Assembly (NCBI GenBank): GCA_019509985.1
Contig: JAEKLF010000053.1
Location: 1-64,000, forward strand
DNA length: 64,000 bases
Direction of reading: 5' to 3'
DNA from: Burkholderiales bacterium
GTDB taxonomy: Bacteria; Pseudomonadota; Gammaproteobacteria; Burkholderiales; Burkholderiaceae_C
The number at the start of each line of letters is the position of its first letter. Position 1 is the first letter of the stretch. Below are positions 1 through 64,000 of the stretch, piece after piece. Under the pieces are notes generated by a model that saw only the letters and a list, made by a program, of their open reading frames with translations, was not told where the DNA came from and searched no databases. Both the position numbers and the translations under genes were made by a program.

Positions 1-192
1 CTGTCGGGCCTGCCCGCCTGGCTGCTGTGGCGCGGCTACTACCTGCTGCGCATGCCCACGCTAGGCCGCAAGACGCGCATCTGGGTCGAGTGGACCTGGG
101 GCCTGTTCTTCCCGCTGGACATCACGCATCTGCGCTTCACCCGCACGTCCGACGTCGACCGTGCCATCCAACCCCCCACCGTTTCCAAGTAA
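1..192 (+). CDS. Type II NADH dehydrogenase-like protein, C-terminal fragment
   Basis: Open from the first base of the window to a TAA stop, so only the last 63 residues are present. The fragment has a hydrophobic, Trp/Tyr-rich stretch (LPAWLLWRGYYLLRMP) followed by a basic patch and WTWGLFFPLDITHLRF. This resembles the membrane-associating C-terminal tail of FAD-dependent NADH:quinone oxidoreductases (Ndh), which pass electrons from NADH to quinone without pumping protons. The catalytic domain lies outside the window, so the call rests on the tail alone. The next gene starts 12 bases downstream, and its ribosome site (AAGGAG) overlaps this stop. Confidence 0.6.
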   Translation: MSGLPAWLLWRGYYLLRMPTLGRKTRIWVEWTWGLFFPLDITHLRFTRTSDVDRAIQPPTVSK

Positions 193-204
193 GGAGAACC
201 CATC

Positions 205-987
205 ATGTTCATCGGCAAGACCGCCCTCGTCACCGGCTCCACGTCCGGCATCGGCCTGGGCATCGCCCGCTCGCTGGCGGCCCAGGGCGCCAACGTCGTG
301 CTCAACGGTTTCGGCGACGCGCACGCCATCGAAAAACTGCGCCTGGAACTCGTCGAGCAGCACGACGTGCAGGTCCGCTACGACCCGGCCGACATGGGCC
401 AGGCCGAGCAGATCGAACGCATGATGGGCCGGGCCATCGCCGAGTTCGGCGCCATCGACCTGCTCGTCAACAACGCCGGCATCCAGCATGTGGCGCCGGT
501 CGACGAGTTCCCGGTCGACAAGTGGTACGCCATCCTGGCCATCAACCTGACGGCCGGCTTCCACACCACGCGCCTGGCCGTTCCGGCCATGAAGAAGAAG
601 GGCTGGGGCCGCATCGTCAACGTGGCCTCGGCGCACGCGCTGGTGGCCAGCAAATACAAGTCGGCCTACGTGGCGGCCAAGCATGGCGTGGCCGGCTTCA
701 CGAAGACGGTGGCGCTGGAGCTGGCCGAGGCTGGCATCACCGTCAACGCCGTCTGCCCGGGCTATGTGCTGACGCCGCTGGTCGAGCAGCAGATCCCCGA
801 CACCGCACGCGCCCGCGGCATCAGCGAGCAGGCCGTCATCCGCGACGTGCTGCTGGCCGCCCAGCCCACCAAGCAATTCGTCACCGTCGAACAGGTCGCC
901 GCCTTGACGTCCTTCCTGTGTTCCGACGATGCCGCCTCCATCACCGGCGCCGTGCTGCCCATCGAGGGCGGCTGGACGGCGCAGTGA
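205..987 (+). CDS. bdhA: D-3-hydroxybutyrate dehydrogenase (SDR family)
   Basis: A 260-residue classical short-chain dehydrogenase. It has the cofactor motif TGSTSGIG at residues 10-17, NNAG at 89-92 and the catalytic triad S142, Y155 and K159 (YxxxK). The motif YVLTPLVEQQIPDTARARGIS and the overall sequence match the 3-hydroxybutyrate dehydrogenase branch, which interconverts 3-hydroxybutyrate and acetoacetate with NAD in polyhydroxybutyrate turnover. An AAGGAG ribosome site lies about 8 bases before the ATG. The gene is followed by a secreted cupin and a patatin on the same strand, so a co-transcribed group is likely. Assignment within the SDR family is by overall similarity; the substrate is inferred. 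Confidence 0.88.
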   Translation: MFIGKTALVTGSTSGIGLGIARSLAAQGANVVLNGFGDAHAIEKLRLELVEQHDVQVRYDPADMGQAEQIERMMGRAIAEFGAIDLLVNNAGIQHVAPVDEFPVDKWYAILAINLTAGFHTTRLAVPAMKKKGWGRIVNVASAHALVASKYKSAYVAAKHGVAGFTKTVALELAEAGITVNAVCPGYVLTPLVEQQIPDTARARGISEQAVIRDVLLAAQPTKQFVTVEQVAALTSFLCSDDAASITGAVLPIEGGWTAQ

Positions 988-994
988 CCACCCC

Positions 995-1013
995 GGGCCC
1001 GAACACCGGGCCC
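995..1013 (+). other. Intercistronic hairpin after bdhA
   Basis: GGGCCCG and CGGGCCC form a perfect 7-bp stem with a 5-base loop, 8 bases after the bdhA stop and 24 bases before the next ATG. No run of T follows, so it is more likely a processing or stabilising hairpin, or a weak terminator, than a strong intrinsic terminator. Confidence 0.4.
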
Positions 1014-1037
1014 ATCCCCACCCCCAAGGAGCTAAAC

Positions 1038-1544
1038 ATGAAAACTACCACCATCCGCACCCGCACGTCCCGCTTCAGCCACCTCGTCGCGGCCGTGGCC
1101 GCCCTCGTCGCCAGCCTGGCCGGCAGCAACGCCCATGCCGGTGAATGCCCGGCCGACAAAGTCATGACCAATGCTCTGGCCGATGCCGCCACCGCTCCGG
1201 TCGGCGTGACCGACACGGAGCTGTCCTCCGTCGACCTGGCCAAGGAGAACGTGCACCTGGCGAACCGCCGCCTGCGCCTGCGCCACATGACGATCGCGCC
1301 CGGCGGTGTCGTGCCCTTCCACAGCCATGAGGACCGCCCCGCGCTGATCATGGTCAACAGCGGCGAGATCTACGAAAACTCCAGCAAGTGCGCCGTGCCC
1401 ATCCTGCACAAGGCCGGCGACATCTCGCGCGAGTTCCTCGGCACCAAGCACTGGTGGAAGAACAGCACCAGTGCACCGGTGGAGCTGACCATCGCCGACA
1501 TCGTCAACGACGGCAAGCCCGCCACGATGAAGGAACACATGTAA
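1038..1544 (+). CDS. Secreted cupin-domain protein
   Basis: 168 residues. The N-terminus is a signal peptide: a Lys/Arg-rich start, a hydrophobic stretch, and a likely cleavage after SNAHA near residue 34. The mature part holds a single cupin barrel with GGVVPFHSHEDRPALIMVNSG as motif 1, where the HxH and a following Glu/Asp are the expected metal ligands. The second motif is GDISREFLGTKHWWKN. An AAGGAG ribosome site lies 7 bases before the chosen ATG; an upstream extension would run through the preceding gene in another frame. The substrate is not known. Its place between bdhA and a patatin suggests a periplasmic role linked to the same pathway, but this is inference. Confidence 0.8.
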   Translation: MKTTTIRTRTSRFSHLVAAVAALVASLAGSNAHAGECPADKVMTNALADAATAPVGVTDTELSSVDLAKENVHLANRRLRLRHMTIAPGGVVPFHSHEDRPALIMVNSGEIYENSSKCAVPILHKAGDISREFLGTKHWWKNSTSAPVELTIADIVNDGKPATMKEHM

Positions 1545-1598
1545 GCCCGCGGCCCCGCCCGCCGACCGATCCACCGCCCACCCCAGCCGAGACCAGCC

Positions 1599-2726
1599 AT
1601 GCCCGCCAAGAAACCACACTCTCCCCCAACCGCAGCACGACCCCAGGTGGTGCTGGTGCTTCAAGGTGGCGGGGCCCTCGGCGCCTACCAGGTGGGCGTC
1701 TACGAGGCGCTGCACGAAGCCGGCATCGAGCCGGACTGGGTCATCGGCACGTCCATCGGCGCGATCAACGCCGCGTTGATCGCCGGCAACCCGCCCGAGC
1801 GGCGCATGGAGCGCCTGAACGACTTCTGGCGGCACGTCGAGCAGCAGAACCGCATGGCCGGCCCGCTGGACTGGCTGGGCATGGGCAACATGATGGCCAA
1901 CATGACGACGGTGATGCGCGGCATCCCGGCCTTCTTCGAGCCCAACCTGGCGGCCCTGCGCGGCAGCCAGGCCCAGCTGGGCGTGGACAAGGCGTCCTAC
2001 TACAGCACCGAGCCGCTGCGCGACACGCTGCGCGGCCTGGTGGACTTCGAGCAGCTGCAGCACGGCGGCATGCGGCTCACCGTCGGCGCTGTCAACGTGC
2101 GCAGCGGCCAGATGCGCTATTTCGACAGCCGCGAAGAGCGGGTCGGCCTGGAGCACATCATGGCCTCGGGTGCCTTGCCGCCGGCCTTCCCGGCCGTCGT
2201 CATCGACGGCGAGGCCTACTGGGACGGCGGCCTCTACTCCAACACGCCCATCGAGGCCGTGCTGGACGACAACCCGCGCCGCGACGCGCTGATCTTTGCG
2301 GTGAACGTCTGGCACCAGACGGCGGAGCGGCCGGAATCCATCTGGCAGGTCATGGGCCGGCAGAAGGACATCCAGTTCGCCAGCCGCGCCGACAGCCACA
2401 TCACGCGCCAGAAGCAGATCCACCGCCTGCGCCACGTCATCCGCGAACTGAGCCGCCTGCTGTCGCCCACGCAGCGGCAAGCGGCCAGGGAGCTGACCGC
2501 CTGGGGGTGCGGCACGACCATGCACGTGGCCCACCTGCTGGCACCGCGCATCGACGGCGAGGACCACACCAAGGACATCGACTTCTCGCCCGCCGGCGTC
2601 AAGGCGCGCCGCTCGGCCGGCCTGGTGGACGCCCGCCGCATGATCGAGCGGGCGCCGTGGCAGGCGCCGGTGGACCCGATCGAAGGGGTCATCGAGCATG
2701 TGCTGGACGAGGCGCTGGCCACATGA
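1599..2726 (+). CDS. Patatin-like phospholipase family protein
   Basis: A 375-residue patatin-type acyl hydrolase. The oxyanion loop GGGALGAY is at residues 23-30. The nucleophile elbow GTSIG has Ser52, and the DGG motif supplies Asp209; together these form the Ser/Asp dyad. No signal peptide is evident, so a cytoplasmic or peripheral membrane site is expected. The long C-terminal part after residue 230 matches the extension seen in proteobacterial patatins that often sit beside 3-hydroxybutyrate dehydrogenase genes. The stop overlaps the next ATG (ATGA). Activity on phospholipid or on polyhydroxybutyrate-associated lipid is plausible; the true substrate cannot be read from the sequence. Confidence 0.88.
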   Translation: MPAKKPHSPPTAARPQVVLVLQGGGALGAYQVGVYEALHEAGIEPDWVIGTSIGAINAALIAGNPPERRMERLNDFWRHVEQQNRMAGPLDWLGMGNMMANMTTVMRGIPAFFEPNLAALRGSQAQLGVDKASYYSTEPLRDTLRGLVDFEQLQHGGMRLTVGAVNVRSGQMRYFDSREERVGLEHIMASGALPPAFPAVVIDGEAYWDGGLYSNTPIEAVLDDNPRRDALIFAVNVWHQTAERPESIWQVMGRQKDIQFASRADSHITRQKQIHRLRHVIRELSRLLSPTQRQAARELTAWGCGTTMHVAHLLAPRIDGEDHTKDIDFSPAGVKARRSAGLVDARRMIERAPWQAPVDPIEGVIEHVLDEALAT

Positions 2727-3667
2727 CGCCCTGGGCGTTCATCGGCGCCGCCGCCTGCGCGCTGCTGATGGGCGCGGCCATCCAGCGCGGCGCGACCTGC
2801 ACGGTGGCCGCCGTCAGCGAGCTGATGGACCAGCGCAAGGCCGGTCGCCTGCGCAGCCTGCTGGAGGCCTCGCTGTGGGTGGCTGGCGGCCTGCTGCTGT
2901 TGCGCTGGCTGCCTCTGCCCCAGCCGGCCCTGCCCAAGCCCTTTGCGCTGACGGCGTGGACGCTGCTCGGCGCCGCGCTGCTGGGCCTGGGCGCCTTCGT
3001 CAACCAGGCCTGCGTGTTCGGCGCCATTGCACGGCTGGGCAATGGCGAGTGGGCCTATCTGGCGACGCCACTCGGCTTTTATCTCGGCTGCGCCAGCGTG
3101 GACGGCCTGTTTGCTGCCACAAGGCCGCAGCCTCTGCCGCCTGGTTCGCCCCTGTGGTTCGCGCCCGCCGCGCTGGGGTTGGTGTTCGTCGGCTTTGCCG
3201 CGTGGCGGGCCCTGGCCCTGGCCCGCTGGCGCCAGCCGTGGTGGACGCCGCACGTCGCCACGGTATCCATCGGCCTGGCCTTTCTCGCGCTGCTGCTGCT
3301 CGAAGGTGCCTGGGCCTACACCGACGCGCTGGCCGAGCTGGCGCACGGCATGACGATGCAGAGCGCCACGCGCCTGGGCCTGTTCGCCTGCCTGCTGGCC
3401 GGTGCGATGTTCGGTGGCTGGCGGGCCGGTCTGCTGAAGGCCCGCCGGCCAACGGCCAGCAGCGTGGCCCGCTGCCTGACCGGTGGCCTGCTGATGGGCT
3501 GGGGCAGCCTGCTGATCCCCGGCGGCAACGATGGCCTGATCCTGCTGGGCCTGCCGCTGCTGTGGCCTTACGCCTGGGTGGCCTTCGCGACGATGTGCGC
3601 GGTCATCGCCTTGGCCAAGTGGGCGACTCGGCCCGCCCTCAGGCCGGCAGCAAACCCCGGTCCTTGA
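2723..3667 (+). CDS. YeeE/YedE family integral membrane protein
   Basis: 314 residues, almost entirely hydrophobic, with about 8-10 predicted membrane segments. It has the family's small-residue and Cys features: RGATCTVAA near residue 24, NQACVFGAIARLGNGEW near residue 95 and LIPGGNDGLILLGLP near residue 265. YeeE/YedE proteins are linked to uptake of thiosulfate or other sulfur species. The ATG overlaps the patatin stop by 4 bases, so the two are translationally coupled. The 3' end overlaps the convergent peptidase gene by 29 bases. Substrate is unknown; a link to the lipid/hydroxybutyrate genes upstream is only positional. Confidence 0.8.
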   Translation: MTPWAFIGAAACALLMGAAIQRGATCTVAAVSELMDQRKAGRLRSLLEASLWVAGGLLLLRWLPLPQPALPKPFALTAWTLLGAALLGLGAFVNQACVFGAIARLGNGEWAYLATPLGFYLGCASVDGLFAATRPQPLPPGSPLWFAPAALGLVFVGFAAWRALALARWRQPWWTPHVATVSIGLAFLALLLLEGAWAYTDALAELAHGMTMQSATRLGLFACLLAGAMFGGWRAGLLKARRPTASSVARCLTGGLLMGWGSLLIPGGNDGLILLGLPLLWPYAWVAFATMCAVIALAKWATRPALRPAANPGP

Positions 3668-5690
3668 GCATGGGCTCGACGACCGGGTCACGGCCACGGA
3701 AGGCGCGGAAGGCCGCGCCTGGCTCGACGCTGTTGCCGGCCGAGTAGATGCACTCGCGCAGCCGCGCGGCCACGCCGGCGTCGAACACGTTGCCGGCCTC
3801 GACGAAGGCGTCGAAGGCGTCGCAGTCCAGCACCTCGGCCCACAGGTAGACGTAGTAGCCCGCCGCGTAGCCGGCGCTGCTGAACAGGTGCTGGAAGTGG
3901 GTCAGCCGGTGGTTGATGCCGACCTCGGCGGGCAGCTGCCACCGGGCCAGCGTGTCACGCTCGAAGGCCACGACGTCGGCCGGCGCCGCCGGCAGCGCGT
4001 GCGCCGCCATGTCGACGAGGGCGCTGGCCGTGTAACGCAGCGTCTCGTAGCCCTGGCCGAACTGGCGCGCGGCCTGCAGCTTGGCGAGCAGTGCGTCGGG
4101 CAAAGGCTCGTCGGTCTGCCAGTGGCGGGCGAAGGTCTTCAACACTTCGGGCTCGGCCATCCAATGCTCGTACAGCTGTGACGGCAGCTCGACGAAATCA
4201 CGCAGCACCTGGGTGCCGGCCAGGCGCTCGTGCTCGACGCTGCTCAGCAGCCCGTGCAGGCCGTGGCCGAACTCGTGGAAGAGCGTGCGCACGTCGTCGA
4301 AGCTCAGCAACGTCGGCTCGCCGGCGGCGCCACGGGCGAAGTTGTTGTTGTTCAGGATCACAGGCGTCGTGCCCAGCGCGCGGCTCTGGTTGCGCAGCGC
4401 GTTCATCCACGCCCCGCTGCGCTTGGTGGGCCGCGCGAAGTTGTCCTGCAGGAACAGGCCGCGCAGGCTGCCGTCGGCGTTGAAGACCTCGTAGGCACGC
4501 ATGTCGGCGTGGTAGCCGGCGATGTCGGGCCTGGCCTTGAACTGCAGGCCGAACAGACGCGCTGCGCAATCGAACATCGCCGCCACCATGCGATCCAGCG
4601 AGAAGTAGGGCTTGACCTCGGCCTCGTCGAGCTCGAAGCGGGCGCGCTTGGCCCGCTCCGCGTAGAAGCGCCAGTCCCAGGCTTCGAGTTCATGCGTGGC
4701 GCCGGCCGCGGCCATCGCGCCTCGCACGGCTTCGCACTCGCGCGCCTGGGCAGCGATGGCGGGGTGCCAGACGCGCTCCAGCAGCCCCATGACGGCGCCC
4801 TGGCTGCGCGCCATCGTGTCTTCCAGCGCGTAGTCGGCATAGCAGCCATGACCGTGCAGACGGGCCTGCTCGGCGCGCAGCTCCAGGATCTCGCGGCAGA
4901 TCTCGCGGTTGTCGGTTTCGCCGCCATCTTCTCCATGGCCGTCGCCGCGGCCGACCCAGGCCCGCCAGGCCTGCTCGCGCAGGTCGCGCCGGGCGCTGAA
5001 GCTCAGGAAGGGCACGATCAGCGAGCGCGACAGCGTGATGACATGCACGCCCTCCGCCAACCCGCGGTCGATGGCGGCCTGGCGGGCCGCCGCGCGCACG
5101 AAACCGGGCAGGCCTGCGAGTTGGGCCTCGGTCGTCAGTTGCAGCTGATAGCTGCTCTCAGCGCCCAGCACGTTCTGGGCGAAGCGGGTGTTGAGCTCGG
5201 CCAGCCGCGCCATCACCGCGGCATAGCGAGCCTTGGCCTCGGGCGCAAGACGGGCGCCGGCGCGCAGGAAGTCCAGGTGCACGCGCTCCAGCAGGCGACG
5301 CTGTTCGGCGCTCAGGCCCAGTTGCTCGCGCTGCTCGAACAGCGCCTCGACGCGCGCAAACAGGCCGGCGTGCATGTAGACGGCGCTGTTATGCGCGGCC
5401 AGCGGCGCGGCGAGCGCGCGCTGCACGGCCTGCAGTTCAGCTGAGGTGGCCGACGCGGCCAGCGTGTAGAACAGATGCTCCAGCCGGGTCAACGGCCGGC
5501 CGCTGGCGTCGAAGGCGGCGACGGTGTTGGCAAAGCTGGGCGCCTCGGCCTGCGCCGCGATCGCGTCGATCTCGGCGCGGTGTGCGGCCAGAGCGGCGTC
5601 GAAGGCGGGTTGGAAATGCGCCGGGCTGATGTCGGCGAAGGTGGGCAGGCCGTGTGGGCCGGCCCAGTCCTGCAGCAGCGGGTTGCTCAT
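3639..5690 (-). CDS. M3 family metallopeptidase (Dcp/oligopeptidase A type)
   Basis: A 683-residue cytosolic zinc peptidase. The zinc site HEFGH is at residues 472-476 inside FHEFGHGLHGLL, and the third ligand is expected in FVELPSQLYEHW about 25 residues later. The N-terminus (NPLLQDWAGPHGLPTFADI) and the C-terminal GYAAGYYVYLWAEVL and AFRGRDPVVEPML are typical of peptidyl-dipeptidase Dcp and oligopeptidase A, which degrade short peptides, including cleaved signal peptides. Length is as expected. There is no signal peptide. It is transcribed towards, and overlaps, the YeeE-type gene. Dcp and PrlC cannot be separated safely here. Confidence 0.9.
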   Translation of the reverse strand: MSNPLLQDWAGPHGLPTFADISPAHFQPAFDAALAAHRAEIDAIAAQAEAPSFANTVAAFDASGRPLTRLEHLFYTLAASATSAELQAVQRALAAPLAAHNSAVYMHAGLFARVEALFEQREQLGLSAEQRRLLERVHLDFLRAGARLAPEAKARYAAVMARLAELNTRFAQNVLGAESSYQLQLTTEAQLAGLPGFVRAAARQAAIDRGLAEGVHVITLSRSLIVPFLSFSARRDLREQAWRAWVGRGDGHGEDGGETDNREICREILELRAEQARLHGHGCYADYALEDTMARSQGAVMGLLERVWHPAIAAQARECEAVRGAMAAAGATHELEAWDWRFYAERAKRARFELDEAEVKPYFSLDRMVAAMFDCAARLFGLQFKARPDIAGYHADMRAYEVFNADGSLRGLFLQDNFARPTKRSGAWMNALRNQSRALGTTPVILNNNNFARGAAGEPTLLSFDDVRTLFHEFGHGLHGLLSSVEHERLAGTQVLRDFVELPSQLYEHWMAEPEVLKTFARHWQTDEPLPDALLAKLQAARQFGQGYETLRYTASALVDMAAHALPAAPADVVAFERDTLARWQLPAEVGINHRLTHFQHLFSSAGYAAGYYVYLWAEVLDCDAFDAFVEAGNVFDAGVAARLRECIYSAGNSVEPGAAFRAFRGRDPVVEPMLKDRGLLPA

Positions 5691-5703
5691 GCGGAGAGTC
5701 CTG

Positions 5704-5741
5704 GAAAAACAAAAAGGGCCGCGTCCTGGCGGAGGCGGCCC
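5704..5741 (-). terminator. Intrinsic terminator after the coiled-coil protein gene
   Basis: Read on the minus strand, GGGCCGC pairs with GCGGCCC (5735-5741 with 5716-5722) and is followed by TTTTTG and TTTTT. It lies just after the stop of the exported coiled-coil gene and just before the start of the M3 peptidase gene. It therefore separates the two transcripts, unless read-through supplies the peptidase. Confidence 0.75.
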
Positions 5742-5770
5742 ATCTGCGGGCGGTCAGCCGCCGGCGTGGA

Positions 5771-6433
5771 TCACTTGGCGGCGGCCGCCTTTTCCTTGCG
5801 GATGGCCTTCTCGTCGTTCTCGTCGTAGGCCTTGTTCTGGCACTGGGCCTTCCACTTGTCGTTGGCGTCGAAGTGGGCTTCCGTGCGCGCTTCGATGGCC
5901 TTGAACTGCGCGTCCAGTGCGTCGACCTTGTCGCTGAAGGCCTTGCGCTTCACGTTCTGCTCCGCGTCCGCCGCCTTCACGGCGTCGATCATCGTGCCGA
6001 AGGCCGTCGTGCGCGCCGTGTAGGCCTCGTTGCGGGCCTTCAGCTCCGCCTTCTCCAGCTTGGGTGCTTCGGCCGTCAGCGTCTCGTGCGCCTTCAGGAT
6101 GGCTTCCTTCTCGGCCTTCACGTCGGTGACCTGCTTGGCCAGCGCGGCCTCACCGGTCTCGAGTTCGGCCTTCTCGGCCTTGAGCTTGTCGGCGTTGGCC
6201 TTGTAGGCCGCCTGATCCGCCTTGATGGCCTCGGCTTCCTTGCTGTTGGCGTCCTGCTGGTTGATGCAGTCGCGCAGTTCCTCGCGCGACATCAGCTTGG
6301 CCTTGGGCTTTTCCACGACCGGATTGCTGACCTTGTTGTTTTTCGGGTCGACCTTGGCCTTGGTGTTGTTCGTGATCTGCGCCTGGGCGGAGACGGCAAT
6401 GATCAGAGCCAGCGAGAGAAGGATGCGTTTCAT
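5771..6433 (-). CDS. Exported coiled-coil protein of unknown function
   Basis: 220 residues from the ATG of MKRILLSLALIIAVSAQAQ, a clear signal peptide with cleavage after about residue 18. An earlier in-frame start exists but would add a charged leader before the signal. The mature protein is rich in Ala, Lys and Glu, with long heptad-like stretches from about residue 60 to 190, so an extended periplasmic coiled coil is likely. Two Cys remain (DCINQQ and AQCQNK), which could form a disulfide between the ends. I do not recognise a family. It stands alone and is followed by its own terminator. Confidence 0.75.
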   Translation of the reverse strand: MKRILLSLALIIAVSAQAQITNNTKAKVDPKNNKVSNPVVEKPKAKLMSREELRDCINQQDANSKEAEAIKADQAAYKANADKLKAEKAELETGEAALAKQVTDVKAEKEAILKAHETLTAEAPKLEKAELKARNEAYTARTTAFGTMIDAVKAADAEQNVKRKAFSDKVDALDAQFKAIEARTEAHFDANDKWKAQCQNKAYDENDEKAIRKEKAAAAK

Positions 6434-6535
6434 GGCGAGGGCGCAACGCAGGGTTGCGAAGGTTCGGAACGGGAGCCGGAATGATGCCACGAGGCTTCAC
6501 CGCGATAATCATGGGCTTCTCTTGGTTACCACCTC

Positions 6536-7096
6536 ATGGCGCTCAAAGCCACCATCCACAAAGCTCAGCTGCAAATCGCCGACATGGACCGCCACGTCTA
6601 CGGCGACCATGCCCTCACCATCGCCCGCCACCCGAGCGAGACCGACGAGCGCATGATGATCCGCGTGCTGGCCTATGCGCTGAACGTGCCGGCCGACGAT
6701 CTCAACGGCCGGCTCGAATTCACCAAGGGCCTGTCCGACGTCGACGACCCTGACATCTGGCGCCTGGACCTGACGGGCGAGGTGCAGCACTGGATCGACC
6801 TCGGCCAGCCCGATGAGCGCCGGCTGATGAAGGCCCATGGCCGCGCCCGTCGCGTCAGCGTCTACAGCTACGCGTCGAGCACGCCGGTGTGGTGGTCGGG
6901 CATCGAGACCAAGCTGACGCGCGCGCCGCGCCTGGCCGTCTGGCAGGTCCCGGCCGAGCAGTCGCAGGCGCTGGCGGCACTGGCCGAGCGCAGCATGCAG
7001 CTGCAGATCAGCATCCAGGACGGCAGCATCTACGTGTCGACCGCGAACACGTCGGTCGAGATCCATCCCGTTGCTTTGAAAGTGGCCTCGGAATGA
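6536..7096 (+). CDS. YaeQ family protein
   Basis: 186 residues, matching YaeQ from the first residues (ALKATIHKAQLQIADMDRHVY) to the end, and at the usual length. Members have a PD-(D/E)xK nuclease-like fold; here the candidate acidic and Lys positions are in DIWRLDLTGEVQHWIDLGQPD and the following basic stretch. The cellular role is poorly defined; a link to transcription elongation has been proposed for the enterobacterial protein. The stop overlaps the start of the next small GNAT gene (ATGA), so the two are coupled. Confidence 0.9.
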   Translation: MALKATIHKAQLQIADMDRHVYGDHALTIARHPSETDERMMIRVLAYALNVPADDLNGRLEFTKGLSDVDDPDIWRLDLTGEVQHWIDLGQPDERRLMKAHGRARRVSVYSYASSTPVWWSGIETKLTRAPRLAVWQVPAEQSQALAALAERSMQLQISIQDGSIYVSTANTSVEIHPVALKVASE

Positions 7097-7359
7097 CACC
7101 CCAGCACGAACCCCAGAACCAACGCTTCACGCTCGCGACGACGCCCACCAGCGTGCTTGACTACGACCTGAGCGGCGGCCGTGTCGTCTTCACGCACACC
7201 GGCGTGCCGCCGGCCTACCGCGGCCAGGGCCTGGCGGCCCAGCTCGTCGAGGCCGGCCTGCAATGGGCCCGCGAGCAGGGCCTGAAGGTCGTGCCGGCGT
7301 GCAGCTACGTCCACGTCTACATCCAGCGCCACCCCGAGTGGCAGAACCTCGTCGCCTAA
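7093..7359 (+). CDS. Small GNAT-type N-acetyltransferase (YjdJ-like)
   Basis: 88 residues. This is the minimal acetyltransferase fold of the Gtn10/YjdJ group. The acetyl-CoA loop is seen in VPPAYRGQGLAAQLVEAGLQWAR (R/Q-x-x-G-x-G/A), followed by KVVPACSYVHVYIQRHPEW, the family's signature C-terminal Cys and Tyr stretch. It is too short for a full GNAT enzyme, but this is normal for the group. The start overlaps the yaeQ stop and the end is 9 bases before argG. Substrate unknown. Confidence 0.85.
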   Translation: MTPQHEPQNQRFTLATTPTSVLDYDLSGGRVVFTHTGVPPAYRGQGLAAQLVEAGLQWAREQGLKVVPACSYVHVYIQRHPEWQNLVA

Positions 7360-8685
<1,326 letters not shown>

Positions 8686-8694
8686 AGCCCTTGC

Positions 8695-8732
8695 GGGACA
8701 GACCGATCAAGCGCAGCGAGTAGCTCTGTCCC
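8695..8732. repeat. Inverted repeat between argG and the DNA ligase gene
   Basis: GGGACAGA (8695-8702) and TCTGTCCC (8725-8732) are perfect inverted 8-mers separated by 22 bases in the 54-base gap between two convergent genes. No T tract follows either arm, so a simple terminator is doubtful. It could be a bidirectional weak terminator or a fragment of a dispersed element. Confidence 0.4.
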
Positions 8733-8739
8733 CAACTGA

Positions 8740-9567
8740 CTAAAACGTCTCCGCCACGCGCAGGAAGCTCGCAAAGCGCGGCTTGCCTGACGGCGTCACG
8801 TCGCGGTAGCGGTAGGTGACCGTCGCGCCTACCGGCGGCGGGTTGCGCCGCTGGGCGTCGCTGAAGCCGGTGCCGAGTTTGAAGCGCACCCCCTCGGGCG
8901 TCTTGAGCTCCAGCGCGCCAAGTTGGCCGGCCAGCCGCCCTTTGCCCGGCTCATGGCCGACGACAACGGCTTCCGCGTCCGCCTGTGGCTTGAGCTTGAG
9001 CAGCAGGTCGCTGCGACCAGACGCCACGGGCGCGTCGGCGCGGTGCAGCATCAGGCCTTCACCGCCGGCGTCGACCACCTGCTTGAGCTTCGCCCACAGC
9101 TCGGCGTTCGACTTGAAGCGCTGCTGCTCGACCGGCACGACGAAGTCGCTCGCCAGCGCCTTGAGCCTGTCGGCCCGCTGCTCGAACGGGCCCTCGCCTG
9201 CCGGCAGCTCGAAAACGCGGTAGCTGATCCGGCGCCATTCCGTGTCGACCGGCTCGGTCCGCCTCACGGCGCCAGACAGCTCGTCAAAGCGCCGCCGACC
9301 CATCCACAGCTCGCCGTCCAACGGGGTCTTGGGCAATGCCGCCAGGAACCAGCCCGGCGCCGTCACCGCGCGACCACTGCGGAACCGCAGCGCCTGGCCG
9401 TCCCACAGCGCCCGCACACCGTCCAGCTTCTCGCTGACCAGGTAGGGCACCGGGTCGACGCCCGCCGGCGCGTTCTTCGCCAGCAACGGCTCCAGCGCCA
9501 GCGCCGGCGCTCCCAGGCCGCCCAGCCAGGCCAGCAGCATCCGCCGGCTCAGTGTCTTTCCGCTCAT
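8740..9567 (-). CDS. Minimal ATP-dependent DNA ligase with export signal (LigE type)
   Basis: 275 residues: a nucleotidyltransferase plus OB-fold ligase without extra domains. The adenylation Lys is K47 in motif I (SEKLDGVR). Motif III (LDGELWMG), motif IV (GEGLMLH) and motif V (LLKLKPQ) follow in order. The N-terminus LSRRMLLAWLGGLGAPALA is a signal peptide with a twin Arg that could suit the Tat route, so the enzyme is probably periplasmic, as reported for LigE proteins. The second ATG is chosen because AGGAGG lies 6 bases before it but directly abuts the first. Ligation of incoming or extracellular DNA is possible; the replicative ligase would be elsewhere. Confidence 0.87.
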   Translation of the reverse strand: MSGKTLSRRMLLAWLGGLGAPALALEPLLAKNAPAGVDPVPYLVSEKLDGVRALWDGQALRFRSGRAVTAPGWFLAALPKTPLDGELWMGRRRFDELSGAVRRTEPVDTEWRRISYRVFELPAGEGPFEQRADRLKALASDFVVPVEQQRFKSNAELWAKLKQVVDAGGEGLMLHRADAPVASGRSDLLLKLKPQADAEAVVVGHEPGKGRLAGQLGALELKTPEGVRFKLGTGFSDAQRRNPPPVGATVTYRYRDVTPSGKPRFASFLRVAETF

Positions 9568-9639
9568 CGCCATCCTCCTCTTGGACTGGAGGCGGCATGA
9601 TGGATCCGGCCTGCCGCCCGCGGACGGCAGGATTCACGT

Positions 9640-10719
9640 TTAGACGACCACCGGTTCCGGCTCCAGCCGGATGCCAAAGCGCCCGTAGACGCTTTCCTGG
9701 ATGGCCCGCGCCAGCGTCACGACCTCCGCGCCGCGCGCGTCCGCCTTGTTCACCAGCACCAACGCCTGCTTCTCGTAGACCGCCGCTCCGCCCACCATCT
9801 TCCCCTTCCAACCGCAGGCGTCGATCATCCACCCTGCGGCCAGCTTCACGCTGCCATCGGGCATGGGATAGTGAACGATGCCGGGGTCGCGGCCGATGAT
9901 GTCGCGGCATTGCTCGGCGGTGACGACCGGGTTCTTGAAGAAGCTGCCGGCGTTGCCGATGACGGCCGGGTCGGGCAGCTTGGCGCGGCGCACGGCGACC
10001 ACCCAGTCGAAGATCTGCCGCGCATCCGGCGCCGTGATGCCGGTCTCGGCCATCTTGCGTTCCAGTTCCAGGTAGCCGAGCACCGGCTGCCAGGGCCTGG
10101 GCAGGCGGAATCTCACCTTTGTGATGACGCTCTTGCCGGCCAGGCCGCCGAAGTCGCTGTGCTTGAACACGCTGTCGCGATAGCCGAAACGGCAGACCCC
10201 GGCCGGCAGCAGCGCCGGTCGGCCGGTGACGAGGTCCATGACCTCGACCGCTTCCAGCCTGTCCTTGAGCTCGATGCCGTAGGCGCCGATGTTCTGCACC
10301 GGCGCGGCGCCGCAGGTCCCGGGGATCAGCGCCATGTTTTCGAGGCCGGGATAACCGTGGTCCAGCGTCCAACTGACCAGCTCATGCCAGACGACGCCGG
10401 CGCCGGCCTCGACGATCCAGGCGTCGTCGCGCTCTTCCAACAGCCGGATGCCGGTAATTTCCACCTTCAACACGACGGCCTCGACATCGCGGGTCAACAC
10501 GAGATTGCTGCCGCCGCCCAGCACGAACTTGGGGGCACGGCCCAGTTCCGGGTGGTCGACGACGCGGCGCACGTCGGCCGCCTCGCGGATGCGCACCAGC
10601 CGGCGGGCGACGGCCGGCAGCGCAAAAGTGTTGTAAGGCTTGAGGTTGACGTCGGTCTCAACCCGGAGTCCGGGGGCTTCATTCGAGGGGGGCAAGGGGC
10701 TGGCAGGGGCGGCAGACAT
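9640..10719 (-). CDS. murB: UDP-N-acetylenolpyruvoylglucosamine reductase
   Basis: 359 residues, the E. coli-like long form. MurB reduces UDP-GlcNAc-enolpyruvate to UDP-MurNAc with NADPH and FAD in peptidoglycan synthesis. Seen here are the N-terminal NTFALPA, the FAD-binding [13 protein letters not shown], the central [22 protein letters not shown] and the catalytic region [12 protein letters not shown], whose Ser is the expected proton donor. It is divergent from yajQ, whose ATG lies 37 bases from this ATG, so the two promoters must overlap. It is transcribed towards the exported ligase 72 bases downstream. Confidence 0.96.
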
Positions 10720-10756
10720 GGGAAAATTTTCGCCGATTCATCTACCGGCCCCGCAA

Positions 10757-11245
10757 ATGCCCAGCTTCGACACCGTTCTCGAACCCGATCACGTCAAGAT
10801 CCGCAATGGCGTGGACAACAGCATCAAGGAAATTGGCACGCGTTTCGACTTCAAGGGCACGGGCGCCAAGGTGGAGCTCAAGGACAAGGAAATCCACGCC
10901 ACGGGCGACAGCGAGTTCCAGCTCGAGCAGATCGAGGCCGTGCTCTACGCCAAGCTGACCAAGCAGGACGTGGTCATCAGCTTCCTCGACAAGCAGGAGA
11001 AGGTCGAGAAGCTCGGCGGCGACAAGGTGCGCCAGGTCTACAAGATCAAGGAAGGCATCGAAGCCACCCTTGCCAAGAAGATCGTCGCGTCCCTCAAGGA
11101 CAGCAAGCTCAAGGTCCAGGCCAGCATCCAGGGCGACGCCGTGCGCGTGACGGGCAAGAACCGTGACGACCTGCAAGGCGCCATCGCCCACCTGAAGAAG
11201 AGCTTCAGCGACACGCCGCTGACCTACAACAACTTCCGCGACTGA
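10757..11245 (+). CDS. YajQ family nucleotide-binding protein
   Basis: 162 residues, the usual YajQ length, starting [26 protein letters not shown]. Two ferredoxin-like halves are expected; the conserved [17 protein letters not shown] and the C-terminal [19 protein letters not shown] are intact. YajQ proteins bind nucleotides, and cyclic di-GMP binding with effects on transcription has been shown for some members. A longer in-frame start exists but would overlap murB coding on the other strand. The stop is 2 bases before a GTG-started protease gene. Confidence 0.93.
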
Positions 11246-11247
11246 GC

Positions 11248-11910
11248 GTGCTGCATCTCCGGCTCCTGCCCGCCCTGCTGGGCCTGGCCCTGCTCGGCCC
11301 GGCTGCGGCCCAGCCCTTGGCGCCCGCCCAAGTGCAACTCAACGGCATGATCGGCGCACGCTCGGCCCTGCTGATCATCGACGGCGAGGCCCGCACCGTC
11401 GAGGTCGGGGCGGCGGTGAAGGGCGTCAAGCTCGTCGCGCTGGAGAACGACCGGGCCATCGTCGAAGTCGGGGGCCGGCGCCAGACGTTGCTGCTGGGCG
11501 CCGCACCAGCGCGGGTGCTGGCGGCGAACGCCCCACCGCCGCCGCGCCAGATCAGCATGCCCATGGGCCCGGGCGGGCACTACACGATCATCGGCATGAT
11601 CAATGGCCAGGCCACGAGCTTCCTCGTCGACACCGGCGCGACCAGCGTCGCCATCAGTCAGATCGAGGCCGAGAAGCTCGGCCTGCGCTACCTGTACGGC
11701 AAGCGCGTCGTCACGCAGACGGCCAACGGCGTCGTGCCGGCTTACCTGATCGAGCTGGCCAGCGTCCGCATCGGTGAGGTCGAGGTGCGCGACGTCGATG
11801 CCATCGTCATCCCCGGCCAGATGGGCCATGTGCTGCTCGGCAACAGTTTTCTGAACCGTTTCCAGATGCGGCGTGAGAACGACATCATGACCTTGGAGTT
11901 GCGCCACTGA
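11248..11910 (+). CDS. Retropepsin-like aspartic protease, exported
   Basis: 220 residues from a GTG start 2 bases after the yajQ stop. The signal peptide is LHLRLLPALLGLALLGPAAAQ, cleaved near residue 22. The C-terminal half has the aspartic protease motif FLVDTGATSVAIS with D128, and GHVLLGNSFLNRF, which is the second conserved motif of the TIGR02281 retropepsin-like family. As a single-lobed protease it should act as a homodimer in the periplasm. Substrates are unknown. It could be read through into the prsT gene 56 bases downstream. Confidence 0.85.
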   Translation: MLHLRLLPALLGLALLGPAAAQPLAPAQVQLNGMIGARSALLIIDGEARTVEVGAAVKGVKLVALENDRAIVEVGGRRQTLLLGAAPARVLAANAPPPPRQISMPMGPGGHYTIIGMINGQATSFLVDTGATSVAISQIEAEKLGLRYLYGKRVVTQTANGVVPAYLIELASVRIGEVEVRDVDAIVIPGQMGHVLLGNSFLNRFQMRRENDIMTLELRH

Positions 11911-11966
11911 TCGCGCCGGGCGGCTTCTGCAAGAATCCGGCGCCCTTCCCCAGCCGGCCCGCCTCG

Positions 11967-14786
11967 ATGACCCCTCGCTCTGCCTCACATCGCGCCTCGC
12001 TCACCGGCCTGCTCGCCGCCCTGCTGATTGCCGTCACCCCGGCCGTGCAGGCCCAGGATGCGACCAAGGCGGCGCGCTTCTACGAGGACGCGCTGCAACG
12101 CTACGAGAAGCACGACATCCCGGGCGCCATCATCCAGCTGAAGAACGCGCTCCAGGCGGACAAGACCCAGCTGCCGGTGCACGTGTTGCTCGGCAAGGCC
12201 TTGCTGGCCAACAGCGAGCCGGCAGCGGCGGAATTCCAGCTCGGCGAAGCCATCCGCCTGGGCGTCAACCGCGCCGAAGTCGCCGTTGCGCTGGCGATGT
12301 CCATGAATGCCCAGGGCAAGCAGCCGCAGATGCTGGACGACCCGCGCCTGCAGCCGGCCGGCCTGCCACCCGGCGTCCAGCAACAGCTGATGCTGGAGCG
12401 CGCGCTCGCCCAGTCCGACATGGGTGACACCAAGGCGGCACTGGCGAGCGTGCTGGGCGCGCGCACCCTCAACGTCAACGACGTGAACAGCTGGATCGCC
12501 GAGGTGCCATTGCGCATTCGCAACCGCCAGTTCACCGAGGCGATGGCGGCGGCCGATCAGGCCGTCAAGCTGGCGCCGGAGAACGGCGAGGCGCTCTACC
12601 AACGCGCCTCGATCTTTCACGCCAACGGCCAGATCGCCCAGGCGCTGGCCGGCTACGAGCGCGCCATCAAGGCCCAGCCCAAGCATGGGGAGTCCCACCT
12701 CGGACGTGCCGGCCTGCTGGTCGACCTGAACCGTGACGCCGATGCGCTGGCCGAGGTCAACGAGCTGCAGAGCATCAAACCCAACGACCCGCGCGGCGCC
12801 TATCTGCGCGCCGTGCTGGCTGACCGCGCCAATGACCAGCCGACGTCCCGGGCATCACTGAAGAAGGTCACCGACCTGCTCGACCCGGTGCCGATCGAAT
12901 ACATCCGCTACCGCACCCAGTTGCTGATGCTCAACGGCCTGGCCCACTACAGCCTGGGCGAAATGGAAAAGTCCAAGCCGTTCCTGGAACTGGCCTCGCG
13001 CCAGCAACCGGGCAGCCCGCTGGTCAAGCTGCTGGCCCAGATCGCCCTGGCCGAACCGAACGTGAACCGCGCGAGCGAGTTGCTCGAGGGCTACGTGAAG
13101 GCCCGCCCTGGCGACGGCCAGGCGTTGCTGATGTTGGCCTCGGCGCAAATGAAGCAGGGCCGCCATGCACGTGCAGTCCAACTGATGCAGGAGGCGCTGA
13201 AGGCCAAGGACGCGCCTGAATACCGCACCGCCCTGGGCCTGTCGCTGCTGCAGTCGGGCCAGGCCACGATGGCCGAAGAGCAGCTCGCCAAGGCCTACAA
13301 GGCCGACCCCAGGCAGACCTACGCGGGCCTGGCGCTGGTGACGGTCTACCTGCGCGACAAGCAGCTGGCCAAGGCCCTGGCCGTGGCCGAGACGCTGGCC
13401 CGCACCAACCCCAACAGCGCCACCGTGCTGATGGTGCAGGCCTTTGCCAAGACCCAGGCGCGCGACTACGCCGGCGGCCGCGCGGGCTACGAAAAGGCGC
13501 TGAAGCTCGATGCTGGCCAGCTCGAAGCCAAGCTCGGCCTGGCGCGCATCGACGCCGTCACCGGCAACTTCGACGCCGCCGACCGGCGCCTGAGGGCGGC
13601 GCTGAAGGATGACGAGCGCAACATCAGCATCCTCTTCGAGCTGGCCTTGCTGAACGAGCTGCGTGGCAAGGACGACGAGGCGCTGAAGTGGCTGGAAAGC
13701 ACCGTGGCGGCCAGCGGGCCGCGCGAAACACGCGCCAACTTCGCCCTCGTCGCCTGGCATCTGCGCAAGGGCCAGCCGGCGCGTGCCGTCGAGGCCGCCA
13801 AGGTGCTGCTGTCCAAATTGCCGGAGGACGTCGAAGCCCTGCAGGCCTACGCCGCTGCCCAACTGGCCAACGGCGACCCGGCCGGCGCCAGGATCACCCT
13901 CACCAATGCCTCGCGCCGTGCCGCCTTCGAGACGCCGCGTCTCGTCGAGATCGCACGCCAGCAGGTGGTCAGCCAGGACCTGAAGGGCGCGGCCTACACG
14001 CTGGAGAAGGCGCTCAACGGCACGCCCAACGACCCAGCGGCGGTTGCGATGCTGTCCAGCGTCGAACTCGCCCAGGGCAACTTCGCCCCGGCCGAACAGC
14101 GCGCCCGCCAGACCATCGAAGCCTCGCCGAAGTCGGCCTTGGGCTACAACCTGCTGGCCGAGGTGGCCATGCGCCGCGGCCAGAACGCAGCCGCGCTGGA
14201 CGCCCTGCGCAAGGCCCACGACATCGACAAGTCGTCGACGACATTGACCCGGCTGATGCGCGCCCAGGCCCAGCAGGGCAATCAAAAGGCCGCCATCGAG
14301 CTGGCGGATGCCTGGCTCAGGAAGAATCCTGCTGACGGCATCGTGCGCAATGCACTGGCCGAACTGCTTGTGCGCTCGCGCGACTTTGCCGGCGCACGCA
14401 GGCAGTACGAGACCATCCTGAAGGCCAGCCCGTCGGACAACGGCGTGCTGAACAACCTCGCCAATGTGCTGATCGAGCTCAAGGATCCCGGTGCCGCCGA
14501 AATCGCCGAGCGTGCGCTGAAGAGCGATCCACGCAATCCGATGCTGCTGGATACGACCGGCTGGGCCAATCACCGCGCCGGCAAAGCCGACCGTGCGTTG
14601 CAACTGCTGCGCGATGCCCGCCTGCGCGCGCCGGGCAACCCCGACATCCGTTACCACCTGGCCGCCGTGCTGGCGGAGGCCGGCCGCAAGGCCGAAGCGC
14701 GTGACGAACTGAATGCTGCACTGCGCAACGACGCGACGTTTGCCACGGCCGCCGACGCCAGGCAGCTGCTATCTACCCTCAACTGA
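11967..14786 (+). CDS. prsT: PEP-CTERM system TPR-repeat protein PrsT
   Basis: 939 residues. An N-terminal signal (SLTGLLAALLIAVTPAVQAQ) is followed by a chain of TPR units filling nearly the whole protein, about 20 by eye (for example GAIIQLKNALQADKTQLPVHVLLGKALL). The architecture and the start ATKAARFYEDALQRYEKHDIPGAIIQ match PrsT, which accompanies exosortase XrtA/PEP-CTERM systems and probably assists export or assembly of surface polymer. No exosortase, PrsK or PrsR gene is in this window. A PEP-CTERM substrate gene follows 170 bases downstream. A hairpin over the stop codon (14773-14793) has no T tract. Confidence 0.88.
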   Translation: MTPRSASHRASLTGLLAALLIAVTPAVQAQDATKAARFYEDALQRYEKHDIPGAIIQLKNALQADKTQLPVHVLLGKALLANSEPAAAEFQLGEAIRLGVNRAEVAVALAMSMNAQGKQPQMLDDPRLQPAGLPPGVQQQLMLERALAQSDMGDTKAALASVLGARTLNVNDVNSWIAEVPLRIRNRQFTEAMAAADQAVKLAPENGEALYQRASIFHANGQIAQALAGYERAIKAQPKHGESHLGRAGLLVDLNRDADALAEVNELQSIKPNDPRGAYLRAVLADRANDQPTSRASLKKVTDLLDPVPIEYIRYRTQLLMLNGLAHYSLGEMEKSKPFLELASRQQPGSPLVKLLAQIALAEPNVNRASELLEGYVKARPGDGQALLMLASAQMKQGRHARAVQLMQEALKAKDAPEYRTALGLSLLQSGQATMAEEQLAKAYKADPRQTYAGLALVTVYLRDKQLAKALAVAETLARTNPNSATVLMVQAFAKTQARDYAGGRAGYEKALKLDAGQLEAKLGLARIDAVTGNFDAADRRLRAALKDDERNISILFELALLNELRGKDDEALKWLESTVAASGPRETRANFALVAWHLRKGQPARAVEAAKVLLSKLPEDVEALQAYAAAQLANGDPAGARITLTNASRRAAFETPRLVEIARQQVVSQDLKGAAYTLEKALNGTPNDPAAVAMLSSVELAQGNFAPAEQRARQTIEASPKSALGYNLLAEVAMRRGQNAAALDALRKAHDIDKSSTTLTRLMRAQAQQGNQKAAIELADAWLRKNPADGIVRNALAELLVRSRDFAGARRQYETILKASPSDNGVLNNLANVLIELKDPGAAEIAERALKSDPRNPMLLDTTGWANHRAGKADRALQLLRDARLRAPGNPDIRYHLAAVLAEAGRKAEARDELNAALRNDATFATAADARQLLSTLN

Positions 14787-14887
14787 GGGGTAGCAAACAC
14801 GTCGCGAGCTGTCGATGTTTCTTACAATTTCATTCACACCGACGAGCGGGTTTCGCCAAGCCGTTGTATGGCAATGACTTTCTCGGT

Positions 14888-14903
14888 TGGCATCGAGTTT
14901 GCT
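14888..14903 (+). promoter_or_regulatory. Sigma-54 (-24/-12) promoter before the PEP-CTERM gene
   Basis: TGGCATC-GAGT-TTGCT fits the sigma-54 consensus TGGCACG-N4-TTGCW at all but two positions. The key GG (14889-14890) and GC (14901-14902) are exactly 12 bases apart. Transcription would begin near 14914, giving a leader of about 43 bases to the ATG at 14957. PEP-CTERM genes are known to be driven by sigma-54 with the PrsK/PrsR two-component pair, so this fits the gene it precedes. Confidence 0.8.
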
Positions 14904-14956
14904 ACGAGTTACTTGAAATCTCCTCGCCATCGGGCGCCCAAAATCGAAGGAAAACA

Positions 14957-15895
14957 ATGAACATCCGAAATATCCGCTGGAGCTTGATGGCCCTGGGCGC
15001 CTGCGCTGCCCTGATGTCCACTGGCGCACACGCGGCTTGGACCTTCGACCAGAGCAATGTCACGGGCCTGAACGGTAGCGCCGGTGATCCCACCTTGTCA
15101 CTGAGCGGCGTCTACTCGACGAACAACACGACCACGGGCGCGGTCAACGGCAACTGGACCGCCGCCAGCCTGGTCTGGTACAGCGGCAACGGCCAGGGCA
15201 TGAGCTCTGACGGCAGCCAAACGCCGAACCACGCGCTGGACAACAACGGCAACACCGAAGCCGTGCTGCTGCAGTTCAGCGCCAGCACCGTGCTGACCAG
15301 CATTGGCCTGGGCTACACCTCCAACGGCGTTTGCGCGAAAACCGGCTACACCTCCATCACGCTGGCCAACGATCAGAGTTGTTCCAGCATCACGGCAAAC
15401 GGCGGCGGCTATACGCTGCAGCAGAACGGTTCGACGCAGGTCGATGCATCGGTGTTCCGCTGGGTCGGTGCCGGCACGCCTACGGGCAACCCGACGCCGC
15501 TGATCGGGCAGGCCGCCTCGACGATGGCCGGCTGGGAGTTGGTCGGCAACTATGGCGACATGATCTACGACGAGAGCAACCCCTACAACGCGGTGAACTC
15601 GTCCGGCAAGTCGTCCAGTTGGTGGCTGATCAGCGCCTACAACTCCGGCTTCGCCCAGACAGCCACCGGCGGCAACAGCATCGGGACCGAAAACCGCGGC
15701 GTGCTGGACAACGGCGGCGACTACTTCAAGCTCTACGCCGTGGCCGGCACCAAGTGCACGAGCACCGTCGACGCCAAGGGCGTTTGCGGCGGCACCAGCG
15801 TCAAGGTTCCGGAGCCTGCCACGCTGGCCCTGACCAGCGTCGCCCTGGTCGGCGTTGCCGGCCTGCGCCGCCGCCGCGCCAGGATCGCTGCCTGA
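14957..15895 (+). CDS. PEP-CTERM sorting-domain protein
   Basis: 312 residues. The signal peptide is WSLMALGACAALMSTGAHA, cleaved before AWTFDQSN. The mature part is Ser/Thr/Asn/Gly-rich with few charges and has four Cys (near VCAKTG, SCSSIT, KCTSTV, VCGGTS) that could pair. It ends in the sorting signal VPEPATLALTSVALVGVAGLRRRRAR: the VPEP box, a hydrophobic stretch and an Arg cluster, which exosortase XrtA recognises. The surface role is unknown. A ribosome site AAGGAA lies before the ATG, with a sigma-54 promoter further upstream and a terminator downstream, so it is a single-gene transcript. Confidence 0.9.
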   Translation: MNIRNIRWSLMALGACAALMSTGAHAAWTFDQSNVTGLNGSAGDPTLSLSGVYSTNNTTTGAVNGNWTAASLVWYSGNGQGMSSDGSQTPNHALDNNGNTEAVLLQFSASTVLTSIGLGYTSNGVCAKTGYTSITLANDQSCSSITANGGGYTLQQNGSTQVDASVFRWVGAGTPTGNPTPLIGQAASTMAGWELVGNYGDMIYDESNPYNAVNSSGKSSSWWLISAYNSGFAQTATGGNSIGTENRGVLDNGGDYFKLYAVAGTKCTSTVDAKGVCGGTSVKVPEPATLALTSVALVGVAGLRRRRARIAA

Positions 15896-15919
15896 TCAGC
15901 TTCGGGTCTCGACCGCAAA

Positions 15920-15947
15920 GGCACTCTTCGGAGTGCCCTTTTGCTTT
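15920..15947 (+). terminator. Intrinsic terminator after the PEP-CTERM gene
   Basis: GGCACTC (15920-15926), tetraloop TTCG, GAGTGCC (15931-15937), then CTTTTGCTTTT. This perfect 7-bp stem with a stable UUCG loop and a T-rich tail is 25 bases after the PEP-CTERM stop. Confidence 0.9.
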
Positions 15948-16044
15948 TCGGGCCCGACTCGCGTTTCTGTCCCTGGCCGGACAGCCAGGATGCGAACGAC
16001 CGTGCTAAAAGCTCGGCATTCCCATCACGACAACGCAGCGAGAC

Positions 16045-17244
16045 ATGGACCTCAACTTCACCGAGGCGGAGCTGGCCTTCCGCGCCGAGGTGCGCGACTG
16101 GGTGCGCGCCAATCTGCCCGCCGACATCGCCAACAAGGTTCGGCAATCGCTGCGCCTGAACAAGGACGACCTGCAGCGCTGGGCGAAGATCCTGGGCGCC
16201 AAGGGCTGGCACGGCTGGGCCTGGCCCAAGCAGTTCGGCGGCCCGGGCTGGAACGCCGTGCAGCGCCATCTGTTCGAAGAGGAATGCGCCCTCGCCTGTG
16301 CGCCGCGCATCGTGCCGTTCGGCCCGGTGATGGTGGCGCCGGTCATCATGGCCTTCGGCACGCCGGAGCAGCAGCAGCGCTTCCTGCCCGGCATCATGAG
16401 CGGCGAGGTGTGGTGGAGCCAGGGCTACAGCGAGCCCGGCTCGGGCTCGGACCTGGCGTCGCTGAAATGCCGTGCCGAACGGCAAGGCGACAAGTACATC
16501 GTCAACGGCCAGAAGACCTGGACGACGCTGGGCCAGTACGGCGACTGGATCTTCTGCCTGGTCCGCACCTCCAGCGAAGGCAAGCCGCAGACCGGAATCA
16601 GCTTCCTGCTGATCGACATGAAGACGCCTGGCGTCAGCGTCAAGCCCATCATCATGCTCGACGGCGAGCATGAGGTGAACGAGGTCTGGTTCGACAACGT
16701 CGAGGTGCCGGCCGAGAACCTGATCGGCGAGGAGAACAAGGGCTGGACCTACGCCAAGCATTTGCTGTCGCATGAGCGCACCAACATCGCTGACGTGAAC
16801 CGTGCGAAGCGCGAGCTGGAACGGCTCAAGCGGATCGCCAAGGCCGAGGGGCTGATGGACGATGCCCGTTTTCGCGACCAGATCGCCCTCTGCGAGGTCG
16901 ATGTCGTTGCGCTGGAGATGATGGTGCTGCGCGTACTGTCCGGCGAGCGCACCGGCAAGCAGCCGCTGGACGTCGCGGGCCTGCTCAAGATCCGCGGCAG
17001 CGAGCTGCAGCAGCGCTACACCGAGCTGATGATGCTGGCCGGCGGCCCGCTGGCCCTGCCCCACATCCACGAGGCCATGGAGGCCGGTTGGCAGGGCGAC
17101 CAGTGGCTGGGTGGCGCCTGGATCGGCGGCGCGGCGCATGCGATTCCCGTGACCGGCAACTACCTGAACGTCCGCAAGACGACGATCTACGGCGGGTCCA
17201 ACGAAGTCCAGCGCAACATCGTCGCGCAGACCGTGCTCGGCTGA
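16045..17244 (+). CDS. Acyl-CoA dehydrogenase, PimC-like (large partner)
   Basis: 399 residues with the complete acyl-CoA dehydrogenase fold: the N-terminal helical domain (MDLNFTEAELAFRAEVRDW), the central FAD-binding motif QGYSEPGSGSDLASLKC, the ITV-like stretch VNGQKTWTTLGQYGDWIFC, and the C-terminal GGSNEVQRNIVAQ. Sequence and gene order match the large partner of pimeloyl-CoA dehydrogenase-type pairs, which act on dicarboxyl-CoA or other unusual acyl-CoA substrates. It is followed after 16 bases by a second, smaller relative, so a heteromeric flavoprotein is likely. The substrate itself is inferred from family only. Confidence 0.87.
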   Translation: MDLNFTEAELAFRAEVRDWVRANLPADIANKVRQSLRLNKDDLQRWAKILGAKGWHGWAWPKQFGGPGWNAVQRHLFEEECALACAPRIVPFGPVMVAPVIMAFGTPEQQQRFLPGIMSGEVWWSQGYSEPGSGSDLASLKCRAERQGDKYIVNGQKTWTTLGQYGDWIFCLVRTSSEGKPQTGISFLLIDMKTPGVSVKPIIMLDGEHEVNEVWFDNVEVPAENLIGEENKGWTYAKHLLSHERTNIADVNRAKRELERLKRIAKAEGLMDDARFRDQIALCEVDVVALEMMVLRVLSGERTGKQPLDVAGLLKIRGSELQQRYTELMMLAGGPLALPHIHEAMEAGWQGDQWLGGAWIGGAAHAIPVTGNYLNVRKTTIYGGSNEVQRNIVAQTVLG

Positions 17245-17260
17245 TTGGGAGACAACACAA

Positions 17261-18388
17261 ATGGATTTCGATTTCTCTGAAGACCAGGAAGCCCTGCGCG
17301 ACGCGGTCCGCCGCTTCGTCGACAAGGACTACAGCTTCGAGCGCCGCACGCAGATCGAACGCGCCGGCGGCTTTGACCGCGCCGTGTGGGACGGCTTGGC
17401 CGGCCTGGGTCTGACCGCTCTGGCGGTGCCCGAGGCCCATGGCGGCCTCGGCTTCGGCGCGGTGGACGCGATGGTGGTCATGGAAGAGCTGGGCCGCGGC
17501 CTCGTCATGGAGCCGCTCGCCCAGGGCGCGCTGATCGCGCCCGCCCTGCTGCAGCACGCACCGGACGAGCTGCAGGCTGCCTGGCTGCCGCGCATCGCCG
17601 GCGGCGGGGCGCTGGTCGTGCTGGCTCATCAGGAAGCCAAGTCGCGCTATCGGCTGAACCAGGTCGCCACGCGCGTCCTGGACGGCAAGCTGACGGGCGT
17701 GAAGAGCCTGGTGCCGGCGGGCGACGTGGCCGACGCCTTCATCGTGCCGGCTCGCGTGTCCGGCGCCGATGACGCGCCGCATGGTGTCGCCCTCTATCTC
17801 GTCGAGCGCTCGGCCGCCGGCGTGCACACTCGGCCCTACTCGCTGTACGACGGCTCGCGCGCCGCCGAGGTCCATTTCGACAACACGCCAGCCCAGCTCA
17901 TCGCCGGCCCCGACCAGGGCCTGATGCTGCTGGAACTTGCTGCGGACATCGGCATCGCCGCCCAGGCGGCAGAGGCCGTCGGCGTGATGGAGAAATACCT
18001 GGCGCTGACCGTCGAGTACATGAACACGCGCAAGCAGTTCGGCGTCGTGATCGCCAGCTTCCAGGCACTCAAGCACCGCATTGCCGATGTGAAGATGCAG
18101 CTCGAACTCGCACGGTCGATGAGCTACTACGCCACGCTGCGCTTGGGCGACCTGCCCGCCGTGCGTCGCCGCGCGCTGTCGCAGGCCAAGGTGCAGTTGG
18201 GCAACGCGATGCGCTTCGTCGGCCAGCAGTGCACGCAGCTGCACGGCGGCATCGGCGTGACGGACGAGTACGCCGGCAGCCACTACTTCAAGCGCCTGAC
18301 CGTCATGGAGATGCAGTGGGGCGACACCCTGCATCACCTGGGTGAAGTCAGCGCCCGGATGCAGGACACTGCGGGGGTGTTTGCCTGA
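17261..18388 (+). CDS. Acyl-CoA dehydrogenase, PimD-like (small partner)
   Basis: 375 residues with an acyl-CoA dehydrogenase fold, starting MDFDFSEDQEALRDAVRRFVDKDYSFE. It has a divergent central domain (no clear SEPGSGSD) but a normal C-terminal region (QFGVVIASFQALKHRIADVKMQLE, QLHGGIGVTDEY). This pairing of one canonical and one divergent subunit fits pimeloyl-CoA dehydrogenase small subunits and related ACAD heteromers. GGGAGA precedes the ATG. Next, 16 bases on, is a DUF3617 protein, so the transcript may run on. Whether this subunit is catalytic alone is doubtful. Confidence 0.84.
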   Translation: MDFDFSEDQEALRDAVRRFVDKDYSFERRTQIERAGGFDRAVWDGLAGLGLTALAVPEAHGGLGFGAVDAMVVMEELGRGLVMEPLAQGALIAPALLQHAPDELQAAWLPRIAGGGALVVLAHQEAKSRYRLNQVATRVLDGKLTGVKSLVPAGDVADAFIVPARVSGADDAPHGVALYLVERSAAGVHTRPYSLYDGSRAAEVHFDNTPAQLIAGPDQGLMLLELAADIGIAAQAAEAVGVMEKYLALTVEYMNTRKQFGVVIASFQALKHRIADVKMQLELARSMSYYATLRLGDLPAVRRRALSQAKVQLGNAMRFVGQQCTQLHGGIGVTDEYAGSHYFKRLTVMEMQWGDTLHHLGEVSARMQDTAGVFA

Positions 18389-18404
18389 CCCTGGAGGTCG
18401 CCCG

Positions 18405-18956
18405 ATGAAGTTCCCTGCCCTGCTGCTGATCGCCGGCCTCGCTGCTGCCGGCTTGAACCCGGCTCACGCCCAGACCATGAAACCCGGGCTGTGGGAGTTC
18501 AAACAGACACCCCAGCTCGACCCCGCACGCCAGGCCCAGATGGCGCAGGCGCAGAAGGCGATGGAGAACATGCCGGCCGATCAGCGAAAGATGATCGAGC
18601 AGATGATGGCCCAGAAGGGTGTCAACGTGAGCATGGCAGGCGGCAGCATCACGCTCAAGACCTGTGTGACCAAGGAGCAGGCCGAGCGCAACATGGCGCC
18701 GGTCACGCACCATGGCAACTGCACGCAGGACGTGAAGCGCAGCGGCAGCACCATCCAGACCCATTTCGTCTGCACCGACCCGGCATCCGAGGGCGATGCC
18801 ACGGTCACATTGCGCGGCAACGAGGGCTTCACGAACGATGTCACGGTGCGCTCGCAGCGCCAGGGCAAGACCGAAACCACCAAGGTCAGCGGCGAAGGTC
18901 GCTGGCTGGGCGCCGACTGTGGCGATGTGCAGCCGATGAAGTCGCAGTCCAAGTGA
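18405..18956 (+). CDS. DUF3617 domain-containing exported protein
   Basis: 183 residues. The signal peptide is MKFPALLLIAGLAAAGLNPAHAQ. The mature start TMKPGLWEFKQTPQ is the DUF3617 hallmark (MKPGLWE), followed by a Gln/Met-rich helical insert (residues 45-80), then four Cys in KTCVT, NCTQDV, FVCTD and ADCGDV that probably form two disulfides. Function is unknown; members are small periplasmic proteins often upregulated in stationary phase or stress. GGAGG lies 8 bases before the ATG. Its stop overlaps the GTG start of the pseudouridine synthase. Confidence 0.85.
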   Translation: MKFPALLLIAGLAAAGLNPAHAQTMKPGLWEFKQTPQLDPARQAQMAQAQKAMENMPADQRKMIEQMMAQKGVNVSMAGGSITLKTCVTKEQAERNMAPVTHHGNCTQDVKRSGSTIQTHFVCTDPASEGDATVTLRGNEGFTNDVTVRSQRQGKTETTKVSGEGRWLGADCGDVQPMKSQSK

Positions 18957-19690
18957 AACAGAAGCTCTCGCAGATCCTGTTCAGCCAGGGCTTTGGAACG
19001 CGTCGTCTGTGCGCGGGGCTGGTGTGGCACGGCGAGGTCACGGTCAACGGCGAAGTCGTCGAAGAGCCGGACACCGAGTTCGAGACCGAAGGCTTGCGTT
19101 TCACCGTCGACGGCCAGGAATGGCCTGTCGTCGACAAGGCGCTGATCCTGCTGAACAAGCCCGCCGGCTACGAATGCTCGCAAAAGCCCAAGCACCACCC
19201 CAGCGTGCTGAGCCTGCTGCCCGCGCCGCTGCGCGAGCGCGGTGTGCAGCCCATTGGCCGGCTGGACGAGGACACGACGGGCTTGCTGCTGCTGACCGAC
19301 GATGGAACGCTGATCCACAAGCTGACCTCGCCCAAGCACCACGTGCCCAAGGTCTACGAGGCGCGCTGCAAGCATCCGCTGACGGCGGCGATGGTCGATC
19401 AGCTGCTGGCCGGCGTCGAGCTCAAGGAGCCGGAAAGCAAGGTGCCCAGCAAGTTCCAACGTCCGCCCGAGATCAGCAAGGCCGAAGGTGCCGAGATCGT
19501 TGACGAGACGCTGCTGCGCCTGACGCTCATCGAGGGCAAGTACCACCAGGTCAAGCGCATGGTGGCGGCCGTCGGCAACCGGGTCGAAGCGCTGCATCGG
19601 CCGCAGTTCGGCGCGCTGACGCTGCCGGCCGACCTCAAGCCTGGCGAATGGCGCTGGGTGAGCAGTCCCGCCGAGGTCTGGGGCCAATGA
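18953..19690 (+). CDS. 16S rRNA pseudouridine synthase (RsuA family)
   Basis: 245 residues from a GTG that overlaps the preceding stop (GTGA). An S4-like RNA-binding segment is at the N-terminus (KLSQILFSQGFGTRRLCAGLVWHGEVTVNG). The catalytic motif RLDEDTTGLLLLTDDG contains the nucleophilic Asp of RsuA-type synthases, and LLNKPAGYECS and EGKYHQVKRM are the other conserved blocks. RsuA forms the pseudouridine at position 516 of 16S rRNA in E. coli. The function call is firm at family level; the target uridine is inferred. Confidence 0.88.
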   Translation: MKQKLSQILFSQGFGTRRLCAGLVWHGEVTVNGEVVEEPDTEFETEGLRFTVDGQEWPVVDKALILLNKPAGYECSQKPKHHPSVLSLLPAPLRERGVQPIGRLDEDTTGLLLLTDDGTLIHKLTSPKHHVPKVYEARCKHPLTAAMVDQLLAGVELKEPESKVPSKFQRPPEISKAEGAEIVDETLLRLTLIEGKYHQVKRMVAAVGNRVEALHRPQFGALTLPADLKPGEWRWVSSPAEVWGQ

Positions 19691-19712
19691 CACCGCTGGG
19701 ACAATGAGCCCG

Positions 19713-20741
19713 ATGCGAGTTTTCAGAGGCTTTCACCACCCGGGCATTGCGCCGGCCTGCGCGCTGACCATCGGCAACTTCGATGGCGTGCATCGTGGCC
19801 ACCAGGCCATGCTGGCACTGCTGCAGTCCGAGGCGCGCCACCGCGGCCTGCCGACCTGCGTGCTGACCTTCGAGCCCCACCCGCGCGACTTCTTCGCCGC
19901 CAAGGCCGGCAAACCGGAACTGGCCCCCGCCCGAATCGCGACGCTGCGCGACAAGCTCGTCGAGCTGGAGCGCTGCGGTGTCAATCAGGTCGTCATCCTG
20001 CGCTTCGACGAGACGCTGGCCTCACTGCCGGCACAGGACTTCATCCGCCAGGTGCTGGGCGACGGCCTGGGCGCGCGCTATGTGCTGGTCGGCGACGACT
20101 TCCGCTTCGGCGCCAAGCGCCAGGGCGACTACGCGACGCTGGATGCCGCCGGGCAGGCACGCGGCTTCGACGTGGCCCGCATGATGAGCTACGAGGTGCA
20201 CGGCCTGCGCGTCAGCAGCTCGGCCGTGCGCGAGGCCCTGGCCGCGGGCGACATGGCCGCCGCGGCATCGCTGCTGGGCCGGCCCTACACGATCAGCGGC
20301 CATGTCAGCCACGGCCGCAAGCTGGGCCGGCAGCTGGGCGAGACCGCGCCCGGCGCCGCCGACGGCTTTCGCACGCTGAACCTGCGCTTCACCCACGACA
20401 AGCCTGCCGCCCACGGCATCTTCGCGGTGCTGGTGCACGGCCTGACCGCCAAGCCTTTGCCGGGCGTCGCCAGCCTGGGCCGCCGGCCCACCGTGGAGGA
20501 CGCCGGCCGCGTGCTGCTCGAAGTCCACTGCCTGGACTGGCCCCTGCCTACCGAGGGGGGCTACGGTAAACTTGCCCGCGTGGAACTGCTGCACAAACTT
20601 CGCGAGGAAGCCAAGTACGACGGGCTGGAAGCGCTCACGGCCGCTATTCGCGCCGACACGGCGGCAGCGCGCATCTTCCTGGCCACCCACGCCGCCTCGC
20701 ACGCCCAGGTCAGCCGCCAGACCACGCGCGACCGAATTTGA
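19713..20741 (+). CDS. ribF: Bifunctional riboflavin kinase/FAD synthetase
   Basis: 342 residues from the second ATG (MRVFRGFHHPG), the usual family start; an ATG three codons earlier is also possible. The N-terminal adenylyltransferase domain has TIGNFDGVHRGHQAML, the HxGH nucleotide site, and SSSAVREALAAGD. The C-terminal riboflavin kinase domain has GRPYTISGHVSHGRKLGR and VASLGRRPTVEDAGRVLLEVH. It makes FMN and FAD from riboflavin, so it supplies the flavoenzymes encoded upstream, although this is a general need. It sits just before ileS, the usual order in beta- and gammaproteobacteria (ribF-ileS-lspA). Confidence 0.95.
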   Translation: MRVFRGFHHPGIAPACALTIGNFDGVHRGHQAMLALLQSEARHRGLPTCVLTFEPHPRDFFAAKAGKPELAPARIATLRDKLVELERCGVNQVVILRFDETLASLPAQDFIRQVLGDGLGARYVLVGDDFRFGAKRQGDYATLDAAGQARGFDVARMMSYEVHGLRVSSSAVREALAAGDMAAAASLLGRPYTISGHVSHGRKLGRQLGETAPGAADGFRTLNLRFTHDKPAAHGIFAVLVHGLTAKPLPGVASLGRRPTVEDAGRVLLEVHCLDWPLPTEGGYGKLARVELLHKLREEAKYDGLEALTAAIRADTAAARIFLATHAASHAQVSRQTTRDRI

Positions 20742-20813
20742 AGCGGCTCCCCGCCGCTCTTCGCCCGCCCTCCCCGTTTTTGAATCGCCAGGCCCACTGC
20801 CTGGCCGCACGCC

Positions 20814-23645
20814 ATGACCACCCCGGACGCACCCGACTACCGTTCCACGCTCAACCTGCCCGACACGCCCTTTCCGATGCGCGGCGACCTGCCCAAGCGT
20901 GAGCCGGGCTGGGTCAAGGCCTGGGACGAGCAAGGCCTGTACAAGCGCCTGCGCGACGCCAGCTGCGGCCGCCCGAAGTTCGTGTTGCACGACGGCCCGC
21001 CCTACGCCAACGGCCAGATCCACATCGGCCACGCGGCCAACAAGATCCTGAAGGACATGATCGTCAAGGCGCGCCAGCTGGCGGGCTTTGACGCTGCCTA
21101 CATCCCCGGCTGGGACTGCCACGGCCTGCCCATCGAGAACCAAATCGAGAAGACCTTCGGCCGCGGCCTGCCGCGCGATGAGGTGCAGGCCAAGAGCCGC
21201 GCCTACGCGACCGAGCAGATCGACGGCCAGCGCACGGACTTCAAGCGCCTGGGCGTGCTGGGCGAGTGGAACAACCCGTACAAGACGATGAACTTCGCCA
21301 ACGAGGCCGGCGAGATCCGCGTCTTGAAGCGCATGTTCGAGCGCGGCTTTGTCTACCGCGGTCTGAAACCCGTGTACTGGTGCTTTGACTGCGGCTCGTC
21401 ACTGGCCGAGTTCGAGATCGAGTACGCCGACAAGCAGAGCCCGGCAGTCGACGTGGCCTTCCTGAGCGCCGAGCCCGAGAAACTTGCCGCCGCGTTCGGC
21501 GTGCCGCCGCTGTCCAAGGACGCCTTCACCGTCATCTGGACGACCACGCCCTGGACCATCCCGGCCAACCAGGCGCTGAACCTGAACCCCGAGCTGCCCT
21601 ACGCGCTGGTCGACACGCCCAAGGGCTACTTCGTCGTCGCCGAGGCGCTGGTGGCCAAGTGCCTGGCGCGCTGGCAGCTGGAAGGCAGCGTCGTCGCCGT
21701 CGTGCCGGGCCGCAGGCTGGAGCTGCTGAAGTTCAAGCACCCGCTGGCACACGTGCACCCGGGCTACGACCGCGAAAGCCCGGTCTACCTGGCCGACTAC
21801 GCGACGGCAGAAGACGGCACCGGCGTCGTCCACTCCTCGCCCGCCTACGGCCTGGACGACTTCAACTCCTGCGTCGCCCACGGCCTGGCCTTCGACGACA
21901 TCCTGAACCCGGTGCAAGGCAACGGCGCCTACGCCGCCGACCTGCCGCTGTTCGGCGGCCAGCACATCTGGAAAGCCAACCCCGTCATCGCGCAAGCGCT
22001 GCTGGACGCCGGCCGCCTGATGGCGCAAAGCAAACTGACTCACAGCTACCCGCACTGCTGGCGTCACAAGACGCCGGTCATCTACCGCGCCGCGGCCCAG
22101 TGGTTCGTGCGCATGGACGAAGGCGACGGCCTGTTCACGACCGACAAGGCGCCCGACAGCCTGCGCCAAACCGCGCTGGCCGCCATCGAGGCGACGAGCT
22201 TCTATCCTGAGAACGGCCGCGCCCGCCTGCACGACATGATCGCCGGCCGACCCGACTGGTGCATCTCGCGCCAGCGCAGCTGGGGCGTGCCGCTGCCCAT
22301 CTTCTTGCACAAGGACACGGGCGAGGCGCACCCGGACACGCTGGCATTCATCGAGCGCGCCGCGCAGCTGGTCGAGGCCAACGGCATCGAAGCCTGGTCC
22401 AAGCTCGACGCGGCCGAGTGGCTCGGTGAGGAAGCCGCCCAGTACACCAAGGGCAACGACATCCTGGACGTCTGGTTCGACTCCGGCTCCACCTTCGAGC
22501 ATGTGCTCAAGGGCAGCCACAAGGGCGCGGCGCACGAGACCGGCCCCGAAGCCGATCTCTACCTCGAAGGCCACGACCAGCACCGCGGCTGGTTCCACTC
22601 GTCGCTGCTGATCGCCTGCGCCCTCTACGGCCGTGCGCCCTACAAGGGCCTGCTGACCCACGGCTTCGTCGTCGACGGCCAGGGCCGCAAGATGAGCAAG
22701 TCCATGGGGAATGTCGTCGCGCCGCAAGCGGTGTCCGACAAGTACGGCGCCGAGATCCTGCGCCTGTGGACGGCCGCGACCGACTACTCCGGCGACCTGG
22801 GCCTGGACGACAAGATCCTCGCCCGCGTGGTCGACAGCTATCGCCGTGTGCGCAATACGCTGCGCTTCCTGCTCGCCAATGTCAGCGACTTTGAACCGGC
22901 AACGGATGCCGTTGCGCCCGGCCAGCTGCTGGAGGTGGACCGTTACGCCCTCGCCCGCGCGGCCGAGCTGCAGGCCGACATCCTCGCCCATTTCGAGCGC
23001 TACGAGTTCCACCCGGTCGTCGCCAAGCTGCAGGTCTACTGCTCCGAAGACCTCGGCGCCTTCTACCTGGACGTGCTGAAGGACCGCCTCTACACGACCG
23101 CACCCAAGAGTCTGGCGCGCCGCTCGGCGCAGACGGCGCTGTGGCAGATCACCCAGGCCATGCTGCGCTGGATGGCGCCCTTCCTCAGCTTCACGGCCGA
23201 GGAAGCCTGGACCCTGTTCGGCAAGGGCGAGAGCATCTTCACCGAGACCTATTGGAGTTTCGGCAAAACCGATGCAACGCTGCTCGCCAAGTGGAACCGC
23301 ATCCATGAGATCCGCGACGAGGTCAACAAGGCCATCGAGGCCGTGCGAACGACAGGTGCCGTCGGCGCTTCGCTGCAGGCCGAGCTGGTGCTCAAGGTCG
23401 ACGAACAGGACCAGGCCCTGCTCGCCAGCCTGGGCGAAGACCTGCGCTTCGTCTTCATCACGTCGGCGGTCAAGCTGATGTCGGCCGCGCAGTTCGGCGT
23501 CACGGTCACGCCCAGCAGCCACGCCAAGTGCGAGCGCTGCTGGCACTACCGCGCCGATGTGGGCAGCAATGCCGCCCACCCGACGCTGTGCGGGCGCTGC
23601 GACAGCAACCTGTACGGTGCGGGCGAAACCCGCACCGTGGCCTAA
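20814..23645 (+). CDS. ileS: Isoleucyl-tRNA synthetase
   Basis: 943 residues, full length. Class I signatures are HIGH at residues 70-73 ([11 protein letters not shown]) and KMSKS near 626 ([10 protein letters not shown]). The editing domain lies between ([17 protein letters not shown]). The C-terminal zinc finger CERCWHY...[11 protein letters not shown] holds four Cys. It charges tRNA-Ile. It follows ribF by 72 bases and precedes lspA, although a gene on the opposite strand and a repeat element separate ileS from lspA here. Confidence 0.97.
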
Positions 23646-23651
23646 CCCCGC

Positions 23652-23783
23652 GGACCGGCGCCGGGCCGCCTCAAGCCGGCCCGCAGGCGATGTGCTTGCG
23701 GCTCAACGCCGCGAGCATCGCCGTCCCCTTGGGGGACCGACTGGGCTTGCCGGCGTTCAGCGCGGCAAGACCGGGCGAGGGGC
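23652..23783 (+). repeat. Dispersed multi-hairpin repeat, copy A
   Basis: One of four related intergenic copies (others at 34222, 49046 and, inverted, 59073). The order is: a GC-rich hairpin (CGGGCCGCC..GCCGGCCCG), a long palindrome around CTTGCGGC-TCAAC-GCCGCGAG flanked by GCGATG/CATCGC, a short hairpin GTCCCCTTGGGGGAC, and a final hairpin CTTGCCG..CGGCAAG ending in GGGCGAGGGG. It lies between the convergent ends of ileS and a minus-strand gene. Confidence 0.88.
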
Positions 23784-24290
23784 CTACGGGAAAGCCGGCA
23801 CGTTCGGCTCCACGCCCTCGAAGTGAGCTTCGGGGTGTGTCCGCTCCAGCAATTGCTCAATCTCGGTGATGCGTGAGCGCGGCACGTCGACGATGAGCAG
23901 GTATTGCCCGTCGGCAATGGCCTGCTCGAAGCGTTTCAAGCGCCGGCTCGGCGTCGAGCTGCCGATCATGCTCGACGACCAGGTGCCCAGCACCGCGCCC
24001 ACGGCCGCCAGGCCGATGACGACGGCCTGCGGCGAGCCGGTGCTGATGGCATAGGCCGCCGCCACGCCGCCCGCGGCGCCCAGGCCCGCGCCGACCAGCA
24101 GGCCGCTCTGGGCCGCCTCGACGAGGTCCGAGGTCTGCAGCACATTGGCCGCGTGCAGGCCGTCCATGGACGCGCCCTCGGCGGCGACGAAGTGGATGTG
24201 ATGCTCGGTGATGCGAGCGAGCAACAGCTCGTCCATCGTCCGCCGCGCGCTGTCCAGGCTGGGCAGCAACCAGTAGATGCGTTTGCGCAT
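23784..24290 (-). CDS. DUF1269-like membrane-associated protein with glycine zipper
   Basis: 168 residues from [23 protein letters not shown], directly after repeat copy A. The N-terminal third resembles a small ferredoxin-like sensor ([16 protein letters not shown]). The middle has two Gly/Ala-rich membrane segments ([15 protein letters not shown] and [14 protein letters not shown]) of glycine-zipper type. The C-terminus repeats the N-terminal pattern ([30 protein letters not shown]). This matches the DUF1269 group, whose function is unknown. It runs against the ileS-lspA direction and splits that usual operon. Confidence 0.75.
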
Positions 24291-24436
24291 GGCGCCTCCA
24301 GGAGGAAGGGAGAATTCCGCTTCTACGCCCCTTTGCCAGCAGCCACAAGTCCCAGCCGGCCATACCGGCGGCCCCAGGTACATTTGCGCCCCTGCCCCGC
24401 CCACGCCTCCGACTCCGCTTCGGCCCCGCTGAACCC

Positions 24437-24928
24437 ATGCCCATCCGCTCCTCCACCGCGCCCGGCCTCGCCCAATGGCTGCTCATTGCCGCCCTCGTCA
24501 TCCTGGCCGACCAGTTCACCAAGATCCTCATCCTCGGCGCCTTCCAGCTCGGTGACGTGCGCCCCGTCACCAGCTTTTTCGATCTGGTACGCGCCCACAA
24601 CTTCGGCGCCGCCTTCAGCTTCCTTCACGGCGCCTCGGGCTGGCAGCGCTGGTTCTTCCTCGGCCTCGGTTTGGTCGCGGCTGGCTTCATCATCTGGATG
24701 CTGCGCCGCCACGGCCACCAGAAGCTCTTCGCCTGGGCGTTGACACTGATCCTCGGCGGCGCCCTGGGCAATGTCATCGACCGCGTCATCCACGGCTATG
24801 TCGTCGACTTCATCCAGGTCCACGCCAGCGGCTGGTACTTCCCGGCCTTCAACGTCGCCGACAGCGCCATCACCATCGGTGCCGTCATGCTCGTGCTGGA
24901 CGAGCTGCGCCGCGTGCGCCGCGGCTGA
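24437..24928 (+). CDS. lspA: Lipoprotein signal peptidase II
   Basis: 163 residues, four membrane segments. The catalytic Asp pair is in [14 protein letters not shown] (near 115-125) and [11 protein letters not shown] (near 140). The substrate motif NFGAAFSF is at about residue 55. It cleaves signal peptides of diacylglyceryl-modified prolipoproteins at the outer face of the inner membrane; the S9 peptidase at 29872 with a lipobox would be a client. The family start follows a 146-base gap from the opposing gene, so its promoter is probably in that gap rather than in ribF-ileS. Confidence 0.96.
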
Positions 24929-24998
24929 TCGACGCTCGACCGGCGCCTGTCCGGCGCGCCGGACTGCGCATTAGTTCACGCGGCGGCCATGGCACAGA

Positions 24999-25015
24999 TG
25001 TCACCAACGGTGACA
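24999..25015 (+). promoter_or_regulatory. 17-bp palindrome upstream of the histidine kinase
   Basis: TGTCACC-AAC-GGTGACA is a perfect palindrome with 7-bp arms and a 3-base centre. It ends 24 bases before the kinase ATG and is AT-richer than its surroundings. The size and symmetry suit a dimeric repressor or activator site, although a transcript hairpin over the leader is another reading. Confidence 0.5.
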
Positions 25016-25038
25016 ATCGCGCGCCTTCAGCCGCCGCC

Positions 25039-26520
<1,482 letters not shown>

Positions 26521-26540
26521 ATCGAAGCGGCCGCATCAGT

Positions 26541-27530
26541 TCAGGGCAGCAGCACGGCGCTGCCGACCAGCCGGCGCGCCTCCAGGTCCCGATGCGACTC
26601 GGCCACGTCGGCCAGCGCATAGCGCTTGTCGATGCGGATGTCGACCTGGCCGCTGGCCACCATGCCGAAGAGTTCGTCGCCCATGGCCTGCGTGCTCTCG
26701 CGGCTGGCGATGTGGGTGAACAGCGTCGGCCGCGTCACGTAGAGCGAGCCCTTGGCCGCCAGCGTGCCGATGCTGAACGGGGGCACTGGCCCCGAGGCCG
26801 CACCGAAGCTGGCCAGCAGGCCGAAGGGCGCGAGGCTGTTCAGCGAGCCCTCCCAGGTGTCGGCACCCACCGAGTCGTAGACCACCTTCACGCCGCGCCC
26901 GCCGGTGATCTCGCGCACGCGGGCCGCGAAGTCGGTGTCGCGGCGGTAGTTGATCGTGTGCGTGGCCCCGTTCTCCAGCGCCAGCGCGCATTTCTCGTCG
27001 CTGCCCGCCGTGCCGATCAGCTGCAGGCCCAGCGCCCGTGCCCATTGGCAGGCAATCAGCCCCACGCCGCCGGCCGCCGCATGGAAGAGCACGAAGTCCC
27101 CCGCCTGCAGCCCGCCCTGCGGTAGCGTCTTGCGCAACAGGTATTGCACCGTCAGGCCCTTGAGCATCATGGCTGCGCCGGTCTCGAAGCTGATGGCGTC
27201 CGGCAGCTTCAGCACGCACTTGGCCGGCATCACGCGCGCCGTCGAATAGGCACCCGGTGGGTTGCTGGCATAGGCCGCGCGATCACCCACCCGCAGATGC
27301 GTGACGCCCTCGCCTACCGCCTCCACGACACCGGCGCCTTCCATGCCCAGGCGCGCCGGCAGCGGCAACGGATAGGTGCCGTTGCGGTGGTAGACGTCGA
27401 TGTAGTTCAGCCCGCAGGCCTGGTGGCGGATACGGATCTCGCCCGGGCCGGGCGCACCGACGTCCACGTCCACCAGCTTGAACTGCTCGACCCCACCCGG
27501 GGCATCGATGACCACGGCCTTTTCACTCAT
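26541..27530 (-). CDS. NADPH:quinone oxidoreductase (zinc-independent MDR)
   Basis: 329 residues of the medium-chain dehydrogenase/reductase family. It has the GroES-like N-terminal part (IRHQACGLNYIDVYHRNGTY) and the cofactor loop AAAGGVGLIACQWARALG, with AGSDEKCALALENGA after it. The catalytic-zinc ligands of alcohol dehydrogenases are absent. This fits the QOR branch that reduces quinones by one or two electrons with NADPH. The start is ATG at MSEKAVVID; a longer frame upstream enters the divergent EamA promoter area. It ends 20 bases from the kinase stop, convergent. Confidence 0.88.
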   Translation of the reverse strand: MSEKAVVIDAPGGVEQFKLVDVDVGAPGPGEIRIRHQACGLNYIDVYHRNGTYPLPLPARLGMEGAGVVEAVGEGVTHLRVGDRAAYASNPPGAYSTARVMPAKCVLKLPDAISFETGAAMMLKGLTVQYLLRKTLPQGGLQAGDFVLFHAAAGGVGLIACQWARALGLQLIGTAGSDEKCALALENGATHTINYRRDTDFAARVREITGGRGVKVVYDSVGADTWEGSLNSLAPFGLLASFGAASGPVPPFSIGTLAAKGSLYVTRPTLFTHIASRESTQAMGDELFGMVASGQVDIRIDKRYALADVAESHRDLEARRLVGSAVLLP

Positions 27531-27592
27531 GCAGCGTCTCCTGTTGCGAGGTCCGGTATCGTGCCAGCCCTTTGCCGACCTCGTCACCGGTC

Positions 27593-28495
27593 ATGAAGCT
27601 GACCCCACGCCTCGCCCTGCTGCTGACCATGCCGCCCCTGCTGTGGGCCGGCAATGCCGTCATCGGCCGGCTGGTGCGCAACGACATCCCGCCGATGGCG
27701 CTGAACGGCCTGCGCTGGCTGCTGGCCTTCGTGCTGCTCGCGCCGCTGGCCCGCCGGCTGCTGGCCGACCCGCGCGAGGCGCTGAAGCGCTGGCGTGGCC
27801 TGGCCTGGCTGGGTTTTCTCGGCATGGGTTGCTACAACGCGCTGCAGTACCTGGCCCTGCACACCTCGTCGCCGCTGAACGTGACGCTGATCACCGCCAG
27901 CATGCCGGTCTGGATGCTGGGCGTGGGCGCGCTGTTCTACGGCGTCAAGCCAAAGCGGCGCCAATTGGCCGGCGCCGGTTTGTCGCTGCTCGGCGTGGGC
28001 CTCGTCATCGCCCGCGGGGATCCGGCGGCGCTGCTGGCGGTGCGCTTCGTGCCGGGCGACCTGCTGATGCTGCTGGCCATCTTCACCTGGGCCATCTATT
28101 CGTGGATGCTGGCGCGGCCGGCGCCGGGGCTGCGGCCGGGCGAGCGGCCCGACTGGAACTGGGCCGAGAGCCTGATGGCCCAGCTGATGTTCGGCGTCGT
28201 TTTCTCCTTGCTGTCGGCGGGCGTCGAGCAGGTCGTCGCGCCTGCTGCCATCCACTGGAGCCCGACGCTCGTCGCGGCTCTGGTCTACGTCGCCATCGGG
28301 CCGTCGCTGATCGCCTACCGTTGCTGGGGCCTGGGCGTGGCAGAGGCCGGGCCGGCGCTGGCGGGCTTCTTCGTCAACCTGACGCCGGTGTTCGCCGCCG
28401 TCATCTCGGCCGCGCTGCTCGGCGTCGCGCCGGCCTGGTATCACGGCGTCGCCTTCGTGCTGATCGCAGCCGGCATCCTGGTGTCGTCCCGATGA
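27593..28495 (+). CDS. EamA/DMT family transporter
   Basis: 300 residues with about ten hydrophobic helices in two EamA repeats (LAGAGLSLLGVGLVIARGD in repeat one; LNLTPVFAAVISAALLG-type motif NLTPVFAAVISAALLG in repeat two). These drug/metabolite transporters export amino acids or other small molecules through the inner membrane; the substrate is unknown. ATG is chosen over an in-frame TTG seven codons earlier. The end overlaps the start of the pseudouridine synthase (ATGATG), so three genes to 29790 probably form one operon. Confidence 0.86.
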   Translation: MKLTPRLALLLTMPPLLWAGNAVIGRLVRNDIPPMALNGLRWLLAFVLLAPLARRLLADPREALKRWRGLAWLGFLGMGCYNALQYLALHTSSPLNVTLITASMPVWMLGVGALFYGVKPKRRQLAGAGLSLLGVGLVIARGDPAALLAVRFVPGDLLMLLAIFTWAIYSWMLARPAPGLRPGERPDWNWAESLMAQLMFGVVFSLLSAGVEQVVAPAAIHWSPTLVAALVYVAIGPSLIAYRCWGLGVAEAGPALAGFFVNLTPVFAAVISAALLGVAPAWYHGVAFVLIAAGILVSSR

Positions 28496-29085
28496 TGCGC
28501 GTGCTGCACGCCGACGACCGCCTCGTCGTCATAGCCAAGCCCGCCGGCCTGCTCAGCGTGCCCGGCCGCACGGAGCCCGACTGCGCCAGCATGCGCGTGC
28601 AGGCGCTCTACCCCGACGCCCTCATCGTGCACCGGCTAGACCAGGCCACATCGGGCCTGCTGCTGTTCGCGCGCGGCATTGCAGCGCAGCGCGAGCTCAG
28701 CGCCGATTTCGCCGAACGCCGCATCGGCAAGCTCTACATCGCCATCGTTGCCGGCCGGCTCGACGGCGAGGGGCTGATCGACCTGCCGATCGGCGCCGAC
28801 TGGCCGAACCGGCCGCGCCGCCAGATCGACCTCGAGCGCGGCAAGCCCTCGCAGACCGGCTGGCGCGTGCTCGGCCACGAAGGCCGCCACACGCGCTTGG
28901 CGCTGGACCCGCTGACCGGCCGCACCCACCAGCTGCGCGTGCACCTCGCGGCCCTTGGCCACGCCATCCTGGGCGATGCGCTCTACGCCGTGCCCGAGAT
29001 CGCCGCCGCCAGCCCGCGCCTGCTGTTGCATGCCAGCGAGCTGCGCGTGGCCGGCCATCACTTCACCTGCCCACCGGAGTTCTGA
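28492..29085 (+). CDS. RluA family pseudouridine synthase
   Basis: 197 residues, a compact member without an S4 domain. The catalytic block VHRLDQATSGLLLFARG contains the conserved Asp, and GRTHQLRVHLAALGHAILGD is the C-terminal RluA motif. It begins MMRVLHADDRLVVIAKPAGLLSVPG. It isomerises a uridine in rRNA or tRNA; RluA acts on 23S 746 and tRNA 32 in E. coli, but the target here is not shown. It is coupled to the transporter upstream, and its TGA is directly followed by the ATG of the dehydrogenase. Confidence 0.88.
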   Translation: MMRVLHADDRLVVIAKPAGLLSVPGRTEPDCASMRVQALYPDALIVHRLDQATSGLLLFARGIAAQRELSADFAERRIGKLYIAIVAGRLDGEGLIDLPIGADWPNRPRRQIDLERGKPSQTGWRVLGHEGRHTRLALDPLTGRTHQLRVHLAALGHAILGDALYAVPEIAAASPRLLLHASELRVAGHHFTCPPEF

Positions 29086-29790
29086 ATGCATCTCTACATC
29101 GTTACCGGCAGCTCCCGCGGCCTCGGCGCGGCCCTCGTCAAACAACTGGCCCAGCCCGGCCACGCGGTCATCGGCATCGCGCGCAGGCTCAACCCGGCGC
29201 TGAAGGCCGAGCAGTGGACGCTGGACCTCGCCGACCCCGTACCCGCCGCCGAGCGCCTGCAAGCCTGGCTGCATACCAACACCGGCTGGGACAGCGCCAC
29301 GCTGATCAACAACGCCGCGCTGCTCAGCGCGCCCGGGCCGTTGGCGGCCTCCGACCTGGCCGACCTGTCCGCCGCGCTGCGCGTCGGCCTGGAGGCACCG
29401 ACCTTGCTGAGCCGCGTCTTCCTCGCCGAAACGGCTGGCGTGCCCACGCGCCGCATCCTCAACATCTCTTCCGGCCTGGGCCGGCGCGCGATGGCCGGCA
29501 GCGCGGCCTATTGCGCCGTCAAGGCCGGGCTGGACCATCTGAGCCGGGCCCTCGCGCGTGAGGCGCCTGACGTCGGCGTCGTGTCGCTGGCGCCCGGTGT
29601 CATCGACACCGACATGCAGGTCGCGCTGCGTGGCGCCGACCCGGCGCGCTTCCCCGAGCAGGCGCGTTTCCAGGGACTCAAGGACGGCGGCCAGCTGCAG
29701 ACGGCCGAGGCGACGGCCGCCGCCGTGCTGCGCTACCTGCAGCGAGCGGACTTCGGCCAGAACGTCATCGCCGACATCCGCGAAGCCTGA
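29086..29790 (+). CDS. Short-chain dehydrogenase/reductase (benzil reductase-like)
   Basis: 234 residues of the SDR family. The cofactor site TGSSRGLG is at residues 7-14, NNAA replaces NNAG in TLINNAALLSAPGP, and the catalytic Ser, Tyr and Lys are in [27 protein letters not shown] (YCAVK). The YueD/benzil-reductase branch of short SDRs fits best. ATG immediately follows the previous stop with no spacer, so coupled translation is expected. The physiological substrate is unknown. It ends an operon with the EamA transporter and the RluA-type synthase. Confidence 0.83.
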   Translation: MHLYIVTGSSRGLGAALVKQLAQPGHAVIGIARRLNPALKAEQWTLDLADPVPAAERLQAWLHTNTGWDSATLINNAALLSAPGPLAASDLADLSAALRVGLEAPTLLSRVFLAETAGVPTRRILNISSGLGRRAMAGSAAYCAVKAGLDHLSRALAREAPDVGVVSLAPGVIDTDMQVALRGADPARFPEQARFQGLKDGGQLQTAEATAAAVLRYLQRADFGQNVIADIREA

Positions 29791-29871
29791 GCGCGGCCTG
29801 AGAGCAAGCCTGGGGGCGGCCTCGCGCAGGCGGCGGGGACAATGTGCGCTTCGCGTGCTTCACCCTGCGCC

Positions 29872-31866
29872 ATGAGATTCCTGACCCCTGCCGTCGCCGC
29901 CTTCACCGCGGCCTTGCTGAGCGCCTGCGCCACCGCGCCGGTGCCCACCGTCTCGCCCAACCCTAATCTCGTCATCCAGGGCATCCCCGCGGTGCCGCAG
30001 AGTCTGGCCGATGCCGTGGCCCGCTACAACGACTTCCGTGGCCACGCCTTCGTCGACTGGCATCCGACGCAGCGCGAGATGCTGGTCAGCCACCGCAAGG
30101 CCGGGGCCAACACGGCCCAGCTCTTTCGCGTGACGACACCGCTGGCCGACGGCGAGCAGCTGACCGACGGCATCGACCCCGTCACCCGCGCCAGCTACGA
30201 GCCGCGCACGGGCCGCTACATCGTCTTCGAGCGCGCCACCGGTGGCAACGAGGTGGCCCAGCTCTACCGCCTGCCGCTGGGCGAGGCAGCGGCCCAGCCC
30301 GTGCTGCTGACCAGCCCCGACGAGCGGCATTCGATGAACACCTGGCTGCGCAAGAGCGGCCAGCTCATTTACTCCTCCGTGCCCATCGACCGCACCGCGC
30401 AGGGCGGCAAGCGCACGAAGATCACGACGACGCTGTGGCTGATGGACCCCGAGAAGCCCGAGGCCCGACGCAAGCTCGCCGAGCTGGACGGTGGCGGCTG
30501 GTCGGCCAGCCGGCCTTCGCCCGATGAGCGCCTCGTCTCGCTGACGCGCTACCTGTCGGCCGGCGAGTCGCAGATCTGGATGCTCGACCTCGCCAGCGGC
30601 GTGGCCAAGCAGGTCGCACCGTCGCCCGGCAGCCAAGAGGCTCCGGCCAGCTACGCCCCAGCCGGCTGGGCGCCCGATGGCCGCACGCTGTGGATCGCCA
30701 GCGACCGCGCCGGCGAGTTCCGCGAGCTGATGACGCTGGACCTGGCCAGCGGCCGCATCGCCCGCGTCAGCAGTCACATCCCCTGGGACGTCAGCGGCGT
30801 CACGCTGACCGAGGACGGTCGCCGCCTTGCGGCTCAGTTCAATGTCGACGGCCGCGACGAGCTGCATTTCTTCGACGCCGCCACGGCCAGGGAACTGCCC
30901 GCCCCGGCGGCACTGCCGACCGGCAATGTCGGCGCCGCCCATTACGACCATGCGCGCTCCGAGTTGGCCCTCTCGGTCAGCAACGCCCAGGGCCCGAGCC
31001 AGATCTACTCGTTGGCCAGCGATGGCAAGGTCCAGCAGTGGACGCGCGCCGCCGCGGCACCGGGCGTCGACACCTCGACCTTCAGCGAGCAGAAGATCGT
31101 GCGCTGGAAGAGCTTCGACGGCACGACGGTCTCCGGCCTGCTGACGCCGCCACCAAAGAGATTCACGGGCAAGCGCCCGGTGCTGATCGCCATCCACGGC
31201 GGGCCGGAGAGCCAGGCCAGCTTCGGCTTCCTGGGCCGCAACGCCTACTACGTGCAGGAGCTGGGCATGGCGTTGATCCAGCCCAATGTGCGCGGCTCCA
31301 GCGGCTACGGCAAGAGCTTCCTGGCGATGGACAACGGCTTCAAGCGCGAGGACTCGGTCAAGGACATCGGCGCGCTGCTGGACTGGATCGCGACCCAGCC
31401 CGACCTAGACGCCTCGCGCATCCTCGTCACCGGCGGCAGCTACGGCGGCTACATGACGCTGGCCGTGGCGACGAACTATTCGGACCGCATCGCCGGCTCC
31501 ATCGACGTCGTCGGCATCTCGCACTTCGTGACCTTCCTGAACAACACCGAGAGCTACCGACGCGACCTGCGCCGCGTCGAGTACGGCGACGAGCGCGACC
31601 CGGCCATGAAGGCCCATCTCGACAGGATCTCGCCGCTGACCAACGCGGCCCGCATCAAGAAGCCGCTCTTCGTCATCCAGGGCAAGAACGACCCGCGCGT
31701 GCCCTACACCGAGGCCGAGCAGATCGTCGCCAAGGTGCGCGAGGGCGGCACGCAGGTCTGGTATCTGCGTGCCGAGAACGAGGGCCATGGCTTCCAGAAG
31801 AAGGAAAACCAGGACTACCAGATCTACGCCACCGTGCTGTTCATGCAGCAGACGGTGCTGAAGTAG
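29872..31866 (+). CDS. S9 family prolyl oligopeptidase-type lipoprotein
   Basis: 664 residues. The N-terminal signal MRFLTPAVAAFTAALLSAC carries a lipobox (LLSAC), so this is probably an outer- or inner-membrane lipoprotein. A beta-propeller of about residues 60-400 contains WD-like repeats. The alpha/beta hydrolase domain follows, with the nucleophile Ser523 in GGSYGGYM, the Asp in FVIQGKNDPRVPY and the His in ENEGHGFQKKEN. It cleaves short peptides at the periplasmic face. The earlier in-frame start is ignored because it would precede the signal. It is followed by the cobalamin block on the opposite strand. Confidence 0.92.
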   Translation: MRFLTPAVAAFTAALLSACATAPVPTVSPNPNLVIQGIPAVPQSLADAVARYNDFRGHAFVDWHPTQREMLVSHRKAGANTAQLFRVTTPLADGEQLTDGIDPVTRASYEPRTGRYIVFERATGGNEVAQLYRLPLGEAAAQPVLLTSPDERHSMNTWLRKSGQLIYSSVPIDRTAQGGKRTKITTTLWLMDPEKPEARRKLAELDGGGWSASRPSPDERLVSLTRYLSAGESQIWMLDLASGVAKQVAPSPGSQEAPASYAPAGWAPDGRTLWIASDRAGEFRELMTLDLASGRIARVSSHIPWDVSGVTLTEDGRRLAAQFNVDGRDELHFFDAATARELPAPAALPTGNVGAAHYDHARSELALSVSNAQGPSQIYSLASDGKVQQWTRAAAAPGVDTSTFSEQKIVRWKSFDGTTVSGLLTPPPKRFTGKRPVLIAIHGGPESQASFGFLGRNAYYVQELGMALIQPNVRGSSGYGKSFLAMDNGFKREDSVKDIGALLDWIATQPDLDASRILVTGGSYGGYMTLAVATNYSDRIAGSIDVVGISHFVTFLNNTESYRRDLRRVEYGDERDPAMKAHLDRISPLTNAARIKKPLFVIQGKNDPRVPYTEAEQIVAKVREGGTQVWYLRAENEGHGFQKKENQDYQIYATVLFMQQTVLK

Positions 31867-31890
31867 ACCGCTGGCGCGACGCCGCAGGCT

Positions 31891-32412
31891 TCAGAAATCA
31901 CCCGACAGGCTGGCGGCATAGCCAGGCGACGCTGGCCAGGTGGCCGGCGTGGGCGAGCCCCCCCGCCAGCACCAGGCGTTGATCCAGCCGCCATGCCCGA
32001 CGGCCAGTGCGCACGGTGCCTGCCACGCCACCGTGCGGGCCAGCAGCGCGTTCAGCGACTCGCCGCCGTCGAAATCGAAGCCGCAGAAGTCCGCCATCCA
32101 GCGGTCGAACTCGACCTGCGGAATCTCGCTCCACGGCCGGCCGTCCCAGGCACCGAAGTCCATCTCGACAAGCGCGGCATCGACCCGCCAGCAAAAGCCC
32201 CAGCGCTTCAGCCAGCGCCCCACCGCGGCCGCGCGAACCAGGGGCGACGTGACGACCTCGCGTGCCAGCCCGTGCCGGCGCGCGTGAGTGCGAATGCGGT
32301 GCGCGAGACGCTTGGCCTTGCGAGGATCGACGGGCAGATCGGTTCCGCCGCCGATGCAGCGGCCCTCGGCGCCACGCGGCCTGGGGTGGCGCCAGATCGT
32401 CAGCGTGGACAT
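31891..32412 (-). CDS. cobC: Alpha-ribazole phosphatase-like histidine phosphatase
   Basis: 173 residues of the phosphoglycerate mutase-like histidine phosphatase family. The catalytic RHP motif is at residues 8-10 (WRHPRPRGAEGRC) and the second His is in AVGHGGWINAW. Position directly after cobS and cobT fits CobC, which removes phosphate from alpha-ribazole-phosphate or the adenosyl-cobalamin phosphate in late B12 synthesis. Its ATG overlaps the cobS stop (TGATG). The short length and weak DNA-independent specificity mean another phosphatase role cannot be excluded. Confidence 0.82.
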   Translation of the reverse strand: MSTLTIWRHPRPRGAEGRCIGGGTDLPVDPRKAKRLAHRIRTHARRHGLAREVVTSPLVRAAAVGRWLKRWGFCWRVDAALVEMDFGAWDGRPWSEIPQVEFDRWMADFCGFDFDGGESLNALLARTVAWQAPCALAVGHGGWINAWCWRGGSPTPATWPASPGYAASLSGDF

Positions 32413-33173
32413 CAGAACGCGGCCGTGAAGGCCAGCAGCACGGCGATCTCGGCGAACTGCTCGGTAGCGCCCAGGCCATCGCCGGTGTAGCCGCCCAGGC
32501 GGCGGTGCAGCCACTGGCGCATCAGCACCGCCACTGCGGTAGCGCCTGCTGCGGCCATCAACAGCTTGGGCAAGTAGACGCCAAACCCCGCCAACGCCAG
32601 GGCCAGCAGGCCGCACCAGCCCAATGCGATGCCGAAGTTGCGCGGCGCCACGGCCAGCGCAAGCGGCTTGGCCTTGGCGTGTTCGCTGTCGCCACCGTAG
32701 GGCAGGCTGACCATGACGCCCACGGCCGCCGCACGCGCGAAGGCATGGCTGGCCAGCAGCGCGGCGACGGCCCCAAGCGCCGGCCGCGCCGCCAGCACGG
32801 CCAGCAAGGCCGCGCGCAGCAGCAGCGACAGCACCAGCGCCAGCGCGCCATAGCTGCCGATGCGCGAGTCCTTCATGATGGCCAGCGCCTTGTCGCGCGG
32901 CACGACGCCGCCGAGCGCATCGAAGGTGTCGGCCAGGCCGTCTTCATGGAAACCGCCGGTCAAGGTGACCGTGGCGATCAGTGCCAGCACGGCGGCGATC
33001 CACGCCGGCCAAAGCTGGGCTGCCAGCAGCAACACCGCCGCGCCGCAGGCACCCACCAGCGCACCGACCAGCGGGAAGTGGCGTACACAATCGTTCAGCC
33101 ATGTCGGCTCGAAACGGCTCAGGCGCACCGGCAGTCGGGTCAGGAACTGCAGCGCGACGAGGAAGAGCCGCAT
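32412..33173 (-). CDS. cobS: Cobalamin synthase (adenosylcobinamide-GDP ribazoletransferase)
   Basis: 253 residues with about seven membrane helices. The acidic motif TGGFHEDGLADTFDALGG, which binds Mg and the GDP-cobinamide, is near residues 58-75. Tyr-Gly-Gly-Asp-rich motifs SLPYGGDSEHAKA and RRLGGYTGDGLGATEQ follow. It joins adenosylcobinamide-GDP to alpha-ribazole (or its phosphate) to give cobalamin at the inner membrane. It lies between cobT upstream and cobC downstream, with a 2-base gap from cobT. Confidence 0.95.
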   Translation of the reverse strand: MRLFLVALQFLTRLPVRLSRFEPTWLNDCVRHFPLVGALVGACGAAVLLLAAQLWPAWIAAVLALIATVTLTGGFHEDGLADTFDALGGVVPRDKALAIMKDSRIGSYGALALVLSLLLRAALLAVLAARPALGAVAALLASHAFARAAAVGVMVSLPYGGDSEHAKAKPLALAVAPRNFGIALGWCGLLALALAGFGVYLPKLLMAAAGATAVAVLMRQWLHRRLGGYTGDGLGATEQFAEIAVLLAFTAAF

Positions 33174-33175
33174 GG

Positions 33176-34201
33176 TTACTCGCGATTGCTGACGCCAGCG
33201 CTCTCGAAGCTGGCCATCTCGGCCAGCAGCGCACATGCCGCCGTCAGCAGCGGCCAGGCCAGGGCTGCGCCGCTGCCTTCACCGAGTCGCAGCTCCAGGT
33301 CCAGCAGCGGCCGCGCGCCAAGCCGCTGCAGCCATCGTGCATGCGGGCCTTCGGCCGAGCGATGCGCGAACACGCAGGCCGCCAGCACGCCAGGGCGTAA
33401 CGCGTCGGCCAGCGCGACGGCGGCCGTCGTGATGAAGCCGTCGACAACGACGACGCGGCGCCGGGCCGCCGCGGCGATGACGCTGCCGGCCATCGTGACG
33501 ATCTCGAAACCGCCCAGCGCCGCGGCGATCTCCAGCGGCGTCTGCGCGCCGACGTTCATGGCCAGCGCTTCGCCGAGCACACCGAGCTTGCGCGCCAGGC
33601 CGGCGTCGTCCAGCCCCGTGCCGCGGCCGACGCAATCGGCCAGCGGCAGGCCGGTCAGGCGCTGCATCAGGAGGCTGGCCGACGAGGTGTTGCCGATGCC
33701 CATCTCGCCGAGCAGCAACGCGTTGCCGGGCAGACGTTCGACCAGCGCCATGCCGTTGCGCAGCGCGCGCTCAGCCTGCTCGCCCGTCATCGCCGGACCG
33801 GCACTCGCATCGGCCGTGCCGGGCGCGATGCGCAGATTCACGGCGCCGTCGGCCAGCGGCGCGTCGACACCGCAGTCGGCAATCGTCAACGCCAGGCCCT
33901 GCTGTCGCGCCAGCACCGACACGGCCGCGCCGCCGGACAGCATGTTGGCGACCATCTGCGGCGTGACCTCCCGCGGGTAGGCCGACACGCCGCGCCGCGA
34001 AAGGCCATGGTCGGCGGCGTAGACGACGAGCTGCGGCTGTCGCAGCGCCGGCTGCTCGATGCCCTGGATCAGCGCGAGCTGCAGTGCCAGTTCCTCGACG
34101 CGGCCGAGAGCGCCGAGCGGCTTGGTCTTGTGGTCGATCGCGTGCTGGACGCGCGCGCCGAGATCAGGCTCGGCGAGTGCCGGAAGGTCAGGAAAGTTCA
34201 T
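33176..34201 (-). CDS. cobT: Nicotinate-nucleotide:DMB phosphoribosyltransferase
   Basis: 341 residues. CobT transfers phosphoribose from nicotinate mononucleotide to dimethylbenzimidazole, making alpha-ribazole-phosphate for the lower B12 ligand. Seen here are DHKTKPLGALGRVEELA near residue 24, VYAADHGLSRRGVSAYP, LLGEMGIGNTSSASLLM and the C-terminal ELRLGEGSGAALAWPLL with the catalytic Glu expected in GEGSG. Length and order match the family. A dispersed repeat (copy B) and the CbiB-like gene precede it on the same strand. The cobU/cobP gene is absent from the window. Confidence 0.95.
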   Translation of the reverse strand: MNFPDLPALAEPDLGARVQHAIDHKTKPLGALGRVEELALQLALIQGIEQPALRQPQLVVYAADHGLSRRGVSAYPREVTPQMVANMLSGGAAVSVLARQQGLALTIADCGVDAPLADGAVNLRIAPGTADASAGPAMTGEQAERALRNGMALVERLPGNALLLGEMGIGNTSSASLLMQRLTGLPLADCVGRGTGLDDAGLARKLGVLGEALAMNVGAQTPLEIAAALGGFEIVTMAGSVIAAAARRRVVVVDGFITTAAVALADALRPGVLAACVFAHRSAEGPHARWLQRLGARPLLDLELRLGEGSGAALAWPLLTAACALLAEMASFESAGVSNRE

Positions 34202-34221
34202 GGGAGCAGGTCGTTGAATTT

Positions 34222-34356
34222 CGGGCCGAGCGCCGGGCCGCTCCCAAGCCGGCCCGCGCTGGCGATGCTTGCGGCTCAACGCCGCAAGCATCGCCGTCCC
34301 CTCGGGGGACCGACCGGGCTCGCCCGCGTTCAGCGGAGCGAGACTGGGCGAGGGGC
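34222..34356 (+). repeat. Dispersed multi-hairpin repeat, copy B
   Basis: The best-formed copy. GGCGATGCTTGCGGC-TCAAC-GCCGCAAGCATCGCC is a perfect 15-bp stem with a 5-base loop. It is flanked by GGGCCGAGCGCCGGGCCG..CGGCCCG on the left, and by GTCCCCTCGGGGGAC and CTCGCCC..GAGCGAG on the right, ending CTGGGCGAGGGG. It lies in the 160-base gap between the CbiB-like gene end and the cobT start, both transcribed right to left. Confidence 0.9.
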
Positions 34357-34363
34357 ATCACGT

Positions 34364-35353
34364 TCAGCCGACGAGGTTGGCCAGGGTCAGCAGCGCCAAC
34401 AGCAGCATCCACAGCACGACCGAGCGCCAGACCAGGCCGACGACGCTTTGCAGATGGCCGAGCTGGGGCTGTGCGCCGGCCGTGGAGCCGGCGGCGCCGG
34501 TGGCGTCGGGTTCGGAGCCGGCGTCGAAGGTCTTGCTGCGATCCGGTGTGATGCCGGGTGCCGCGGCGCCGCCCAGCTGCAGGCCCACGGCACCCGCTGC
34601 GGACGCGAGGATGATGCCTTCGTTGGCATGCAGCCACAGGCTCGCGTCGCGGCGCCAGCCGTTCACGGCTTCCTCGAAGTTGCCGACGATGGCAAAGCCC
34701 GTCGCCGTCAGCCGCGCGGGCAGGTAGTCGATCAGCGAGAAGGCCTGGCGCGACAACGACAGCAGACGCGGGTTGGTCGGCGCGTCCAGCGTGCGGCTCT
34801 TGAAGGCCCAGTAGCGGCTTGCGAACTCGGCCATGCGGTAGAGCACCGCGCCGGCGGGGCCGAGGCCGATGGTCGAGCAGACGACGAACCAGAAGAACAC
34901 GCCGAAGACATGGCGGTGCGCGGCGAGCAGCGAGTGCTCGACGACATGGCGGATCAGCTCGGTGCGCGGCAGCTCGCTCGCGTCCAGGTGGCGCCACTCG
35001 GCCAGCAGCTGGCGGGCGGTCGCATCGTCGCCACGCTCCAGTGCGTTGCGGATGTCGGTGAAGTAGTGGCTGAACTGGCGGAAGCCCAGCGTCAGGTAGA
35101 GGATGAGCACGTCCAGCCCGAGGGCCAGCAGCAGGCTGAAGTGGCGCAGCGCCAGATAGACCGCTGTGACGGCCAGACCGGGCACCAGCACGGTGATGGC
35201 CCAGACGACAGCGGCGTGGTGTTCATCGCCGGCGTCGAAGTTGCGGCCCGTCCAGCGCACCCAGCCGATGACCGACTGATGCACGCGGTTGCCATGCCTC
35301 AGGGGCTTGAGTTGCTCACACAACAGGGCCAGCAGCACCGCGAAGAAATTCAT
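34364..35353 (-). CDS. CobD/CbiB family membrane protein
   Basis: 329 residues. N-terminal and C-terminal hydrophobic segments frame a polar centre. It begins MNFFAVLLALLCEQLKPLRHGN. The central motif FGVFFWFVVCSTIGLGPAGAVLYRMAEF matches CbiB-like proteins, which attach aminopropanol to cobyric acid in B12 synthesis. Burkholderiales carry this shorter group beside other cob genes; AmpE-like proteins are also related, so enzymatic activity is not proven. It is separated from cobT only by repeat copy B, and probably shares the cob transcript. Confidence 0.78.
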   Translation of the reverse strand: MNFFAVLLALLCEQLKPLRHGNRVHQSVIGWVRWTGRNFDAGDEHHAAVVWAITVLVPGLAVTAVYLALRHFSLLLALGLDVLILYLTLGFRQFSHYFTDIRNALERGDDATARQLLAEWRHLDASELPRTELIRHVVEHSLLAAHRHVFGVFFWFVVCSTIGLGPAGAVLYRMAEFASRYWAFKSRTLDAPTNPRLLSLSRQAFSLIDYLPARLTATGFAIVGNFEEAVNGWRRDASLWLHANEGIILASAAGAVGLQLGGAAAPGITPDRSKTFDAGSEPDATGAAGSTAGAQPQLGHLQSVVGLVWRSVVLWMLLLALLTLANLVG

Positions 35354-35385
35354 GGGCCGGGATGATAGTGGCGCCGTGCGCGGGC

Positions 35386-36069
35386 TCAGACGGTGATGAG
35401 CAAACGGTAGAGGTTGCGCAACATCGCGGCCGTCGCACCCCAGATGAAGTACTCGCGCTCAGGACCCTGCCAGGGCATGGACAGGAAGCGCCGCTCGGCG
35501 CCGGCGAACTCGAAGCGATGGTGACGGTGATGGGCCGGATCCATCAGGAAGGCCAGCGGCACCTCGAAGGCCTCGGCGACCTCGAAGTCGTCGAGCGTGA
35601 GCGTGAAGCCGGGCTCCACGAGGGCGACAACGGGCGTCACCTGGAAGGCCGTCACCGTCGAATAGATGGGCAACTGACCAATGACGTCGATGTGGCGGCG
35701 CGACAGGCCGATCTCTTCCTCGGTCTCGCGCAGCGCGGTCGCGACGGGACCGTCGTCCTCGGGCTCGACGCGGCCGCCGGGGAAGCTGATCTGGCCGGCG
35801 TGGTCGCGCAGATGGTCGGTGCGGCGGGTCAGCAGCAGGTTCAGGCCCGCGTCGTGCTGCACGAGCGGAATCAGCACGGCGGCGCCCGAGGGCTCACGGC
35901 CCGGGAAGAGGCCGCCGTCGCCGGCGAACTCGGGCGTCCAGGCCGACAACGCCGCCAGTCGGCCGCGGATGGCCTCGGCCGTCAGCGCGGCGGCGGGCAC
36001 GGCGGGCAGGTGGTCATCGACGCTCGTGACCGGCACGAGCTGGGGTTGCGTGATGGCGGGACGGGTCAT
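35386..36069 (-). CDS. CoA pyrophosphatase-like Nudix hydrolase
   Basis: 227 residues. The Nudix box GGRVEPEDDGPVATALRETEEEIGL fits GX5EX7REUXEEXGU, with the metal-binding Glu residues in place. The sequence before it (LTRRTDHLRDHAGQISFPGG) is the signature of the CoA/acyl-CoA-specific group (LLTxRSxxLxxHxGQxxFPGG), so it probably splits CoA into adenosine 3',5'-bisphosphate and 4'-phosphopantetheine. The gene stands apart from the cob block, 32 bases upstream of its start, and downstream of the rplS terminator. Confidence 0.9.
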   Translation of the reverse strand: MTRPAITQPQLVPVTSVDDHLPAVPAAALTAEAIRGRLAALSAWTPEFAGDGGLFPGREPSGAAVLIPLVQHDAGLNLLLTRRTDHLRDHAGQISFPGGRVEPEDDGPVATALRETEEEIGLSRRHIDVIGQLPIYSTVTAFQVTPVVALVEPGFTLTLDDFEVAEAFEVPLAFLMDPAHHRHHRFEFAGAERRFLSMPWQGPEREYFIWGATAAMLRNLYRLLITV

Positions 36070-36094
36070 TCGGCCAGCATAGGACGCCGCAAAT

Positions 36095-36127
36095 GAAAAA
36101 GCCGCCGGGAGCGGAACTCCGGGCGGC
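36095..36127 (-). terminator. Intrinsic terminator after rplS
   Basis: On the minus strand, GCCGCCCGGAG and CTCCCGGCGGC form an 11-bp stem with one mismatch, followed by TTTTTC. It ends the rpsP-rimM-trmD-rplS transcript and lies 135 bases after the rplS stop, just before the Nudix gene. Confidence 0.85.
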
Positions 36128-36261
36128 CTTGCCGTGGAAAGCAGGCGGATTGAGCGAGCTTTTGGGTGCGTTCACGTCGCTGCGCGACCTGAACTTCGCC
36201 CAAAACTCGCGGTGAATTGCTGCGCAATCCACAGTGGCCAGCGGCCACTTCTTCGCTTCAC

Positions 36262-36615
36262 TCAGGCGAGCTTTTCCTTGATACGAGCCGACTTGCCCGA
36301 GCGCTGGCGCAGGTAGTACAGCTTGGCGCGGCGGACATCGCCACGGCGCTTGACTTCGATGGTCGCGATCAGCGGGCTGTAGAGCTGGAACGTACGCTCG
36401 ACGCCCTCGCCGCTGGAGATCTTGCGAACGATGAAGCTGCTGTTCAGGCCGCGGTTGCGCTTGGCGATGACGACGCCTTCGTAGGCCTGCACGCGCTTGC
36501 GGCTGCCTTCAACGACGTTGACGCTGACGATCACGGTGTCGCCGGGGGCGAAGGCCGGGATGGTCTTGTTCAGGCGAGCAATTTCTTCTTGCTCAAGGGT
36601 TTGGATCAGGCCCAT
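36262..36615 (-). CDS. rplS: 50S ribosomal protein L19
   Basis: 117 residues, the standard length. The L19 signatures are clear: [46 protein letters not shown] and [25 protein letters not shown]. It binds at the 30S-50S interface. It is the last gene of the rpsP-rimM-trmD-rplS operon, with 134 bases between trmD and rplS, which may hold a processing site or a second promoter. Confidence 0.98.
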
Positions 36616-36749
36616 CTGTACTCCTACGGATCTTGGCGGCTCGCTATTTATCGGGATGTTTGCAGCCTGCCGCCATGCATGACGCCAAACTACTCGACCC
36701 GCCAGAGGATCGGACAGCCCATCAGTATAGCCAGAAGCGAGGGTTTTGC

Positions 36750-37514
36750 CTAGAGTTTGGCCAAGAAGGCCTCGTCGGCCTTGCTCAGCCGGCCGGCGGC
36801 CCGGGCGGCGGCGATCAGCTCGGGCCGGCGCGCCGCGGTCAGCGCCAGGGATTGCTCGCGGCGCCAGCGCTTGATGTCGGCATGGTGGCCGGACAGCAGC
36901 ACGGGCGGCACCGGGCGCTCGGGCTGATCACCCATCGCGGGCAGCAGTTCCGGGCGGCTGTAATGAGGGCAATCCAGCAGGCCGTCGCTGGTTTCGGAAA
37001 AACTGTCCTGCTGGTGGGACTGGGCATCGCCCAGCACGCCCTCCTGCAGCCGCGCGACGGCATCTAGCAGCGCCAGCGCCGGCAGCTCGCCACCGGACAG
37101 CACGAAGTCGCCCAGGCTCAGCTCCAGCGTGACGTGGCGGTCCAGCACGCGCTGGTCGATGCCCTCGTAGCGCCCACAGAGCAGCACGGCACCCGAGCTG
37201 GTCGCCAGCTGCTGGACGCGGGCCTGGTTGATGCGCGCGCCGGTCGGCGTGAAGTGAATGACGGCCGGCGCCGTCTCGCCGCGGTCGGCCTTGATAGCAG
37301 CCAGCGCCCGCTCGAGCGGCTCGGCCAGCATGACCATGCCGGGACCGCCACCATAGGGTCGGTCGTCGACCCGGCGGTAGTTGTCCTCGGCGAAATCGCG
37401 CAGCGGCCACAGGCGCACGTCGACCTGGCCGCTCTCGAAGGCGCGCCGCGTGACGCCATGCGTCAGATGCGGCGCGAACAGCTCCGGGAAGATCGTCAGG
37501 ACGTCGAAGCGCAT
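36750..37514 (-). CDS. trmD: tRNA (guanine-N1)-methyltransferase
   Basis: 254 residues. TrmD makes m1G37 in tRNAs that read CUN, CCN and CGG codons, using S-adenosylmethionine. The trefoil-knot SPOUT signatures are [40 protein letters not shown] and [24 protein letters not shown]. Length and order match. It is third in the operon and starts 10 bases after the rimM stop. Confidence 0.98.
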
Positions 37515-37524
37515 CGCTTCAGCC

Positions 37525-38124
37525 TCAGAAATCCACGCCCCAGTCGACGCGGATCTGCCTGGCTTCCAGGCTCACATCGTCGACAAAGGCGCCGACGAAG
37601 GGGATGAGCTTCTCCTGGTCGGGCTTGGCCGGCTCTTCGATGCCGGGCGGCAGGATGCGCAGCACCGCGTGCGGCCCGGTGTCGATGAGCCCGATGACCC
37701 GGCCCAGAGCCTGGCCTTCGCGGTTGACGACGTCAAGGCCGATCAGGTCGACCCAGTAGTACTCGCCGTCACCGGCGCGCGGGAAGTCGGCGCGCGAGAT
37801 CCAGACCTCGAAGCCGCGCAGGGCCTCGGCGCCGTTGCGATCGACGACGCCGTCGGCATTGGCGACGAGGCCTTCGCCATGCTCGCGCATGGACAACACC
37901 TTCAGAACCCGCTGGCCCGGCTTGGGGCCCGTGCCCTTCAAGAACCAGCGCTTGGCTGCAAACAGCGCGTCGGCCTGGTTGGAATAGGCCTGCACCTTGA
38001 ACCAGCCCTTCACCCCCCAGGCGTCCAGGATGTGGCCGACCTGGACCAGGTCGTCGGGCCAGGTGGCGTCAGAAGCAAAAAACGGCGCCGAGGCGCCGTC
38101 TTGCTGAGGCTTGTTGCCGGCCAC
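37525..38124 (-). CDS. rimM: 16S rRNA processing protein RimM
   Basis: 199 residues. The RimM core begins at [22 protein letters not shown] and includes the PRC-barrel region [31 protein letters not shown] and [22 protein letters not shown] at the end (the last block is [10 protein letters not shown]). It assists 30S maturation and binds S19. A leader of about 27 residues precedes the core and has no clear match; a terminator-like hairpin is embedded in the codons of this leader. It starts 5 bases after the rpsP stop. Confidence 0.94.
38077..38099 (-). terminator. Terminator-like hairpin inside the rimM 5' coding region
   Basis: On the minus strand, ACGGCGC-CTCG-GCGCCGT makes a perfect 7-bp stem with a 4-base loop, followed directly by TTTTT(T)GC. 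It covers about codons 9-16 of rimM. The form is that of a strong intrinsic terminator, placed just after rpsP, so it could set the ratio of rpsP to downstream transcripts unless ribosomes on rimM block it. Confidence 0.7.
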
Positions 38125-38129
38125 GAGGC

Positions 38130-38381
38130 TCAGACAGCAGCCTTCTTGGCGTCGCCGACCAGGCGCTCGACCGTGGGCGACAACTGGGCGCCAACGCCGA
38201 CCCAGTAGCTGATGCGGTCTTGCTCGACGCGCAGCTTCTCGGCGGCACCGGAGGCGACCGGGTTGTAGAAGCCGACGCGCTCGATGAAGCGGCCGTCACG
38301 GCGCTGGCGGCTGTTGGCGACGACGATGTTGTAGAACGGGCGCTTCTTGGAACCGCCGCGGGCAAGACGAATGACAACCAT
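38130..38381 (-). CDS. rpsP: 30S ribosomal protein S16
   Basis: 83 residues, typical length. S16 signatures are [25 protein letters not shown] near the start and [15 protein letters not shown]. It binds 16S rRNA in the 30S body. It is the first gene of the operon with rimM, trmD and rplS. A leader of about 150 bases separates it from a strong -10 element. Confidence 0.98.
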
Positions 38382-38535
38382 GATGTTTCCTAAACTGATG
38401 ATGATGGGTCGATCACCGCACGAGGAGACACTCAAGGCGAGCAGATCGGTTCGCGGCGAGTTCCCGCCGGTGTTGCCACCGCCTCTGGCGCCGTAGATAC
38501 GCTGCGGCTCCCCGCAGCCGACACCAGAACTCAGC

Positions 38536-38541
38536 ATTATA
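38536..38541 (-). promoter_or_regulatory. -10 element (TATAAT) upstream of rpsP
   Basis: The minus strand reads GAGTTTATAATGCTG; TATAAT is a perfect -10. No good -35 is at the standard distance, but TTGCGG ends 20 bases upstream. Initiation near 38529 would give a leader of about 148 bases before the rpsP ATG. It lies 29 bases from the divergent GNAT gene start, so the two promoters share space. Confidence 0.65.
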
Positions 38542-38570
38542 AACTCGAACAGATTCGATTCCCGCAAGAT

Positions 38571-39107
38571 ATGTCACAACCCTCCCCTTTGCTCATCCGC
38601 CCCAGCACCGACGCCGATCTGCCGGCCATCCAGGCCATCTATGCCCGCGCCGTGCTGGAGGGAACCGGCACTTTCGAAACCGAGGTGCCGGGCGTCGACG
38701 AAATGGGCCGGCGCCGCGCCGAGGTGCTGGGCCGCAACCTGCACTGGCTGGTGGCCGAGCGCGACGGCCAGCTGCTGGGTTATGCCTACGCCAACTACTT
38801 CCGCCCTCGCCTGGCCTACCGCTTCTGCGTCGAGGATTCGATCTATCTCGCGCCGGCTGCCCAGGGCCAGGGCGTCGGCCGGCTGCTGCTGGCCGAACTG
38901 ATGGCCCGCTGCGAGGCGGCCGGCGCACGCCAGATGCTGGCCGTCATCGGTGATGCGGCCAATGCCGGCTCGGTCGGCGTGCACACGGCGCTGGGCTTTC
39001 AGCACACCGGCGTGCTGAAGAGCGCAGGCTGGAAATTCGGCCGCTGGCTGGACGTCGTGCTGATGCAGCGCACGCTGGGGCTGGGCGACAGCGCGGCGGG
39101 CGCATGA
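38571..39107 (+). CDS. GNAT N-acetyltransferase (phosphinothricin acetyltransferase-like)
   Basis: 178 residues. The N-terminal [28 protein letters not shown] and the acetyl-CoA loop [19 protein letters not shown] (Q-x-x-G-x-G/A) match the Pat/YncA-type family, which acetylates phosphinothricin or methionine sulfoximine analogues. The Phe-Glu-Thr motif at FETEVP is typical. Specific substrate is inferred from the family. It is divergent from the rpsP operon, and its end overlaps the next small membrane gene (ATGA). Confidence 0.87.
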
Positions 39108-39532
39108 ACGGAGACATCAAGCACAAGGCGGTCGCGACCTGGCTGGCCTTGCTGGTCGGCGTCTTCGGCCTGCACCGCTTCTATCTGCACGGGTTCAAGG
39201 ACCGCTGGGCCTGGCTCTTCCCTCTGCCGACGCTGATTGGCCTCATCGGCGTACAGCGCATGAACCACCTCGGCCAGGATGACCGCCTGGCCTGGGTGCT
39301 GATCCCTTGGCTGGGCATCAGCCTCGTCGCGGCGCTGATCGGCGGCATCGTCTACGGCCTGATGCCGGATGAACGCTGGAACGCCCGCTTCAACCCGCTG
39401 CACCCGGCATCGCCTGGAGGCTGGGGCGCCGTCATCGGCGTCGTGTTGTGCCTACTCATCGGCGGCACGACGCTGATGGCGACCATCGCCTTCAGCGCGC
39501 AGCGCTATTTCGAGTCCCAGGCCGGTCAGTAG
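39104..39532 (+). CDS. TM2-domain-like membrane protein
   Basis: 142 residues with three hydrophobic segments: WLALLVGVFGLHRFYLHGF (the TM2-like motif GLHRFY), WVLIPWLGISLVAALIGGIVYGL, and VIGVVLCLLIGGTTLMATIAF. The HRFYLG-type turn is characteristic of TM2 proteins, whose function in bacteria is unclear. It is coupled to the GNAT gene by a 4-base overlap and overlaps the convergent pit gene by 7 bases at its 3' end. Confidence 0.75.
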   Translation: MNGDIKHKAVATWLALLVGVFGLHRFYLHGFKDRWAWLFPLPTLIGLIGVQRMNHLGQDDRLAWVLIPWLGISLVAALIGGIVYGLMPDERWNARFNPLHPASPGGWGAVIGVVLCLLIGGTTLMATIAFSAQRYFESQAGQ

Positions 39533-40536
39533 ATGCTGAAGCTGACCCAGTAGCAGACACCGGCCATCAGCGCCGCGGCCGGGATCGTGAAGATCCACGC
39601 CCAGACGATGCTGCCGGCCACGCCCCAGCGCACGGCCGAGGCGCGCTGCACGGAACCCACGCCGACGATGGCGCCGGTGATGGTGTGGGTCGTCGACACG
39701 GGCACCCCCATCGCCGTAGCGACGAAGAGGGTGATGGCTCCACCCGTTTCGGCACAGAAGCCGCCCACGGGCTTGAGCTTGGTGATGCGCTGGCCCATGG
39801 TCTGCACGATGCGCCAGCCACCGAACATCGTGCCCAAGCCGATGGCGATGTAGCAGGCGACGATGACCCAGGCCGGCGGCGACTTGTCGCCCACGCCCAC
39901 GATGCCCGCGGCGATCAGCAGCATCCAGATCAGGCCGATGGTCTTCTGCGCGTCGTTGCCGCCGTGGCCCAGGCTGTAGAGCCCCGCGGACACGAGTTGC
40001 AATCGCCGGAACCAGCGGTCGATGCGTATCGGCGATTTGTGCCGGCAGATCCAGGCCACGATGACCATCATCAGCGATCCGAGCAGATAACCCAGCAGCG
40101 GCGACACGATGATGAAGGCGACGGTCTTCCAGATGCCGCCCGCGATCAACGCCCCCGGCCCGGCCTTGGCGACGACGGCGCCGGCGATGCCGCCGATCAG
40201 CGCGTGCGATGAACTCGACGGAATGCCCCACCACCAGGTGATGCCGTTCCAGGCGATGGCGCCGATCAGCGCGCCGAAGACGACATGGTGGTCCACGATA
40301 CCCGGCTCGACGATGCCCTTGCCCACGGTGGCAGCGACCTTGAGCTGAAAGATGGCAACGGCAACGACGTTGAAGAAGGCCGCGAACAACACGGCCTGCT
40401 GGGGCTTGAGCACACCGGTGGAGACGACGGTGGCGATGGAGTTGGCCGCGTCATGGAAGCCGTTCATGAAGTCGAACAGCAGGGCCAGCACGACGAGCAG
40501 GGCCACCACCCAGAAGGCGATCTCGGCTTGAGGCAT
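39526..40536 (-). CDS. pit: Inorganic phosphate transporter, PiT family
   Basis: 336 residues with about ten membrane helices in two inverted repeats. The PiT signatures are FDFMNGFHDAANSIATVVSTGVLKP near residues 22-45 and GGNDAQKTIGLIWM near 190, plus VPVSTTHTITGAIVGVG near 280. It moves phosphate, probably as a metal-phosphate complex, with protons or sodium. It follows the DUF47 gene by 12 bases, the conserved partner arrangement. Low affinity and high capacity are expected from the family. Confidence 0.94.
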   Translation of the reverse strand: MPQAEIAFWVVALLVVLALLFDFMNGFHDAANSIATVVSTGVLKPQQAVLFAAFFNVVAVAIFQLKVAATVGKGIVEPGIVDHHVVFGALIGAIAWNGITWWWGIPSSSSHALIGGIAGAVVAKAGPGALIAGGIWKTVAFIIVSPLLGYLLGSLMMVIVAWICRHKSPIRIDRWFRRLQLVSAGLYSLGHGGNDAQKTIGLIWMLLIAAGIVGVGDKSPPAWVIVACYIAIGLGTMFGGWRIVQTMGQRITKLKPVGGFCAETGGAITLFVATAMGVPVSTTHTITGAIVGVGSVQRASAVRWGVAGSIVWAWIFTIPAAALMAGVCYWVSFSIY

Positions 40537-40548
40537 GCGCCGCCCCGA

Positions 40549-41196
40549 TCAGGAGTTCTCGAGGACGATGCCCTCGATGAGGTTGGCCACGTCCTCGCAG
40601 CGGTCCGAGATGGATTCGAGCTGCTCATAGATGGCCTTGAGCTTGATCAGCTCGCGCACGTCGGCTTGCTCGCGGAACAGACGCGACATGGCCGAGCGCA
40701 TGACGCGGTCGGCGTCGGACTCGAGGCGGTCGATCTCCTCGCAGGTCTTCAGCGCCGCCTCGGTCGTGGCCGGCTTGCTCAGGTGCGGCAGCAGCGTGAC
40801 GGCGTGCTGCACGCGCTCGCAGCAGCGCACGGACAGCGTCGCCAGCTGCAGCACCTGCTCGGGCACGCTGCGCACGTCGTAGAGCGACATCGTCTCGGAC
40901 GAGTCCTGGAGCAGGTCCAGGATGTCGTCCATCGCGTTGATCAGGCCGTGGATCTGCTCGCGGTCGATGGGCGTGATGAACGTGCGGTGCAGCAGCCGGT
41001 TGACCTCGGCGGTCACGCGGTCGGCCGCATGCTCGGCCTTGTCGACCTCGTCGGCGTATTGCTGGCGCAGCGAGGGGTTGGCGTAGTTCTCGATCATCAG
41101 CAGGAAGGCGCGCGCGCCCTCTGCGATGTGGTTGCCGTGCTCGTTGAACAGCTCAAAAAAATTGCCCTCTCGGGGCAGCAGTTTGCCGAACAGCAT
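40549..41196 (-). CDS. DUF47 family PhoU-like protein, partner of Pit
   Basis: 215 residues, all-helical, with a PhoU-like fold. It begins MLFGKLLPREGNFFELFNEHGNHIAEGARAF and has the metal-binding style Glu/Asp pairs in HAADRVTAEVNRLLHRTFITPIDREQIHGLINAMDDILD. DUF47 proteins (OrfA/YkaA) are found in front of pit and are thought to modulate it. A Pho-box-like direct repeat lies about 55 bases before its ATG. Confidence 0.92.
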   Translation of the reverse strand: MLFGKLLPREGNFFELFNEHGNHIAEGARAFLLMIENYANPSLRQQYADEVDKAEHAADRVTAEVNRLLHRTFITPIDREQIHGLINAMDDILDLLQDSSETMSLYDVRSVPEQVLQLATLSVRCCERVQHAVTLLPHLSKPATTEAALKTCEEIDRLESDADRVMRSAMSRLFREQADVRELIKLKAIYEQLESISDRCEDVANLIEGIVLENS

Positions 41197-41250
41197 GGCC
41201 GTCCTTGTCTCATTTCGATGGAAGGCCGAGAGTTTACCTAGCCGACCTCC

Positions 41251-41268
41251 ATGACCCTCTCATGACCG
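41251..41268 (-). promoter_or_regulatory. Pho-box-like direct repeat upstream of DUF47-pit
   Basis: The minus strand reads CGGTCAT-GAGA-GGGTCAT: two 7-base repeats with 11-base periodicity, like the consensus CTGTCAT-N4-CTGTCAT. It overlaps the stop codon of the upstream DUF486 gene. TAGGTAAACT about 10 bases later is a possible -10. PhoB repression of DUF47-pit is known in Sinorhizobium meliloti, so the site is plausible, but it deviates at two bases in the repeats. Confidence 0.5.
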
Positions 41269-41613
41269 AAAAATGAAATACACGGCGCCCATCAGGCACA
41301 GACCCGCCCACAGGAAGTCCAGCTTCAGCGGCTCGCCCATGTAGAACACGCTGAACGGCACAAACACCATCAACGTGATGACCTCCTGCGTGATCTTCAG
41401 CTGCGCCAGGCCAAAGCCGGCGCCATGGCCGATACGGTTGGCAGGTACTTGAAGCAGGTACTCGAACAGCGCAATGCCCCAGCTGATCAGCGCGGCAATC
41501 CACCATGGTTTGGTGGCCAGGCCCTTCAGATGGCCGTACCAGGCCACGGTCATGAAGAGGTTGGACAGGATCAGCAGGCCGACGGTCTGCCAGCCGGCAA
41601 GGGTCGAGAACAT
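41260..41613 (-). CDS. DUF486 family DMT-type small membrane protein
   Basis: 117 residues, four hydrophobic helices: VGLLILSNLFMTVAWYGHLK, WWIAALISWGIALFEYLL, ITQEVITLMVFVPFSVFYM, and LWAGLCLMGAVYFIF. The motif SWGIALFEYLLQVPANRIG identifies the DUF486 family, short DMT-superfamily relatives. Substrate is unknown; like other four-helix members it probably works as a dimer. It lies between folK and DUF47-pit on the same strand, with no close operon coupling to either. Confidence 0.86.
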   Translation of the reverse strand: MFSTLAGWQTVGLLILSNLFMTVAWYGHLKGLATKPWWIAALISWGIALFEYLLQVPANRIGHGAGFGLAQLKITQEVITLMVFVPFSVFYMGEPLKLDFLWAGLCLMGAVYFIFRS

Positions 41614-41628
41614 CGTCGCTCCTTCGGA

Positions 41629-42105
41629 TCAGAGAGAAAGGGGGCCGAGGCGCTCGATGCGCTGGGCCTGCCAGCCCTCGCCCGTGGCCAGATGGGCCAG
41701 CTCGGGCGCGATCTCTAGCAAGGGCCGCAGCACGAACGCCCGCTCGCCCAATCGGGGATGCGGCAGCGTCAGCCGGGGCGTATCGAGCACGAGGTCGGCG
41801 TAGAGCAGCAGGTCGAGGTCGAGCGTACGCGGCGCGTTGCGGAAGGGGCGCTCGCGGCCATGGGCCCGCTCGATGGCCTGCAGGGCCTCGAGCAGTTCAA
41901 CGGGCCGAAGAGCCGTGTCCAGCGCGGCGACGGCGTTCAGGAAATCGGGGCCGCCGGCATCGACGGGCGCGCTGCGCCAGCTGCTGGAAAGCGCCACGAC
42001 TTGCGTTCCCGGCAAGGCCGCGAGCTGCAGCGCCGCCTGGGTCAATGTGGCACCGAGGTCGGCACCCAGATTGGCGCCGAGGCCGATGTAGACGCGCGAA
42101 CTCAC
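41629..42105 (-). CDS. folK: HPPK, 6-hydroxymethyl-dihydropterin pyrophosphokinase
   Basis: 158 residues from a GTG start that overlaps the pcnB stop by 4 bases (GTGA). The family motifs are YIGLGANLG at the start, [19 protein letters not shown], and [16 protein letters not shown], which holds the Mg-binding Asp pair, then [16 protein letters not shown]. It adds pyrophosphate to 6-hydroxymethyl-dihydropterin in folate synthesis. The pcnB-folK pair is common in proteobacteria. Confidence 0.95.
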
Positions 42106-43649
42106 TCGGCGCTGGGCGCGGGTACCGCAGTGCCTTCCCCGCCGCCTGGCTTGCGCCGGCGACGGCGGCGCTTCTTGGCCGGCGCGTCGGTGGCAATCTC
42201 CGCGGACTCCTCGTCGGCCGGAGCCTCGGGGCGCGGTGCACGCACGACACGCGGCTGCTTGTGCTGGTTCGTGCGGACGTCGGCGAGCAGGGCCTGGCGG
42301 TCGTCGTCGCTGCCGAGCGCGAAGTCCTCCCACCAGTCGGCCAGCGCCGGGTCGATCTCGCCGACATCGGCACGCAGGCGCAGGAAGTCGAAGCCGGCGC
42401 GGTAGCGCGGCTGCTCGATCAGGCTGAAGACACCCGAGCCCGTGCGGCGCTCGAAACGGGTCTGCATCATCCAGATCTCGCGCATGTCGGCCGCCAGCTT
42501 GCCGCGGCCGGAGATGTCGCCGATGCGGGCGTCGAACACCGCGTCGATGGCCTGGGCCAGCGCCGGCACCGGGGCCTCGCCGCCGTTGCGGATCTTGGTC
42601 CAGCGGTCCAGCACCTCGTACCAGAGCATGCAGGCCAGCATGAAGCTGGGGCTGACGCCACGGCCTTCATGGACACGCCGGTCCGTGTCCTCGAAGGCCA
42701 GGCGCACGAAGTTGCCGCGCACGCCTTCATGCAGGTCGCCGGTCTCGGTCAGCATTGCGTCCAGCACGGCAAACACGCCGCGGGCCAGGCCAAGCTTCTT
42801 CAGCTGCGCGATGCTGGCCAGCGAATGGCCGGTCTGCAGCAGCTTGATCATCTCGTCGAACAGGCGCGAGGCCGGCACGTTGGCCAGCAGCGCGGACGAG
42901 GTCTTGACCGGCGCCAGCGTCTTGGGCTCGAGCGTGAAGCCCAGCTTGGCGGCAAAGCGCACGGCGCGGATGATGCGCACCGGGTCTTCGCGGTAACGCG
43001 TCTCGGGGTCGCCGATCATGCGCAGCAGCTTGGCGCGTGCGTCGGCCAGGCCGCCGTGATAGTCCACCACCAGCTGGCGCTGCGGGTCGTAGTACATCGC
43101 GTTGACCGTGTAGTCACGGCGCGCGGCGTCTTCGATCTGCGGGCCCCAGACGTTGTCGCGCAGCACGCGGCCGCTGGCGTCCACGGCGTGGGACTTGCCT
43201 TCGAGTTCGCTCTTCGAGGTCTTCTCGTTGCCCGAAACGACGCCAGCGGCCTCGGCCTCGTTCGGCAGCGCGCGGAAGGTCGAGACCTCGATGACCTCGT
43301 GCTCGCGGCCGCGGCCGTAGACGACGTGGACGATGCGAAAGCGCCGGCCGATGATGAAGGCGCGGCGGAACAGGCCCTTGACCTGCTCGGGCGTCGCGTT
43401 GGTCGCAACGTCGAAGTCCTTGGGCCGCATGTTCAGCAACAGGTCACGCACGGCGCCGCCGACGATGTAGGCCTCGAAGCCGGCGTCGGTCAGCGTCTTG
43501 ACGACCTTGACGGCGCGCTCGTCGAGCAGCTCGGGGTTGATGCCATGCACCTCCGCCGTGATCTCGACACGCTTGCCGAGCGGGCTGGTCTTCTTGGCGG
43601 CGCCCTCGGCGGGCTTGCCGAAGAACTTGTCGATGAACTTCTTGATCAT
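42102..43649 (-). CDS. pcnB: Poly(A) polymerase I
   Basis: 515 residues, starting [12 protein letters not shown]; the longer frame upstream lies within the preceding gene. The nucleotidyltransferase site [24 protein letters not shown] holds the GG and DxD of the class II family, followed by [25 protein letters not shown] and the RNA-binding motif [16 protein letters not shown]. The Arg/Lys-rich C-terminus ([12 protein letters not shown]) suits RNA binding. It adds 3' poly(A) tails to RNA. It is coupled upstream to a HAD gene (ATGA) and downstream to folK. Confidence 0.95.
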
Positions 43650-44314
43650 GCGAAGAGTTGGAGCTGGGGCCAGCCACGCTCGGCAGCGATGCGCGCGAGA
43701 GCGGGGCTTGGGTTGGTCGCCACCGGGTGGCTGACACGTTCGAGCAGGGGCAGGTCGTTGGTCGAGTCGCTGTAGAAAGTCACGCGCTCGAAATCGCGCC
43801 ATTGTGCCCCCAGGCCTTGCAGCCAGCTTTGGACGCGCTCGATCTTGCCCTCGCGAAAGCTCGGCACGCCGTCGATGGCGCCGGTGTACCGCCCGGCCTC
43901 GTCGCGCTGCAGATTGACGGCGATCAGGTGCTCGACGCCGAAGGCGACGGCGATGGGCTCGGTGACGAAGGCATTGGTCGCGGTCACCATGGCCATCAGG
44001 TCGCCGGCGGCGCGGTGCTGCTCGACCAGCGCTCGGGCCTCGGGCCGCAGCGCCGGGCGCATGACCTCGGCCATGAAGCGCTCGCGCATCGCCAGCGCCT
44101 CGGCCAGCGGCCGGCTGCGCCAGGCCGAAGTGGCGAAGTCGATGTAGCCAGGCAGGTCCAGCGTGCCGGCGTTGTACTGGGCGAAGAACTCGTCGTTCTT
44201 CGCGCCCCAGACGGCGCCGTCAACCCAGCCCACGTCGACCATGAAGCCACCGAAGGCATGGTCGGAATCCACCGGGATCAGCGTCCCGTCGAGGTCAAAC
44301 AGCGTCAGATTCAT
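43646..44314 (-). CDS. HAD-IB family phosphatase (SerB-like)
   Basis: 222 residues. HAD motif I is LFDLDGTLIP at residues 5-14, with the nucleophile Asp. Motif II is around VTATNAFVT, motif III has the Lys of REGKIERV, and motif IV is FYSDSTNDLPLL (DSxxDLP). The order and spacing match the HAD-IB subgroup with SerB-like and CicA-like proteins. The substrate is uncertain. It is coupled on both sides, with the pcnB start overlapping its stop and its own start overlapping the hda stop. Confidence 0.88.
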   Translation of the reverse strand: MNLTLFDLDGTLIPVDSDHAFGGFMVDVGWVDGAVWGAKNDEFFAQYNAGTLDLPGYIDFATSAWRSRPLAEALAMRERFMAEVMRPALRPEARALVEQHRAAGDLMAMVTATNAFVTEPIAVAFGVEHLIAVNLQRDEAGRYTGAIDGVPSFREGKIERVQSWLQGLGAQWRDFERVTFYSDSTNDLPLLERVSHPVATNPSPALARIAAERGWPQLQLFA

Positions 44315-44997
44315 AAAGCGGGGTCAGAGTCGGTTTTCTCGTCGGCCAACATGGCCTTGAGCAGCGGCAGCGTCAGCGCCCGTTTGCTGGCCAGCGCGAA
44401 TTCGTCCAGGCGCTCCAGCAAGGCCATCAGACCCTTGAGGTTGCGCTCGAAGCGGGTCAGCAGATAGGACAGCACCTCGTCGCCGAGCAGCAAGCCCCGG
44501 CGGTCGGCCTCGCGGCGCAGCACGGCGCGCATTTCGGCCTCGCGCAGCGGCTCGAGCGCGAAGCTCGGGCCCCAGCCCAGGCGGGTGCGCAGGTCCTCGC
44601 GCACGGCCAGGTCGACGGCGGGCGCGTCGGCCGTCGCGACGACCGTGTACCCCTGCCCCGCCGACGCGACGAAGAGCGCGAAGGCCGCATGCTGCTGGCC
44701 GGCGTCGAAGCGCTGGCAGTCATCCAGCAGCAGCAGGCTCTCGTGGGCCGGCAGTTCCCAGGGCAGCGGCGTGTCGGCGTCGTACCAGGCGACGCGTTGG
44801 CCGCCAGCCTGCCAACGCTCGGCCAGGGCCCGCAGCAGATGCGTCTTGCCCGAGCCGGTCGGGCCCCACAGCAGCACCGGCGGGTCGCCGGGCATCAGGC
44901 CCGTCAGATAGGCCACGGGCTCGGCGTTGGGGCCGGGCAGGAAGTTGTCAAAGCTGGGCGCGGGCGGCGCCAGCAGCGCGAGCGGGATCTGCCTCAT
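44311..44997 (-). CDS. hda: DnaA regulatory inactivator Hda
   Basis: 228 residues, a single AAA+ module. It has Walker A GPTGSGKTH near residue 46, Walker B LLLLDDCQR near 92, and a DnaA domain III-like C-terminal part (LLLGDEVLSYLLTRFERNLKGLMALLERLDEFALASKRALTLPLLK). The clamp-binding segment near the N-terminus is expected in IPLALLAPPAPSFDNF. It converts ATP-DnaA to ADP-DnaA with the sliding clamp, limiting initiation. It overlaps the HAD gene and follows an AI-2E gene by 7 bases. Confidence 0.92.
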   Translation of the reverse strand: MRQIPLALLAPPAPSFDNFLPGPNAEPVAYLTGLMPGDPPVLLWGPTGSGKTHLLRALAERWQAGGQRVAWYDADTPLPWELPAHESLLLLDDCQRFDAGQQHAAFALFVASAGQGYTVVATADAPAVDLAVREDLRTRLGWGPSFALEPLREAEMRAVLRREADRRGLLLGDEVLSYLLTRFERNLKGLMALLERLDEFALASKRALTLPLLKAMLADEKTDSDPAL

Positions 44998-45004
44998 GGA
45001 GAAA

Positions 45005-46066
45005 TCAGCGGAACAGCGCGCTTTCCAGGTAGGCGCGGTGCAGGCGGTCCACCGCGACGACGGCCAGGGCCGACAGCGGCAGCGCGATCAGCACGCCGAC
45101 GAAGCCGAGCAGATGCCCGAAGGCCAGCAGCGCGAAGATGACCATCAGCGGGCTCATGCCGATGCGCTCGCCGACAAATCGCGGCGTCAGCACGAAGCTC
45201 TCCAGCAGCTGGCCGATGCCGAAAACGATGGCCACGGCGACGACGCCGTAGACGCTGGCGAACTGCAGCAGACCGGCCAGCAGCGCGAGCAGCAGACCGG
45301 TGCCGAAGCCCAGGTAGGGGATGAAGACCGCCAGGCCGGTGAAGACGCCAATGGGCAATGCCAGATCGAAATGCGCCAGCGCCAGCGCCACGCTGTAGTA
45401 GATGGCCAGCGCCGCCATGACGAGCAGCTGACCGCGCAGGTACTGGCCCAGCATGGTGTCGCACTCGGCCAGAAAGCCGCCTACCGACTCGCGCGCGGCA
45501 GGCGGTACCAAAGCCCAGGCGCGCGCCATCAACTCGGGCCAGTCGTGCAGCAGATAGAACAGCACGACCGGCAGCAGCACGGCGTTGCCAACGAAGGCGA
45601 GCAGGAAGCTGCCGCCGATGCGGGCCGAACTCAACACCTTGGCCAGCCAGTCCTCGAGGTTGGCGTCCAGATACTTCAGCACGAAGGCCTTGATGCTGGC
45701 CGGGTCCAGCTGCAGCTGGATGCCGTGCTCGGCCAGCCAAGGCGCGAGCTTGTCGTTGGCCACCTTGGCCAGCGCTGGAATCTGCTCGCGCAGCGCCGGG
45801 ATCTCCTTGTTCAGGATGGGCAGCACGAGCAGCAGCAGCGCCAACACCGCCATGGCGAACAGCAACTCGACCAGCAGCACGGCGACCAAGCGCGGCACGC
45901 GGCGGCTGACGAGCGCCTGCACTGCCGGTGCAAGCGCATAGGCCAGCACCATGGCCGCAATGAAGGGGGCCAGTACCGGCGACAGCAGCCACAGCAGCAG
46001 GGCCGCCCCGAGGGCGACGCCGGCCCAGGCCAGGGCGATGCGTTGGTGCTTGCTGAGCTTGATCAT
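45005..46066 (-). CDS. AI-2E family transporter
   Basis: 353 residues with about eight membrane helices: paired N-terminal segments (ALAWAGVALGAALLLWLLSPVLAPFIAAMVLAYALAP), a long soluble centre (residues 90-210) and a C-terminal bundle ending in FALLAFGHLLGFVGVLIALPLSALAVV. The AI-2E family signature ALAPAVQALVSRRVPR near residue 45 is present. Members export autoinducer-2 or act as Na+/H+ antiporters; the specific cargo is not known. It sits in the murJ-folK operon, 28 bases after sirB1. Confidence 0.88.
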   Translation of the reverse strand: MIKLSKHQRIALAWAGVALGAALLLWLLSPVLAPFIAAMVLAYALAPAVQALVSRRVPRLVAVLLVELLFAMAVLALLLLVLPILNKEIPALREQIPALAKVANDKLAPWLAEHGIQLQLDPASIKAFVLKYLDANLEDWLAKVLSSARIGGSFLLAFVGNAVLLPVVLFYLLHDWPELMARAWALVPPAARESVGGFLAECDTMLGQYLRGQLLVMAALAIYYSVALALAHFDLALPIGVFTGLAVFIPYLGFGTGLLLALLAGLLQFASVYGVVAVAIVFGIGQLLESFVLTPRFVGERIGMSPLMVIFALLAFGHLLGFVGVLIALPLSALAVVAVDRLHRAYLESALFR

Positions 46067-46094
46067 GAGGTGGTGGGCGAGCGGGCGCGGATTG

Positions 46095-46952
46095 TCACTG
46101 AAGCGGCGGCATGCCCTGGCCGAGCAAGGCGGCCAGGCGGGCGCGCAGCTCGGCGGCGTCCGGCGCGTCGCCGCGTTCGGCGAGGTAGGCAGCGAGGTCT
46201 TCGGCCGCAGCCGCCGGGGCGCCCAGGGCCTGCAGCGCGAGGCCGCGGTCTCGACGTTCGGCCAGGTCGCCGGGCAGCAGGATGACCAGGCGCTGCTGCA
46301 CGGCCAGCAGGCGCGGCCAGTCCTCGGCGGCGCGGTGCACCTCTTTCAGATTGCGCAACATGCGGGTCAGGATCTGGCGCGGCGTGGCGGCGCGCAAAAA
46401 GAACTCGAGCGGCAGCTCGAGATCGTCGGGCAGGCCGCTGCCCTGGCGGTAGATGGCCAGGCGCTCGTCGAGGCGGGCAGGCGACAGGGACTCGCCCGTG
46501 AAGGGGTCGATGACCGCCTCGCCAAGGCCCACCTTGCATTTGACGAGGAAGTGCCCCGGAAAGGCCACGCCCGCCGCGCGCAGGCCGGCCTGCTCGGCCA
46601 GTTCCAGCATCAGCACGGCCAGCGTGATCGGCAGGCCGCGCCGGGTTTCGAGCACGCGGTGGACGAAGCTGTTGTCCATCGCGTAGTAGTTGTTCAGATT
46701 GCCGGCAAAGCCGAGTTCGCCATGGAAGAAGCGGGTCAACATCCGCAGCCGCTGGGCCGGCGCGGCATCGGAAGGGATGCGCTCGCGCAGCCGGCGCGCC
46801 AGGGCATCCACGTCAGCGAGCGCGGCCTGCATGTCGAGCCGTGGGTATTCGTCCTGCGCTAGGCTGATGGCGGCTTCGAGCAGGTTCAAGCCCTCGTCCT
46901 GCGCGACCAGGCTGGCGAAGTAGGTCAGTGGTGTCGGGGGAACGAAATGCAT
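46095..46952 (-). CDS. SirB1 family protein with TPR-like tail
   Basis: 285 residues from MHFVPPTPLTYFASLVAQ; an earlier in-frame start would lie inside murJ. The SirB1/transglutaminase-like core includes NNYYAMDNSFVHRVLETRRGLPITLAVLMLELAEQAGLRAAGVAFPGHFLVK, and the C-terminal third has TPR-like helices (VQQRLVILLPGDLAERRDRGLALQALG). Function is unclear; members are near translation and cell-envelope genes. It starts 1 base after the murJ stop (TGAGATG), so translation is coupled. Confidence 0.88.
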   Translation of the reverse strand: MHFVPPTPLTYFASLVAQDEGLNLLEAAISLAQDEYPRLDMQAALADVDALARRLRERIPSDAAPAQRLRMLTRFFHGELGFAGNLNNYYAMDNSFVHRVLETRRGLPITLAVLMLELAEQAGLRAAGVAFPGHFLVKCKVGLGEAVIDPFTGESLSPARLDERLAIYRQGSGLPDDLELPLEFFLRAATPRQILTRMLRNLKEVHRAAEDWPRLLAVQQRLVILLPGDLAERRDRGLALQALGAPAAAAEDLAAYLAERGDAPDAAELRARLAALLGQGMPPLQ

Positions 46953-46953
46953 C

Positions 46954-48516
46954 TCAACTGGGGCGGGCAAGGGCCTTGAGCTTCATGCCGGCCAACGTCA
47001 GCACGGCAAAGTAGACGACCGCGCAGGCAGCCAGGCTCGCCGCCATCGCCAGCGCGCGCTGGACTTCGTGAGCACCCAGAGCAATCCAGTCCAGCCGTGT
47101 CGCAAGCTGCCATTGCAACAGGCCCATGGCCACGCAGCCCAACACGACGCGCAGGCCGAAAGCCGTCCATCCCGGCTCCGGACGGTAGCTGCCCAGCTTC
47201 CTCAAGCCCCACAACAGCCAGCTCGCATTGACGAGGGCCCCCAGGCCGATGGACAGCGCCAGGCCGGCCACACCGACCCAGGGCACGAGGACGAGGTTGA
47301 AGCACTGCGTCAGGATCAGCACGACCACGGCGATCTTGGCCGGCGTGCCGGTGTCCTGGCGCGCGTAGAAGCCGGGGGCCAGCACCTTGACGGCGATCAG
47401 GCCCAGCAACCCCACGCCCCAGCCCATTACCGACTGCGCGGTGTGCGCCACGTCCGATGCGAGGAACTTGCCGCGGTGGTACAGCACCGCCGTCAGCGGC
47501 TCGGCAAACACCAGCAGCGCCACCGCACACGGCAGCGCCAGCAGCATCACCATGCGCAGACCCCAGTCGAGCAGGTGGCTGTAGCGCCCGTTCTCGCCCG
47601 ATGCCTGCGCGGCCGAGAGCTGTGGCGTCAGCACCGCGCTGAGGGCGACACCGAGCAGGCCGATGGGGAACTCCATCAGGCGGTCGGCGTAGTTCAGCCA
47701 GGAGGTCGCGCCGGCGCCGAGGTGGCTGGAGATCTGCGTGTTGATCATCAGCGACAGCTGCGACACGCCGACGCCCAGCAACGCCGGGCCCATGTTCATC
47801 AACAGCCTGCCGACGCCGGGATGGGCGCGCGACGCGCGCAGCCCCGACCAGGTCCAGCGCAGCCGCGGCAGCATGCCGATGGAACGCAGCGCGGGCCACT
47901 GCACGACGAGCTGCAGCACGCCGCCCAGCATGACGCCCAGGGCCATCGCGTAGATGCCCGGGTAGCCGGCGCGCTCCAGCGGCCTGGCCAGCGCCCAGCA
48001 GACCGCGATCGTGCTGAGGTTCATCAGCACCGGCGTGGCCGCCGGCACGACGAAGCGCCGCCACGTGTTCATGATCCCCGCCGACAACGCCACCATCGAC
48101 ATGCAGCCGATGTAGGGGAACATGAAGCGGGTCATGACGACAGCGGCGTCGAATTCCCGCGCAGGGAGGCCTGAACCCAGCAGCCACACCAGAATCGGCG
48201 CAGCCAGGATGCCCACCAGCGACGTGATCACCAGCGCCCAGGCCAGCACCGTGCCGACGGCATCAACAAGCCGTTTTGTTTCCTGCTCGCCATCGGTTGC
48301 ACGAGAGGCCGCCAGCAGCGGCACGAAGGCCTGCGTGAAAGCCCCTTCGGCCAGCAGCCGGCGCAGCAGGTTGGGAATGCGGAATGCGACGAGGAAGGCG
48401 TCGGTGAAGAAGTTGGCGCCGAACAGGCCGGCCACCATCTGCTCGCGAACGAGTCCGGCGATGCGCGAGGCCAGGGTCAGAAGTGAAATGGTCGACGCGG
48501 CACGCAGCAGATTCAT
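46954..48516 (-). CDS. murJ: Murein lipid II flippase MurJ
   Basis: 520 residues with about 14 membrane helices of the MOP superfamily. Signatures are [33 protein letters not shown] near the start, [19 protein letters not shown], and [17 protein letters not shown]. It flips lipid II across the inner membrane during peptidoglycan synthesis. It is the first gene of the minus-strand operon with sirB1, the AI-2E gene, hda, the HAD gene, pcnB and folK. It is divergent from rpsT, as in many betaproteobacteria. Confidence 0.95.
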
Positions 48517-48583
48517 GGCGGCGGATTATCTGTGTCGCCCTCCCCGCCAATTTCGGCGCCGTTATTCAAACTCAGCCGGCAAC

Positions 48584-48613
48584 TTGTCAGAAACCCTGTT
48601 TTCAGGCTATACT
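48584..48613 (+). promoter_or_regulatory. Sigma-70 promoter of rpsT
   Basis: -35 TTGTCA (48584-48589), an 18-base spacer, and -10 TATACT (48608-48613). Start would be near 48620, giving a leader of about 28 bases to the rpsT ATG. The spot is in the 131-base gap between murJ and rpsT. Confidence 0.85.
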
Positions 48614-48647
48614 CGTCGTCTTTGCACCAACTGGGTATAGATACAGC

Positions 48648-48944
48648 ATGGCAACCAGCTCCAAAGCCAAGAAGAAGACGGTTCGCCTGGCATCGGGTCG
48701 CAAACGCGCTCGCCAGGACGTCAAGCTCAACGCCGCCAACACGGCTCTGCGCTCCAAATTCCGCACGGTCGTCAAGAACGTGCAAAAGGCCGTGGTCGCG
48801 GGCGACAAGTCCAAAGCCGCCGACCTCTTCAAGACCGCCCAGGCCGTGATCGACTCGGTCGCCGACAAGGGCATCTTCCACAAGAACAAGGCCGCTCGCC
48901 ACAAGAGCCGCCTGTCCGCCAAGATCAAGGCGCTCGCCGCCTGA
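48648..48944 (+). CDS. rpsT: 30S ribosomal protein S20
   Basis: 98 residues, slightly longer than E. coli S20. The basic, helical sequence [42 protein letters not shown] and the end [21 protein letters not shown] are typical of S20, which binds 16S rRNA at the 30S base. It has its own sigma-70 promoter and two terminators, so it is a single-gene transcript. The murJ-rpsT divergent pair is usual for the group. Confidence 0.97.
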
Positions 48945-48974
48945 TTAGAAATCCAGCTCTGGTGCAAGCCGAAG

Positions 48975-49024
48975 GCCCGCGAAAGCGGGCTTTTTGCTTT
49001 GAGGCCCGCACAAGCGGGCCTTTT
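48975..49024 (+). terminator. Tandem intrinsic terminators after rpsT
   Basis: Two related hairpins in a row: GCCCGC-GAAA-GCGGGC then TTTTTG (48975-48995), and GGCCCGC-ACAA-GCGGGCC then TTTTG (49003-49024). They look like a duplicated terminator, which gives near-complete stopping after rpsT before repeat copy C. Confidence 0.9.
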
Positions 49025-49045
49025 GTATTGGTGTTGTCTTTTCTG

Positions 49046-49172
49046 CGGGCCGAGCGCCGGGCCGCCCCAAGCCGGCCCGCAGGCGATGTACTTGCGGCTC
49101 AATGCCGCAAGTGTCGCCGTCCGGGGGACCGACCAGGCTCGCGGCGTTCAGCGCGCGAGACTGGGCGAGGGG
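49046..49172 (+). repeat. Dispersed multi-hairpin repeat, copy C
   Basis: The same order of hairpins as the other copies: GGGCCGAGCGCCGGGCCGCC..GCCGGCCCG, then GGCGATGTACTTGCGGC-TCAAT-GCCGCAAGTGTCGCC, then a shortened GTCCGGGGGAC, then a perfect final hairpin CTCGCG-GCGTTCAG-CGCGAG, then CTGGGCGAGGGG. It lies between the rpsT terminators and the convergent hydrolase gene. Confidence 0.88.
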
Positions 49173-49180
49173 TCAACCAT

Positions 49181-50059
49181 CTAGTGCCACTCGCCCGGCA
49201 CGACGCCCTGGATGCTGCGGTCGCGCAGCCACTCCGTGATGGCGCGTGCAACCCAGAGCGGGTCGTCCAGCGGCAGGTCATGCCCGGCCTTCGTGTGCAG
49301 GCGCAGCGGCGCACCCCAGGCGCGGCTGATGGCCTGCGAGCAGCGCCAGTCGATCAGGTTGTCGGCCTTGCTGCACAGCAGCAGCATGGGCGCGGACGGC
49401 CGTGTGCGGCTGGCGCGGTAGCGCATGCTGGCGAGCAGCTGGCGCGCGGTGTTGCGCACGCCCAGCGGGTGCTGGCGCTGCAGTTCCACCCAGCGGTCGA
49501 TGACCGCCTGCGTCGGCGTCAGCCGTGTCGTCAGGCTGAGCACGCGCTCTTCGCGCATGCGGGCGCTGAAGCGGCTCAGCGACAGCAGCAGCAGCCCGAG
49601 ATAGTTCAAGGGACGCGGCTTGCGAAAAAGTTCGCTGAAGGGTCGCAGGCTGGGATTGATCAGCACGCCGGCCTCGACCTCGCTCGGATAGCGATTGGCC
49701 CAGTCGCTCAGCACCGCCGCGCCCAACGACATGCCGATCAGCGACACCGGTCCGCTGACGCCGCGCCCTTGCAGTTCGGCACGGCAGGCATCGACGATGG
49801 CCGAGACCTGCGTCGGACTGGCTTGCCGGCGCTGCGTGCCGGTGCCCGGCAGATCCAGCATCAGCATTTGCGCCGCCGGTTGCAGCAGGCGCAGTTCGCG
49901 CAGCAGATGCTCAGGGAAGACACCCCAATGCCCGCTTTCACGCGACAGCCCGCGCAGCAGCACCCAGACCGGCGTCGGCACGCGCTCCGCCGGCGCCAGC
50001 ATTGGCGCGGTGAGGAACGGGGCGGGAGCTGCCGTGGCAGCGTTGAGGTTCACCGGCAT
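49181..50059 (-). CDS. Alpha/beta hydrolase family protein
   Basis: 292 residues from MPVNLNAATAAPAPF; an upstream TTG would lengthen it by 25 residues. The hydrolase core has the nucleophile elbow IGMSLGAAVLSDW (G-x-S-x-G), an Asp in LLLCSKADNLIDW and a His in TKAGHDLPLDDP. No signal peptide is evident. Lid helices between residues 140 and 220 are Arg-rich. The substrate is unknown. It ends close to repeat copy C, and sits between rpsT and the DUF3579-argD-argF group. Confidence 0.85.
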   Translation of the reverse strand: MPVNLNAATAAPAPFLTAPMLAPAERVPTPVWVLLRGLSRESGHWGVFPEHLLRELRLLQPAAQMLMLDLPGTGTQRRQASPTQVSAIVDACRAELQGRGVSGPVSLIGMSLGAAVLSDWANRYPSEVEAGVLINPSLRPFSELFRKPRPLNYLGLLLLSLSRFSARMREERVLSLTTRLTPTQAVIDRWVELQRQHPLGVRNTARQLLASMRYRASRTRPSAPMLLLCSKADNLIDWRCSQAISRAWGAPLRLHTKAGHDLPLDDPLWVARAITEWLRDRSIQGVVPGEWH

Positions 50060-50130
50060 GTTGCTAAACGTTGCTGGCGAGGATAACGGCGAGCCGCCGC
50101 CGCAGGGTTCGGGAATGTCGCTAGGGCGAG

Positions 50131-50469
50131 TCAAGCGCCCGGCTTGCCGCCGGGGCCGTCAGGCAACAGACAGGCGTCGGCGACCTGCAGGTTGTTGTCG
50201 CGCGCAAAGTTCATGACGAAGTCCCAGGCCATCGGCTCGAGGCGCTTGAGCTCCTCGTTGACGATGACGCACTTCACGCCGTTGATGACGGTGGGCACGC
50301 ACAGCGGCGAGTAGCCGATGTAGGCGCCGATGCCGCCGCGCCCGCCACCGGGCCTGAAGCAGGACATCGCACCGGCCAGCCGCTCGGCCCAATCGCTCGG
50401 GCGGAAGGTGCGTCCATCCAGGGTCACACCTTGGATGAAGACTTCGCGCGGCGGGGGGGCAACGGTCAT
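50131..50469 (-). CDS. DUF3579 family protein
   Basis: 112 residues starting MTVAPPPREVFIQGVTLDGRTFRPSDWAERLAGAMS. It ends in a C-terminal helix rich in Asp and Asn (MAWDFVMNFARDNNLQVADACLLPD). DUF3579 is confined mainly to betaproteobacteria and is regularly found divergent from argD, as here; its role is unknown. A TTG two codons earlier is in frame, but the ATG is chosen. It has no close operon partner on its strand. Confidence 0.87.
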   Translation of the reverse strand: MTVAPPPREVFIQGVTLDGRTFRPSDWAERLAGAMSCFRPGGGRGGIGAYIGYSPLCVPTVINGVKCVIVNEELKRLEPMAWDFVMNFARDNNLQVADACLLPDGPGGKPGA

Positions 50470-50621
50470 GGACAACAGGGGGCTTCGCGGTACAGCGGAG
50501 CTCCGCTGTCAAAGACCGCTATTGTGCCTCGGCACAGGTCCATCTGTTGCGGCGCAGCAAATGTCCCGGCATCGACTCTAGAATCAAAAGCCCACTTTTC
50601 CTCAACCTTTGCGGAGACCCG

Positions 50622-51827
50622 ATGAACGCTGTCCCCTCCTCGTCCGAGCCCCATGTCATGCCGACCTACGGCCGCCTGCCCATTGCGCTTTCGCATGGCC
50701 AGGGCTGCTGGGTCTGGGACACGCAAGGCCGACGATTCCTGGACGGGCTGGGCGGCATCGCGGTCAACACGCTGGGCCACAACCACCCCCGCCTCGTGCC
50801 GGCGCTGCAGGAGCAGATCAGCAAGCTCATCCACACCAGCAACTACTACCTCGCGCCGCTGCAGGAGAAGCTTGCCGCCAAGCTCTGCGAGATTTCGGGG
50901 CTGGCGAACGTCTTCTTCTGCAATAGCGGACTGGAGGCCAACGAGGCGGCTTTGAAGATCGCTCGCAAGTTCGGCCATGACCGCGGCAATGACAACCCGG
51001 CCGTGCTCGTCTTCGAGGGCGCCTTCCATGGCCGCTCGATCGCGACGCTGTCGGCCACGGCCAACCCCAAGATCCAGGCCGGCTTTGCGCCGCTAGTGCC
51101 GGGCTTCGTGCGCGTGCCGCTGAACGACACCGCCGCAGTCGAAGCTGCGCTCGATGCCAATCCCAACATCACGGCCATCTTCCTGGAGACCATCCAGGGC
51201 GAAGGCGGCATCAACCCGGCCCGCATCGAATTCCTGCAGGCCCTGCGCCGCATCTGCGACGCGCGCGACCTGCTGCTGATGCTGGACGAGGTGCAGTGCG
51301 GCATCGGCCGTACCGGCAAGTGGTTCGCACACCAGTGGGCGGGCCTCAAGCCGGACGTGATGCCGCTGGCCAAGGGCCTGGGCTCGGGCGTACCCATTGG
51401 CGCCGTCGTCTGCGGCCCGCGTGCGGCGGGGGTGCTGAAGGCGGGCAACCACGGCACGACCTTCGGCGGCAACCCGCTGGCCATGCGCGCCGGCGTCGAG
51501 ACGCTGACCATCATGGAAGAAGACGGCCTGCTGGCCAATGCCGAGGCGGTCGGTGCGACGCTGCGCGGCGCGCTGGCCGAGGGCTTGGCGGGCGAGACCG
51601 GCGTGGTCGAGATCCGAGGCCAGGGTCTGATGCTGGGCATCGAGCTGGACCGCCCAGCCGGCGTGCTGCTGACGCAAAGCCTGGATGCTGGCCTCTTGAT
51701 CAGCGTGACTGCCGACCGCGTCGTGCGCCTGCTGCCGCCGCTGATCCTCACGCACGACGAAGCACGCGAGATCGCCGCACGCCTCGTGCCGCTGATCAAG
51801 GCGCTGCTCGCGCAGCCCAAGCCATGA
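50622..51827 (+). CDS. argD: Acetylornithine aminotransferase
   Basis: 401 residues. A fold-type I aminotransferase with PLP-binding Lys expected in MPLAKGLGSGVPIGAVV (AKG-L), the cofactor Asp in LLMLDEVQCGIGRTGKWFA (DEVQ-GxGRTG), and FCNSGLEANEAALKIARKFG. It converts N-acetylglutamate semialdehyde to acetylornithine in arginine synthesis. GCGGAGA precedes the ATG. Its stop overlaps the argF start (ATGA), so the two are coupled; they act in successive steps of the pathway. Confidence 0.96.
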   Translation: MNAVPSSSEPHVMPTYGRLPIALSHGQGCWVWDTQGRRFLDGLGGIAVNTLGHNHPRLVPALQEQISKLIHTSNYYLAPLQEKLAAKLCEISGLANVFFCNSGLEANEAALKIARKFGHDRGNDNPAVLVFEGAFHGRSIATLSATANPKIQAGFAPLVPGFVRVPLNDTAAVEAALDANPNITAIFLETIQGEGGINPARIEFLQALRRICDARDLLLMLDEVQCGIGRTGKWFAHQWAGLKPDVMPLAKGLGSGVPIGAVVCGPRAAGVLKAGNHGTTFGGNPLAMRAGVETLTIMEEDGLLANAEAVGATLRGALAEGLAGETGVVEIRGQGLMLGIELDRPAGVLLTQSLDAGLLISVTADRVVRLLPPLILTHDEAREIAARLVPLIKALLAQPKP

Positions 51828-52786
51828 AGCCGGGGCAGGGACTGATGCGCCACTACCTCCAGTTCAAGGACTTCCGCGCCGAGGAATACGCCCATTTGTT
51901 CGACCGCGCCGCCATCATCAAGCGGCGCTTCAAGAACTACGAGCGCTACCAGCCGCTGGCCGACCGCACGCTGGCCATGATCTTCGAGAAGGCCAGCACG
52001 CGCACACGCGTCAGCTTCGAGGCGGGCATGTACCAGATGGGCGGCTCGGTCGTGCACCTGACGACCGGCGACAGCCAGTTGGGCCGCGCCGAGCCCGTGG
52101 AGGACTCGGCACGCGTCATCAGCCGCATGGTCGACATCGTCATGATCCGCACCTTCGAGCAGAGCAAGATCGAGGCGTTCGCGGCGCACTCGCGCGTGCC
52201 GGTCATCAACGGCCTCACCAACGAGTACCACCCCTGCCAGATCCTCGCCGACCTGTTCACCTTCATCGAGAACCGCGGCATGGACCGACGCGGCGCCATC
52301 GACATGAACTGCCTGAAGGGCCGTGTCGTGGCCTGGGTGGGTGACGGCAACAACATGGCCAACACCTGGCTGCAGGCGGCGGAGATCCTGGGCTTCACGG
52401 TGCATGTCAGCACGCCGAGCGGCTACGAGGTCGACCCCGTGGTGGCCGGCATCAAGAACCCGGCCTGCTACCGCGTGTTCAAGGACCCGCGCGAAGCCTG
52501 TGATGGCGCCGACCTCGTGACCACCGACGTCTGGACCAGCATGGGCTACGAGGCCGAGAACGAGGCCCGCAAGGCCGCCTTCGCGGACTGGTGCGTGGAC
52601 CGCGACATGATGGCCCGCGCCAAGGGCGACGCCCTCTTCATGCACTGCCTGCCGGCACACCGTGGCGAGGAGGTGGCGGCGGACGTCATCGACGGGCCGC
52701 AGTCGGTCGTGTGGGATGAGGCGGAGAACCGCATGCACGTGCAGAAGGCGCTGATGGAGTACCTGCTGCTCGGGCGCATCGGCTGA
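51824..52786 (+). CDS. argF: Ornithine carbamoyltransferase
   Basis: 320 residues, the anabolic type. The carbamoyl-phosphate site MIFEKASTRTRVSFEAG (STRTR), the ornithine site GLTNEYHPCQILADL (HPxQ) and the C-terminal MHCLPAHRGEEV (HCLP) are complete. It makes citrulline from ornithine and carbamoyl phosphate. The start chosen overlaps the argD stop; an ATG seven codons later (MRHYLQF) is nearer the common family start. A bidirectional terminator follows. Confidence 0.96.
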   Translation: MKPGQGLMRHYLQFKDFRAEEYAHLFDRAAIIKRRFKNYERYQPLADRTLAMIFEKASTRTRVSFEAGMYQMGGSVVHLTTGDSQLGRAEPVEDSARVISRMVDIVMIRTFEQSKIEAFAAHSRVPVINGLTNEYHPCQILADLFTFIENRGMDRRGAIDMNCLKGRVVAWVGDGNNMANTWLQAAEILGFTVHVSTPSGYEVDPVVAGIKNPACYRVFKDPREACDGADLVTTDVWTSMGYEAENEARKAAFADWCVDRDMMARAKGDALFMHCLPAHRGEEVAADVIDGPQSVVWDEAENRMHVQKALMEYLLLGRIG

Positions 52787-52803
52787 GTCATCTCGGCGCG
52801 CAT

Positions 52804-52838
52804 GAAAAAGCCGGCTGCGAACAGCCGGCTTTTCTTTT
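52804..52838. terminator. Bidirectional terminator after argF
   Basis: AGCCGGCTG-CGAA-CAGCCGGCT forms a perfect 9-bp stem, with TTTTCTTTT on the right and AAAAAG on the left. It serves argF (plus) and the PEP-CTERM gene (minus), whose convergent ends flank it. Confidence 0.92.
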
Positions 52839-52850
52839 GGGCGAAGCCGA

Positions 52851-53331
52851 TCAGGCGCGACGGCGACGGGCAATCAGCAGCGCGCCACCGGCCAGCAGCA
52901 GCGCAACGCTGGTGGGTTCGGGCACGGCGGCGATGTTGTCCAGGCCGACGAGGTTGGCCGTGCCGGTCAGGTCGAAGGACTGGGCGGTGCCGCTGAAGCT
53001 CAGCACGGCCTTGTTCCAGGCTGTGTAGTCGGCCGAGTTGGCATTCAGGTTGATCGTGCCCAGCAGCGTGCCGGTACCGTTCAGGCCGGAGTAGGCCTTG
53101 ATGGCACCAGGTGCATCACTGGGGGCCGAATAGAAGAAGCTCAGACCACCGGTGACGCCACCGGCCACGTTCATGTAGGCGGCCGTGTTGGTGACGCCGT
53201 CCAGCTGCGCAAAGGCCACGCCCAGCATCGACGGGGCACCGGCGTAGTAGTCGCCGTTGGCCAGGCTGCCCAGGCCATCGTTGTTCGACACGCCCAGCAC
53301 GTTCGTGAAACTCAAGGGTGGCGAGCTTCAT
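52851..53331 (-). pseudogene. PEP-CTERM protein gene lacking its signal peptide
   Basis: The body reads SFTNVLGVSNNDGLGSLANG, is Gly/Asn/Ser-rich, and ends in the sorting signal VPEPTSVALLLAGGALLIARRRRA, so it is a PEP-CTERM protein. Its frame can be entered only through TTG at 53315, giving 154 residues with no signal peptide. Six codons upstream in another frame is a proper start, a GGAG site then ATG of MKLATL, which reads off into EFHERAG. A deletion of the hydrophobic core with a frameshift best explains this. Exosortase substrates need a signal peptide, so the product should not be sorted. A sequencing error is the alternative. Confidence 0.72.
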
Positions 53332-53518
53332 CGAATGAACTCCAGAGCTTGAGTGGTTGAGGCGGCGGCGGCCGCGACGTTTGGATCGGGGCGCAGTGTG
53401 GTCGGCGAAGACGACAACTCCATGACGTCCCCAAGTCAACGCGCCGCCGTTCGGCATGCGTCACCGCGCTGTCACCGGCGGCTGCCATGGTCGCCCTCTT
53501 CGTTTGCCTGCCCCGGCC

Positions 53519-53974
53519 ATGCCACTTCGCGCCCTGCCCCGCCGCCATCTCCTGCTCGCCGCCGGCGGTGCCTGCCTGGGCCTCGCACGCCCGGCGCAGG
53601 CCTGCGAGTTCTTCAGCAGCCACATGCGCATCTGGCATCCGTGGACACGCGCCACGCGGGTCGATGCCGACACGGCCAAGCTGTGCATGCGCTTCGACGA
53701 AGTGCAGCGGACCGACCGTCTGATCGGCGTCGAGACCCCCGTGGCTGGGGGGGTGCGATTGGCCGGTCCCGGCGCGCCCACGGCCGGTGAAGGCCTGCCG
53801 CTGCTGATCCGCGAGGGTCAGGACTTGACCCTGACCGAGGACGGCCTCCACCTCGAACTGCTGGACCTGCAGCAGCCGCTGCAGATCGGCCGCAGCTACG
53901 CGCTGCGCCTCATCTTCGAATCGGCCGAACCGGTCAACGCGATGTTGAACGTCGACTACGTGGGCCTGCGTTGA
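53519..53974 (+). CDS. PCu(A)C-fold exported protein lacking usual copper ligands
   Basis: 151 residues. The signal MPLRALPRRHLLLAAGGACLGLARPAQA has a twin Arg and could use the Tat route. The mature part follows the PCu(A)C copper-chaperone pattern (WTRATRV...TDRLIGVETPVAGGVRLAG...DGLHLELLDLQQPLQIGRS). However, the expected His after VRL and the HxM in GLHLMLMGL are missing (GLHLELLDL), so the canonical copper site is absent. A Cys-His-Met-His cluster near the mature N-terminus (ACEFFSSHMRIWHPW) might bind metal instead. A role in metal delivery is doubtful. The gene precedes a large secreted PHP-domain gene. Confidence 0.7.
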   Translation: MPLRALPRRHLLLAAGGACLGLARPAQACEFFSSHMRIWHPWTRATRVDADTAKLCMRFDEVQRTDRLIGVETPVAGGVRLAGPGAPTAGEGLPLLIREGQDLTLTEDGLHLELLDLQQPLQIGRSYALRLIFESAEPVNAMLNVDYVGLR

Positions 53975-54084
53975 AGCGCGCTTCGGCTCACGCGGCGTCG
54001 TCAAGCCGTCACGCCCAGGTCACGGCCGATTCCTAGCATCCGCCCCGTTTCAGCCCTCCCACAACAAGCCCTGGAGTCGCCTTC

Positions 54085-56403
54085 ATGAGTCATTTCTTCA
54101 CCAAGAGCCAGATCGCCTTGGCCGCCGTCGCGGCCCTGGGCAGCGCCGTCGTCTTCGTGCCGACCGTTGCCACCGCCGCCGGCAAGACCGCCGGCAAATA
54201 CGTGGCAGGCGACTTCCACAACCACACCACCTGCTCGGACGGCTCCATCTCGATGCAGAAGCTGGTCAAGAAGGCCACGGACAAGACCGAGACGCCCTGG
54301 GGCCTGGACTGGTTCGTGCAGGCCGGCCACGGCGGCAACGGCAACCGCAATTGCACGCTGGCCGAAGACGCTTCGCTGGCCACGCCCGCCTATCCGCTGA
54401 TGACGGGCAACACGCCGACCAACACCGGCACGGCCGCCAGCCCCTCGCAGTACACCGGCCCCAACACGACCTGGACGCAGAGCATCGGCGCCGCCAACCT
54501 GAAGGGCAACGGCGGTGGCGTGGGTGGCAACGGCAACATGTGGCGCTGGCAGTCCATCCAGGAGTACCAGTACCCGCAGATCGAGTACCTCTCGGCCCAG
54601 AAGAACCTGCCGCTGTTCATCGGCCTGGAGTCCGTCGTGGCCGGCCATGAGCACACCTCGATGTCCATCATCACCGGCCAGATGCCCGCCTCGCTGGACA
54701 ACGCCACGCTGCCCAGCAGCCCCGGCTACACGGCCCTGGGCAATGCCAACGCGCTGGCCCAGTGGTCCTACTGCTTCGACCGTGGCGACACCGACACCAG
54801 CCGCGGCAACGTCACCGGCTCCTCGACGGGCAACAACTGGAACTGCGCCGTCCCGGGCAGCAACAGCGCCGCCGACGTCAGCTGGAACGCCACCGCCCAG
54901 AAGCTGCTGCCCGCCAGCGGCGCCGGCAACGGCACCAAGGGCCACCTGAAGACGGTGGAAGCCATGAAGTGGATGGCCCAGTACCACGCCAACACCAGCT
55001 ACTACGTGCCCGCCCACCTGGAGCGCGCCGGCCCCTTCAACCCGGACGGCAACAACGGCTTCAACGTCGAGCACCTGCGCGACTTCAACAACGCCGCTCC
55101 GGCCATCGCCTTCGGCTTCGAGTCGCAGCCGGGCCACGGCGCCTCCGCCAACCGCGGCGAGTACCAGGTCAAGCGCAACAACATCGGCGGCGTGCTGACC
55201 GACTCCGTCGGCGGCACCACCTTCGGCGGCACCGGCGTCTATGCCGGCATCGTCGGTGGTGTGTGGGACGCCCTGCTGGGCGAGGGCCGCGGCTACTGGT
55301 TCTTCGCCTCGTCCGACTGGCACAACCGCGGCCAGTTCGGCCCGGATGACCGCCGCTCGTCGCAGGACTTCTTCCCCGGCGAATACCAGCGCACCTACGT
55401 GATGGCCCGCAACGGCGCCGACAAGCTGCGTCCGCAGACCATCGTCGACGGCCTGCGCACCGGCAACGCCTGGTCCACCCAGGGCCAGCTGATCGACCGC
55501 CTGGCCTTCGTCGCCTGCGCGTCCTATCCCGGCATCGGCGCGCGCTCCAACGCCGCCGTCGAGGCCATCGCCGTGGCTGCCGCCACCAAGGGCACGGACA
55601 GCGACACCACCGGCTGCGCCACGATGGGCGAGAAGCTCGTCGTGCGCCCGGGCGCCGAGATCGTCGTCGCCGCCGTGCTGCGCGACCCGGAAGGCATGAA
55701 CTACGCGCCCTACAGCTTCCCCAACCCGTCGCTGGCCCAGGTCGGCATCAACCAGCCGATGAACAAGCCGGTGCTGGACCACGTCGATGTCATCCGCGGC
55801 CTGGTCACCGGCTACAAGACGCCGGGCGCTGCCGACTACTCGGGCGAATGGCCGCGCAACACCAACTGGCTGCGTGCCGACGGCACGACGGTAGGCCTCT
55901 CGGCCGTGCCGGCCGCCGCGAAGAACACCTCGGCCGCCATCCTCAAGACCTTCAACGGCAACGGCGCCACGCCGTGGACGCAGGTGCAGTCGGGCGTGGA
56001 CAACACGACCTTCCTGAAGATGAGCTTCCGCATCCCCGCGGTGCAGGCTTCGCAGTACGTGCGTCTGCGCGGCACCAACATGCCGGCCGCCGTGCCCTAC
56101 GAGACCGATGCCAACGGCAACCCGCTGGCCGACATCTACACCAACGCCAACGACACGACGATGCTGCGCATCCCCTGCACGACGGTGGGCACCAACGTGC
56201 CGGCCAACGGCGCGAACTGGACGCAGGCCAACGGCCCCATCGACGGCTGCCCGGCCCACCTGGCCACGGCCAGCGGCAGCAGCCCGATCGCCGGCCAGAA
56301 GGCCGTGTCCTTTGACGTGGCCGCCTGGTCCGACCTCTGGTTCTACAGCAACCCGATCTACGTCGAAGTGGCCAACTCGGTCGCCGTCGCCGGCGTGAAG
56401 TAA
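54085..56403 (+). CDS. Secreted PHP-domain metallohydrolase
   Basis: 772 residues. The signal peptide is KSQIALAAVAALGSAVVFVPTVATAA. A PHP-like metal site begins with DFHNHTTCSDG (H45, H47), and continues with GLESVVAGHEHTSMS, PAHLERAG, and FASSDWHNRGQFG (D and H). The insert region is Asn/Gly/Thr-rich, and a beta-rich tail (residues 600-770) resembles a binding module. PHP domains hydrolyse phosphoesters using three metals; a secreted one of this size is uncommon. The substrate is unknown. A terminator follows, then the parvulin-HupE pair, which may be functionally linked. Confidence 0.8.
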   Translation: MSHFFTKSQIALAAVAALGSAVVFVPTVATAAGKTAGKYVAGDFHNHTTCSDGSISMQKLVKKATDKTETPWGLDWFVQAGHGGNGNRNCTLAEDASLATPAYPLMTGNTPTNTGTAASPSQYTGPNTTWTQSIGAANLKGNGGGVGGNGNMWRWQSIQEYQYPQIEYLSAQKNLPLFIGLESVVAGHEHTSMSIITGQMPASLDNATLPSSPGYTALGNANALAQWSYCFDRGDTDTSRGNVTGSSTGNNWNCAVPGSNSAADVSWNATAQKLLPASGAGNGTKGHLKTVEAMKWMAQYHANTSYYVPAHLERAGPFNPDGNNGFNVEHLRDFNNAAPAIAFGFESQPGHGASANRGEYQVKRNNIGGVLTDSVGGTTFGGTGVYAGIVGGVWDALLGEGRGYWFFASSDWHNRGQFGPDDRRSSQDFFPGEYQRTYVMARNGADKLRPQTIVDGLRTGNAWSTQGQLIDRLAFVACASYPGIGARSNAAVEAIAVAAATKGTDSDTTGCATMGEKLVVRPGAEIVVAAVLRDPEGMNYAPYSFPNPSLAQVGINQPMNKPVLDHVDVIRGLVTGYKTPGAADYSGEWPRNTNWLRADGTTVGLSAVPAAAKNTSAAILKTFNGNGATPWTQVQSGVDNTTFLKMSFRIPAVQASQYVRLRGTNMPAAVPYETDANGNPLADIYTNANDTTMLRIPCTTVGTNVPANGANWTQANGPIDGCPAHLATASGSSPIAGQKAVSFDVAAWSDLWFYSNPIYVEVANSVAVAGVK

Positions 56404-56433
56404 ACCCGGGCCGCCCCTCACCGGCAGTCCGAC

Positions 56434-56467
56434 AAGGGCGTCGCATCCGCGGCGCCCTTTTTCTTTG
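56434..56467 (+). terminator. Intrinsic terminator after the PHP gene
   Basis: AAGGGCGTCGC (56434-56444) pairs with GCGGCGCCCTT (56449-56459) through one G-U pair, with loop ATCC, and is followed by a T-rich run TTTTTCTTTG. It lies 31 bases after the PHP stop, so the downstream parvulin gene needs its own start or read-through. Confidence 0.85.
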
Positions 56468-56596
56468 TTGCAACCGCAAGAAGACCCGCATGAGGGCCTG
56501 AGTCCGCATGGCCCTGCTCGCGCGGGTGGCCGCGCCTGTCGTCGTTTTGTCTTGCAGCGTCGCTAGCATCGGCCGCCTGTCCTCGCTGTCTGATCC

Positions 56597-57463
56597 ATGT
56601 CCGCTCAACTGCCTTTGTCCTCGGCCACCCAGGCGCCGCCGCCGCGCCAGGCCCCACCCGCCTGGGTGCGTGAGCCGCTGCTGCACTTCCTGCTGCTGGG
56701 CGCCGCGCTGTTTGGCGTCGACCATGCCCTGAACCGCCGCAGCGGCGGCGCCAACGAGATCGTCGTCGGCGCCGAGGTCGACGCGGAGGCCCGCCAGCTC
56801 TTCAAGGCCTCGCGCAACCGCGACCCCAGCGCCGAGGAGCTGACCGCGCTGCGCAAGGTCTGGCTGGACAACGAGGTGCTCTACCGTGAAGGCCTGGCGC
56901 TGCAGCTCGACAAGGGCGACACCGCCATCCGCGAGCGCGTCATCTTCAAGGCGCTCAGCGTCGTCGACAGCGGCGTCAAGCTGCCGGCCTTCGACGACAA
57001 GCTGCTGAAGGCCTGGTTCGAGAAGCACCGCGAGAAATACGACGAGCCCGCCCGCTTCGACTTCCAGGAAGCCGTGCTCGGCGGCGAGGCCAGCAACACC
57101 ACCGAAAGCGCCGTGCGCGCCTTCGTCGACGCGTTGAACGCCGGCACGCCCGGCGACGCCAAGGCCGGGCTGCGCGTCTTCAAGTGCCGCCCGCACGCCA
57201 ACCTGCTGCAAAGCTACGGCGCCGACTTCGCCAAGGCCCTGGAAGCCGCCGCCCCGGGCCAGTGGCTGGCCCTGCCCAGCCGTGACGGCTGGCGCGCCGT
57301 GCGTCTGGACGCCGCCGGCGCGGCCAAGCCGGCCAGCTTCGAGGCGCTGCGTGGCGTCGTGCTGCAGGACTGGACCGACGAAACCATGGCGGCTCAGCGC
57401 AGCGCCGCCGTCGCCGCGTTGACCAAGAAGTACAGCGTCAAGGTCGAGGCCCCGTCGCCATGA
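56597..57463 (+). CDS. Membrane-anchored parvulin-like peptidyl-prolyl isomerase
   Basis: 288 residues. A single N-terminal membrane anchor lies at EPLLHFLLLGAALFGVDHAL, after a Pro-rich cytoplasmic tail. A SurA-like N-terminal helical part (SAEELTALRKVWLDNEVLYREGLALQLD, AIRERVIFKALSVVD) precedes a PpiC-type domain (YDEPARFDFQEAVLGGEASN...) that is short. It should assist folding of exported proteins at the outer face of the inner membrane. Its stop overlaps the HupE/UreJ start by 4 bases; the secreted PHP protein upstream is a likely client. Isomerase activity is inferred. Confidence 0.78.
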   Translation: MSAQLPLSSATQAPPPRQAPPAWVREPLLHFLLLGAALFGVDHALNRRSGGANEIVVGAEVDAEARQLFKASRNRDPSAEELTALRKVWLDNEVLYREGLALQLDKGDTAIRERVIFKALSVVDSGVKLPAFDDKLLKAWFEKHREKYDEPARFDFQEAVLGGEASNTTESAVRAFVDALNAGTPGDAKAGLRVFKCRPHANLLQSYGADFAKALEAAAPGQWLALPSRDGWRAVRLDAAGAAKPASFEALRGVVLQDWTDETMAAQRSAAVAALTKKYSVKVEAPSP

Positions 57464-58431
57464 TCCGCCTCGCCCTGCGCCTGCGCGCGGCGCTGCTGCT
57501 CGCGCTCTCGGCCTGCTCTCTCACACTCGCCCTGCCCGCCTTCGCCCACGAGATGAGCATGGCCGAGATGCAGCTGCGCGAGACCCAGCGCGGCGAATTC
57601 CTGTGGCAGTGGATGGCCACCGAGAAGCGCCCCGCCGCCCAGGACCTGACACCCGTCTGGCCGGAGGGCTGCACGGCCGACGCCACCGTGCTGCGCTGCG
57701 GCGCGCATGGCCTCGCGGGCCCGCTGTCAGTCAAGGGCGTCGGCGAGCGCTACTCGGCGGCCCTGGTCAAGGTCTTCTGGCTCGATGGCCAGACCCGCGT
57801 CTACACGCTGACCGCCGGCCAGCCCACCGTGCAGCTCTACGGCGCGGCCGACGACCCGCGCGGCATGGGCGAGATCGCCAGCGCCTACACGCTGCTCGGC
57901 GTCGAGCACATCCTGAGCGGCGTCGACCACCTGCTCTTCGTCATCGGCCTGCTCTTCCTCGTCGGCTTTCGCCGCCGCCTGGTCTGGACCATCACCGCAT
58001 TCACCGCCGCGCACAGCCTGACGCTGGCCTGCAGCGCACTGGGCCTGCTGACGCTGCGCTCGGCGCCGGTCGAGGCCAGCATCGCGCTGTCCATCGTGCT
58101 GGTCGCGGGCGAGGCCCTGCAGCAGCGCGACACCCTCGCGCGCCGCTGGCCGGCCTTGGTGGCCTTCCTGTTCGGCCTCGTGCATGGCCTGGGCTTTGCC
58201 GGGGCGCTGAAGGAAATCGGCCTGCCCGAGAACCACCTGCTCGTCGCGCTGCTGACCTTCAACGTCGGCGTCGAGATTGGCCAGTTGCTCACGGTCGGCG
58301 CCTGCTGGTGTCTGTGGCGCGTCAGTGCCCGCTGGCCGGCCATGCAGCGCCTGCGCACCGTGCTGCTCTACGTCATCGGCAGCGTCGCGGCCTACTGGTC
58401 GTGGCTGCGCGTCGCGGCGCTGCTGGCGTGA
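57460..58431 (+). CDS. HupE/UreJ family membrane protein
   Basis: 323 residues. An N-terminal signal-like segment RAALLLALSACSLTLALPAFA precedes a soluble domain (residues 30-140) and then six to seven membrane helices. The HupE/UreJ signature is GVEHILSGVDHLLFVIGLLFL with His and Asp, followed by ITAFTAAHSLTLACSALGLL and LFGLVHGLGFAGAL. The family is linked to nickel uptake near hydrogenase or urease, but no such enzyme is here. It is coupled to the parvulin gene and 8 bases before a 2OG oxygenase, so another metal, possibly for the PHP protein or oxygenase, is one idea. Confidence 0.83.
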   Translation: MIRLALRLRAALLLALSACSLTLALPAFAHEMSMAEMQLRETQRGEFLWQWMATEKRPAAQDLTPVWPEGCTADATVLRCGAHGLAGPLSVKGVGERYSAALVKVFWLDGQTRVYTLTAGQPTVQLYGAADDPRGMGEIASAYTLLGVEHILSGVDHLLFVIGLLFLVGFRRRLVWTITAFTAAHSLTLACSALGLLTLRSAPVEASIALSIVLVAGEALQQRDTLARRWPALVAFLFGLVHGLGFAGALKEIGLPENHLLVALLTFNVGVEIGQLLTVGACWCLWRVSARWPAMQRLRTVLLYVIGSVAAYWSWLRVAALLA

Positions 58432-58439
58432 GTCGCGAC

Positions 58440-59066
58440 ATGACCGACGAAGTCATCGGCCTCTTCCCGGTGCCGCTGCTGCGCGCGCCGGGCGTGTTGC
58501 CGCAACCGCTGGTCAAGGCCCTGGTCGATCACTTCAGCACCCGCGCGCTGGAGACCAACAACAGCTCCGACGCCCTCTCCCACACGCGCATGCTGCAGCC
58601 CTCGGACAGCCCGCTGCTCGTGCAGGTGGCCGCTCTCGTCACGCCCAAGATCGCCGACTTCGGCCGCCTGCTGTTCGGCGAGCAGCTCGGCTGGGCCATC
58701 AAGGAGATGTGGGTCAACGTGCTGGACACCGGCGGCCGCCAGGCCATGCACAACCACGCCAACAGCTTCGCGTCCGGCGTCGTCTACCTGACCGAGACCG
58801 ACGACTCGGCGCGCACCGTGTTCATGAAGTCACCCGGCGGCCATGACTTCGCGCTGAAGAACGACCACGCGGGCGTGACCACCGGCCCCTATAACGCCGA
58901 GAAATGGGTCAGTCCCGCACCCAGCCCGGGCGACCTGATCCTGTTCCCCAGCTACCTGATGCACGCCGTGCCACCCAACGCCGGTGGGCGCCGCATCAGC
59001 CTGGCCTTCAACGCGATCCCGACGCGCTTGGAAAGCTGGGGCTACACCCTGAGCTTCAACGCTTGA
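58440..59066 (+). CDS. 2OG-Fe(II) oxygenase, TIGR02466 family
   Basis: 208 residues. The iron-ligand region is MHNHANSFASGVVYL (H104, H106) and the distal His is near residue 175 in LMHAVPPNAGGRRISLAFN, followed by the 2-oxoglutarate-binding Arg. GLFPVPLLRAPGV opens the family. Members are putative dioxygenases in the phytanoyl/prolyl-hydroxylase fold, with unknown substrates. The ATG follows the HupE/UreJ stop by 8 bases. Its cofactor iron links it to the metal transport genes, but that is inference. It is followed by repeat copy D. Confidence 0.83.
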   Translation: MTDEVIGLFPVPLLRAPGVLPQPLVKALVDHFSTRALETNNSSDALSHTRMLQPSDSPLLVQVAALVTPKIADFGRLLFGEQLGWAIKEMWVNVLDTGGRQAMHNHANSFASGVVYLTETDDSARTVFMKSPGGHDFALKNDHAGVTTGPYNAEKWVSPAPSPGDLILFPSYLMHAVPPNAGGRRISLAFNAIPTRLESWGYTLSFNA

Positions 59067-59072
59067 AATGAC

Positions 59073-59188
59073 TCCCCTCGTCCAAGGAGTTCCTTGGCCG
59101 GTCCCCCGAGGGGACGGCGATGCTGGCGGCATCAAGCCGCAAGCACATGGCCTGCGGGCCGGCTTGGGGCGGCCCGGCGCCGGTCCGC
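59073..59188 (-). repeat. Dispersed multi-hairpin repeat, copy D (inverted)
   Basis: The fourth copy, on the opposite strand to the other three. Read on the minus strand it begins GCGGACCGGCGCCGGGCCGCCCCAAGCCGGCCCGC, then GGCCATGTGCTTGCGGC-TTGAT-GCCGCCAGCATCGCC (partly degenerate), then GTCCCCTCGGGGGAC, then a last hairpin CCAAGGA-ACTCCTTGG, then ACGAGGGG. It lies between the 2OG oxygenase and the spermidine synthase-like gene, and the latter could be misread as starting in it. Confidence 0.85.
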
Positions 59189-59194
59189 GTCTCA

Positions 59195-61648
59195 ATGCAA
59201 CACGCACGAACTGAGATGGGGCATCTCGCCCTCCTGCTGATGGCCGCGTCCGGCTTTGCCGGGCTGGGCTATCAGATCATCTGGACGCAGCAGTTCGGTC
59301 TCGTGCTCGGCCATGAGTCGGCCGCCGTGCTGGCCGTCGTCGCGGCTTTCTTCGGCGGGCTGTCGCTAGGCGCCTTGGCTCTCGGCCGGCGCATCGAGAC
59401 GAGCGACAAGCCGCTGCGCTGGTATGCGGGCTGCGAGGCTTTGATCGGCCTGTGGAGCCTCGTGCTGATGGCGGCCATGCCTGCGGCCGGCAACGCTGCG
59501 CTCGCGCTGATCGGCCCCGACGCCACGCCGCTCTGGCAGTGGAGCGTCGCCTTCGGCGCGAGTTTCGTGCTGCTGCTGCCAGCCACGGCGGCAATGGGCG
59601 CCACGCTGCCCGCAATGGCCCGTGTCGGCACGGCCGGCGTCGCGCCGCTGTACGCGGCCAACACGCTGGGCGCCGTCGTGGGCGTGCTGGCCACGGCCTT
59701 CTGGCTGATCCCGGACTGGGGCCTCACACGCAGCGCTGGTCTGTGCGTCGCCCTCAATCTCGGCTGCGCGCTGCTGGCGGGCACGGTGCTGCAGGCACGC
59801 CCGGCGCCAGCACTCGGCCCACGGACGTCCACGCGCCCGCTGGCGATGCTGGCGCTGACCGGCCTGCTCGGCATTGGCTACGAAGTGCTGGCCGTGCGCG
59901 TGCTCAGCCAGGTTGCCGAGGACACCGTCTACACCTTTGCGCTGCTGCTGGCCGTTTACCTGGCCGGCAGCGCGCTCGGCGCCACGGCGTTTGCGCGCTG
60001 GCCCCGGCTGCGCCACACGCCGCGGCTGCTGCAGGCGCTGGCCGTGAGCACGCTGCTCGGCATGGCCGCGCTGTGGGGCGCCGAGGCGATCAAGCAGGTC
60101 CTGCAGCCCGAGACGCTGGCCGCGGCCCTGGCCACCGAGGCCCTGCTCGCCGTCGCCGTGTTCGCGCTGCCCACGCTGCTGATGGGCGCACTGTTCTGCC
60201 AGCTCAGTGCCGACGCCGCCGAGGCCGGCATCCCGTTCAGCCGCGCCTTGGGCTTCAACACGCTGGGCGCGATGCTGGCCGCCCCCATCTTCGGTGTCGC
60301 GCTCGCGCCAGCGCTGGGCCCCAAGCTCGCGCTGCTGCTCATCGCCGCGGGCTATCTGCTGATCCTGCCTGCCTGGCGTCGCCCGAACTGGTGGCTACCA
60401 GCCACGGCCACGGTGGGGCTGGCGCTGCTTGCACCGCCACTGGCTTTCGTCGACATGCCTGAGGGCAGCCATCTGCTCAGCTACCGCGACGGCGCGATGG
60501 CCGCGGTCAGCGTCGTCGAGGATGAAGCCGGCGTCGCGCGGCTGCGCATCAACAACCGCCAGCAGGAAGGCAGCAGCGCGACGCTGCTCGTCGATGGCCG
60601 CCAGGCGCTGCTGCCGCTGCTGCTGCATCCCGAGCCGCAGCACGCGCTGTTTCTGGGCCTGGGCTCGGGCATCACGGCCGGTGTCGCCGCGCGGTTCCCG
60701 GGCGTGCAGGTCGATGCCGTCGAGCTGCTGCCCGAGGTCATCGAAGCGTCGGCGCTGTTCCAGCCCACGCTGGGCGATGGGCCCGTGCCGCGTGTGCATG
60801 CCGCCGATGCGCGCCGCTTTGTGCGCACGGCCGTGCAGCACTACGACGTCATCGTCTCCGACAATTTCCACCCGGCTCGCAGCGGCTCGGGCGCCCTCTA
60901 CACCGTCGAGCATTTCAGCGCCGTGCGTGAGCGCCTCGCGCCGGCCGGCCTGTTCTGCCAGTGGCTGCCGCTGCATCAGCTGGACCTGGACACGTTGCGC
61001 AGCATCACCGCCGCTTTCCTGCAGGCCTTCCCCGACGGCGCCGCCGTGCTGGCCAGCAACAGCCTGGACACGCCCACCGTCGGCCTCGTTGGCCGCGCCG
61101 GCGGCACACGCTTCAAACCGGATCGGCCGGTGCCCGAACTGGCCCGGCGCTTCGGCCTGGCTGGCGACTTCGCCGTGCTGGGCAGCTTCATTGCCGACAC
61201 GGCCGCGCTGCGTCGCTTTGCAGGCGATGCGCCGCTGAACACCGACGACCGCCCCTGGGTGGCCTACCGCGCGCCGCGCATCACTTACGCGCCCGACTCC
61301 GCACCACGCGACCGCCTGCTCGCCCTGCTCGGCGAAGTCCACGTCGATACGGCCACGCTGCTCACCACGCCCGACGCCTCGCTGGCCGCGCGCCTGACGG
61401 CCTACACCGAGGCGCGGCGCGGCTATCTCGACCTCGGCCGCCGCACCGCGCCCAGCGCCGATCCCGCCGTCATGCTGGCCCGCGTCGGCCCGTCGCTGCT
61501 GGCCGTGCTGCAACACAGTCCCGACTTCCAGCCCGCCGCCGAGCCGCTGCGCCGCCTCGCACAAGCCCTGGCCCCGCGAGACCCCGCCACGGCCCAGCGC
61601 CTGCTCTCATCCTTAGCCGACATCCGCCCTGATCTCGTCGCCCCCTGA
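59195..61648 (+). CDS. Membrane-spermidine synthase-like fusion protein
   Basis: 817 residues from MQHARTEMGHLALLL; an internal ATG seven codons later is equally good, while any earlier start would lie in repeat copy D. The N-terminal half has about ten membrane helices (SGFAGLGYQIIWTQQFGLV, LLLPATAAMGATLPAMARVGT). The C-terminal half is a spermidine synthase-like methyltransferase fold: LFLGLGSGITAGVAARFPGVQVDAVELLPEV (SAM-like loop), then VIVSDNFHPA and YTVEHFSAVRERL. Such fusions may transfer aminopropyl or other groups at the membrane; the substrate is unknown. It is close to the preceding metabolic block, but separated by the repeat. Confidence 0.84.
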   Translation: MQHARTEMGHLALLLMAASGFAGLGYQIIWTQQFGLVLGHESAAVLAVVAAFFGGLSLGALALGRRIETSDKPLRWYAGCEALIGLWSLVLMAAMPAAGNAALALIGPDATPLWQWSVAFGASFVLLLPATAAMGATLPAMARVGTAGVAPLYAANTLGAVVGVLATAFWLIPDWGLTRSAGLCVALNLGCALLAGTVLQARPAPALGPRTSTRPLAMLALTGLLGIGYEVLAVRVLSQVAEDTVYTFALLLAVYLAGSALGATAFARWPRLRHTPRLLQALAVSTLLGMAALWGAEAIKQVLQPETLAAALATEALLAVAVFALPTLLMGALFCQLSADAAEAGIPFSRALGFNTLGAMLAAPIFGVALAPALGPKLALLLIAAGYLLILPAWRRPNWWLPATATVGLALLAPPLAFVDMPEGSHLLSYRDGAMAAVSVVEDEAGVARLRINNRQQEGSSATLLVDGRQALLPLLLHPEPQHALFLGLGSGITAGVAARFPGVQVDAVELLPEVIEASALFQPTLGDGPVPRVHAADARRFVRTAVQHYDVIVSDNFHPARSGSGALYTVEHFSAVRERLAPAGLFCQWLPLHQLDLDTLRSITAAFLQAFPDGAAVLASNSLDTPTVGLVGRAGGTRFKPDRPVPELARRFGLAGDFAVLGSFIADTAALRRFAGDAPLNTDDRPWVAYRAPRITYAPDSAPRDRLLALLGEVHVDTATLLTTPDASLAARLTAYTEARRGYLDLGRRTAPSADPAVMLARVGPSLLAVLQHSPDFQPAAEPLRRLAQALAPRDPATAQRLLSSLADIRPDLVAP

Positions 61649-61692
61649 ACCGGTGTTGGGCCGGTGTCAGTCCTTCGTGGCAAGCTCGGGCC

Positions 61693-62469
61693 ATGCGCTG
61701 GGCCTTCATCACCGACATTCATGCCAACCAGCAGGCCTTCGAGGCCGTGCTGGCGGACTCCCGCGCCCAAGGCGCCACGCACTACGCGCTGCTGGGGGAC
61801 TTCGTCGGCTACGGCGCCGACCCCGCGCCGGTGGTCGACCAGGTCATCGCCATGGTCGCCGACGGCGCCATCGCCGTGCAGGGCAACCATGACGAGGCCG
61901 TCGCCCACGGCAGCACGCCGGGCATGCACCCCGACGCCCGTGCCGTCATCGACTGGACCCGCGCCCAGCTCGACGAGGACCAGCTGCGCTTCCTGTCCCG
62001 GCTGCCGCTGCAGGCCCATGGCGAGCCCGGCCACTGCCTTTTCGTACACGCCAACGCCTTCGATCCCAATGGCTGGGAGTACGTGCAGGGGCGCGCCGAA
62101 GCGGTGAAGAGCCTGCACGCCAGCTCGGCGCGCATCCAGGTCTGCGGTCACATGCACGAGCCCATGCTCTTTCACCTGTCCGGCACGGGCAAGGCCGGTG
62201 ACTTCCGGCCCGTGGCCGGAGTGCCGATGCCGCTGCCGGCGCACCGCCAGTGGCTGGCCATTCCCGGCTCCTGCGGCCAGCCGCGTGACGGCAACCCGGC
62301 CGCCTGCTACGCACTGCTGGACCCGGCCAGGTCGGAGTTGGACGACGCCCGCATCACCTTCCAGCGCGTGGCCTACGACGTCGACGCGGCCTGCGCGGCG
62401 CTGCGCGCGAGCGAGCTGCCGGCGCAGATCAGCGAACGCCTGGCGCGCCGCCTCACGCTCGGCGAGTGA
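61693..62469 (+). CDS. Calcineurin-like metallophosphoesterase
   Basis: 258 residues. Metal motifs in order are FITDIHANQQAF (DxH), LLGDFVGYGADP (GDxxGYG), VQGNHDEAV (GNHD), FVHANAF and CGHMHEP (GHxH), which together form the dinuclear site. The small YfcE/protein phosphatase-like size and the GDFVGYG pattern suit a phosphoprotein phosphatase. Its stop overlaps the start of the kinase fusion that follows, so it could oppose that kinase; this is positional inference. No signal peptide, so it should be cytosolic. Confidence 0.88.
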   Translation: MRWAFITDIHANQQAFEAVLADSRAQGATHYALLGDFVGYGADPAPVVDQVIAMVADGAIAVQGNHDEAVAHGSTPGMHPDARAVIDWTRAQLDEDQLRFLSRLPLQAHGEPGHCLFVHANAFDPNGWEYVQGRAEAVKSLHASSARIQVCGHMHEPMLFHLSGTGKAGDFRPVAGVPMPLPAHRQWLAIPGSCGQPRDGNPAACYALLDPARSELDDARITFQRVAYDVDAACAALRASELPAQISERLARRLTLGE

Positions 62470-63923
62470 TGAACAACGCGTCCACCTTGTCCGCGCCCCC
62501 CGCGCCACCCGCCCCGCTCACGGCCGGCCAGGTGCTGGACGGCTTCCGGCTGGAAGAGCGGCTGCACCAGGGCGGCATGGCCAACCTGTGGCGCGTGAGC
62601 CGGATCGAAGGCGTGGACGACGGCATCGAGCTGCTGATGAAGGTGCCGCGCATCAAGGGCGGCGAGGACCCGGCCACCATCGTCGGCTTCGAGGTCGAGC
62701 AGATGCTGATGCCGCAGCTCAGCGGCCCGCATGTACCGCGCTTCGTCGCCCGCGGCGACTGGACGCGCCAGGCCTACATCGTCATGGAGCGCATTCCCGG
62801 CGAGACGCTGCGTCCGCGCCTGGACGACGCGCCGCTGCCCCCCGAAGAGGTGGCCGACATCGGCGCCCGCGTGGCCACGGCGCTGGCGGCCCTGCATCGC
62901 CAGAACGTCGTTCACCTGGACGTGAAGCCGAGCAACATCCTGTTCCGTCCTGATGGCACGGCCGTGCTGGTGGACTTCGGCCTGAGCCGCCACGAGCTGC
63001 TGCCCGACCTGCTCGAAGAGGAGTTCACGCTGCCCATGGGCACGGGGCCCTACATGAGCCCGGAACAGGTGCAGTTCGTCCGCAACGACCCGCGCAGCGA
63101 TCTGTTCGCGCTGGGCGTCATGCTCTACCACCTGGCCACCGGCGAGCGGCCCTTCGGCCAGCCGGACTCGGTGCGCGGCCTGCGCCGACGCCTGTTCGTC
63201 GAGCCCGTGCCGCCTCGCGCCATCCGCCCCGAGCTGCCGGGCTGGCTGCAGGAGGTCATCCTGCACTGCCTGGAGGTCAGACCCGAGCGCCGCTACCAGA
63301 GCGCCGCGCAACTGGCGCTGGACCTGCGCGAGCCGGCCGGCGTCGTGCTGACGGCGCGGGCCGAGAAGCTGCAGGTCAGCGGCACGATGCGCCGGCTCAA
63401 GCGCTGGTTCTTCGCGCTCGGCTCGGAGCCCGAACCCGCCGCACCGGCCGGCCAGCAGCTCGCGCGCAGCCCCATCGTGATGGCGGCGGTGGACGTCGAC
63501 AACGCGACGCCCGAACTGCTCGCCCAGCTCTGCGAGACGGTGCGCCGCATCGTCCAGACCGAGACCGGCGCGCGGCTGGCCTGCGTGTCCGTCATGAAGG
63601 TCAACCGCATCGGCATCGACGAGCTGACCGACCAGCACGGCCAGAGCCTGCACGTGAAGCAGCTCATCGCGCTCAAGCACTGGGCGCGGCCCATCAGCAA
63701 GGCGCTGAACCTGGAGGACGGACGGCTGACCTTCCATGTGCTGGAGGCGCCCGACGCGGCCGGCGCCATCATCGACTTCGCCCACCGCAATGGCGTGGAC
63801 CACATCGTCATGGGCGCACGCGGGGCGTCGGCGCTGCGGCGTTATCTGGGCAGCGTATCGGGCCAGGTGGTGGCGGAGTCGGACTGCACGGTCACGGTCG
63901 TGCGCGAGCCGGCCGGCGGCTGA
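62469..63923 (+). CDS. Ser/Thr protein kinase-universal stress protein fusion
   Basis: 484 residues. The N-terminal eukaryote-like kinase has a Gly-rich loop (ERLHQGGMANLW), K58 in LLMKVPR, the catalytic loop VVHLDVKPSN with D151, and VDFGLSRH with D169, all intact; the loop is the non-RD type. From about residue 335 a universal-stress domain follows and ends with DHIVMGARGASALRRYLGSVSG, an ATP-binding-type G-x2-G loop one residue shorter than the usual spacing. The combination is a known bifunctional family. The ATG overlaps the phosphoesterase stop. Targets are unknown. Confidence 0.92.
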   Translation: MNNASTLSAPPAPPAPLTAGQVLDGFRLEERLHQGGMANLWRVSRIEGVDDGIELLMKVPRIKGGEDPATIVGFEVEQMLMPQLSGPHVPRFVARGDWTRQAYIVMERIPGETLRPRLDDAPLPPEEVADIGARVATALAALHRQNVVHLDVKPSNILFRPDGTAVLVDFGLSRHELLPDLLEEEFTLPMGTGPYMSPEQVQFVRNDPRSDLFALGVMLYHLATGERPFGQPDSVRGLRRRLFVEPVPPRAIRPELPGWLQEVILHCLEVRPERRYQSAAQLALDLREPAGVVLTARAEKLQVSGTMRRLKRWFFALGSEPEPAAPAGQQLARSPIVMAAVDVDNATPELLAQLCETVRRIVQTETGARLACVSVMKVNRIGIDELTDQHGQSLHVKQLIALKHWARPISKALNLEDGRLTFHVLEAPDAAGAIIDFAHRNGVDHIVMGARGASALRRYLGSVSGQVVAESDCTVTVVREPAGG

Positions 63924-63938
63924 ACCACAGCGGGCGCC

Positions 63939-64000
63939 TCAGGCAAATGCCGTGCCTACGGCCTCGAAACAAGCCTTCACTTCTGCCCCCTTGAACGGCC
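63939..64000 (-). CDS. C-terminal fragment of an unidentified protein
   Basis: On the minus strand a frame is open from the window edge to TGA at 63939-63941. It encodes PFKGAEVKACFEAVGTAFA at the end. Codon third positions look like the neighbouring genes, but 20 residues are too few to name a family or prove coding. It would be convergent with the kinase fusion. Confidence 0.4.
   Translation of the reverse strand, partial: PFKGAEVKACFEAVGTAFA

Follow-up and report, generated by a model that had tools for sequence, protein, structure and literature searches.

The repeat found at four places in the 64,000-nt stretch of DNA analysed here (the window) belongs to a hairpin-repeat family that seems to be new, modular and REP-like, and whose mover enzyme is putative. 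Its copy number is high, and its stem-loops are conserved with compensatory changes. The reading that we favour, with moderate confidence, is that of a mobile hairpin element, modular, non-autonomous and similar to REP/BIMEs, which belongs to the Roseateles/Pelomonas lineage and to related genera and occupies a niche at stop codons.

The four copies lie, to within a few bases, where the earlier note had placed them, and have the hairpin order that it had described, with the following extents (from the covariance model) and neighbours:

23648..23783, + strand: copy 1, 138-nt type; H1 at about 23650-23684, H2 at 23686-23722, H3 at 23723-23737, H4 at about 23738-23777, right end to 23783
20814..23645, + strand: IleRS gene, ending 2 nt before copy 1
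23784..24404, - strand: gene abutting copy 1, its stop codon 0 nt from the 3' end of the copy; without Pfam match
34219..34356, + strand: copy 2, within the cob block
33176..34201, - strand: DBI_PRT phosphoribosyltransferase (CobT-type), starting just past copy 2; start codon picked by eye
34364..35353, - strand: CobD/CbiB; 7 nt lie between its stop and the 3' end of copy 2
49043..49173, + strand: copy 3, with 4 nt missing from H3
49181..50134, - strand: alpha/beta hydrolase; 7 nt lie between its stop and the 3' end of copy 3
59073..59190, - strand: copy 4, short-H4 type (about 121 nt)
57603..59066, + strand: open frame with a 2OG-Fe(II) oxygenase as its C-terminal part; 6 nt lie between its stop and the 3' end of copy 4; the true start is probably further in than 57603

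The order common to all four is H1, H2, H3, H4 and right end, where H1 is of the GCGGGCC/GGCCCGC type, H2 is centred on CTTGCGGC, H3 is GTCCCC/GGGGAC and the right end resembles GGGCGAGGGGC. The deviations are the shortened H3 of copy 3 and, in copy 4, a short H4 (CCAAGG-AACT-CCTTGG) with GGACGAGGGGA as the end. The gene contexts were also as previously described: copy 1 is found at the IleRS end, between convergent genes; copy 2 between the CobD/CbiB stop and the DBI_PRT start; copy 3 at the end of S20, again between convergent genes; and copy 4 behind the oxygenase stop, before the next gene. A protein with a spermine-synthase-like domain is a further neighbour. What had been missed is that the 3' end of each copy is 0, 7, 7 and 6 nt (copies 1 to 4) from a stop codon on the opposite strand.

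The family is by no means confined to the window. In a blastn query of its own genome the best 40 of 226 candidates matched, and 30 of these were used to build a covariance model (A2, R1), with which 147 copies were scored at E <= 0.001 among 150 candidates. The whole-genome search that the earlier note had proposed was thus carried out, and the two findings that would have spoken against its claim, an element occurring only in the window or copies without shared pairing, were not obtained. The same model gave from 19 to at least 150 matches in each of 20 genomes of the genus. With stricter filters and 21 candidates scored per genome, matches were found in 42 of 150 genomes at the family level, and at the order level in 1 of 150, that is the genome of the window itself, in a sample that includes at least three further genomes of its own family. 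In a named collection, at least 80 loci held at least 95 matches at E <= 0.01 and, among the matches listed, these were in Pelomonas, Roseateles, several MAGs and one genome labelled Methylotenera. The copies mostly sit between called genes and, as imperfect palindromes present more than 100 times outside genes, are comparable to known extragenic repeats. Among the titles and abstract openings returned as matches, the family is not named in Roseateles or Pelomonas.

Both strands of the element fold well. If compared to dinucleotide shuffles, window copies 1 to 4 gave z values of -3.05, -5.04, -2.64 and -2.30 on the model strand, and of -2.63, -4.76, -3.81 and -3.07 on the opposite one. RNAalifold on 30 copies returned 44 pairs, 11 of them with double changes, and the 15-bp stem of H2 showed many compensatory swaps (its top pair is C-G in 133 and G-C in 35 of the 173 copies, out of 175, that could be counted). 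Mismatches were then used to distinguish the strands, at the 51 pairs shared by the folds of the two strands in a MAFFT alignment of 141 copies: read on the model strand, there were 219 G-T and 92 A-C pairs, beside 6352 Watson-Crick and 404 other pairs. The excess of G-T over A-C suggests, as we read it, that selection acts on the folding of the model strand, the one that lies antisense to the abutting gene where the long forms are concerned. Unpaired columns were biased the opposite way (C-to-T 37/840, G-to-A 95/1396), and an alignment-free count on H2 alone gave 46 vs 15; in H3 the bias is small (7 vs 5). Binomial p values for these counts overstate significance, because the copies are kin.

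The most distinctive feature of the family is its strong bias of place and orientation at stop codons. The earlier note had suggested mapping the copies against gene ends; among 172 unique copies, placed with a crude GC3 gene caller after three more had been dropped at locus edges, 121 have the stop of an opposite-strand gene from -1 to 11 nt from their right end, in 115 cases from 0 to 11 nt. Random intergenic positions and orientations have a stop so placed in 4.4% of cases. In 13 of the 172 copies a + strand gene stops at the left end, and in three one starts at the right end. By set, the stop is so placed in 34/44 copies of the own genome, 26/34 of the genus top matches, 52/81 of the named collection and 9/13 of the two-species set; most of these copies were chosen by score or motif, the two-species set alone by position. 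The latter consists of 13 of the 25 entries in two close species (G030 and G157), and when all 25 are taken, 13 have the stop within -1 to 11 nt. In the own genome, 38 of 41 copies have an opposite-strand gene on the right side, with its stop within the same interval in 32.

Moreover, the hairpin modules are interchangeable, and forms of 82, about 121, 138 and about 210 nt exist. In Roseateles/Pelomonas, longer copies carry either a module X of about 75 nt inside H1 or a module Y of about 80 nt between H3 and H4, so that, with an optional H2 and two types of H4, the family is a mosaic of palindromic modules as described for BIMEs. The 82-nt form consists of H1, H3 and a short H4, occurs in other genera (G066, G056, G119 and G005) with 17 to 46 matches per genome, and builds a tandem array with a 90-nt period in one of them (G066:C198:144240-144681; L390, L428). 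This form often lies at ATGA stop/start seams: in 68 copies, ATGA was found at +5..+8 in 26, in the left window in 33 and at both places in 18, the left-window background being 124 of 1439 windows. A + strand gene lies on the left in 57 of 69 copies, 31 of which also have one on the right; therefore, 82-nt forms are mostly oriented opposite to the long forms.

Orthologous sites differ in the presence or absence of the element. The cobD site is filled in 6 of 20 genus genomes, nine others have just 10-21 nt from stop to next start, and the remaining five differ in other ways. The ileS site is filled in 8 of 20 genus loci, one locus (L240) ending short of it. In eight of the 20 (L221-L239), ileS is followed directly by a gene that starts with ATGGCGGGCAA and that we take to be lspA-like, unlike in the window (23640-24404), where the element and a convergent gene come after ileS. 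The two close species contain 25 element entries in 764 kb: 17 are unshared, 16 of them with both flanks located in the other genome, and for eight (four sites) the other genome has an element close by, one of these pairs being on opposite strands. At one locus (L358:10640-10900, G157:C1), the element-free allele holds another inverted repeat, of the TGCAACCACAGAGGCACGGAGG type, in the same gap. No tRNA or tmRNA was found beside a shared copy in L337. Filled alleles are often 10-45 nt longer on the left as well, where a left-flank motif, CATGTCAG, occurs 15 times vs 0.1 expected and is followed in some copies by GTTGTCC. In several filled/empty pairs the alignment is too poor for the junctions to be placed exactly, and the long-form junctions are untidy.

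Could the element chiefly be a functional 3' end of the abutting mRNA, protecting the end or slowing the terminating ribosome, with selection keeping it in place? The placement and orientation of 121/172 copies would fit, the sense strand also folds strongly, and ribosome stalling is described, in the available text of PMC12306157, for E. coli REPs that lie within 15 nt of a stop codon. Against it, the antisense strand is the one favoured by the wobble bias, close species do not share 17 of 25 entries, and most 82-nt forms have the other orientation (57/69 with the + strand gene on the left), which makes this explanation rather unlikely. An intrinsic terminator also seems unlikely, no T-run having been noticed behind the sense-strand hairpins.

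A MITE mobilized by an ordinary DDE transposase that makes short target duplications appears improbable. The flanks of some copies do have matched repeats (e.g., CCATGTCA in L292 and TCCATGTCAG in L065), repeats of 8 or more were counted in 8 of 173 copies vs 3.1 expected, and the 82-nt form has ATGA on both sides in 18/68 copies. However, the target duplication of the long forms, suggestive when unanchored, was no longer significant once anchored at the right end (8/164 vs 5.1 expected, p = 0.13 by permutation), the wobble bias is on one strand, and terminal inverted repeats are absent by eye; in fact, the ends GCGGGCCGAG and GAGGGGC of the alignment are not inverted repeats of each other. 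Thus, a MITE in the strict sense, one of the possibilities raised at the outset, is not supported. An autonomous parent, expected to be longer, to share the ends and to enclose a gene, was not found in the 764 kb of two relatives and the window, which cover little of the genomes; what came up instead were modular copies of greater length and unrelated matches due to chance.

Just as improbable is an independent family of small or antisense RNAs that would be transcribed from the model strand: the compensatory changes, the model-strand wobble bias and the transcribed region contained in the Bordetella BRE of about 90 bp (PMC3110155, in its available portion) agree with it, while copy number, species-specific presence, module swapping and the lack of any Rfam match do not. 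A known RNA family was discarded, as Rfam gave no match for the window at the gathering score and none for 10 own-genome loci up to E = 1. The structured RNA that had also been considered is supported in so far as the pairing is real, but the wobble bias favours the strand antisense to the abutting gene.

Returning to a mobile, REP-like element, a candidate mover was sought among RAYT-type genes. The window had been said to lack a transposase, which holds for the Y1_Tnp domain (PF01797); the two matches of the own genome lie elsewhere:

G000:C68:13087-13929: own RAYT-type gene C68; strong homologues (E <= 1e-50) in 24/150 family genomes
G000:C347:7350-7673 (L171:4309-5025): second own RAYT-type Y1_Tnp gene, before a large frame, presumably gltB-like; a type common in the family

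Some Y1_Tnp match is present in 112/150 family genomes, and one of them, G015, has 20 matches, some of them fragments, of up to 152 bits, as an expanded IS200/IS605-type family. A C68 homologue was found in 15/15 genomes with a strong element match (E <= 1e-10) and in 9/135 others, or in 20 of the 42 genomes with any element match vs 4 of the 108 without, a co-occurrence that is confounded by shared ancestry. G084, whose element match of 1.5e-10 is just outside the strong class, is without a homologue, as are 22 of the 27 family genomes with weaker matches (no strong homologue) and, although it has 40 copies, G165.

Of 47 RAYT-type loci (flanks up to 1.5 kb; a few of them have other Y1 types), one has clear element copies close to the gene, and three more have weak matches of 70-75% (L192, L202 and L306). 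The own C68 locus has two element copies in the same orientation, one of them 1.3 kb off, rather than a flanking inverted pair. HUH and Tyr motifs were read as those of RAYT-type proteins. The own C68 protein keeps HYH and the Tyr motif, and scores 74.3 bits vs the NF047646 cut-off of 80. Among the 15 strong-element genomes, five keep both HUH histidines and 10 have them changed; among the nine RAYT-bearing genomes without a strong element match, seven keep them and two have them changed. Within the genus, eight genomes keep them and 10 are changed (including G167, so scored despite a second, intact gene), with G160 unreadable and G165 without the gene; copy number did not differ significantly between intact and changed (p = 0.24). 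In two groups of loci (L191-L214, L299-L318) the RAYT-type protein is full-length, with HUH changed (HYD, HYE, HYQ and others) in about half, and in such homologues the Tyr is sometimes also changed while the reading frame is still open. The RAYT search suggested by the earlier note thus gave co-occurrence in 15/15 genomes on one side and copies beside the gene at 1/47 loci on the other; with the latter figure and HUH changed in 10/15, we did not accept the RAYT as a proven mover.

As for published systems, REP/BIMEs with RAYTs are mainly reported from Gammaproteobacteria, the only class with RAYTs that satisfy that paper's definition, in the excerpts of PMC2817692 and PMC8266576. These systems and our family have in common extragenic, GC-rich, imperfect palindromes in more than 100 copies and mosaic arrays, as well as a folded single strand as the likely substrate. 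By the same excerpts, the family differs in that the GT(A/G)G head is absent by eye from both strands of the 138-nt consensus and of the 82-nt alignment, in that clear copies beside the gene were seen at 1/47 loci and are there not inverted, and in having four different hairpins in a fixed order. On two tested features, head and flanking inverted copies, it is therefore not a RAYT-REP; and the alternating REP orientation of BIMEs is replaced by a fixed order and orientation of different hairpins. The REP/BIME likeness proposed by the earlier note is borne out by 147 palindromic, intergenic, mosaic and species-specific copies, while the RAYT link is one of co-occurrence only.

CGTC-tagged REPs, as far as the consulted part of PMC3733652 describes them, are likewise palindromic repeats without an associated transposase gene, and in the 82-nt form a CGTC is seen by eye at the base of its short H4; they have stems of 8-9 bp, almost always with A-T first, and are mostly dimers, whereas ours are multi-hairpin units of 82-210 nt. 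The nearest published candidate, compared by description and not by sequence, is BRE, the Beta-proteobacterial repeat element of Bordetella (about 90 bp, with a transcribed region): it too is GC-rich, mostly intergenic, strain-variable, found in tandem arrays and from Burkholderiales, and its length recalls the 90-nt period of the 82-nt form in G066. In the extract of PMC3110155, BRE has up to 29 copies and a stop-codon niche is not reported. The hairpin at about 15 nt or less from a stop codon resembles E. coli REPs, for which the portion of PMC12306157 at hand (citing earlier work for the ribosome stalling) gives 446/4,072, vs 121/172 here in one orientation.

Taken as a mobile REP-like family, the element would move in single-stranded, folded form, with the model strand (in the long forms, the one antisense to the abutting gene) as the strand that moves, and an HUH/Y1 enzyme of RAYT type acting in trans would be its likeliest mover, now or in the past. 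Insertion at stop/start seams would spare both reading frames, which would explain the stop-codon niche, and a hairpin array settled close behind a stop may have an effect on the ends of mRNAs or on the release of ribosomes, as has been reported for E. coli REPs. A more specific version, offered tentatively, is that the element enters overlapping or near-overlapping stop/start codons (ATGA, TGANATG), restoring both and breaking neither gene, and is accompanied by a protein of RAYT descent whose nuclease residues are being lost in element-rich lineages, and which is perhaps kept as a repeat binder.

The family addresses the question of where mobile repeats can land harmlessly in a packed genome. 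Settling at stop codons in one orientation, the ATGA-seam 82-nt form and copies that vary between close species make both target choice and cost testable. A natural series is also provided by the RAYT-type proteins, some with their catalytic residues and some without, in genomes holding the same repeats.
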